33,516 nucleotides of DNA from Armatimonadota bacterium (lineage in GTDB: Bacteria > Armatimonadota > UBA5829 > DTJY01). A program made the translations under genes and the position numbers. Where the stretch lies: positions 1 to 33,516 of the forward strand of contig JANYKG010000100.1 of NCBI GenBank assembly GCA_025358205.1, read 5' to 3'. The notes beneath the pieces were generated by a model that ran no database searches, had not been told where the DNA came from, and saw nothing but the letters and a program-made list of their open reading frames with translations. Of this stretch, positions 1 to 33,516 are shown in pieces (positions within the stretch are counted from its first letter, which is position 1; each line of letters opens with the position of its first letter).

Positions 1-17
1 CCGGCCACTGATCAGAA

Positions 18-34
18 GCCGGCGAGACGCCGGC
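18..34. other. GC-rich hairpin upstream of the peptidase gene
   Basis: A perfect 7-bp stem (GCCGGCG / CGCCGGC, loop AGA) lies 24 bases before the first start codon. No T-run follows it, so it is not a convincing terminator. It could be the end of an upstream terminator or a leader structure. Confidence 0.3.
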
Positions 35-57
35 GCTACCGCACAACGGAGGATTTC

Positions 58-1185
58 ATGATTAACAAAGATAGACTCGTGGAGACATTTATCACCCTTG
101 GCAAGATCAACAGCCCGTCCGGCAAGGAGGGTGTCATCGCCGATTTGCTTGAGGGCGAGTTGAAGAAGCTGGGGTTCAGCGTGGTTCGCGACAACGCGGG
201 CGTGCCGATCAATGGCGAGACCGGCAATGTCATCGGCTCCAAGAAAGGCACAGCGGCAGGCGGTGTTCCGATCATGCTGAACGCGCATATGGATACCGTC
301 ACGCCGACCGAGGGCTGGGAGTGCAAGTTCGACGGCGACGTCATCAGGTCACGCGGCGACATGATACTGGGCGCGGACGACAAGGCGGGGATAGCGGTCA
401 TACTCGAAGCGCTCAGGGTGATTGATGAAGAGAAAATCCAGCACGGCGACCTGCAGATCATGTTCAGCATCGCAGAGGAGACGGGTCTCTTCGGCGCGAA
501 GCATGCGGACGTCAGCCTTATCACGTCGAAGTGCGTCTTCTGCTATGACATGGGCAGACCGGTCGGATCGGTCACGGTCTCCGCGCCATCGCATGACAAC
601 ATTCTTTTCAAGGTAAAGGGCAAGGCATCTCACGCAGGCGCGCGGCCTGAGCTTGGGATCAACGCCATCGTAGTTGCGTCGAAGGCCATCGCCAACATGA
701 AGCTGGGGCGCATTGACAAAGAGACCACCGCGAACGTCGGCGTCATCAGCGGTGGAACGGCGAGAAACGTAGTGCCGGAGAACTGCGAAGTTCGAGCCGA
801 AGCGCGCAGCCGGGATACCGCCAAGCTTGATGTGCAGACCGCTCACATGATCAAGTGTTTTGAGGATGCCGCGGCGGAGATGGGCGCGACCGTTGAGGTG
901 GACGTGAACCGCTCCTACCTCGGCTACCGGCTGAGCGAGGACGACCAGGTTGTGCGCATTGCCGTGGAAGCCGCGAAGAGAGCGGGCGTAGAGGTGGTCA
1001 TGCACGAGACCGGCGGCGGCAGTGACTCGAATATCTTCAACGCGAAGGGGCTGCCGACAACGGTGGTCGGCGTCGGCTATGAGAACGCGCACGCGGTAGA
1101 AGAGTACGCGGTCATGTCCGAGATGGTTCAGTCAGCGGAGATGTGCGTTGAGATTGTGAAGGTTGCTGCTGAGCAGAGGGATTGA
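58..1185 (+). CDS. M20-family peptidase, PepT-like (tripeptidase-like metallopeptidase)
   Basis: This is a 375-residue zinc aminopeptidase-like protein of the PepT-like branch of family M20, expected to act in the cytoplasm on small peptides. The metal-site motifs are in the family order: NAHMDT (H77, D79), GADDKAG (bridging D107), the catalytic pair AEE (E140, E141), YDMG (D164) and the last ligand in YENAHAVEE (H345). The lid or dimerisation domain lies at roughly residues 180-290 and contains the KASHAGARPE motif. The start is supported by GGAGG seven bases upstream. The length suits the family and no key residue is missing. The substrate cannot be read from sequence. The next gene follows closely and may be co-transcribed. 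Confidence 0.9.
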   Translation: MINKDRLVETFITLGKINSPSGKEGVIADLLEGELKKLGFSVVRDNAGVPINGETGNVIGSKKGTAAGGVPIMLNAHMDTVTPTEGWECKFDGDVIRSRGDMILGADDKAGIAVILEALRVIDEEKIQHGDLQIMFSIAEETGLFGAKHADVSLITSKCVFCYDMGRPVGSVTVSAPSHDNILFKVKGKASHAGARPELGINAIVVASKAIANMKLGRIDKETTANVGVISGGTARNVVPENCEVRAEARSRDTAKLDVQTAHMIKCFEDAAAEMGATVEVDVNRSYLGYRLSEDDQVVRIAVEAAKRAGVEVVMHETGGGSDSNIFNAKGLPTTVVGVGYENAHAVEEYAVMSEMVQSAEMCVEIVKVAAEQRD

Positions 1186-1195
1186 TTCGGGATCG

Positions 1196-1990
1196 ATGAC
1201 AATATTGCTGCAGCACAAGTTTGATGATACTGAGCTGAATATGACGCTGGAGCTGTTTCTGCGCGAGTGCGTAGACTGCTTTGGCGACCAACTTGTTTCA
1301 GTGGTTGTGTACGGGTCGGTGATGTACGATGACCTCTCGCCAGGGTACAGCGATCTGGATTTCCTGGCGGTGGTGAACGATGATGTTTCGGAGGCTATGT
1401 ACTCGCGTTTGTCCGAGATGCGCAAGCCTCTGCGAAGCGGGCACTACGGTATTCTTGCGACCATGATTGAGGGCGAGTTTGTCCCCAAGAAGTCGTTGGC
1501 GTCACCTGCGCTCGGTCAGTCCTATTACTGGGGCACGAGCGGTGATAAACCACGACCTGGCAGCAGCGTTCGCGGACTGGTAGCCGAGGTGATTCATGAC
1601 CGTGCTGCGATCATCTACGGCGAGAATATAATACCTGAGATACCGAAGCCGACTCGCGAGGAAATTCTACAGGATCTTAATGGCAGTATCCCCGGCATCA
1701 GGGATCACGGTTGCGGCGGGGGCTTGCACTCAGTTGACTACCTGCTGACCATCGCTCGGTTCCTTATCATCATACGTGAGAACCGCCTGAGTTCGAAGAG
1801 CGAGGCAGCGGAGTGGGGCGTTGTGAATGCAAAGGGCGCGTGGCGAGAGTATCTGCCGATGGCCGCTGAGGTGCGGAGGAATCCCGAGATGGCATTGCGA
1901 CCTGATGTGAAGAAATGGCTGGAGAGCCTTACTGGTCCGATTCAGCAAGCGTGTGATGAGCTTGATGATGAACTGGCAGTAAGCAACTGA
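1196..1990 (+). CDS. Nucleotidyltransferase-fold protein (AadA/DUF4111-like)
   Basis: This protein of about 264 residues has the polymerase-beta nucleotidyltransferase signature near its N terminus: YGS, then about ten residues on, SDLDF with the two metal-binding Asp. The all-alpha C-terminal half (with LHSVDYLLTIARFLI) resembles the helical domain of aminoglycoside adenylyltransferases. The family transfers a nucleotide to a small molecule or a protein. Resistance is one option, but nothing here identifies the substrate. I chose the ATG at 1196, just past the peptidase stop. A TTG at 1163 would overlap the peptidase, and an ATG at 1241 would give a shorter protein that still contains the active site. 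Confidence 0.7.
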   Translation: MTILLQHKFDDTELNMTLELFLRECVDCFGDQLVSVVVYGSVMYDDLSPGYSDLDFLAVVNDDVSEAMYSRLSEMRKPLRSGHYGILATMIEGEFVPKKSLASPALGQSYYWGTSGDKPRPGSSVRGLVAEVIHDRAAIIYGENIIPEIPKPTREEILQDLNGSIPGIRDHGCGGGLHSVDYLLTIARFLIIIRENRLSSKSEAAEWGVVNAKGAWREYLPMAAEVRRNPEMALRPDVKKWLESLTGPIQQACDELDDELAVSN

Positions 1991-2005
1991 TTAAGAGGCG
2001 ACACA

Positions 2006-2446
2006 ATGGACGACAACGATGTAATTGCACGACCAAGCTGGCTTCGGCGATACTGGGCTTTCGTGCTGAGGATTGTGATCTGGGCGAGTATTGCCGTCGG
2101 TACTGGCATAGTTCTTATTCCACTTGATGTCAAGTCAGGTATTGCCTTAGTGCTTTTCTTTATCCAAATGGGCTTGGGTAGCGGTTTTCTGGGGCTGATC
2201 GGGAAATCATATCACCAGCAGTTGATTGATAACAAAGAAGCCAGCCGCCGGATGTGGATGGTCTCCTCTACCCAGATGGCAGTTCTGGTGGCGATAGCGG
2301 TTCTGCTCTTATTCAGTGCAGACCCTCTGTCCGCGTTACTGCCGGTTGTCTATATGCCAGTGAGGGTTTTCCTTGCCCTGAAATCGCATCAACTATACAA
2401 GCAAGAAGCATCTGGAACGCTGTTCCAGAAGGGTAGGTATGACTAG
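2006..2446 (+). CDS. Small integral membrane protein, function unknown
   Basis: I do not recognise this 146-residue protein. Hydrophobic segments at about residues 18-41, 45-67, 87-104 and 107-126 predict four membrane helices. A charged loop (HQQLIDNKEASRR) lies between the second and third, and the C-terminal tail is basic. AAGAGGCG lies 6-13 bases before the ATG. The gene follows the nucleotidyltransferase after 15 bases and ends next to the Nudix gene, so all three may share a transcript. No catalytic motif is visible. Confidence 0.6.
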   Translation: MDDNDVIARPSWLRRYWAFVLRIVIWASIAVGTGIVLIPLDVKSGIALVLFFIQMGLGSGFLGLIGKSYHQQLIDNKEASRRMWMVSSTQMAVLVAIAVLLLFSADPLSALLPVVYMPVRVFLALKSHQLYKQEASGTLFQKGRYD

Positions 2447-2493
2447 GAGAGTGCCGTCGCGACGGGAGTATTTGCGTCAACGGGCGATTCCGG

Positions 2494-2521
2494 TCACTCA
2501 TCACTCGTCACTCATCACGAA
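2494..2521. repeat. Heptamer array, 4 x 7 bp
   Basis: Four consecutive heptamers read TCACTCA, TCACTCG, TCACTCA and TCACGAA, or GTGATGA-type units on the other strand. The array occupies the position where a ribosome-binding site for the Nudix gene would be expected and ends two bases before its ATG. It has the same unit length and copy number as the arrays at 7158, 8809 and 12523. Confidence 0.75.
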
Positions 2522-2522
2522 C

Positions 2523-3062
2523 ATGGACTTAACCGAGAAGACAATCGAATCCAGACGCATATTTGAAGGGCGGATCGTCAACATGAGGGTTGACACGGTT
2601 GAGCTGCCGAATGGGCGCACGTCAACCCGTGAGGTGGTGGAGCATCGGGGAGCGGTTGCCATTGTGCCGATGCTGGACCACGAGACGGTTGTGCTTGTTC
2701 GTCAGTACCGTCAGCCGGTTGGTGGCACGCTTCTGGAGATCCCAGCGGGGACTCTGGAAAAGGGCGAAGAACCGTTTGACTGTGCAAGCAGGGAATTGGC
2801 GGAGGAGATAGGATACCATCCAGAGAAACTGACCAAGATGTTCCACTCCTACCTGGCGCCAGGTTACTCTACCGAAATGTTGCACACATTTTTGGCGGAG
2901 GATTTGAAGAGAGTAGGGGAGAACAGGGACGCGGACGAGTTCATGGAGATAGTAACCATGAGCCTCACGGACGCTGTCGAGATGATTCGCAGCGGCGAGA
3001 TAATAGACGCCAAGAGCATCTGCGGTTTGCTGCTTGCGGCGCGAATGTACAAGGGGTGTTAG
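2523..3062 (+). CDS. nudF: Nudix hydrolase, ADP-ribose pyrophosphatase type
   Basis: This 179-residue enzyme is predicted to hydrolyse ADP-ribose or related nucleoside diphosphate sugars to AMP and a sugar phosphate. The Nudix box is complete at about residues 79-101: GTLEKGE, seven residues, then RELAEEIGY. The stretch SPGYSTE-like APGYSTEML after the box and the opening EKTIESRRIFEGRI fit the NudF subfamily. The ATG at 2523 aligns with the usual start of the family but has no Shine-Dalgarno sequence, because the heptamer array sits there. An ATG at 2439 overlapping the previous gene would add 28 residues partly encoded by the array. The start is therefore uncertain while the function is fairly firm. 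Confidence 0.85.
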   Translation: MDLTEKTIESRRIFEGRIVNMRVDTVELPNGRTSTREVVEHRGAVAIVPMLDHETVVLVRQYRQPVGGTLLEIPAGTLEKGEEPFDCASRELAEEIGYHPEKLTKMFHSYLAPGYSTEMLHTFLAEDLKRVGENRDADEFMEIVTMSLTDAVEMIRSGEIIDAKSICGLLLAARMYKGC

Positions 3063-3063
3063 T

Positions 3064-4011
3064 GTGAAATCCGGTAGTCAACTGGAACGCCTGCTGACAG
3101 CGGGCGAGTTTGTGGTTTGCGGGGAACTGGGTCCGCCTCAGAGCGCTGATCCGGAGGCCGTGCGGAAGAAGTGCAAGAACTTCGCCGGGTTTGTGGACGC
3201 GGTGAACCTGACGGACAACCAGTCCGCCATCGTGCGTATGTCCAGCATCTCCAGCGCTGTGATACTGATGCTGGAGGGCCTGGAGCCGGTCATCCAGATG
3301 ACCTGCCGAGACCGCAATCGCATATCCATGCAGAGCGATCTGCTCGGCGCGGCGGCGTTCGGCATCAAGAATGTGCTCTGCCTCTCAGGCGACTACATGA
3401 ACAGCGGGAACCACCCTCAGGCCAAGCCTGTCTATGATATGGACTCCACCAGCCTGATCGCTATGGTGAAGAGCATGCGCGACGAGGCGAAGTTCCAGTG
3501 CGGCGAAGAGATCAAGGTTCCGCCGAAGTTCTTCATCGGCGGCGCGGCCAATCCGTTCGCGGAGCCTTTTGAGTGGCGCGTGACGAGAATGGAAAAGAAG
3601 ATCAAGGCCGGAGTGGACTTCATCCAGACTCAGGCGATCTTTGATATGAAGCGGTTTGAGGAGTTCATGACCGAGGTTCGGCGCAGAGAGCTTCACAAGC
3701 AGGTTCATATCCTTGCGGGTGTGCTACCGGCGCGGTCGGCGAAGGCGCTTGGTTTCATGGCGAAGGATGTCCCCGGCATGTGCGTGCCGGATGAGTACCT
3801 GAAGCGCATGGAGGCTGCCGCGGACCCGAAGGAAGAGGGCGTCAACATCTGCCTGGAGTTGATGAAGCAGCTTAGAAATATCGAGGGCGTGGCGGGCATA
3901 CACATCATGCCGGTCATGTGGGAGTCAATCACCCCGACGCTCGTCGAGCGCGCGGGCCTGTTGCCGAGACCTGTCCCGCCGCCGATGCCGGAACCGGAGA
4001 AGACAGAGTAG
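3064..4011 (+). CDS. metF: Methylenetetrahydrofolate reductase-like protein
   Basis: This TIM-barrel flavoenzyme of about 315 residues is expected to reduce 5,10-methylene-THF to 5-methyl-THF. Recognisable parts are the N-terminal GELGPP strand, VNLTDNQSA, the folate/FAD region QMTCRDRN, VLCLSGDYM, FFIGGAANPF and FIQTQAIFD. It resembles the shorter reductases of acetogens and other anaerobes more than the E. coli type. The GTG start lies one base after the Nudix stop, with AAGGGG seven bases upstream, so the two genes look translationally coupled. The C-terminal tail is proline-rich. No MetV partner is in the window. Together with the next gene it forms a methyl-THF-making and methyl-THF-using pair. 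Confidence 0.88.
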   Translation: MKSGSQLERLLTAGEFVVCGELGPPQSADPEAVRKKCKNFAGFVDAVNLTDNQSAIVRMSSISSAVILMLEGLEPVIQMTCRDRNRISMQSDLLGAAAFGIKNVLCLSGDYMNSGNHPQAKPVYDMDSTSLIAMVKSMRDEAKFQCGEEIKVPPKFFIGGAANPFAEPFEWRVTRMEKKIKAGVDFIQTQAIFDMKRFEEFMTEVRRRELHKQVHILAGVLPARSAKALGFMAKDVPGMCVPDEYLKRMEAAADPKEEGVNICLELMKQLRNIEGVAGIHIMPVMWESITPTLVERAGLLPRPVPPPMPEPEKTE

Positions 4012-4020
4012 TCGAACGGA

Positions 4021-4074
4021 ATGGTCGGATGGTCCCATGGTCGAATGGTCGGACTCACAGACCATCAGACCATA
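4021..4074. repeat. Octamer array (4 direct units) followed by two inverted units
   Basis: Four exact-register octamers ATGGTCGG, ATGGTCCC, ATGGTCGA and ATGGTCGG (4021-4052) are followed, after six bases, by AGACCATC and AGACCATA, which are the reverse complement of the same core. The two halves can pair (ATGGTC with GACCAT), so a transcript could fold into a hairpin. It lies between the reductase and methyltransferase genes. Confidence 0.7.
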
Positions 4075-4124
4075 AGTCCATATGATCATTCATCACAATA
4101 TTCACCTAACGAGGAAGGAAAATC

Positions 4125-4934
4125 ATGCTTATCATCGGAGAGAGAATCAACACCAGCCGCAAGGTCAAGGGCGAGCCGGTTATCGAGAACGCAGTTCGCG
4201 CGCGGGATGCCCAGTTCTTCATTGATCTGGCCGCCAAGCAGTGCGAGGCCGGCGCGACGTACATTGACGTAAACGCCGGTACGCTGCTGGAAGGCGAACC
4301 GGATGCGATGGAGTGGCTTGTGACCACCATCCAGGGCGCACTTGACGTGCCGCTTGCCATTGACAGCCCCAGCCCCGCCGCCATCGAGCGCGCGCTGAAG
4401 GTACACAAGGGCCAGGCGATGATCAACTCCATCACCGCGGAGAAAGATCGGTACAACAACGTCCTTCCGCTGGCGAAGGAGTATGAGACCAAGCTGATCG
4501 CGCTTGCGATGGGCGACGACGGCATCCCGCCGGACGCATGCGGCAGAATGACCGTGGGTCGCGAGCTGGTTTCGAACCTGACCGCCGCCGGAATCAAGAT
4601 TGACAACATCTATGCCGACCCGCTGGTCTTCCCGATCGCTAATGGCGCGGAGTTCGGACTGGCGGTCATGGACACGATCCGCACCTTCAAGGCTGAGTTC
4701 CCCGGCATCCACGCCAGCGCCGGTGTCAGCAACGTCTCGCACGGGCTGCCTCAGCGCAAGTTCCTGAACCAGGCGTTCACGGTGATGTGCATGACGGCCG
4801 GCCTGGACGCGGCGATCATAGACCCGATGGATAAGCAGCTCATGGCGCTGGTCTATGCCACCGAGGCGCTTCTGGGACACGATGACTTCTGCATGACCTA
4901 CCTCGAAGCCTCTCGTGCAGGCAAGTTCGAGTAG
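4125..4934 (+). CDS. acsE: Methyltetrahydrofolate:corrinoid methyltransferase-like (pterin-binding) protein
   Basis: This 269-residue dihydropteroate-synthase-fold protein most resembles AcsE/MtgA-type enzymes, which move the methyl of methyl-THF to the cobalt of a corrinoid protein. Pterin-site motifs are visible: GERINT at the N terminus, YIDVNAGT, AIDSP (D80), MINSI (N101), YADPLV (D165) and SNVSHGLP, whose Asn203 matches the catalytic Asn of AcsE. The length equals the stand-alone AcsE length, with no fused corrinoid domain. AGGAAGGAAA lies just before the ATG. No corrinoid protein or CO dehydrogenase gene is in the window, so the acceptor (Wood-Ljungdahl, methionine synthesis or another) is unknown. 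The symbol is by similarity only. Confidence 0.82.
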   Translation: MLIIGERINTSRKVKGEPVIENAVRARDAQFFIDLAAKQCEAGATYIDVNAGTLLEGEPDAMEWLVTTIQGALDVPLAIDSPSPAAIERALKVHKGQAMINSITAEKDRYNNVLPLAKEYETKLIALAMGDDGIPPDACGRMTVGRELVSNLTAAGIKIDNIYADPLVFPIANGAEFGLAVMDTIRTFKAEFPGIHASAGVSNVSHGLPQRKFLNQAFTVMCMTAGLDAAIIDPMDKQLMALVYATEALLGHDDFCMTYLEASRAGKFE

Positions 4935-4980
4935 GGAACTCAGAATGCAGGAACAACAGTCTAACGAAATAGCACACAGT

Positions 4981-5017
4981 AGGGGCGGTTTCTGCTTATG
5001 CGGGGCCGCCCTTTTCC
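4981..5017 (+). terminator. Rho-independent terminator after the methyltransferase gene
   Basis: The stem GGGCGG (4983-4988) pairs with CCGCCC (5006-5011), is extended by a G-T and an A-T pair, and is followed by CTTTT. It lies 46 bases past the acsE-like stop and ends the one-carbon unit. Confidence 0.75.
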
Positions 5018-5038
5018 TTAACCTCGGGGGGTGGCGAG

Positions 5039-5974
5039 TTGTTGAGCGGCATGCGAAGTACTGAGACACAAGGACTTCTCCTCTTGACTGCAGTGGTCAT
5101 GGTCCCGCTGATTCTGGCTCTTCTCTCGCTACTAGATGCAGTAAAGGTAAAACTGGTAGGATCGCCTAGACGCCAATGGCTTATTCGCGCTGCGCTGATT
5201 GGCAATGCTGTGTTGCTTCTGTGCGCCATTGATGCGTGGTACGTAGAGCCGGGGAGACTCACCGTTACGAGAATTGCCGGGACTTCGCCCAAGATCGCCG
5301 TTGAAACGGGTGGGATCAAGATTGTCCAGATATCTGATGTTCATTTCGTCCGTCGCACTGCACTCACGTCCAGAGTCCTGTCAACCATTGGGGAGGAGAA
5401 GCCTGATTTGATATTCCTGACGGGGGATGTCTATCAGCCAACCGGCTTCGATGAACGGGAGTTTGGCGACTTCCTGACGCGGCTTACATCTATAGCACCA
5501 GTGTACGCGGTCATGGGATTTGACGACAAACATATCATCCGAAAGGCATCGAATGGGCGTGTGCATATCCTAGATCGGTCAGACGCCAAATTCCGCGTTC
5601 GCGGCACGAACGTCATGGTCGTCGGTACTGATTCGTCCACATATTCAGACAATGCGAAGTCCGATCCGGCTCGTCTTGTCTTTCTCCTAACTCACACTTC
5701 CGACAGTCTTCTTTCGCACATGCAGCTTGATCTCGGCCCCAATACGGACTGGGCGTTTGCAGGACATACTCACGGTGGACAGGTGCGCATTCCGATGTGG
5801 GGAGCGGTGTGTACGGGTTGCGACTCAGGCAAGCGATACGAGTATGGGCTGTACAGATTTGGCACGGCTAGACTATTTGTTAGCCGCGGAGTGGGGATGG
5901 AACCGCATGCGCCGCAAGTGCGTTTCCTCTGTCCGCCGGAGATTGTGGTGCTTACTCTCGCGAGGGGTACCTAG
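5039..5974 (+). CDS. Membrane-anchored metallophosphoesterase, YkuE-like (copy 1)
   Basis: Two predicted membrane helices (about residues 13-33 and 48-68) are followed by a calcineurin-like phosphoesterase domain, giving 311 residues from the TTG used here. Metal-site motifs present are SDVHF (D100, H102), LTGD (D130), LTHT (H219) and AGHTHGGQ (H243, H245). The usual GNHD motif is replaced by GFDD (160-163), so the bridging-metal Asn and the catalytic His are absent. Relatives such as YkuE act on phospholipid or UDP-sugar pyrophosphates, which is not established here. The G-rich stretch at 5026-5034 suits a TTG start at 5039 or 5042. The first ATG is at 5051. The next gene is a paralogue. Confidence 0.82.
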   Translation: MLSGMRSTETQGLLLLTAVVMVPLILALLSLLDAVKVKLVGSPRRQWLIRAALIGNAVLLLCAIDAWYVEPGRLTVTRIAGTSPKIAVETGGIKIVQISDVHFVRRTALTSRVLSTIGEEKPDLIFLTGDVYQPTGFDEREFGDFLTRLTSIAPVYAVMGFDDKHIIRKASNGRVHILDRSDAKFRVRGTNVMVVGTDSSTYSDNAKSDPARLVFLLTHTSDSLLSHMQLDLGPNTDWAFAGHTHGGQVRIPMWGAVCTGCDSGKRYEYGLYRFGTARLFVSRGVGMEPHAPQVRFLCPPEIVVLTLARGT

Positions 5975-6084
5975 ACGCCTTACCTGGTCGGTGCATCTGC
6001 TATCGAAGTCGATGATCTGGGTTGAAAAACTCGCTAGGGAACAAAACTACCCGAGCAGGCGTAAATCAAATAGCTGGACAACAG

Positions 6085-6112
6085 ACGGGCGGCAGGAAGC
6101 TCGCCCGTTTCA
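6085..6112 (+). terminator. Probable terminator between the two phosphoesterase genes
   Basis: ACGGGCG (6085-6091) pairs with CGCCCGT (6102-6108) around a 10-base loop, followed by TTCACTT. The T-run is short, so termination may be weak. It separates copy 1 from copy 2, which has its own ribosome-binding site. The rest of 5975-6132 shows nothing further that I can support. Confidence 0.55.
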
Positions 6113-6132
6113 CTTCGCTTTGTGAGGTGGGT

Positions 6133-7089
6133 ATGCTTGGTATTCCGCTTCTGGGTTCCAGGTCTGAGGCCGTGGGGATACTCATTCTCCTGACACTCGC
6201 ACTGACGCCCTTCATTCTGAACGTACGGCTGTTGTTCGCGTTGATTCGCAGGCTGGCGTCTGGCAAGAAGGTCGGCAGGAGATTGATCTTCGTCACATTG
6301 GCAGCCGATCTGATCTGTGTGTTGTGCGCACTGGACGCCTGGTTCATCGAGCCGCACATGTTGACTGTCACCAGAATCAGCGCGGCTTCCCCGAAGATCA
6401 CGTCCGCCACCGGTAGCCTGAAGATCGTCCACATATCTGATATCCACTTTGAGCAGCACTCTCCGTATACAAGGCGAATCCTGTCCACCATCGCTGCGGA
6501 GCGCCCGGATATAATCGTCGTGAGTGGCGACAACCCTCAGATGCGGTACTTCAATCGCGATCAGTTCTTCGAGTTCCTGAAATCGCTCAAACGGATTGCT
6601 CCGGTGTATATGTCGCCCGGCTACTATGAAGATACCGTGGATATGCTGATGAGTCCGGTTGCACAGACCTATCTGGAGCACGGCGAGCATGCCGCTCTGA
6701 ACATACGCGGAACAAAGATTGTGATACAGGGCTTTGGGCCGAACGAACCTGTGATGCAGACATCGAGAGTGAAAGGGAGGGATGCGCTCTACCTGGTGCT
6801 CGATCACACACCGGACGCTATTCAGTCTGTCTCGCGCCTGAATCCTGACTGGTGTTTTGTAGGTCACACTCACGGCGGGCAGGTGCGCCTACCGATCTGG
6901 GGCGCGGTGACCACGCTTTCGCTAACCGGCAAGAAGTATGAGTATGGTCACTACAGGATCGGAAAGACTAACGTCTTCGTCAGCCGTGGTTTGGGATTGG
7001 AGCCGAGACCCGCGCCGCAGGTACGGTTTCTCTGCCCGCCGGAGATCGTGGTATTGACTATCTCGAAGGGTAACCCCTCCAAGTTGTAA
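6133..7089 (+). CDS. Membrane-anchored metallophosphoesterase, YkuE-like (copy 2)
   Basis: This 318-residue paralogue of the preceding protein has the same plan: two membrane helices (about 13-38 and 51-72), then a phosphoesterase domain. The shared linker IEPHMLTVTRI, SDIHF (D103, H105), SGDN (D133), LDHT (H225) and VGHTHGGQ (H245, H247) are visible. The GNHD motif is again lost and reads GYYED (163-167), a different replacement from copy 1. The ATG at 6133 is chosen because GTGAGGTGGGT precedes it. An upstream ATG at 6022 would add 37 residues translated through the terminator hairpin, which is unlikely. Catalytic activity is doubtful or altered. Confidence 0.82.
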   Translation: MLGIPLLGSRSEAVGILILLTLALTPFILNVRLLFALIRRLASGKKVGRRLIFVTLAADLICVLCALDAWFIEPHMLTVTRISAASPKITSATGSLKIVHISDIHFEQHSPYTRRILSTIAAERPDIIVVSGDNPQMRYFNRDQFFEFLKSLKRIAPVYMSPGYYEDTVDMLMSPVAQTYLEHGEHAALNIRGTKIVIQGFGPNEPVMQTSRVKGRDALYLVLDHTPDAIQSVSRLNPDWCFVGHTHGGQVRLPIWGAVTTLSLTGKKYEYGHYRIGKTNVFVSRGLGLEPRPAPQVRFLCPPEIVVLTISKGNPSKL

Positions 7090-7116
7090 TCGTTTACATT
7101 TCCCGCCCGAAAACCC

Positions 7117-7146
7117 TTGTTATCGCTGAATCCCGCATGCTAGAAT
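7117..7146 (+). promoter_or_regulatory. Sigma-70-type promoter for the first NamZ-family gene
   Basis: TTGTTA (7117-7122), an 18-base spacer and TAGAAT (7141-7146) lie about 50 bases before the gene. The transcript leader would contain the heptamer array at 7158. Confidence 0.55.
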
Positions 7147-7157
7147 ACCGCAACGCA

Positions 7158-7185
7158 TTTCGGATTTCGGATTGCGGACTTCGGA
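7158..7185. repeat. Heptamer array, 4 x 7 bp
   Basis: The units are TTTCGGA, TTTCGGA, TTGCGGA and CTTCGGA. The array ends 13 bases before the first NamZ-family start codon, just upstream of the ribosome-binding site AAGGAG, so it lies in the 5' untranslated region. Confidence 0.75.
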
Positions 7186-7198
7186 ATAAGGAGCGGAA

Positions 7199-8356
7199 AT
7201 GGCTAAGGTAAAACCCGGTTTGGAAGTCCTGATTGATGAGCAGTTGGACCTTGTGAAGGGGAAGAGTGTCGGTCTCATCACCAACCACAGCGCAGTCACC
7301 GGCAACACCACGCACATCCTGGATGCTCTGCTGGCGGCCGGTGTCAACGTTACCGCGCTCTTCGGCCCAGAGCACGGTGTGCGAGGCGACGTTGCGGACG
7401 GCGATCATGTCGCGTCGTGCGTAGACCCGCGAACCGGCATCCCCATGCACAGCTTGTACGGCGGGATTGACAGGCCGACAGCGGAGATGCTGGAGGATGT
7501 GGACGTGCTGATTGACGATCTGCAGGACGTCGGCGCGCGGTTCTACACCTTCACCTACACCATGACCTACTGCATGCAGGCTGCTGCGGCGAACGGCAAG
7601 CAGTTCATAGTTCTCGACCGCCCGAACCCGGTGAACGGCGTCACGGTTGACGGCTGCGTGCTGGAGCCGGACTGCGCATCAGGCATCGGGCGTTACGCGA
7701 TTCCCGACCGACACGGCATGACAATCGGCGAAATGGCACGACTGTTCAATGATACACTAGACTTCGGGGCCGACCTCAACGTCGTGAAGTGCAAGGGATG
7801 GAATCGCGATATGTGGTGGGACGAGACCGGCCTGCACTGGGTCATGCCCTCGCCGAACCTGCCCACGCTTGAGAGCGCATTGGCCTTCACGATCACCTGC
7901 AACATCGAAGGGACACAGCTTTCCGAGGGGCGCGGAATGTGCAGACCGTTCGAGACGGTCGGCGCACCGTGGGTTGATGCCTATGCACTCGCGGACTACC
8001 TCAATGCGCTGGACCTGCCGGGTGTTCTGTTCCGTCCTGCGTGCTTCATCCCGCGTCTGTCGAAGCACGTGGGCGAGTCGTGTCGAGGTGTCCAGGTTCA
8101 TTTCACGGATCGGGATGCGGTTCAGACCGTTCGGACGGGCCTCCACATCGTGAAAGGTCTGCACGATCTACACCCTGACAAGTTCGAGTTTCGCCCGACG
8201 AACGAGGCCGGAAACAGCCATTTCGAGTTGGTGGTCGGAACCAAGCGGACCCGCAAAGAACTGGAAGCTGGTACACCGGTGGATGAGATCTACGCATCGT
8301 ACAAGCCTGCTCGCGATGAGTTCATGAAGCTGAGGGAGAAGTATCTGCTGTATTAG
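7199..8356 (+). CDS. NamZ-family (DUF1343) exo-beta-N-acetylmuramidase-like protein, copy 1
   Basis: This 385-residue member of DUF1343 belongs to the family in which B. subtilis NamZ removes terminal N-acetylmuramic acid from peptidoglycan fragments. The signature FGPEHGVRGD (E58 and H59, the presumed active site) is intact, as are DPRTG, DDLQDVGARFYT, LDRPNPVNG, RHGMTIGE, MPSPNLPT and EGTQLSEGRG. No signal peptide is visible at the N terminus, so the protein appears cytoplasmic. AAGGAG lies nine bases before the ATG, downstream of a promoter-like sequence and a heptamer array. A close paralogue lies 650 bases downstream. The enzyme activity is inferred from the family. Confidence 0.85.
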   Translation: MAKVKPGLEVLIDEQLDLVKGKSVGLITNHSAVTGNTTHILDALLAAGVNVTALFGPEHGVRGDVADGDHVASCVDPRTGIPMHSLYGGIDRPTAEMLEDVDVLIDDLQDVGARFYTFTYTMTYCMQAAAANGKQFIVLDRPNPVNGVTVDGCVLEPDCASGIGRYAIPDRHGMTIGEMARLFNDTLDFGADLNVVKCKGWNRDMWWDETGLHWVMPSPNLPTLESALAFTITCNIEGTQLSEGRGMCRPFETVGAPWVDAYALADYLNALDLPGVLFRPACFIPRLSKHVGESCRGVQVHFTDRDAVQTVRTGLHIVKGLHDLHPDKFEFRPTNEAGNSHFELVVGTKRTRKELEAGTPVDEIYASYKPARDEFMKLREKYLLY

Positions 8357-8412
8357 CGGATCGGACAGAGTAGCCGCATCCTTTATGGGTGCGCTCTGAT
8401 TTCACTGACGGC

Positions 8413-8477
8413 GATCTGAACCCGGAACGTCCGCCTAGGCGGACCGCACTGGATTCGGAAATCCAGTGCCAACATGG
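8413..8477 (+). repeat. Two-hairpin element, inverted pair, left unit
   Basis: The first hairpin is the perfect palindrome GTCCGCCTAGGCGGAC (8429-8444). The second has a perfect 10-bp stem, GCACTGGATT / AATCCAGTGC (8446-8455 with 8460-8469), around the loop CGGA. The unit matches the reverse complement of 8507-8572 over about 65 bases, including non-stem bases. Confidence 0.7.
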
Positions 8478-8506
8478 TGATGTGCTCTGCTGCAGATATC
8501 GGACGG

Positions 8507-8572
8507 CAAACGTTAGCTCGGGATCTCCGAATCCCGAGCACCGGCATAGCCGGACGTGGCAGGTTTCGTATC
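8507..8572 (-). repeat. Two-hairpin element, inverted pair, right unit
   Basis: This is the same element on the opposite strand. The stem GCTCGGGAT / ATCCCGAGC (8516-8524 with 8531-8539) and the smaller hairpin CCGGC-ATA-GCCGG (8541-8553) correspond to the two hairpins of the left unit. Both stems differ from the left unit by paired changes. About 29 bases separate the units. The 325-base stretch 8357-8681 holds this pair, a weak hairpin at 8368-8388 and the tRNA terminator, and I see no credible gene in it. Confidence 0.7.
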
Positions 8573-8640
8573 TGCGGCTACCTTTCGGCACTGGGGCGGT
8601 TCGTGCTAGAATACGTGGGCGAGGGGCTGGAAGACAAGAA

Positions 8641-8757
<117 letters not shown>

Positions 8758-8768
8758 AACCGGAGAGA

Positions 8769-8798
8769 ATTGTATCAGATAGTCTGGCCCAAAGTCAA
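8769..8798 (-). promoter_or_regulatory. Sigma-70-type promoter of tRNA-Ala
   Basis: On the minus strand, TTGACT (forward 8793-8798), an 18-base spacer and TACAAT (forward 8769-8774) stand 11 bases before the first tRNA base. Position and sequence both suit a strong tRNA promoter. Confidence 0.75.
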
Positions 8799-8808
8799 CT
8801 GAGAATGC

Positions 8809-8836
8809 ATGGTGAATAGTGAATGGTGAATGGTTG
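8809..8836. repeat. Heptamer array, 4 x 7 bp
   Basis: The units are ATGGTGA, ATAGTGA, ATGGTGA and ATGGTTG. The array lies in the 250-base gap between the tRNA promoter and the second NamZ-family gene. It shares the GTGA core with the arrays at 2494 and 12523 when those are read on the minus strand. Confidence 0.75.
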
Positions 8837-8910
8837 ATGGGGAGCTAGTTTTCGTGAATAGTCCCCAGATATCCCGATCGCGGTCGCGCTTTGAAAAACA
8901 ACCGGACGGA

Positions 8911-8940
8911 GAGTACGAATAAGAGTAAGAGTAAGAGTAA
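8911..8940. repeat. Hexamer array, 5 x 6 bp
   Basis: The units are GAGTAC, GAATAA and three times GAGTAA. The array is followed by a very GC-rich stretch (8941-8963) and lies about 70 bases before the second NamZ-family gene. Confidence 0.7.
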
Positions 8941-9007
8941 GCGGGCGCGGCGCGCATAGCGCCTTGGGAGTAAGATACACGAGCCAGTTTCGATAAAGGA
9001 GTTATGG

Positions 9008-10171
9008 ATGAGCAGAGTGAAACCCGGTCTGGAAGTATTGATTGAGCAGCAGATTGATCTCGTGAAGGGCAAGCGAGTTGGTTTGGTCACGAACCACAGT
9101 GCGGTTACCAGCGATGCGACGCACATTGTAGATGCCCTGCTTGCCGCGGGCGTGCAGATCACCGCGCTGTTCGGCCCGGAGCACGGCGTTTGGGGTCACG
9201 TGGCGGACGGAGCCGAGATCACGGACGGAACCGACCCGCGAACCGGCCTTCCCGCGTTCAGCTTGTACGGACCGACCAAGAAGCCCACGCCTGAGATGCT
9301 TGAGAACGTGGACGTCCTGGTCTACGATCTGCAGGACATTGGCGCGCGGTTCTACACCTTCACCTACACCATGTCCTACTGCCTCCAGGCGTGCGCGGAA
9401 GCCGGGATACCGTACATCGTGCTCGATCGTCCGAACCCCGTGAACGGCATCGCGGTTGAAGGGAACATCCTGGATACCGAGTTCTCGTCGTTTGTCGGTC
9501 TGCACCCCATTCCTATCCGCCACGGCATGACCATCGGCGAACTTGCCACGCTCTTCAACACCGAGTACGGCTTCGGCGCGGACCTGACCGTTGTACAGTG
9601 CCAGGGCTGGTCGCGGGGCATGTGGTTCGAGGAGACCGGTCTGCCGTGGGTGATGCCGTCGCCCAACATGCCGACCATCGAGGCCGCGATACTCTACACC
9701 GGTATCTGCTACATCGAAGGAACCAACGTCTCCGAGGCGCGCGGAACCAGCAAGCCGTTCGAGATGGCAGGCGCACCGTGGGCGGACGCGTACAAGATGG
9801 CGGATTATCTGAATGCGTTGGCGCTTCCAGGCGTGCGCTTTAGGCCGGTTCACTTCATCCCGAGTGCGTCGAAGCATCAAGGAGCGGCGTGCAGCGGCGT
9901 GCAGGTTCACATGATGGATCGAGATGCGTTACGGTCAACGGTCGAGATCGGCATGCACCTCATCAAGGCGCTGCAGGACCTTCACCCCAGTGACTTCCAG
10001 TTCCGCACACCCAGCGCATCCGGCAAAGCGTTTTTCGATCTGCTGGCAGGGACGGACAAGACGCGGCTGGCCATAGCGGCAGGTGTGCCGATCAACGACA
10101 TCCTGGCGTCATGGACGGATGAACTGAACGCCTTCAAGCAGGTTCGACAGAAGTATCTGCTGTACGTCTGA
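9008..10171 (+). CDS. NamZ-family (DUF1343) protein, copy 2
   Basis: This 387-residue paralogue of the protein at 7199 has well over half its residues identical by eye and collinear motifs: FGPEHG (E58, H59), DPRTG, YDLQDIGARFYT, LDRPNPVNG, RHGMTIGE, MPSPNMPT and EGTNVSEARG. Right after the presumed catalytic Glu-His the sequence is VWGH, where copy 1 has VRGD, so the active-site surroundings have diverged. No signal peptide is visible. AAGGAG lies five bases before the ATG. The copies probably arose by tandem duplication, with the tRNA and repeats now between them. The substrate may differ from that of copy 1. Confidence 0.85.
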   Translation: MSRVKPGLEVLIEQQIDLVKGKRVGLVTNHSAVTSDATHIVDALLAAGVQITALFGPEHGVWGHVADGAEITDGTDPRTGLPAFSLYGPTKKPTPEMLENVDVLVYDLQDIGARFYTFTYTMSYCLQACAEAGIPYIVLDRPNPVNGIAVEGNILDTEFSSFVGLHPIPIRHGMTIGELATLFNTEYGFGADLTVVQCQGWSRGMWFEETGLPWVMPSPNMPTIEAAILYTGICYIEGTNVSEARGTSKPFEMAGAPWADAYKMADYLNALALPGVRFRPVHFIPSASKHQGAACSGVQVHMMDRDALRSTVEIGMHLIKALQDLHPSDFQFRTPSASGKAFFDLLAGTDKTRLAIAAGVPINDILASWTDELNAFKQVRQKYLLYV

Positions 10172-10188
10172 ATCGAGAATGGTCTAGA

Positions 10189-10222
10189 AGGGCGGCTTCC
10201 GGTCTGTGGAGGTCGCCTTTTC
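10189..10222 (+). terminator. Rho-independent terminator after the second NamZ-family gene
   Basis: GGCGGCTTCC (10191-10200) pairs with GGAGGTCGCC (10208-10217), 10 bp including two G-T pairs, around the loop GGTCTGT. TTTT follows at once. Confidence 0.8.
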
Positions 10223-10235
10223 TGCGCGTAAGGCC

Positions 10236-10265
10236 TTGTTGGAAGGCCGCATTTTGTGCTATAAG
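10236..10265 (+). promoter_or_regulatory. Candidate promoter for the HEPN gene
   Basis: TTGTTG (10236-10241), 18 bases and TATAAG (10260-10265) give a leader of about 120 bases before the HEPN gene. The -35 region overlaps a small hairpin (GGCCTT / AAGGCC, 10232-10248) followed by GCATTTT, which could instead be a second terminator. Confidence 0.45.
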
Positions 10266-10389
10266 TAGGCCGTGGCTGAAACTCCTTTTCTGTGCCAGGA
10301 TATCATCTCTGCAAAGTGGGGTAAATTGGGTAGAGAGAAGCGGATCGAAGCGCCGTTCAGGGCGCTGACGCTCACGGAAGGACGTAGCA

Positions 10390-10785
10390 TTGGAAAAAGG
10401 TGGGTTGGCATCACGAAGACAGGTACAGGCGTTCTGGTCGCAGTCCCGCGCGGACTTCGCGACTGCCCTCACGCTGATGGATGCGGGCGTCTACTATGCC
10501 AGTGTGTTCTTCAGCCAGCAGACTGCGGAGAAGGCGTTGAAGGCAGCGGTCCTGCGGCATGCCAACAAGTTGCCAAGAGGTCATCACCTGATCCAGATGG
10601 CCGACATGGTGGAGGCTCCGCTGGACGTGATGAACGCCGCCGCCGAACTGAATGCCGAATTCCTGACGACCAGGAATCCGGAGATGGTGGAAGGTGTACC
10701 AGCGCAGATGTACGATAAGAAATCCGCTCGGCTGCATATAAAGGCCGCAAAAGTGGTTCTCGACTGGGTCAAGAGCACCATCTGA
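10390..10785 (+). CDS. HEPN-domain protein
   Basis: This 131-residue helical protein has the HEPN signature: WSQSRADFATALTLMDAG, YYASVFFSQQTAEKALKA, then GHHLIQMAD at the place where the family usually has HDL. Such proteins commonly pair with an MNT nucleotidyltransferase as a toxin-antitoxin or nucleotide-binding pair, but no MNT gene is adjacent. The clear R-x4-6-H RNase motif of toxic HEPN proteins is not evident. The start is TTG at 10390 behind GGAAGGA. A second TTG at 10405 behind AAGGTGGG is equally possible. It stands 35 bases before the FGGY kinase gene. Confidence 0.7.
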   Translation: MEKGGLASRRQVQAFWSQSRADFATALTLMDAGVYYASVFFSQQTAEKALKAAVLRHANKLPRGHHLIQMADMVEAPLDVMNAAAELNAEFLTTRNPEMVEGVPAQMYDKKSARLHIKAAKVVLDWVKSTI

Positions 10786-10820
10786 CCTTCAACTTCACGT
10801 TATCATGAAAGGGATTGTTC

Positions 10821-12353
10821 ATGGCTTACTTGCTTGGTATTGACATCGGAACCAGTGGAACGAAGACTATTCTGATAGAGGAGACCGGCAGAGTGGTCGC
10901 CACCGCCACGGATACCTACGCGCTCAGCACGCCTAAACCGCTTTGGGCGGAGCAGGAACCGGAGGACTGGTGGCAGGCGACTGTTTCCACGGTTCGGACG
11001 GTTCTGCAGGATTCCGGCATAGACCCGGCGGAGATCAACGGCATCGGGCTGTCAGGCCAGATGCACGGTGCGGTTTTCCTGGACGACCGCAATCAGGTCA
11101 TTAGGCCGAGCATACTCTGGTGCGACCAGCGGACCGGCGCTGAGTGCAAGTGGATAACGGAAACCATTGGCCGGGACAAGGTTATCGAGCTGACCAGCAA
11201 CCCAGTGTTGACGGGATTCACCGCGGGCAAGATCGTGTGGCTGCGGAACAATGAGCCGGAAGCTTACGCACGAACACGGAAGGTGTTGCTGCCGAAGGAC
11301 TACATAAGGTTTCGGCTGACGGGCGAGTTTGCTGGAGAGGTGTCCGACGCGTCAGGCACGTCACTCTTCAATGTGACGAAGCGCAAGTGGGCGGACGAGA
11401 TGCTTGACGGCACCGGTATACCGCGCGAATGGATGCCTGAGGTTTACGAATCCCAGGAGGTCTCGGGCGTGATTGCCGAGGACGTGGCTGGGCTGACGGG
11501 TTTGAAGGCAGGGACGCCGGTTGTTGGCGGCGGCGGCGATCAGGCGGCTGGTGCGGTTGGAAGCGGAGTTGTGGAGAGCGGTATCATTTCGTCAACTGTC
11601 GGCACCTCTGGCGTGGTGTTCGCGTTCGCGGACAAGCCTGTCGTGGACCCCAGCCTGCGAGTCCATACGTTCTGCCACGCGGTGCCCGGCAAGTGGCACG
11701 TGATGGGCGTCATGCTATCGGCGGGCGGCTCGTTGCGCTGGTACAGGGACACGTTCTGCGGGCCGGAGATGGCTGAGGCGAAAGCGAACGGCAGCGAGGT
11801 GTACGACGCTATCTCGGCGCAGGTTGCGGATGTTGAGCCGGGGTGTGAAGGTCTTATCTTCCTGCCGTACCTGACCGGCGAACGAACCCCTTACCCCGAT
11901 CCGAACGCGCGCGGAGTCTTCTTCGGAATGACTCTCCGGCACGACAAACGGCACTTCGCTCGGTCGGTCTATGAAGGTGTAGCCTACGGTTTGCGGGATT
12001 CATTTGAGATTCTCGGCGAAATGCAGGTTCCCATCAACCAGGTGCGCGCTTCCGGCGGCGGCGCACGAAGCGCGGTGTGGCGGCAGATTCAGGCCGATAT
12101 CACCGGCAGAGAGCACGTCCTTATCAACGTGGACGAGGGGCCAGCGTTCGGCGTTGCGCTTCTGGCGGGCGTTGGAACCGGCGTGTATCCCAGCGTGGAG
12201 GATGCCTGCCGAAGCACGATCAAAGTGGTTTCGTCAACCAAGGCCGACGCCGCCCAGAAAGCTTCGTATGATCGCTACTATTCGGTATACCGCTCTCTCT
12301 ACCCGGCGGTCAAAGACCAGTTTGAGGCGGTCTCTCAGATAGTCGCGGAGTAG
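10821..12353 (+). CDS. xylB: FGGY-family carbohydrate kinase, xylulokinase-like
   Basis: This 510-residue kinase has the two actin-like FGGY domains. Motifs in order are GIDIGTSGTKT (phosphate 1), LSGQMHG, WCDQRT, LPKDYIRFRLTGE, GGGGDQAAGAVG with the catalytic Asp, TVGTSG, LPYLTGERTPYPD, and the adenosine-site SGGGARSAVWRQIQAD. These are most like xylulokinase, which phosphorylates D-xylulose with ATP, but FGGY substrates are hard to assign and no xylose isomerase or transporter is present. AAAGGGA lies six bases before the ATG. An upstream TTG at 10815 is less likely. The ROK kinase gene starts three bases past the stop, so the two are an operon. Confidence 0.87.
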   Translation: MAYLLGIDIGTSGTKTILIEETGRVVATATDTYALSTPKPLWAEQEPEDWWQATVSTVRTVLQDSGIDPAEINGIGLSGQMHGAVFLDDRNQVIRPSILWCDQRTGAECKWITETIGRDKVIELTSNPVLTGFTAGKIVWLRNNEPEAYARTRKVLLPKDYIRFRLTGEFAGEVSDASGTSLFNVTKRKWADEMLDGTGIPREWMPEVYESQEVSGVIAEDVAGLTGLKAGTPVVGGGGDQAAGAVGSGVVESGIISSTVGTSGVVFAFADKPVVDPSLRVHTFCHAVPGKWHVMGVMLSAGGSLRWYRDTFCGPEMAEAKANGSEVYDAISAQVADVEPGCEGLIFLPYLTGERTPYPDPNARGVFFGMTLRHDKRHFARSVYEGVAYGLRDSFEILGEMQVPINQVRASGGGARSAVWRQIQADITGREHVLINVDEGPAFGVALLAGVGTGVYPSVEDACRSTIKVVSSTKADAAQKASYDRYYSVYRSLYPAVKDQFEAVSQIVAE

Positions 12354-12356
12354 TCA

Positions 12357-13358
12357 ATGAATGACTCCTTGCACGTGTTGGGCATAGACATTGGCGGGAC
12401 GAAAACCATCGTTGCCATTGCCGATAACAACGGAGCGATCATCGCACAGGATCGGATCAACACGCCTCGCGAACAAGGGCCATCCGTTGTCCTTGCGTCT
12501 ATCGAAAAGGCGCTCCGCGGTCTAATCACGCGTCACCCATTACGTATCACGTCCATCGGCATCGGGTGCGGAGGTCCGCTTGATCGCGAGCGAGGTGTGA
12601 TTCTCACTGCGCCGAACCTGCCCGGGTGGGAGAATCTGGATCTTTGCGAGCATTTTGAAGGCTTGTTCGGTGTGCCCGCGTACTTGGATAACGACGTCAA
12701 CCTCATGGCTCTTGGTGAAGCGCGGTATGGCGCGGGTATCGGCGTTGACTACATGACCTATTTCAACATCGGCACCGGCATTGGCGGAGGGATTGTCATA
12801 GGTGAGCGTCTGTATCGCGGATGTGGAAACGCGGGGGAGTTTGGCCACCAGATCATCCTGCCGGACGGCCCGGAGTGTACCTGCGGTAAACATGGATGTC
12901 TGGAGTCGCTCTGCTCTGGAACGGCCATCGCTCGTCGGGCGCGCGAGTACCTGCAGATGCCAGAGAATTCCGCTAGCCTCATCCTTAGCGTGGCAAGAGG
13001 TATTCAGGCGGTCACGGCTCATCACATTGCAGAGGCCGCGAGGGCAGGGGACGAACTGGCCCAGCGCATTTGGCGTGAGACCGGCACATATCTGGGTCTG
13101 GGCGTAGCGAATGTGATCAGCATTCTGAATCCCCGGCTGGTGGTTCTTGGCGGCGGAGTGATGGAGGCGGGCGATCTGCTGATGGAACCTATCAGGCAGA
13201 CGGTACAGGATCGCGCGATGACGCAACTGGCGGCGGACGCGGAGATAGTCACTGGCAGACTGGGCGATCAAGCAGGTATTGTGGGCGCGGTCAGTCTGGC
13301 GCTCGAAGGCGAACATGATGAAGATCCATCAAGAGGAAAATGGATCGCTCTTGGCTGA
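12357..13358 (+). CDS. ROK-family sugar kinase (glucokinase-like)
   Basis: This 333-residue ROK kinase contains the ATP-phosphate motif GIDIGGTKT, the catalytic Asp in LDNDVN (D113), GTGIGGGIV, the sugar-binding GEFGH (E161, H164) and the zinc site CTCGKHGC (C174, C176, C181). It should phosphorylate glucose or a related hexose such as GlcNAc, ManNAc or MurNAc. The exact sugar cannot be read. The start overlaps the ribosome-binding region GGAG at the end of the xylulokinase-like gene. A heptamer array falls inside the coding region (12523-12550) and encodes about residues 56-65 (LITRHPLRIT), a surface stretch between the first helix and the core strand. The C terminus is short and charged. 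Confidence 0.88.
   Translation: MNDSLHVLGIDIGGTKTIVAIADNNGAIIAQDRINTPREQGPSVVLASIEKALRGLITRHPLRITSIGIGCGGPLDRERGVILTAPNLPGWENLDLCEHFEGLFGVPAYLDNDVNLMALGEARYGAGIGVDYMTYFNIGTGIGGGIVIGERLYRGCGNAGEFGHQIILPDGPECTCGKHGCLESLCSGTAIARRAREYLQMPENSASLILSVARGIQAVTAHHIAEAARAGDELAQRIWRETGTYLGLGVANVISILNPRLVVLGGGVMEAGDLLMEPIRQTVQDRAMTQLAADAEIVTGRLGDQAGIVGAVSLALEGEHDEDPSRGKWIALG
12523..12550. repeat. Heptamer array inside the ROK kinase gene, 4 x 7 bp
   Basis: The units are TAATCAC, GCGTCAC, CCATTAC and GTATCAC, that is GTGATAC, GTAATGG, GTGACGC and GTGATTA on the minus strand. Period and copy number equal those of the intergenic arrays, but the array is translated. Twenty-eight bases is not a multiple of three, so a clean insertion would have needed a compensating change. 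Confidence 0.6.
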
Positions 13359-13407
13359 TTATGAATAGAAAGCAATGAGGCTTTCAAAATGAAGTGGAGA
13401 GGAAACT

Positions 13408-14523
13408 ATGATAGTTGGAACCCCGAAGGAAATCAAAGCAGATGAGTATCGTGTGGCGATGGCGCCCGCAGGCGTGGAACAACTCAAGAAGGCCGGTCAC
13501 AGCGTTCTTATTGAGTGCGGCGCCGGCGTAGGTACGGGTATATCGGACGACGTGTATCGTGAAGCCGGAGCGGAGATAGTGGATGCCGCTGCGGAGGTAT
13601 ATGCACGGTCGGATATGATTGTGAAGGTGAAGGAACCGATTGCGTGTGAGTATGATCTCATCCGCTCAGGCCAGATAGTTTTCACGTATTTTCACTTCGC
13701 TGCCAGTGAAGAGCTGACGCGCGCTATGATGAAGACGGGCGCTATCTGTGTGGCCTATGAAACCATACAACTCGCGGATGGTACGCTCCCACTGCTCACA
13801 CCCATGAGCGAAGTGGCCGGGCGTATGGCGGTTCAGGAAGGCGCAAAGTACCTGGAGAGACCGATGGAAGGCCGGGGTATACTGCTCGCGGGCGTCCCCG
13901 GCGTTCCACCTGCGCACGTCGTAATCCTCGGAGCGGGGATAGTCGGCGCAAATGCCGCGAAGATTGCAGCAGGCATTGGCGCGAACGTCACTATCCTGGA
14001 CATCAATCTCGAGAGACTTCGGTATCTGGACGACGTGATGCCCAAGAACGTCACCACGCTCTACTCCAACGCCTATACCATTCGCGATATGCTGCGGATG
14101 GCGGACTTGCTGATTGGCGCTGTTCTGCTCAGGGGAGCCAAGGCGCCTGTGCTGGTGACGCGTGAGATGCTGAAGCTGATGAAGCCTGGGTCGGTGATCG
14201 TGGACGTGGCGGTTGACCAGGGCGGGTGTATCGAGACTATCCGGCCAACCACGCACAGCCAGCCGACGTACATCGTAGACGGCGTGGTTCACTACGGTGT
14301 GGCGAACATGCCGGGTGCGGTGGCCGGAACATCTACCTATGCTCTTACCAATGAGACCACCAGATACATGCTGCAGATTGCCAACAAGGGGTTCCCCAAA
14401 GCGATGATTGACAATCCCGCGCTCAGAGCCGGGTTGAACATAGTCGGTGGAAAGGTGACATTTCCTGAAGTCGCAGCGACGTTTGGGCTTGAGTGTACTC
14501 CAGTTGATATCATGATAAGCTAG
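13408..14523 (+). CDS. ald: Alanine dehydrogenase
   Basis: This 371-residue enzyme interconverts L-alanine and pyruvate plus ammonia with NAD, in the cytoplasm and usually as a hexamer. Substrate and catalytic residues are in register with characterised enzymes: R15 in DEYRVA, K75 in KVKEP, H96 in YFHFA, and the Asp of VDVAVDQGG near 270. The Rossmann motif GAGIVG starts near residue 175. The length is that of the family. GAGAGGAAAC lies just before the ATG, and a short hairpin (AAAGC / GCTTT) precedes it. It stands 49 bases after the ROK kinase and is read in the same direction. The converging motB gene lies beyond. Confidence 0.95.
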   Translation: MIVGTPKEIKADEYRVAMAPAGVEQLKKAGHSVLIECGAGVGTGISDDVYREAGAEIVDAAAEVYARSDMIVKVKEPIACEYDLIRSGQIVFTYFHFAASEELTRAMMKTGAICVAYETIQLADGTLPLLTPMSEVAGRMAVQEGAKYLERPMEGRGILLAGVPGVPPAHVVILGAGIVGANAAKIAAGIGANVTILDINLERLRYLDDVMPKNVTTLYSNAYTIRDMLRMADLLIGAVLLRGAKAPVLVTREMLKLMKPGSVIVDVAVDQGGCIETIRPTTHSQPTYIVDGVVHYGVANMPGAVAGTSTYALTNETTRYMLQIANKGFPKAMIDNPALRAGLNIVGGKVTFPEVAATFGLECTPVDIMIS

Positions 14524-14585
14524 CAATAGGTGGCAGAGCCGGAGGGGTTAGGTCCTCGATGGCGGGTGTGAAAGTGAGAAAGTCA

Positions 14586-14615
14586 GATGCCCTTGCCTCA
14601 GTTGGGGAGGGCATC
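14586..14615. terminator. Possible bidirectional terminator between ald and motB
   Basis: GATGCCCT (14586-14593) pairs with AGGGCATC (14608-14615) between two converging genes. On the plus strand it is followed by GTTGTTCGT and on the minus strand by TGACTTTCTC, so both T-runs are poor. Confidence 0.4.
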
Positions 14616-14641
14616 GTTGTTCGTGGCGTAAAAGCAGGCAG

Positions 14642-15463
14642 TTACTGCTTTATATTTGGCATGGATATCTCTTGTTCTTGTTCTTTACCCTTGAAGACAA
14701 CAACGATACTGACTCGGCGGTTTGTGAAGCTATCCGGATGTCCGGTATCTCTGGGCCTGGTGGCAGCGTACCCGCGCACTTGGGCTATCTGCAGATTGGT
14801 CATGCCTGAATCAGACATAACTTTCCGTGCGCTGTTTGCCCGGTCTGACGAAAGCTCCCAGTTCGAGTATCCATCAGTGCGCGCCAGTGGTCGGTTGTCC
14901 GTATGTCCCTCAAGGATGATCTTGTTGGGGAGTTTCTTCAGTTCTGTCGCTATCTGCGCAAGGAGGTGGGCGGCATCAGGCTTCACTCGAGCGCTTGCCG
15001 CGTCGAAGAAGAGTGATTGTGAGGATTCAAGCAAGTCTATCCTGAGTCCTTCGTCAGTTACCTTGATGTCTATGTGCTTCTTCAGGTTCTTGAACTCCGG
15101 GGTATCAGCCACTATTTTCTCTATAGTCTTCTTAGCCTGATTCATTTTTGTGCGTTCGATATCCTGGGTGTTTGCTTTTGGACCGGGCACTTTTCCGCCG
15201 GGTTTTGCGCCGGGGACATCGAATGGAGCGTTTCCTGCTTTCACCGCCGCCATGAAGCCCTTTGGGTCCTTGAAGTATCCGGCAACCGCAGCCTTGACGG
15301 TGGGACTCATGTTGGTTATCCACATCACAAGGAAAAACGCCATCATCGCCGTTACGAAGTCGGCATAAGCAACTTTCCACGCGCCGCCGTGATGGCCGCC
15401 GCCGTGCTTGCTCTTCTTCTTGATGATGCGGATTTCACTTTGATCTTTGTTGGTTTTGCTCAT
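14642..15463 (-). CDS. motB: Flagellar stator protein MotB
   Basis: This 273-residue stator subunit couples ion flow to flagellar rotation and anchors MotA to peptidoglycan. A basic N-terminal tail (KKKSKHGGGHHGG) precedes one membrane helix beginning WKVAYADFVTAMMAFF, in which D35 is the ion-carrying Asp. A proline/glycine-rich plug and linker region (about 80-100) follows, then an OmpA-like peptidoglycan-binding domain with EGHTDNRP and LSSDRANSARKVM. It starts three bases after the motA stop, so the two are co-transcribed and probably coupled. H+ versus Na+ use cannot be decided from these motifs alone. No other flagellar gene is present. Confidence 0.93.
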   Translation of the reverse strand: MSKTNKDQSEIRIIKKKSKHGGGHHGGAWKVAYADFVTAMMAFFLVMWITNMSPTVKAAVAGYFKDPKGFMAAVKAGNAPFDVPGAKPGGKVPGPKANTQDIERTKMNQAKKTIEKIVADTPEFKNLKKHIDIKVTDEGLRIDLLESSQSLFFDAASARVKPDAAHLLAQIATELKKLPNKIILEGHTDNRPLARTDGYSNWELSSDRANSARKVMSDSGMTNLQIAQVRGYAATRPRDTGHPDSFTNRRVSIVVVFKGKEQEQEISMPNIKQ

Positions 15464-15466
15464 GCT

Positions 15467-16357
15467 TTATGCCGCCGCCTGAGTTTCTGCAGCCGGTTCT
15501 TCCTTGTTGCGGTTTCTGCATGCGTTCTCAAGCTCTGAGAAGCTGGGGCGAGCTTCAGGGTCAATACTTCGTCGCGCAAATTCTACGCACATCACAGGAG
15601 TATCACCACGAGCGAAAGCAACAAGTGAGTGCTTCATACAAGCCAGGTACTGGCATTCCGCCTTAGCAATGACCTCCGTTGCTTTGGCCAGCGGTGCGAA
15701 GATACCGTATGCCAGCAGTACACCGAGGAATGTGCCGACCAGCGCCGCGCCGACCTTTTCGCCGACCACTTCCGGGGGTCCGCCAATGGACTGCATGGTG
15801 ATAACTACACCTAAAACCGCAGCCACGATACCGAATCCAGGCATGGAGTCGCTGATTGTGCTCAGTATCTGACTTACCTGTAAGGATTCCTCTTCTTGAG
15901 CTTCCAGGTCAAGGTCCATCAGTTCCGAAAGATCATGAATGTTGACTCCACCCATGATGATTACTTTGAGGGTATCGGTGCAGAAGGCGATGGCATGATG
16001 GTTGTTGAGAAGCGTGGGATACTTCTGGAACAGATCGGACTCGTGAGGGTTCTCTACATGTTTTTCCAGACTGAGTAGACCATCTTTGCGCGCAACTACG
16101 AAGATTTCGTAAAGGCTGTGCAGAAGTTCCAGGTACATCTTCGTCGTGTAGGGGTTGCCTTTCAGCAGGCCGATACAGGCCTTCATAGTCGAGATGGCGC
16201 CCTTGAAGGTGTAGGCGATCACGACGGCGCCGAAAGCCGCGCCGCCTATGATGATGAATTCCGATATCTGGATGAGCGCTGCTACTTTGCCACCGGAATG
16301 CGTGAAGCCAAATAGCAGGCTCCCAAAGACAATGGCTAGCCCTATCAGTACGAACAT
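15467..16357 (-). CDS. motA: Flagellar stator protein MotA
   Basis: This 296-residue protein has four predicted membrane helices, near the N terminus (two), and about residues 168-190 and 200-222. It is of the longer MotA type with a big cytoplasmic loop. The loop carries the ARKDGLLSLE stretch with the Arg and Glu that contact the rotor protein FliG. MPGFGIVAAVLGVV and FLGVLLAYGIFAPLA hold the conserved prolines next to the MotB helix. The C-terminal tail is rich in Ala and Glu. The start ATG has only a weak, distant AGAGG upstream. motB follows after three bases. Confidence 0.92.
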   Translation of the reverse strand: MFVLIGLAIVFGSLLFGFTHSGGKVAALIQISEFIIIGGAAFGAVVIAYTFKGAISTMKACIGLLKGNPYTTKMYLELLHSLYEIFVVARKDGLLSLEKHVENPHESDLFQKYPTLLNNHHAIAFCTDTLKVIIMGGVNIHDLSELMDLDLEAQEEESLQVSQILSTISDSMPGFGIVAAVLGVVITMQSIGGPPEVVGEKVGAALVGTFLGVLLAYGIFAPLAKATEVIAKAECQYLACMKHSLVAFARGDTPVMCVEFARRSIDPEARPSFSELENACRNRNKEEPAAETQAAA

Positions 16358-16655
16358 AGTGTAAGAGAACCTCTACTATTCTTTTCGGTTGATACGGACG
16401 GTCGCTGTAGAGTAGGGATGCGGAAATTGAGCGTATTTCCCATGTTTCAACACCGTTGCATCCCATGCCGCGATTATCTGCCCCATTGAGTCGTGTTGGC
16501 TATATCTATTGTTCCATCAATGCTCGCCAAATCGTGGCAGCAAAGCGGGTATTATTGCCGGTTTTGCGGTGTGGATGCCAATGTGCCCTAGTGCATTTGC
16601 ACCGGAAGGACGATAATCAGGGTGTAAACACTCTAAGTCAGCAGAGGTGGGCATC
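16358..16655. other. 298-base divergent intergenic region between motA and the ParB-like gene
   Basis: The region must hold promoters for two divergent units. On the minus strand a weak TTGGCG, 16 bases, TAGATA match lies about 150 bases before motA. On the plus strand two small inverted repeats stand close to the ParB-like gene: GTGCA-TT-TGCAC (16591-16602) and GTGT-AA-ACAC (16622-16631), which could be operators. I see no clear sigma-28 flagellar promoter and no gene. Confidence 0.4.
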
Positions 16656-17807
16656 ATGGAAACTATCCGCATCGAAGATATTATTACAAATGCGTCTCAG
16701 CCCCGACAGACGTTTTATGAATCTAGCTTGCAGGAACTGTCGCAGTCCATCAAGGAGCGCGGAGTTCTAGAGCCGATCGTCGTGCGCCCCAAGGACGGCA
16801 AATATGAGATTGTAATGGGCGAGCGCCGATACAGGGCCAGCATACTCGCCGGATTGACCGACATTCCAGCAGTGGTTCGCGAGATGTCCGACGATGATGC
16901 GGCTTGCGATGCGTTGCTCGAAAACTTCCAGCGCGAGGACCTTAACCCGGTGGATCGGGCAGCCGCGATTGAGGGTCTGCTGAAGATTATGAGCGTGGAG
17001 AAGTGCGCTCAGTCGTTGGGCGTAAGCGAGAGCACCCTGCGAAGGCATGTGGAACTCCTGGAACTGCCAGGTTGCGTGCAGCAGGCTTTGGTCAAGTCCT
17101 ATGACAAGAGCCACCCCGCGGTATTCACCGAAGCGCACGCCAGACTACTGAAACCGTTGAACAGCGATGTCAGTTCCCAGATGCGACTCATCAGCAAGAT
17201 CGAGGCGGAGAACCTTTCAGTTGCGGAACTGAAGCAACTTATTGACGCAATTATGGAAGTGCCGCAGAAAAAAGAGGCGTTTCTCCGAATATCCCTAAAG
17301 GCTACCGAAGAGATTCTGAAATCCATGGGCCGGGCGCAGACCAAGGCTCGTCCATACAAACCACAGACTGCGGATAAACATTTGGCCGCTCTGGACAAGG
17401 CTGCAAGAGACCTTTCTGCTCTTATAGATGCCCGCATTGTTGATTATCTGAAATCTACCGAGATGAACCAGATTCTCAGTACCATTACCTCTCTGACCCT
17501 GGAGATGACTCAGCTCCGAGACGCGCTTCGGGATTCACTGAGGAAGGGCGATGACGGCTGGAAGGAGCAGTATATCCACTGCCCGTTGTGCGGACGTATC
17601 GAGCTGATAGGTAGCGCGAAGTGTGCCGTTTGCTCAACCGTGCTTCGGAGATGTCTGGATTGTGGTATTTACGATAAGATGTACGAAAAATGCAGCCGCA
17701 GCCAGCAGTATGTGTACATGTCCGATGCGGAAGACCCGTCGGATACTTCGCCGTCATACAAATGTGAATACTACGATCCCAGGTTTGTGGCTCGCGAAGC
17801 GGCCTAG
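16656..17807 (+). CDS. ParB-like protein with a cysteine-rich C-terminal tail
   Basis: The protein has 383 residues. The N terminus is a ParB/Srx-type nuclease-like domain with the CTP-binding box GERRYRAS (55-62) and ENFQREDLNP (89-98), followed by a helix-turn-helix around 115-136 (KCAQSLGVSESTLRRHVELL). This is the DNA-binding layout of chromosome-partition ParB and Noc. The middle (about 190-290) is helical. The C terminus is unusual. CPLC (309), CAVC (323), CLDC (333) and single Cys at 346 and 370 make ten cysteine ligands at most and resemble one or two zinc ribbons where ParB normally has its dimerisation domain. AGAGGTG precedes the ATG. No parA is adjacent, so partition itself is not assured. 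It may instead be a transcription or nucleoid regulator. Confidence 0.78.
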   Translation: METIRIEDIITNASQPRQTFYESSLQELSQSIKERGVLEPIVVRPKDGKYEIVMGERRYRASILAGLTDIPAVVREMSDDDAACDALLENFQREDLNPVDRAAAIEGLLKIMSVEKCAQSLGVSESTLRRHVELLELPGCVQQALVKSYDKSHPAVFTEAHARLLKPLNSDVSSQMRLISKIEAENLSVAELKQLIDAIMEVPQKKEAFLRISLKATEEILKSMGRAQTKARPYKPQTADKHLAALDKAARDLSALIDARIVDYLKSTEMNQILSTITSLTLEMTQLRDALRDSLRKGDDGWKEQYIHCPLCGRIELIGSAKCAVCSTVLRRCLDCGIYDKMYEKCSRSQQYVYMSDAEDPSDTSPSYKCEYYDPRFVAREAA

Positions 17808-17833
17808 AGATAGTTCATAATGAAGAATCAGTG

Positions 17834-17872
17834 TGTGCCGCGTCAGCAAGGTTTGGCGCGGCACATGTTTTT
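17834..17872 (+). terminator. Rho-independent terminator after the ParB-like gene
   Basis: TGTGCCGCG (17834-17842) pairs perfectly with CGCGGCACA (17857-17865) around a 14-base loop, followed by TGTTTTT. Confidence 0.85.
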
Positions 17873-17892
17873 GTGCCTCTCTCCCCTTCTGA

Positions 17893-19083
<1,191 letters not shown>

Positions 19084-19096
19084 TCGAGATGTTGGT

Positions 19097-19170
19097 CCAC
19101 ATTATTCATGAAGAACATGAATAATGTTCAGAAGGCCGCAGATTATGCGGAATAAGCATAATCTGCGCTG
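19097..19170 (+). repeat. Two-hairpin repeat, copy A
   Basis: Hairpin 1 is CATTATTCATG / CATGAATAATG (19100-19110 with 19116-19126) with loop AAGAA. Hairpin 2 is GCAGATTATGC / GCATAATCTGC (19138-19148 with 19156-19166). The linker between them is TTCAGAAGGCC. It lies between tgt and the HD gene, ending 20 bases before the latter. The same layout recurs at 19893 and 27115. Confidence 0.85.
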
Positions 19171-19190
19171 GGAACCAGGAGTATTTGTTA

Positions 19191-19853
19191 ATGAGCAATC
19201 TCACACTGCGCGAGGTGAGGCGAGACAGCCGAGTGAAGGCGTACATACAGGGCGCGAACGAGCAGATGGCCGCCATCGGGTACACGGAGCACGGCTTCCG
19301 GCACGCTGGGATAGTGGCTGCCATGGCGCGCGGCATCCCGCACAAGCTGAACATGCCGAAGCGTGAATCCGAGCTTGCGGCCATAGCCGGGTATCTGCAC
19401 GATGTGGGCAACGTGATAAATCGCAACATCCACTGCGAGACCGGGGCCATGCTCGCCTATGACCTTCTCAACTCCATGGGTATGGAACCGACCGAGCTTG
19501 CCGTTATCATGGGCGCGATTGGGAATCACGAAGAGGAATGCGGTTTTCCCATCAACGCGGTGACCGCAGCCGTTATCATTGCTGATAAGTCGGACGTGCA
19601 TTTGTCGCGCGTGCAGAACCCGAATCCGATGACCTTTGACATACACGACCGGGTGAACCACGCTGTGCAGAAGTCATACCTGCGCGTGGATGCGGAGGAG
19701 AAGGTCATAAGCCTGGAACTGGATGTAGATACGGAGTCCGCGAGCGTAACGGAGTATTTCGAGATATTCCTGTTGCGCATGGTTATGTGTCGAAGGGCGG
19801 CGGACATGCTGGGATGCAAGTTCAAGTTAGTCATCAACGGCGTTGATCTGTAA
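19191..19853 (+). CDS. HD-domain phosphohydrolase-like protein
   Basis: This protein of about 220 residues has an HD metal-dependent phosphohydrolase fold: HGFRHA (H38), YLHDVGN (H70, D71), NIHCETG (H81), GNHEE (H113) and IIADKSD (D132). Family members hydrolyse nucleotides or cyclic (di)nucleotides. The target here is unknown. The C-terminal third is beta-rich and has no recognised domain. AGGAG lies nine bases before the ATG at 19191. It occupies the place where yajC usually stands between tgt and secD, but it is not related to YajC. Repeat elements flank it on both sides. Confidence 0.75.
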   Translation: MSNLTLREVRRDSRVKAYIQGANEQMAAIGYTEHGFRHAGIVAAMARGIPHKLNMPKRESELAAIAGYLHDVGNVINRNIHCETGAMLAYDLLNSMGMEPTELAVIMGAIGNHEEECGFPINAVTAAVIIADKSDVHLSRVQNPNPMTFDIHDRVNHAVQKSYLRVDAEEKVISLELDVDTESASVTEYFEIFLLRMVMCRRAADMLGCKFKLVINGVDL

Positions 19854-19856
19854 GCC

Positions 19857-19896
19857 GAAGCCGTGAATCATGCACTTTGCGCATAATCCGCGCTAG
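19857..19896 (+). repeat. Degenerate half copy (hairpin 2 only) of the two-hairpin repeat, copy C
   Basis: GAAGCC, an imperfect stem (GTGAATCATGC with GCGCATAATCCGC) and the terminal CGCTAG match the second half of the element at 27115. It starts three bases after the HD gene stop and abuts copy B at a shared CTAG. Confidence 0.65.
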
Positions 19897-19972
19897 CCCG
19901 CATTATTCACGAAGAACGTGAATAATGCTCCGAAGGCCGCGGCTTATGCAGGACACGCATAATTCGCGCTGG
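19893..19972 (+). repeat. Two-hairpin repeat, copy B
   Basis: It starts at CTAG (19893-19896). Hairpin 1 is GCATTATTCACG / CGTGAATAATGC (19900-19911 with 19917-19928), loop AAGAA. Compared with copies A and D, one T-A pair has become C-G on both sides. Hairpin 2 (19939-19949 with 19957-19967) has one mismatch and one G-T pair. The element ends seven bases before the secDF -35 box. Confidence 0.85.
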
Positions 19973-19978
19973 TTTGGA

Positions 19979-20007
19979 TTGACAACACCCATGCCGTTAT
20001 GTATAAT
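19979..20007 (+). promoter_or_regulatory. Consensus sigma-70 promoter of secDF
   Basis: TTGACA (19979-19984), 17 bases and TATAAT (20002-20007) are perfect consensus boxes at ideal spacing. The leader of about 68 bases can form a 7-bp hairpin (GATCGGA / TCTGATC, near 20024-20044) before the ribosome-binding site GGGAGG. Confidence 0.92.
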
Positions 20008-20081
20008 AAGTCTGTTTTGTGGCTGATCGGACGGGCTGTCTGATCGCTCTACGGCACGTTCCCTAGGGAGGATATCACAAG

Positions 20082-22541
20082 TTGAAACATAAGCAACTTC
20101 TCGTCATCATCGCAGCGCTGATTGTCGGCGCGATTGTAGTGGTCATGAAGATGCCCATGAAGCGCGGTCTGGACATCGCCGGAGGAATCCGCATTGTCTA
20201 TCAGGCGGACATGACCAAGATCGCCAAGGATCAGACCGAAAGGGACGTCCTTAACAGCGCAGTGCGTATCATACGCGAACGTTCTCTCGGCGCACTGAAG
20301 GTCGCCGAGCCGCTGGTTCAGCCCAAGGGCAAGGACCAGATAGTTGTAGAACTCCCGGACATCAAGGCGGCTGACAAGGAAAAGGCTATTGCTGACTTGG
20401 GGTCCACGGCGCAGATGGAGTTCCGTCACCTGTACAACGTTCACTTCGGCTCAGCGCAGCGCTGGCGTCCGGCTGCCGCGAAGTATGCCATGGCTTCAGA
20501 GAACAACGTCAAGACCGGTCGGGAAGAGTATTCATTTACCGACGCTGATGGGAACATTGTTCCGAACGACGTGGTGCTCAAAGAATCCAGGCTGATTCTC
20601 AGCGGCGACGATTTGAAGCCGGTTTCCAAGGCAAACAAAGATCCGCAGTCATTCGAGACCGTGGTGCAGCTTGAGTTCACCCCGAGCGGCAGAAAGAAGT
20701 TCGCTGATTTCACCCGCAAGAATGTGAATGAGATACTGGCAATCGTTCTTGACGGCAAGATACTGAGCGCGCCATCAATCAATGAGCCGATCCTTAACGG
20801 CAGCGCGATCATAAGAGGCAAGTTCACCACTCAGGAAGCTCAGACGCTGGGTGAGTTCATCAATGCGGGCGCTCTGCCTGTGCCGCTGACCATTGCGCAG
20901 GTGCAGTCCGTGGAAGCCACGCTGGGACAGGCTTCTGTGCTCAAGAGCATAAAGGCGGGTTTGGTCGGTCTCGCTCTGGTCGTCGTGTTCATGCTTGTGT
21001 ACTATCTCCTGCCCGGCATTCTTGCCGACATAGCGCTGGCGATATATGCGCTGTTGTCGCTCGCGGTCTTTGCGCTGATGGGCGTGACCATGACGCTTCC
21101 GGGCATTGCGGCGTTCATACTTTCGGTGGGCATGGCGGTAGACGCGAACATCCTGATCTTTGAGCGGTTGAAGGAAGAGTTGCGCAACGGCAAGACTCTT
21201 CGCGCGGCGATAGACACCGGGTTCTCCCGTGCGTTTACCTCAATCTTTGACTCTAACATGTGTACGTTGATCACATGTGTCATTCTCTTTAACTTCGGAA
21301 CCGGCCCCATCAAGGGGTTTGCCGTGATCCTGGCGATTGGTGTACTCATCAGTATGTTCACCGCCATCACGGTCACCAGGACGCTGCTACACTTCCTGGT
21401 AACGGCGGGCTTTGCGCAGAACCCGATGCTGTATGGACTTGGCAGACAGTGGGTTACCGGCAAGGGCGGAGTCAAGCAGGTAGACATCGTTGGACGCATG
21501 GCGCTGTGGTTCATCATCAGCGGCATCGTTCTGGTTCCCGGTATGTACTTCCTGGCCACCGGTGGACTGAAACTCGGAATTGACTTCAAGGGCGGCAGCC
21601 TTATGCAGGTTGAGTTCAGCCAGGCTGATGTTAGCACAACACAGATCAACGATATGCTGACGACGATGGGGCTGGATCCTCAGACGCAGCAATCCAGGGA
21701 TAATAAGAAGGATTTCTTTGTCCGCACAAAGGCCATCTCCACTGAGCAGGAGTATGGGAAGGTCAAAGCAGGAATCGAATCTCTTGGCGGCAAGGTGCTT
21801 CAGAGAGAGACTGTTGGTCCGGTCATCAGCAAAGAGCTTACGCAGAACGCAGTGAAGGCTGTGCTAATAGCCGCACTTCTCATCGTGCTGTACCTATCGG
21901 TACGGTTTGCGGTCGGCGGAATAGCAATGGGGTTCCGGTTCGGTGTATGTGCGATTCTGGCGACGCTGCACGATGTAGGCGTAATCATCGGCATATTCGC
22001 CATACTGGGACATTTTGCCAACTGGGAGATAGACAGTCTGTTTGTCACCGCCGTACTGACAGTTATCGGTTTCTCCACGCATGATACAATCGTTATCTTC
22101 GACCGAATCCGTGAGAATCTGCGGCACAGAGCTAAGGGCGACTCGTTCGACGGGCTTGTGAACCGGAGTATTCTGCAGTCATTCGGAAGATCTATCAACA
22201 CTTCATTTACCGTTGTGCTGACCTTGACGGCAATGGTAGCGTTCGGCGCGGGCAATATCCGCCACTTCACAGTTGCGCTGTTGATTGGTGTTATCACGGG
22301 TACATACTCATCCATCTTCAACGCCAGCCAGTTGCTGGTTCTGTGGCAGCGGCTCACGGATAGAGGCAGCGCTCCGGCAGTGGCTGCAAGGGCGATGGTG
22401 GATGTGCCGTTGGTAAAGACGGAGAAGCCGAGCGCGAAGCCTCCGATGGATGAGGAGATTCACGGCGGCGCCGAGCCGGGTGGCGAAGCGGAAGCAGTGG
22501 CCAAGGCGAAGACGGCCAAGAAACGAAAACGGAGATTCTAG
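20082..22541 (+). CDS. secDF: Protein translocase subunit SecD-SecF fusion
   Basis: This 819-residue inner-membrane protein uses the proton gradient to help Sec-exported proteins leave the membrane. The SecD half has an N-terminal helix, GLDIAGGIRIVY, the periplasmic P1 region with LDGKILSAPSINEPI and five further helices including GMAVDANILIFERLKEE. The SecF half starts near residue 460, with GIDFKGGS, a small periplasmic domain, and helices containing TVIGFSTHDTIVIFDRIREN. The fused form is usual in Bacilli and scattered elsewhere. The C-terminal tail is lysine/arginine-rich (AKKRKRRF). The start is TTG behind GGGAGG, and the next Met would remove the first membrane helix. yajC is not adjacent. 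Confidence 0.95.
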   Translation: MKHKQLLVIIAALIVGAIVVVMKMPMKRGLDIAGGIRIVYQADMTKIAKDQTERDVLNSAVRIIRERSLGALKVAEPLVQPKGKDQIVVELPDIKAADKEKAIADLGSTAQMEFRHLYNVHFGSAQRWRPAAAKYAMASENNVKTGREEYSFTDADGNIVPNDVVLKESRLILSGDDLKPVSKANKDPQSFETVVQLEFTPSGRKKFADFTRKNVNEILAIVLDGKILSAPSINEPILNGSAIIRGKFTTQEAQTLGEFINAGALPVPLTIAQVQSVEATLGQASVLKSIKAGLVGLALVVVFMLVYYLLPGILADIALAIYALLSLAVFALMGVTMTLPGIAAFILSVGMAVDANILIFERLKEELRNGKTLRAAIDTGFSRAFTSIFDSNMCTLITCVILFNFGTGPIKGFAVILAIGVLISMFTAITVTRTLLHFLVTAGFAQNPMLYGLGRQWVTGKGGVKQVDIVGRMALWFIISGIVLVPGMYFLATGGLKLGIDFKGGSLMQVEFSQADVSTTQINDMLTTMGLDPQTQQSRDNKKDFFVRTKAISTEQEYGKVKAGIESLGGKVLQRETVGPVISKELTQNAVKAVLIAALLIVLYLSVRFAVGGIAMGFRFGVCAILATLHDVGVIIGIFAILGHFANWEIDSLFVTAVLTVIGFSTHDTIVIFDRIRENLRHRAKGDSFDGLVNRSILQSFGRSINTSFTVVLTLTAMVAFGAGNIRHFTVALLIGVITGTYSSIFNASQLLVLWQRLTDRGSAPAVAARAMVDVPLVKTEKPSAKPPMDEEIHGGAEPGGEAEAVAKAKTAKKRKRRF

Positions 22542-22576
22542 ACCTACACCGTTTGGAGTGAAGTATTACGGAGGAA

Positions 22577-22654
22577 ATGAGAGCCTGCGGCCACATAAGA
22601 GAATGGAGCCGCAGGCTCTTTTGCATACCACATGGATACCATAGACAAGAGTAA
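22577..22654 (+). CDS. Possible 25-codon leader peptide ahead of recJ
   Basis: ATG at 22577 follows a good ribosome-binding site (GGAGG, 22570-22574). The short reading frame runs straight through the terminator hairpin and overlaps the recJ start at 22632 in another frame, ending at TAA (22652-22654). The product would be rich in Arg and His (five and four of 25). A ribosome on it would melt the hairpin and arrive at the recJ start, so it could act in attenuation or coupling. It could also be chance, since nothing else supports translation. Confidence 0.3.
   Translation: MRACGHIREWSRRLFCIPHGYHRQE
22581..22622 (+). terminator. Strong terminator or attenuator between secDF and recJ
   Basis: GAGCCTGCGGC (22581-22591) pairs perfectly with GCCGCAGGCTC (22608-22618), followed by TTTT. 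It ends only ten bases before the recJ ATG. Confidence 0.88.
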
Positions 22655-24425
22655 GACAAACAACACTGCGCTGAATCCCAAAGTCTGGCGGATACTGGAA
22701 ACAGACTCTCCGGCTGAGATCGAGTTTGCCCGTATCTTGCCGGTTTCGCCGATTGTGAGCCGGGTGCTGTGGAACCGAGGGATACGCGACGCAGGTGCGG
22801 CCAAGAGATTTCTGACCCCCGACCTGGATGATATGCATGATCCATTTCTTATGGATGGTATGGTGGCGGCGGTCGGTCGGACTCGCGAGGCCATTGAGCG
22901 CAAAGAGAAGATACTGATCCACGGGGATTATGACGTGGACGGCGTGACCAGCGCGGCGTTGTTGGTGCGCGTGTTCAAGATACTCGGCGCGGATATCACC
23001 TGGTACGTTCCTCACCGCGTGAATGACGGCTATGACATTGGACTGCAGGCTGTGGAACGGGCCAAAGAGGACGGAGTATCGCTTATCATCACCGCCGACT
23101 GCGGCACATCCGCTGTGGAGTCAGTGAAGCGCGCGAATGAACTCGGGATTGACGTGATAGTGACGGACCATCACGAGGTCGGGCCGGAGATGGCTCCTGC
23201 GCTTGTGGTGGTCAATCCGCACAAACCGGGTTGCGCATATCCGTTTAGGGACCTGGCCGGTGTGGGTGTAGCGTTCAAGTTCGCGGAGGCGCTTGTACAG
23301 GAGTGCGGGTATGACACTGCGGCGTACCGGCGGCGGTTCTGCGATCTGGCGGCGATAGGCACGGTGGGGGATGTCGTTCCACTGTTGGGTGAAAACCGCA
23401 CGCTGGTGAAATTCGGGATCGAGGAGTTGCAGCGCACCGGCAAGAAGGGCCTCAAAGCGCTTCTGGATGTAAGCGGATTGACGGGACGCCCCATTGTCAG
23501 CCATTCGCTCGCGTTTGCACTAGCGCCCAGGCTGAACGCGGCAGGGCGCATGGATGACCCGTCGCTGGCACTGGAGCTTTGCCTCACCTGTGATGATGCC
23601 GAAGCGGGCGCGCTGGCGAGAGTTCTTGACACGAAAAACCAGGAGCGTCAAGCCGCGCAGGAACTGATGTACAACGAGGCTGAGAAGCAGATCATCACTC
23701 GCGGGATAGAGTCGTCCAAGGTGTTCGTCCTGTCGTCCAAGGGCTGGCATCCGGGGATTGTGGGCATTGTCGCGGGGAAGATCACAGAGAAGCATTCCCG
23801 TCCGTCGGTGCTTATCTCCATGGACGAGGATGGTATTGTGGGCGTAGGGTCGGCCCGCAGTATTGACGCATTCGATCTATTCGCCGCGCTCATGCAGTGT
23901 CGCGATCTACTCGTCAGGTGCGGGGGCCATGCCAAAGCGGCTGGGCTATCCGTTGACGCCTGCAAGCTGGGCGAGTTTGAGAAGGCCATCAACGATATAG
24001 CGGACAAGAGCCTTACAGATGAGGATATGCTGCCAGGCGTGGATGTGGATACGGTGATCGAACTGGACGCTGTGGGGTATGATCTTGCCCACGAACTGCG
24101 GCTACTTGAACCGTTCGGCCACGCGAACAAGGAACCGGTGTTCATGAGCGAACATGCCATCATTCTGCAAAAAACCAGGATGGGTTCCACCGGCAGCCAC
24201 CTGAGACTGAAGCTGGGCAGGGCGTCCGGCGAGCCGTTGGAGTGTGTGGCATTCGGATGGGGCGACAAGGATGAGGCTTTGCGCGTTGGAAGTCTGATTG
24301 ATGTATGCTACAATGTTCAGATAAACCAGTATGGTGGGCGCGAGACCGTGCAGATGGTTCTGCGTGATGCTCGGCCCTCCAATGCGACGATCTCTGAGCC
24401 GTTCGTCGCACAAAACATCGCATAA
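22632..24425 (+). CDS. recJ: Single-stranded-DNA-specific 5'-3' exonuclease RecJ
   Basis: This 597-residue DHH-family exonuclease works in recombination and base-excision or mismatch repair. Manganese-site motifs are HGDYDVDG (D99, D101, D103), TADCGTS (D156) and VTDHHEVG (D179, H180, H181). The DHHA1 domain shows GWHPGIVGIVAGKI, SARSIDAFDL and RCGGHAKAAG. The C-terminal part (about 460-590) matches the RecJ OB-fold region. No Shine-Dalgarno sequence precedes the ATG, because the terminator stem and T-run fill that space. Read-through, coupling to the leader frame, or an unseen start are the alternatives. It precedes rel, as in Bacillus, but without apt between them. Confidence 0.95.
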   Translation: MDTIDKSKTNNTALNPKVWRILETDSPAEIEFARILPVSPIVSRVLWNRGIRDAGAAKRFLTPDLDDMHDPFLMDGMVAAVGRTREAIERKEKILIHGDYDVDGVTSAALLVRVFKILGADITWYVPHRVNDGYDIGLQAVERAKEDGVSLIITADCGTSAVESVKRANELGIDVIVTDHHEVGPEMAPALVVVNPHKPGCAYPFRDLAGVGVAFKFAEALVQECGYDTAAYRRRFCDLAAIGTVGDVVPLLGENRTLVKFGIEELQRTGKKGLKALLDVSGLTGRPIVSHSLAFALAPRLNAAGRMDDPSLALELCLTCDDAEAGALARVLDTKNQERQAAQELMYNEAEKQIITRGIESSKVFVLSSKGWHPGIVGIVAGKITEKHSRPSVLISMDEDGIVGVGSARSIDAFDLFAALMQCRDLLVRCGGHAKAAGLSVDACKLGEFEKAINDIADKSLTDEDMLPGVDVDTVIELDAVGYDLAHELRLLEPFGHANKEPVFMSEHAIILQKTRMGSTGSHLRLKLGRASGEPLECVAFGWGDKDEALRVGSLIDVCYNVQINQYGGRETVQMVLRDARPSNATISEPFVAQNIA

Positions 24426-24449
24426 GGTTCAGCGGTAGTAACATTCAAT

Positions 24450-26669
24450 ATGTCAGTGGAGATGCGTTCGGTGGCTATAGAACCTGTCATCGAGAAGATT
24501 GAGTCGTATAATCCCAAGGCGGATGTGGGCCTGATAAGGCGGGCATATGAGTTTGCCGAGCGGGTGCATGAGGGTCAGACACGCCTATCGGGCGAGCCGT
24601 ATATCAACCATCCACTAGCGGCTGCGGGGATACTGGCGGATCTGGAGATGGACACCTCCAGCATCGCGGCGGCGCTGCTCCATGACGTGGTGGAAGATAC
24701 GCGGGTAAAGCTGGAAGACCTGGCCAAGGAGTTCGGCAATGAGATCGCCCAGCTCGTGGACGGTGTCACCAAGCTGAAATTGACGGACTTCGAGCCGCGC
24801 GAGCCTGAGCCTGATCAAGACGGTCGCAAGAAACGTCACGCGGAGCACAGCCGAAGCGCGGAGAACCTTCGCAAAATTCTCCTCGCCATGGCCAGGGACT
24901 TCCGCGTGATGGTCATCAAACTGGCCGACCGACTCCACAACATGCGCACACTTTCCGCTCTTCCTCCCGAAAGACAGTTGAAGGTTGCCCGAGAGACCCT
25001 CCAGATCTACGCACCGTTAGCTCATCGCCTGGGTATCTGGCAGATCAAGTGGCAACTGGAAGATTTGGCTTTCAAGTACCTGTATCCCACTGAGTTCGAA
25101 GATATGGTGGCGAGGGTCTCGAAGACCAGAAGAGAACGAGAGAGCGAACTCAAGGAAGTCACGGCCATTATCAAGGAACGGTTTGCCAAAGATGGTATCA
25201 AGGCAGAGATTCAGGGCAGACCGAAACACCTCTACAGCATTTACCAGAAGATTCAGAAGCAGGAAGTGGACTTTGACGAAATCTACGACCTGATCGCCAT
25301 ACGCATAATTGTTGAAACGGTTGCGGACTGCTACCACGCGCTGGGTGTAGTACATGATCAGTGGATGCCGCTGACGGAACGCTTCTATGACTACATCGCC
25401 AAGCCGAAATCGAATATGTATCAGTCGCTTCATACCAAGGTGATCGGCCCGAACGGCCAGCCGCTGGAAGTGCAGATACGCACCAGGGACATGCACCGCA
25501 CTGCCGAGTCCGGCATCGCCGCGCACTGGCAGTACAAAGAGGGCGGCGCGATGGACAAGGTGTTCGAGGGCAAGCTGGACTGGTTGCGGCAACAGCTCTT
25601 CGACTGGCAGGCTGACTCCAAAGACGGCATCGAGTTTCTGCGGACGGTCAGCGACGATCTGTTTACGGATCAGGTGTTCGTTTTCACCCCTAGGGGCGAC
25701 GTTATTGACCTTCCTGCCGGTTCCACTCCCATTGACTTTGCCTACCGCATTCACAGCGACGTGGGCAACCACTGTGTAGGCGCGAAGGTAAACGGCCGCA
25801 TCGTGCCGCTTACCTACAAGTTCAAGAACGGCGATATAGTAGAGATCATCAGCCGCAGCAACGTTACGCCCAGCATGGACTGGCTGAACTTTGTGAAGAC
25901 CGCCACTGCCCGCAGCCGTATCAAGGCATACTTTCGGCGGCTCAGGTACGGCGAGAGCGTCCAGAAGGGCCGAGAAATTCTGGAGAAAGAAGTCGAGCGG
26001 CAGGGGTTGGATCGCAAGGAACTCCTGAAGCCGGAGAACATCCAGAAGGTGCTGGACCCAATGAACGCGCAGACGGAAGACGATCTGATGGCCGCGATAG
26101 GGTTCGGCCATACAGCCGCGTTGGGCGTGGTCCACAAGCTCCAGGCAATGCAGCCGCACACCGAGGGGCTATCCGTCTCCGGCAAAAGGCAGGGGGCTGA
26201 GGCGCAGTTGGGAATCGCGGCGGGCGGCGTGGACGACGTCGCCATAAGGCGTTCGCGGTGCTGCTCGCCGGTTCCTGGTGAGGATGTCATCGGCTACGTG
26301 ACGCGGGGCAGGGGACTAGCTCTTCACCGCAGGGATTGCCCGAATGTCAGGGTGTACTGCGAGAAGGAGCCGGACAGAATCGTTCAGGTGGAGTGGCAGG
26401 ACGCGACCGGCGAGAAGTTCCAGACCGGTGTACGAATCGAGGCTCTCGACCGTGTAGGTCTTCTCAATGATATCTCAGCGATCTTCAGCGAGATGAAGAC
26501 TAACATCGTATCCGCGAAGATCGGCTCACAGCCTAACAGGACAGCGTACTTCGACCTGGCCGTGGAGATCAGTGACGTGAGCCATCTGAATCTGCTGATC
26601 AAACGTCTGGCCAGCCTGAGTGATATTCTGGCAGTCCACCGCACGAGCCTCCCCGAGGAAGGTAAGTAG
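24450..26669 (+). CDS. rel: Bifunctional (p)ppGpp synthetase/hydrolase, Rel/SpoT type
   Basis: This 739-residue long RSH protein makes and degrades the alarmone (p)ppGpp. The hydrolase HD domain is intact (H54 in [13 protein letters not shown] at 78-84, LADRLHNM near 159). Between helices there is a charged insert at about 113-132. The synthetase domain contains [12 protein letters not shown] and YQSLHT, followed by EVQIRT. The selector motif reads RFYD (311-314), not the usual RFKD of bifunctional enzymes or EFDD of synthetase-only RelA. The TGS domain begins [14 protein letters not shown], the zinc-finger region has [15 protein letters not shown] and HRRDCPN, and an ACT domain ends the protein. 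Start codons at 24450 and 24462 are both possible and the ribosome-binding site is weak. Confidence 0.95.
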
Positions 26670-27118
26670 TGAAGGCAGTCATTCAACGAGTTACATCAGG
26701 CTCCGTGACCGTGGAAGGCGAGGGGACTCGCGCTATTGGCCCAGGGTTTGTGGTACTGTTGGGCATGAGATCGGGCGATACCGAGAAGCACACCGTGTGG
26801 CTTGCGGAGAAGATCGCGAATCTGAGGGTGTTCGAGGATTCTGAAGGCAAGATGAACCTATCGCTCCTGGATGTGGGCGGTGAAGCGCTTGTGATTTCGC
26901 AGTTTACCCTTTACGCGGACTCGCGCAAGGGTCGGCGCCCCAGCTTTGCTGATGCGGCTCCGCCCGAGATCGCCGACGCGCTTTATCGGCGTTTCGCTGA
27001 ACTGCTGCAGCACGCTGGAGTGAAGGTGCAAACCGGTTGGTTTGGCGCGAAGATGATGGTATCCATTGAAAACAATGGGCCTGTGACGCTGATTATTGAC
27101 ACGGACGGCTTGGTCTAG
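26669..27118 (+). CDS. dtd: D-aminoacyl-tRNA deacylase
   Basis: This 149-residue enzyme frees tRNA from wrongly attached D-amino acids (and glycine). The active-site motifs SQFTLYAD and [10 protein letters not shown] are present, and the length is standard. The GTG start shares one base with the rel stop (TAG/GTG), with AGGAAGG upstream, so rel and dtd are translationally coupled, a common pairing. The stop codon TAG is part of the CTAG that begins repeat copy D. Confidence 0.95.
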
Positions 27119-27194
27119 CCCGCATTATTCATGAAAGACATGAATAATGCTCAGAAGGCTGCGGATTATGCGGGTCACGCATAATCCGCGCTAG
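27115..27194 (+). repeat. Two-hairpin repeat, copy D (best-preserved)
   Basis: The element runs from CTAG (27115-27118) to CTAG (27191-27194). Hairpin 1 is GCATTATTCATG / CATGAATAATGC (27122-27133 with 27139-27150), loop AAAGA. Hairpin 2 is GCGGATTATGCG / CGCATAATCCGC (27161-27172 with 27178-27189), loop GGTCA. Both stems are perfect 12-bp. It fills the gap between dtd and the TPR gene. Confidence 0.9.
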
Positions 27195-27209
27195 AACAGA
27201 GAATTAGAT

Positions 27210-28064
27210 ATGCTTCCCGGATATCCGGTTCCCAAATTTTTCCTCAATATGGATGCCGTGCCACTCACTGAGGATGAGCGGTATCGTCCTGAGCCGTCGA
27301 GCGCAGACGGCAAGAAGGAGTTGGCTGACGAGCATCTGACCAAAGGTCGGATTCACCAGTCCATCACCTGTTACAAGAAGGCCGCACGGCTTGAGAACAC
27401 CCCTGAACGCCGCACTGATCTGGGCGACGCTTATGCCTTCGCGGAATTGCCCGTCAATGCGCTGAAACAGTACAGGAAAGCGCTGAAGAACAACGCCAAG
27501 TCGCCGGTAGCGCACTTCGGTCTGGCGGAGTTGTATACGCGATACGGCAGATGGCACGCTGCCATCACGGAGTATGAGATCGCACTGCGCTTTGCTCCCG
27601 ACAACGCATTCTATCGCTCCAAACTGGCTATAGCATACGTGGTGAGTTCGCGGGTGCCTGATGCCATAGAGCAGTTGGAACAGGCCATCGAGCTGTGTCC
27701 CAGAGATGCCTTCTATCGGTTCGAGTTGGCGGAGGCGTATGCGGAAATGCTGCGGCATGAGGACGCGGTGGCTGAGATGGAGTATGCGGTATCGTTGTCG
27801 CGGGCTGACGACTACTACCATGCGCGGCTGGGCATGTTCTACGCGCGCGCCGGGCAGTTGAATCGCGCTGCCGTATCGTACATGCAGGCTTTCGATCTGA
27901 ACCCCGGGATGCTCGCGTATCTCTGCCTGGCTGCGGACATGTATCACTCACTCGGAGATGAGAAGAGAGCGGATTCAGCATACGAGGACTCGCGGGGCAT
28001 GGGCGCTTTTGACGCGGATTTCGTCCACCGTGCGCGGCAGTACATGCTCGGAGGTACCTGGTAG
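27210..28064 (+). CDS. Tetratricopeptide-repeat protein
   Basis: This 284-residue protein is made almost wholly of TPR units from about residue 35 on. Six to seven 34-residue repeats are visible, for example HQSITCYKKAARLEN, VNALKQYRKALKNN, HAAITEYEIALRFAPDN, PDAIEQLEQAIELCP, EDAVAEMEYAVSLS and NRAAVSYMQAFDLNP. There is no signal peptide or membrane helix, so it is probably a cytoplasmic scaffold or binding protein. The ribosome-binding site is modest (AGAGAA). Its stop overlaps the GTG of the next gene, so the pair is coupled. Confidence 0.85.
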   Translation: MLPGYPVPKFFLNMDAVPLTEDERYRPEPSSADGKKELADEHLTKGRIHQSITCYKKAARLENTPERRTDLGDAYAFAELPVNALKQYRKALKNNAKSPVAHFGLAELYTRYGRWHAAITEYEIALRFAPDNAFYRSKLAIAYVVSSRVPDAIEQLEQAIELCPRDAFYRFELAEAYAEMLRHEDAVAEMEYAVSLSRADDYYHARLGMFYARAGQLNRAAVSYMQAFDLNPGMLAYLCLAADMYHSLGDEKRADSAYEDSRGMGAFDADFVHRARQYMLGGTW

Positions 28065-28693
28065 TGCCGGAACTCGCGGTTCAAGCGATTGCAGTTAGCC
28101 CGTTTCAGACGAACTGCTATCTCGCGTCTGATGTCTCGACAGGTGATGCGGTGATAATAGATCCCGGCGACGAGGCTGAGGTTATCGTCAACGCCGTCAG
28201 GTCAGCAGGTCTCACAGTGCGAGCTATCATCAACACGCACGGCCATGCGGATCATATTGCGGCGAACGGCGCGATGAAGAACGAGTTCCGCTGCCCGATA
28301 ATGATTCATGAGCTTGAGGTCGAGTATCTCTCAGACCCGGACCTCAATCTAGCTTCGTTCATCGGTCATGTGGGGCCAATTTCACCTCCCGCCGACCGAC
28401 TTCTGGCCGACGGAGATGAGATCGTTGCGGGCAATCTACGCTTCACTGTTCTGCACACTCCAGGTCACACCCCCGGCGGCATCTGCCTTTCCATCGGCGA
28501 TGCGCTTTTTGCGGGCGACACGCTGTTCGCAGGGAGCATCGGTCGAAGCGACTTCCCCGGCGGCTCGCACCGTCAACTGCTGTCATCCATTCGAGAGAAA
28601 TTGCTTCTTTTACCGGACGAAACCATCGTCTATCCTGGCCACGGATGCGAGACCACCATCGGCGTAGAGCGCGCCACAAACCCCTGGCTGTAA
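28064..28693 (+). CDS. Metallo-beta-lactamase-fold hydrolase, glyoxalase II-like
   Basis: This 209-residue protein has a complete binuclear metal site: THGHADH (H59, H61, D63, H64), HTPGHTPGG (H135), AGDTLF (D152) and YPGHG (H193). It ends in ERATNPWL, typical of YcbL/GloB-like hydrolases that cleave hydroxyacyl-thioesters. The glyoxalase II C-terminal substrate domain is absent, so the substrate is open. The GTG start overlaps the TPR gene stop by one base. Such a gene often follows dtd in related neighbourhoods. No terminator is apparent after it. Confidence 0.88.
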   Translation: MPELAVQAIAVSPFQTNCYLASDVSTGDAVIIDPGDEAEVIVNAVRSAGLTVRAIINTHGHADHIAANGAMKNEFRCPIMIHELEVEYLSDPDLNLASFIGHVGPISPPADRLLADGDEIVAGNLRFTVLHTPGHTPGGICLSIGDALFAGDTLFAGSIGRSDFPGGSHRQLLSSIREKLLLLPDETIVYPGHGCETTIGVERATNPWL

Positions 28694-28748
28694 ACTCCTA
28701 CACAGAAAAACTACCAGCCCGCGAAAATACCTGTAACTTTTGTCGTTC

Positions 28749-28774
28749 GGAATTGTTTGTACATGTGTACGACA
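28749..28774 (+). promoter_or_regulatory. Possible ECF-type promoter with an inverted repeat
   Basis: GGAATT (28749-28754), 15 bases and CGAC (28770-28773) resemble an extracytoplasmic-function sigma promoter. The spacer contains the inverted repeat GTACA-TG-TGTAC (28759-28770), a possible operator. It lies about 30 bases before the anti-sigma-like gene. Confidence 0.3.
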
Positions 28775-28802
28775 GAATCCGACCGAGGGGGGACAGGCGA
28801 CG

Positions 28803-29657
28803 ATGGATTGCTCAAACGCAAGGCAGATGATTTCGGAGTATCTGGACGGTGAGATGAGCCGACAGGATAGCGAAGAAATGCGTGCGCACATTGCATGTTG
28901 TGAGGATTGCGCCGGTGCGTTGGCCGCACTTCGAGCCACCACTACACTGATAGCGGACACAGGCGAGATTGAGCCTCCCGCCTATCTGCTGGAGCAGATA
29001 CTAGCTGCGACAACGGAACGGCCTACATTGCGCGAGAGGTTGACCGGCGCGTTTGGCCGACTTACCCTGACGCCCGCGCCCGTGAGATGGGCAGCCGCAT
29101 CCGCCGCAGTCATCCTTGTTACGCTGGCTGCGCTCAACAATGTCTCAATGATTAAGACTCCGGTCAAGACTCCCGTGGCCGTGAATTCGCCATCCCCAAC
29201 TCAGCCGTTGCCTGTTGTTGCAGCACAGCCTATGCAAGAACCGGCCACCGCTGCTAACCCATCACAAACCGTGCGCGCGGCGGTCAGAAGGGTATATTCA
29301 CATCGCAGGAGCAGTGCGACAGTTGCGAAGGCCAACAACCACACTGCAAATACCCTCGGCAAACCCAAAATGCAGGCGGTTGCCGATGTACCCACGCCGA
29401 TAGAGGAGCAGTCGCCCACCAATGAAGATTCTTCTCCGACCACAGTTGCAACCACTCCTGTGCCGACGGAAGAGAAGGAGATCAAGGTGGCAGGAACTCC
29501 CTCAGAGCAAGCAGACACAGTCAAGCGGAATGAAGATGCCCTTGCCGATCTTCGGGCGAAGCTCGCGGCACGGAATAAGCATCGCAGATATCAGGTTCAG
29601 GCCGATCCCGTTCAGGTACAGAAGGTCACCATTGAGTTGGCCAGCATCAAGTTCTAG
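28803..29657 (+). CDS. Anti-sigma-factor-like membrane protein with N-terminal zinc finger
   Basis: This protein of about 284 residues begins with a zf-HC2/ZAS-like finger (C3, then H29-x3-C33-x2-C36), as in RsrA/RseA-type anti-sigma factors. One membrane helix (about 95-112) follows, then a long Pro/Thr/Ala-rich, probably disordered outer segment (about 118-250), ending in a charged helix (ALADLRAKLAARNKHRRY). The family binds an ECF sigma factor in the cytoplasm and releases it on an envelope signal. No sigma factor gene is adjacent. An ATG at 28803 behind GGGGGGACAGG is chosen over an upstream ATG at 28740 that lies within the promoter-like sequence. Its stop codon lies in the CTAG of repeat copy E. 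Confidence 0.72.
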   Translation: MDCSNARQMISEYLDGEMSRQDSEEMRAHIACCEDCAGALAALRATTTLIADTGEIEPPAYLLEQILAATTERPTLRERLTGAFGRLTLTPAPVRWAAASAAVILVTLAALNNVSMIKTPVKTPVAVNSPSPTQPLPVVAAQPMQEPATAANPSQTVRAAVRRVYSHRRSSATVAKANNHTANTLGKPKMQAVADVPTPIEEQSPTNEDSSPTTVATTPVPTEEKEIKVAGTPSEQADTVKRNEDALADLRAKLAARNKHRRYQVQADPVQVQKVTIELASIKF

Positions 29658-29700
29658 TCTGAATTATGCATGAAATGCGTAATTCGGGGCCTTCTTAGCA
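29654..29700 (-). repeat. Two-hairpin repeat, copy E (inverted and truncated)
   Basis: CTAG (29654-29657) is followed by the stem GAATTATGCA / TGCGTAATTC (29661-29670 with 29676-29685) and GGCCTTCTTAGCA. This matches the reverse complement of copy D through hairpin 2 and the linker, after which hairpin 1 is lost. Confidence 0.7.
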
Positions 29701-29753
29701 ATACAGTTTTTAATGAATAAGGTCGGAAGTTTTCAGCAGACAGGGTTTTGACA

Positions 29754-32405
29754 ATGATTGCAGGGAAGCTGAAGAAAACCGCATATGCCTTGATAAGCGC
29801 GATTCTGATGGCGGCTCCCGGCTGGACGCAGGGGCTGAGCGGCTATCAGGATCCCATGCGTTACAGCGACCTGCGCTTCAACAACAACTCTCTAGGTATT
29901 GCCCAGACGTCTGAAGCCGCCAAGTCAACTGAGCGCGGCGTAACATCGTCCGATAACATCCGGGGTAACGGCGCGAAGGCCGGCTACACCTTGTCGCGCG
30001 GCGGCATCATACCGGGCAGCGAAACTGTGACCGTTGACGGCAGCTTGCTTCGGCGGAATCAGGACTACTACCTGGACACCGCAAGCGGTATGCTCCTGTT
30101 TACTCAGGCTGTTCGGGTGTCGCAGCTCATCCGCGTGAGTTACCGCTATTCGCCCGAGAAGGATAAGCAGAAATCCGCGATCGGCGCGCCGATGATGATG
30201 CTCAATCTCGGCCCGAGTTCCAGCATGGGTATCACTCTTGCGCAGAATACATTCAACAACACATTTGATCTCCTAACCTACGGCCTGAACCTGAAGACAA
30301 AACTCGGTGAGCAGGCCAATATGATGAACATGATGTACGTATCCGCAGGCCGCGATTCAGGCAGGCTGTCGCTGGATCAGAATGGCGTGATGCAGGCCGC
30401 CGCACCTGCGCCTAAAACTGACAGCCTTTTCGTCCACAACTCCGATCTGAAGTCCGGTAAACTGAGCATGAAGCTGAACTATCAGGATGTCGGCAAGGAT
30501 TTCAGCGGCTTCACTACACTGAGACAGCAGAAGGTCGCGGCGGATGACATCCTCGCGCAGATGGAGAAGGAGAAGGGGATTCAGCGACTGGGCTTCCAGA
30601 GCAGCTATTCTCTGAGCACGGTATCAGCAGCAGGGATGAACTGGAACCGCATTACGGATGCGTCAGGCGCAGTTTCCAGTTCGTCGCTTTCCTTTGGTGG
30701 CAGCCGCTCTAAGCTGACCGCCGAAGTGCGCGAGATCAGCAGCGGGTTTACAAGCTTTGCGAAGTTGACCGCAGCGGAGCAGGCGGCGTTGGGCAAGGAA
30801 AGCGGTATGCGGCGCATGAATCTGTTGGGTGATTTCAACCTTGGGGCGGGCGCTCAGCTTAAGACCAATTTCAGCCAAGTGCAGGCTGGTGATGCATCCG
30901 TAGAAAAATACGGCATGGCGTTCTCCACAAAGAAGCTCTCGCTTACCGCGAACTATCAGGATATAGCACCTGAGTTTACGCGAGTGATGGACCTGGCCGA
31001 TGCCGACAAGAAGGCAATGGTTGCAGAACAGGGCATGAAGCGCTATGACATCAGCAGCCATCTACTGGCAAGTAAGTCAATCACGGTGGACAGCCTTCTT
31101 TACAGCGCGAAGCACTCCACCACCGGCGCGTTCCGAAAGCAGTTGCGGAACAGCCTGGTGTTTGCCCCAACACACGGACCGAGACTCACGCTATTGGACG
31201 ACCGCCTTTCCGTGGGCAGCCTGGTAGCCTCGACCGATACCGAGCATCAGCAGATAACGCTGGCTCACAAACTCGGCGCTATCGCTTTCAACGGCATGCA
31301 TGATACCGTGGCTACTTCCACTACCGCCGGGCAGGACAGCGTTCTCACCACCGACACCCTGCACTTGGACAACGGCGCGGGCAAGAAGCTGTCCATGATC
31401 GGCGACTGGAACAGCATCAGAAACACGGCGGACGGCAAGTTTACCGACACTAAGACCCTGAAGCTGGCGTACAAACTGAACTCAAAACTTGATTTCGCGG
31501 CAAACGGGCTGGCGGTCAGCACCGAGCAGAATGACGTGCTAACTCAGGATTACTCCCTGGTGGGAAAAGTTTGCAGGAACATCGGGCTTAAGAGCCGGTT
31601 TGCGGAGACATCTGTTGGCGGTATCACCGCATCCACCACCCGCGAACTCAGCCTGGTGTCCGATACTGCGCACAACCTTGGCATGCTGGAGCGTATCAAG
31701 TGGAGCTGTGCCTTTAGTGAAATTGACGGCGCCAACGGGATAGTGACCCAATCAAAGTCTGCTCACGCAGAAGCCGGCGTGCTGGGACAGAGCGTGGCGG
31801 TTGACTATGCGGGCGGTATCACGAAGGACGGACAGCGCCCCATTACGCGACAAGTTACCGTTGCGGGCGATCCTGATCCGAAGTCACCCATTCACTACTC
31901 GGTGATGTATAAGTCGGTGGACCCCGGAGCGGCTGAGTCCTTCTTGGTCAGGAAGTACGACGCAGACTGGCAAGTTAATCCAGCCACCAGGTTGATCTAT
32001 TCCTACTTCAGCTACGTGCAGCGGCCTGATGGGAAGCTTGACCCGCTCGGCGGCGAGAAGCTGCGGCTGACCACGCCCTGCGGCGCTAATCTGTCGTTCT
32101 TGTGCCAGTGGGAACAGACTGAGGACTATTCCAAGGATTGGGACAAGCAGACCCTCAGCCTTGGATTGAACGGCAAAGTCTCCACACAAGAGGCGGTTGA
32201 AGGCTCAGTGGGCGTTGATCGAGTGGATGCAGCCGGCCAGATCACCGGTTCACACACCTATCGCCTGAAGTATGATTGCCAGGTGGACACCGATCATTTC
32301 CTGACTTTTACGGGTAAGTACACGGAATGGAACGGCGAACACCAGACAAACCCCAATGAAGACGATGTCTCGCTGCAGCTTGACTTCCGCACAGTTTTCA
32401 GCTAG
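29754..32405 (+). CDS. Large exported, probable outer-membrane beta-barrel protein with internal repeats
   Basis: I do not recognise a named family for this 883-residue protein. A signal peptide (KLKK, then YALISAILMAAPG) is followed by a small beta domain (about 75-132) with a PGSETVTVDG ... DYYLDTASGMLLF pattern. Most of the rest alternates short polar and hydrophobic segments, as in beta-barrels, and ends LQLDFRTVFS, near the aromatic C-terminal signal of outer-membrane proteins. Three units of about 80 residues repeat at roughly 235, 319 and 394: a KLS/KLT strand, an aromatic FT turn, a charged helix (ILAQMEKEKGIQR, AEQAALGKESGMRR, KKAMVAEQGMKR) and a return strand. The start is taken as the second Met of the frame. 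Upstream TTG at 29748 is less likely. Confidence 0.7.
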   Translation: MIAGKLKKTAYALISAILMAAPGWTQGLSGYQDPMRYSDLRFNNNSLGIAQTSEAAKSTERGVTSSDNIRGNGAKAGYTLSRGGIIPGSETVTVDGSLLRRNQDYYLDTASGMLLFTQAVRVSQLIRVSYRYSPEKDKQKSAIGAPMMMLNLGPSSSMGITLAQNTFNNTFDLLTYGLNLKTKLGEQANMMNMMYVSAGRDSGRLSLDQNGVMQAAAPAPKTDSLFVHNSDLKSGKLSMKLNYQDVGKDFSGFTTLRQQKVAADDILAQMEKEKGIQRLGFQSSYSLSTVSAAGMNWNRITDASGAVSSSSLSFGGSRSKLTAEVREISSGFTSFAKLTAAEQAALGKESGMRRMNLLGDFNLGAGAQLKTNFSQVQAGDASVEKYGMAFSTKKLSLTANYQDIAPEFTRVMDLADADKKAMVAEQGMKRYDISSHLLASKSITVDSLLYSAKHSTTGAFRKQLRNSLVFAPTHGPRLTLLDDRLSVGSLVASTDTEHQQITLAHKLGAIAFNGMHDTVATSTTAGQDSVLTTDTLHLDNGAGKKLSMIGDWNSIRNTADGKFTDTKTLKLAYKLNSKLDFAANGLAVSTEQNDVLTQDYSLVGKVCRNIGLKSRFAETSVGGITASTTRELSLVSDTAHNLGMLERIKWSCAFSEIDGANGIVTQSKSAHAEAGVLGQSVAVDYAGGITKDGQRPITRQVTVAGDPDPKSPIHYSVMYKSVDPGAAESFLVRKYDADWQVNPATRLIYSYFSYVQRPDGKLDPLGGEKLRLTTPCGANLSFLCQWEQTEDYSKDWDKQTLSLGLNGKVSTQEAVEGSVGVDRVDAAGQITGSHTYRLKYDCQVDTDHFLTFTGKYTEWNGEHQTNPNEDDVSLQLDFRTVFS

Positions 32406-32417
32406 GGATTCAAGAAC

Positions 32418-33029
32418 CTACGACCGAAGCTTCTTGGTCGTTTCCGCGAGCCGTTTGCCGAACGTGCGGGCGATCTTCAACTCCGATTCATCCAATGGTT
32501 TTGCAGGCTGGCCGCCAGTGACGGTGCTTGGGCCGTAAGGCGTGCCGCCGGCCTGAGTACTCGTTACTGCTGCGTCCGAGTATCCCATCGGCGTGATGAT
32601 GTATCCCAGGTGCATGAGCGGTACCATAAGTGTGAGCAGAGTGGCCTCATTGCCGCCGTGCATGGTGCCGGTGCTGCAGAAGACTCCTGCGACTTTGCCC
32701 AGGAGCGCGCCCTTGAACCATAGGCCGCCGAGCGACTCCAGGAAGTTGCCCATTGCCGGTGATGTGTTGCCGAATCTGGTGGGGCTGCCGAATGCTACGC
32801 CCTCGGTCTCTTCCATATCCTTCAGGGTGGCTTCCGGGACTTCCTTGGTGATGCTGTCATAGAAAGTCGAACAATCTTTGTCGGCGCGGACCACCTCCAT
32901 TGGAGTAGTCTCTTTCACCCTTCGCATTCTGACGTTCATCCCCTCAACTTCGCGCATTCCCTCGGCTATTGCCTTGGCCAGTTCGTAGGTGTTGCCGGTC
33001 TTGCTGTCAAACAGAACCATAATTTCCAT
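32418..33029 (-). CDS. wrbA: WrbA-family NAD(P)H:quinone oxidoreductase (flavodoxin-like)
   Basis: This 203-residue FMN protein should reduce quinones by two electrons and protect against oxidative stress. FMN-binding pieces are SKTGNTYELAKAI at the N terminus, GSPTRFGNTSPAM, GGLWFKGALLGKVAGVF and STGTMHGGNEATLL, in the WrbA order. The ATG at 33029 is chosen because GGGGG lies eight bases upstream and the protein then opens MEIMVLFDS, as in the family. A TATACT-like box (forward 33069-33074) with a poor -35 lies upstream. The 3' end converges on the barrel-like gene with only 12 bases between stops and no terminator. Confidence 0.92.
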   Translation of the reverse strand: MEIMVLFDSKTGNTYELAKAIAEGMREVEGMNVRMRRVKETTPMEVVRADKDCSTFYDSITKEVPEATLKDMEETEGVAFGSPTRFGNTSPAMGNFLESLGGLWFKGALLGKVAGVFCSTGTMHGGNEATLLTLMVPLMHLGYIITPMGYSDAAVTSTQAGGTPYGPSTVTGGQPAKPLDESELKIARTFGKRLAETTKKLRS

Positions 33030-33102
33030 TTTCGTTGCCCCCTGGTATGCTTGCGTACTATCGTATCTAGTATACCCCAATCAGTAGTGATAACCACAGG
33101 CT

Positions 33103-33131
33103 TTGACACTGGTCGGCTCGCGTGCTAAGAT
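33103..33131 (+). promoter_or_regulatory. Sigma-70 promoter of the zinc-ribbon gene
   Basis: TTGACA (33103-33108), 17 bases and TAAGAT (33126-33131) lie about 29 bases before the ATG at 33160. Confidence 0.75.
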
Positions 33132-33159
33132 AGGCTGACTACAGAAGGGGGCTTCTACT

Positions 33160-33516
33160 ATGCTCGAACTGCTCACACCGCTTTATGCACTCCAGCAGAT
33201 TGACCTGGCGCTGGCCCGAACCGCGAAGGCCAAGTCCGCGCTCGACGACGGTACTGCGAAAAGCGCGCAGGTTGATATCCTCAGGCAGAGGTTTCAGCAG
33301 GCTGATGGTCTGCTTCACGATGCCAAGGTTGAGATGAAGGATAGCGAACTCAATCTCAAGACGCTGGAGGCGAAGCAGAAGAGTTACCAGGAAAAGCTGT
33401 ATGGCGGCAAGGTGAGCAATCCCAAGGAACTGGACAGCATGGAGAAAGAGATTGAGATGCTGGGCCGTCAGAAGGATAAACTGGAAGAGCGCATACTGGA
33501 GCTGATGGACATCATA
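33160..33516 (+). CDS. C4-type zinc-ribbon (DUF164-like) protein, 5' part only
   Basis: The first 119 codons of a gene cut by the window edge. The sequence opens MLELLTPLYALQQIDLALA and is strongly helical with a coiled-coil pattern. It contains LYGGKVSNPKELDSMEKEIEML, interrupted here as LYGGKV and NPKELDSMEKEIEML, which is the signature of proteins with a long coiled coil followed by a C4 zinc ribbon. The ribbon itself lies beyond the edge. AGGGGG lies about eight bases before the ATG. The role is not settled (RNA-binding or chaperone-like functions are suggested for relatives). Confidence 0.82.
   Translation, partial: MLELLTPLYALQQIDLALARTAKAKSALDDGTAKSAQVDILRQRFQQADGLLHDAKVEMKDSELNLKTLEAKQKSYQEKLYGGKVSNPKELDSMEKEIEMLGRQKDKLEERILELMDII

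Follow-up and report, generated by a model that had tools for sequence, protein, structure and literature searches.

What does a very large, outer-membrane-like protein with helices set at regular intervals between its strands do in an Armatimonadota cell, and with which other protein does it work? The gene was found in the window, by which we mean the whole 33,516-nt stretch of contig JANYKG010000100.1 (assembly GCA_025358205.1, Armatimonadota bacterium; 4.08 Mb in 200 contigs), and all positions count from its first letter. The answer we favor, tentatively, is that the predicted barrel and the product of the gene directly upstream form a two-gene trans-envelope signaling pair of Armatimonadota. 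Elsewhere in the window, two NamZ-type exo-beta-N-acetylmuramidase genes (7199-8356 and 9008-10171) are followed by FGGY and ROK sugar kinase genes, and a MotA-like gene on the minus strand adjoins a ParB gene (15467-17807).

The barrel gene and its termini

The open reading frame starts at TTG 29748 or ATG 29754 and runs on the plus strand to the stop at 32405. Counted from the ATG (29754..32405), it encodes 883 amino acids, and its reading frame, its AF2 model and its relatives together point to a giant outer-membrane barrel protein. The protein, called unrecognised in the preliminary description, has no Pfam match at E≤1. The N-terminus (residues ~1–26; 29754..29831) resembles a signal peptide on inspection by eye, and the putative signal peptide coincides with a signal-peptide-like helix at residues 7–17 of the AF2 model. 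A small beta domain whose strands appear in the model (residues 63–132; 29940..30149) is expected to lie in the periplasm. A helix-free barrel part of about 27 strands (31035..32402), supported by the AF2 model and by matches to outer-membrane barrels, ends in the C-terminal strand LQLDFRTVFS.

A C-terminal aromatic signal had been claimed from the sequence. The aromatic residue is indeed there, yet it occupies position −2 and is not the last residue. Of the 49 reading frames of these outer-membrane proteins (OMPs) that were compared, fragments among them, 26 terminate in Phe, and many of the barrel proteins end in KTRF or in FRTVF followed by a single residue. The Fisher test made in this comparison includes duplicate loci and treats relatives as independent, so we give its p value no weight. 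When the locus was scanned for promoters and terminators, no more matches came up than in shuffles.

Repeat units and shortening of the window copy

Three units of about 80 residues had been noticed, and an iterated profile recovered all three, spaced by 82 and 76 residues. Unit 1 covers residues 240–314 (30471..30695; E 7e-20), unit 2 residues 321–390 (30714..30923; E 1e-18) and unit 3 residues 397–464 (30942..31145; E 8e-19), all on the plus strand. Because these E values lie far below the best match among 1000 shuffled proteins (E 0.0019), the repeat is real and not a product of chance. DSSP assignment of the AF2 model places the helix of unit 1 at residues 253–272 (253–258 plus 264–272; 30510..30569), that of unit 2 at residues 340–349 (30771..30800) and that of unit 3 at residues 419–424 (31008..31025). 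The suggested length of about 20 residues per helix is correct for the first helix region; the other two helices are shorter in the model.

The number of units varies in the family. Among 30 rows, some of which represent one gene from two sources and some of whose extra matches are a split unit, most have five or six units, two have four and the window protein has three. One type of unit carries an insert that raises the spacing to about 100 residues. Scoring against the units of four relatives indicates how the window copy may have become short. Window unit 1 was scored best by their unit 1, and window unit 3 corresponds to their unit 5. Window unit 2 is split in its affinities: in all four relatives, unit 2 scored highest for the helix half (52, 58, 59 and 36, the last narrowly) and unit 4 for the strand half (78, 69, 77 and 58). 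As its two halves score best with different units of the relatives, window unit 2 probably joins parts of two ancestral units, 2 and 4, and the reading frame is uninterrupted from end to end. The data fit a shortened family member in which an in-frame unit-2/unit-4 fusion dropped two units, equal to eight predicted strands.

Distribution of the barrel family

A first contig scan with a single protein as query gave no match. At E≤0.01, 53 of 61 genomes contain a relative, and at E≤1e-15 the same holds for 110 of 201 genomes across the phylum; by these sequence searches the family appears to be Armatimonadota-wide. Named records, available for relatives at 16 loci, are labeled Armatimonadota, Armatimonadetes, Chthonomonadia/-ales/-aceae, Chthonomonas or plain 'bacterium'. 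Shorter paralogues share the small N-terminal domain, and one of them carries Pfam Porin_4 (E 8.7e-9). Paralogues of other lengths with this domain occur at L064, L066, L067, L038:11186-13186, L063:12124-14802, L068 and L069; among them are one match to Pfam Porin_4 and one to the outer-membrane model TIGR03016.

Several candidate relationships were set aside. Matches of relatives to NCBIfam 'phage tail tube' models fall on this domain far under the curated cut-off and were regarded as general resemblance, as was Pfam DUF2460, listed for 10 of 17 members with a best E of 0.00027. Against the sequences of solved structures, the profile of the small domain gave two ribosomal chance matches (E 0.36 and 0.66) and the whole-family profile gave none.

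An anti-sigma-like partner gene upstream

The gene 96 bp upstream of the barrel gene in the window encodes a zf-HC2 anti-sigma-like membrane protein of 284 amino acids (28803..29657, plus strand; ATG 28803, with the open reading frame opening at TTG 28740). It belongs to zf-HC2 by its match to PF13490 (E 1.6e-9; 38.1 bits, above the cut-off of 22.2). The zf-HC2 domain with its H-x3-C-x2-C motif spans 28809..28913, a membrane helix is predicted from hydropathy at 29076..29159, and the protein ends in the strand-like tail QKVTIELASIKF (29619..29654), recognized with a tail profile of 40 partners.

Clustering of neighboring genes at 49 loci identified this partner as the sole widely conserved neighbor. 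A profile search located it directly upstream, on the strand of the barrel gene, in 42 of the 49 loci, which correspond to 39 of 45 distinct genes once three duplicates are removed and L059 and L060, halves of one gene, are counted together. Six distinct loci have no partner. Two of them (L062 and L070) reach the contig end. The other four (L050, L052, L055 and L056, some in family f16) have upstream sequence and no partner; hence a barrel gene need not be accompanied by one. Seen from the partner, 35 of the 37 best profile matches (E≤1e-40, 201 genomes) adjoin a barrel match, the exceptions being G060:C45 and G145:C40. We hold the barrel family and the gene pair with high confidence. The conserved partner and the variable unit number are both additions to the preliminary description.

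The partners share an anatomy. Of 40 distinct partners, 37 have the zinc motif, which 11 carry twice; those of L049, L051 and L081 have no zinc motif and retain the membrane helix, the tether and the Phe tail. The last residue is Phe in 38 of the 40, Tyr in one and Leu in one. Hydrophobic residues alternate at −10, −8 and −6 of the tail (39 of 40 partners at −8 and again at −6), a further one stands at −5 (38 of 40), and Arg is found at −2 in 25 of 40. Between the membrane helix and the tail lies a Pro-rich tether of variable sequence and near-constant length: the distance from the helix to the C-terminus is 165–210 residues in 32 of 34 partners, and 273 and 275 in the other two (L041, L077, L082, L083, L084 and L085 are omitted from this count, because the hydropathy scan gave a weak or wrongly placed helix). 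Shared descent may lie behind part of the regularity in tail and tether length.

The tail was compared with other zf-HC2 proteins in four genomes, where 46 matches were listed and 30 had loci that were read, amounting to 29 proteins. All four that adjoin a barrel gene end in Phe, against one (L090) of the 25 that are not beside a barrel gene; one of these 25 runs off its contig. Six of 20 weaker partner matches also end in Phe. Three of the six (L118, L130 and L134) are followed by a barrel match, L117 and L129 are not, and L121 lies at a contig end. None of the 14 weaker matches without a final Phe precedes a barrel match, with very little downstream sequence at L123 and L131. Judged by these counts, the Phe tail and the barrel gene seem to go together, with exceptions. 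A second class of Phe-tailed zf-HC2 proteins, away from a barrel gene and all in family f27, is found at G060:C45:33766-34776, G145:C40:66839-67870 and G163:C677:6893-7858, and in two of the three the next long frame has a similar end. At L135:1144-3996, a 951-aa frame that ends in VFVEMKRSF and has no barrel-profile match comes right after a zf-HC2 gene without a Phe tail.

An ECF sigma gene is found near six distinct relatives only (L036, L037, L043, L044, L053 and L057), where Pfam identified it in L037, visual inspection in L043 and sequence clustering in the others. It is divergent from the pair and has its own small zf-HC2 anti-sigma-like gene in five of them, and it lies on the same strand in L043. 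No sigma gene stands beside the window pair. We infer that the partner may control a sigma factor.

What the tail and the tether may do

A different role for the tail would be that of an assembly-stress sensor. The tail would mimic the beta-signal of OMPs, bind the BAM complex or a PDZ protease and report the assembly load; the giant barrel would then be the main client and a co-expressed neighbor, not the docking site. Its final Phe and its hydrophobic residues at −10, −8 and −6 suit this role, many of the same genomes encode a barrel protein that ends in KTRF or in FRTVF followed by a single residue, and a BamA-like Omp85 is present. However, the standard beta-signal is an alternating hydrophobic pattern, which the extra hydrophobic residue at −5 (38 of 40) breaks. 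The tail is also tied to one gene and rare on other zf-HC2 proteins (1 of 25), and PDZ ligands are usually shorter than the partner tail. We consider an assembly-stress sensor, including the client role of the barrel, doubtful though a serious candidate.

The pair might instead serve as a mechanical tether that joins the inner and outer membranes, with the zinc finger as just a cytoplasmic anchor or dimeriser. The helix-to-tail distance of 165–210 residues in 32 of 34 partners is what such a link would call for, and three of 40 partners have lost the zinc motif while the tether and the tail stay. A plain anchor would have no need of a motif that is kept in 37 of 40 partners and duplicated in 11, which makes a tether improbable. 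The signaling pair remains the reading that we prefer for the two genes.

Predicted structure of the barrel

The AF2 model of the window protein, built from 17 sequences, has a mean pLDDT of 79.5 and a pTM of 0.50. After the small beta domain at residues 63–132, DSSP assigns 41 strands, the first of which is short and of low confidence, leaving about 40. The strands are antiparallel, and exactly four separate helix 1 from helix 2 and helix 2 from helix 3. An 1100-aa relative labeled Chthonomonas calidirosea (L084:8791-12090) gave a model with a pLDDT of 80.5 and a pTM of 0.48, in which 50–51 strands and five helix units follow the same four-strand period. An outer-membrane barrel with regularly spaced helices, as first proposed from the sequence, is therefore what the models of both proteins predict. 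The DSSP strand counts are odd (41 and 51), and the first strand may not belong to the barrel.

Most of the 50 Foldseek rows for the window model are outer-membrane barrels (SlpA, LptD, FimD, BtuB and porins), with SprA at rank 33 and ApoB100 in three rows. The model of the relative gave similar kinds of match, with ApoB100, a lipid-bound beta-belt, ranked first. TM-scores to known barrels are low for both models (0.08–0.24, query-normalised). VIA-align matched the window model mainly to outer-membrane barrels and to two mitochondrial TOM entries at Z 13.5–15.4; these matches lie mostly over residues 543–883, hardly probing the helix-bearing half, and have an rmsd of 9.8–18.8, a large value that a wide barrel would explain. 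A comparison of the model with a viral structure library gave no informative match.

Family-averaged hydropathy alternates along the strands: the values for two members are 3.03 against 2.20 in shuffled sequences and 2.88 against 2.16, reached by 0 of 1000 shuffles in each case. The alternation is weak in the window sequence alone, where 55 of 2000 shuffles reach it. The host should have an outer membrane, since the genome of the window encodes a BamA-like Omp85 barrel that carries three POTRA domains, and PMC5629042 reports diderm envelope genes for Armatimonadetes. The preliminary description had named a soluble beta-sandwich, a surface protein or a host without an outer membrane as outcomes that would speak against a barrel. 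On the structural matches and the strand alternation we rejected the first two in favor of a membrane barrel, and the Omp85 gene argues against the third. By prediction, the protein combines amphipathic antiparallel strands and a C-terminal aromatic signal with an outer membrane in the host, as an outer-membrane barrel should.

The C-terminus of outer-membrane barrels is usually periplasmic. When the strands are counted back from it, an outward and an inward strand flank each helix, so all three helices would be extracellular. By this strand parity, alternate extracellular loops within the modular part would each carry one helix, which could still fold into the lumen.

A single closed barrel of about 40 strands is predicted only, and the pTM of 0.48–0.50 counts against it. 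The strands could form an open beta-sheet, a lipid-carrying belt or two separate barrels, for which ApoB100 among the best Foldseek matches and the low pLDDT of the first strands might be cited as well. The alternation of hydropathy along the strands, the C-terminal aromatic signal, the predominance of outer-membrane barrels among the matches and the porin-like paralogue all argue otherwise, and we think the lack of a closed barrel quite improbable.

A link with SprA was also considered. The small N-terminal domain matches positions ~599–650 of TIGR04189 (SprA) in 4 of 17 family members, with a best E of 4.3e-7; the window protein has no match to this model at E≤1, and two relatives score 23–25 bits over ~40–50 residues, with a curated cut-off of 200. 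Membership of SprA was rejected, as just this short domain of the relatives matches, far below the cut-off. A SprA-like translocon, a giant pore for protein export with the helices as its cap, is very unlikely: it would suit the very large predicted barrel, the match of the relatives' domain to a stretch of the SprA model, the presence of SprA among the structural matches and the capping of the SprA pore on its outer side described in PMC10994853, but the full-length SprA model is missed (25 bits against 200), shorter paralogues have the small domain too, and the sole widely conserved neighbor is the zf-HC2 gene.

Proposed trans-envelope signaling pair

In the proposed signaling pair, the barrel protein would form a very large barrel, with some 40 strands in the window protein and some 50 in the relative, built partly from modules of four strands and one helix. 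The surface helices might act as a binding site for a surface ligand or as a lid on the pore. The anti-sigma-like zinc-finger domain of the partner, which is probably cytoplasmic, would be followed by one membrane helix and the Pro-rich tether, and the strand-like Phe tail would dock on the barrel protein, either on the small periplasmic domain or at the barrel edge. Through the docked tail, the barrel's state would be relayed to the cytoplasmic domain and from there to a sigma factor. Such a route would resemble cell-surface signaling, with a single strand in place of a folded domain.

The two AF2 models favor this pair through their four-strand period, with 40–41 strands for three helix units and 50–51 strands for five. 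It is also favored by the unit profile, the hydropathy alternation, the matches to outer-membrane barrels, the porin-like paralogue, the Omp85 gene, the conserved position of the partner, the tail and tether of the partner and the comparison with other zf-HC2 proteins. Against it stand the low pTM and TM-scores, ApoB100 as the top match of the relative's model, the loci without a partner, the partners without zinc motifs, the Phe-tailed zf-HC2 proteins of family f27 away from a barrel gene and the small number of sigma genes nearby. The repeat units, the family, the gene pair, the tail and the tether length are shown directly; the barrel, its strand number and its topology are predictions, and for docking and signaling our confidence is moderate at best.

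Comparison with known systems

Solved single-chain barrels have 8 to 36 strands (PMC10300371), the upper value being that of SprA/Sov, the outer-membrane translocon of the T9SS (PMC10994853). The window family resembles SprA/Sov in its very large single-chain barrel, which is only predicted for the window protein, and in the small N-terminal domain of relatives, which is similar to positions ~599–650 of the SprA model. It differs in being half the length or less, in its variable helix modules, in its phylum and in its anti-sigma-like partner, and it leaves the full SprA model unmatched. SlpA of Deinococcus has 30 strands, and three D. radiodurans proteins are predicted to have 38 (PMC9388160). 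SlpA is also a large barrel of a deep-branching diderm and is among the best structural matches to the window model. Unlike the SlpA/OmpM tethers, the window protein has no SLH domain (no Pfam match at E≤1). We know of no helix modules in SlpA.

The partner is comparable to two kinds of signaling protein. The Dma proteins of Bacteroides, which PMC13088901 describes as found solely among Bacteroidota, contain an anti-sigma domain and a barrel in one chain. They share with the window pair an anti-sigma domain, a membrane helix, a long disordered tether and an outer-membrane end. The window pair is encoded by two genes, however, and its tether ends in one strand, with the barrel separate and large. 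In the cell-surface signaling anti-sigma factors FoxR, PupR and FecR, which are inner-membrane proteins, the periplasmic C-terminal part contacts an outer-membrane TonB-dependent transducer, and beta-sheet addition is predicted (PMC11637429). The partner is likewise an inner-membrane anti-sigma-like protein with a periplasmic C-terminal part that would dock at the outer membrane; its tail is a short strand and not a folded STN domain. No plug, STN or TonB-dependent receptor family was matched by the window protein (Pfam, E≤1) or is among the families listed for 17 members. One further idea, speculative and rather unlikely, is that single-chain Armatimonadota barrels of about 40–50 strands, larger than any solved one, change size by modules of four strands and a surface helix, and that an inner-membrane anti-sigma factor delivers one beta-strand across the periplasm to bind or zip them, as a split counterpart of Dma.

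In the library searched, no paper pairs Armatimonadota with anti-sigma factors, and none was found on an operon of a zf-HC2 anti-sigma protein and an outer membrane protein; envelope signaling of this phylum appears little studied. What is new here is the partner gene, and we propose by analogy that the pair works like known trans-envelope signaling with a different anatomy. This offers a testable function for a family that is named in none of the libraries used. If closed, the barrel would surpass the largest solved single-chain outer-membrane barrels, which have 36 strands, and a change in size by whole modules between relatives would allow tests of how very large barrels evolve and assemble. 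Should the tail dock on it, a single strand on a tether would be a minimal signal route across two membranes.
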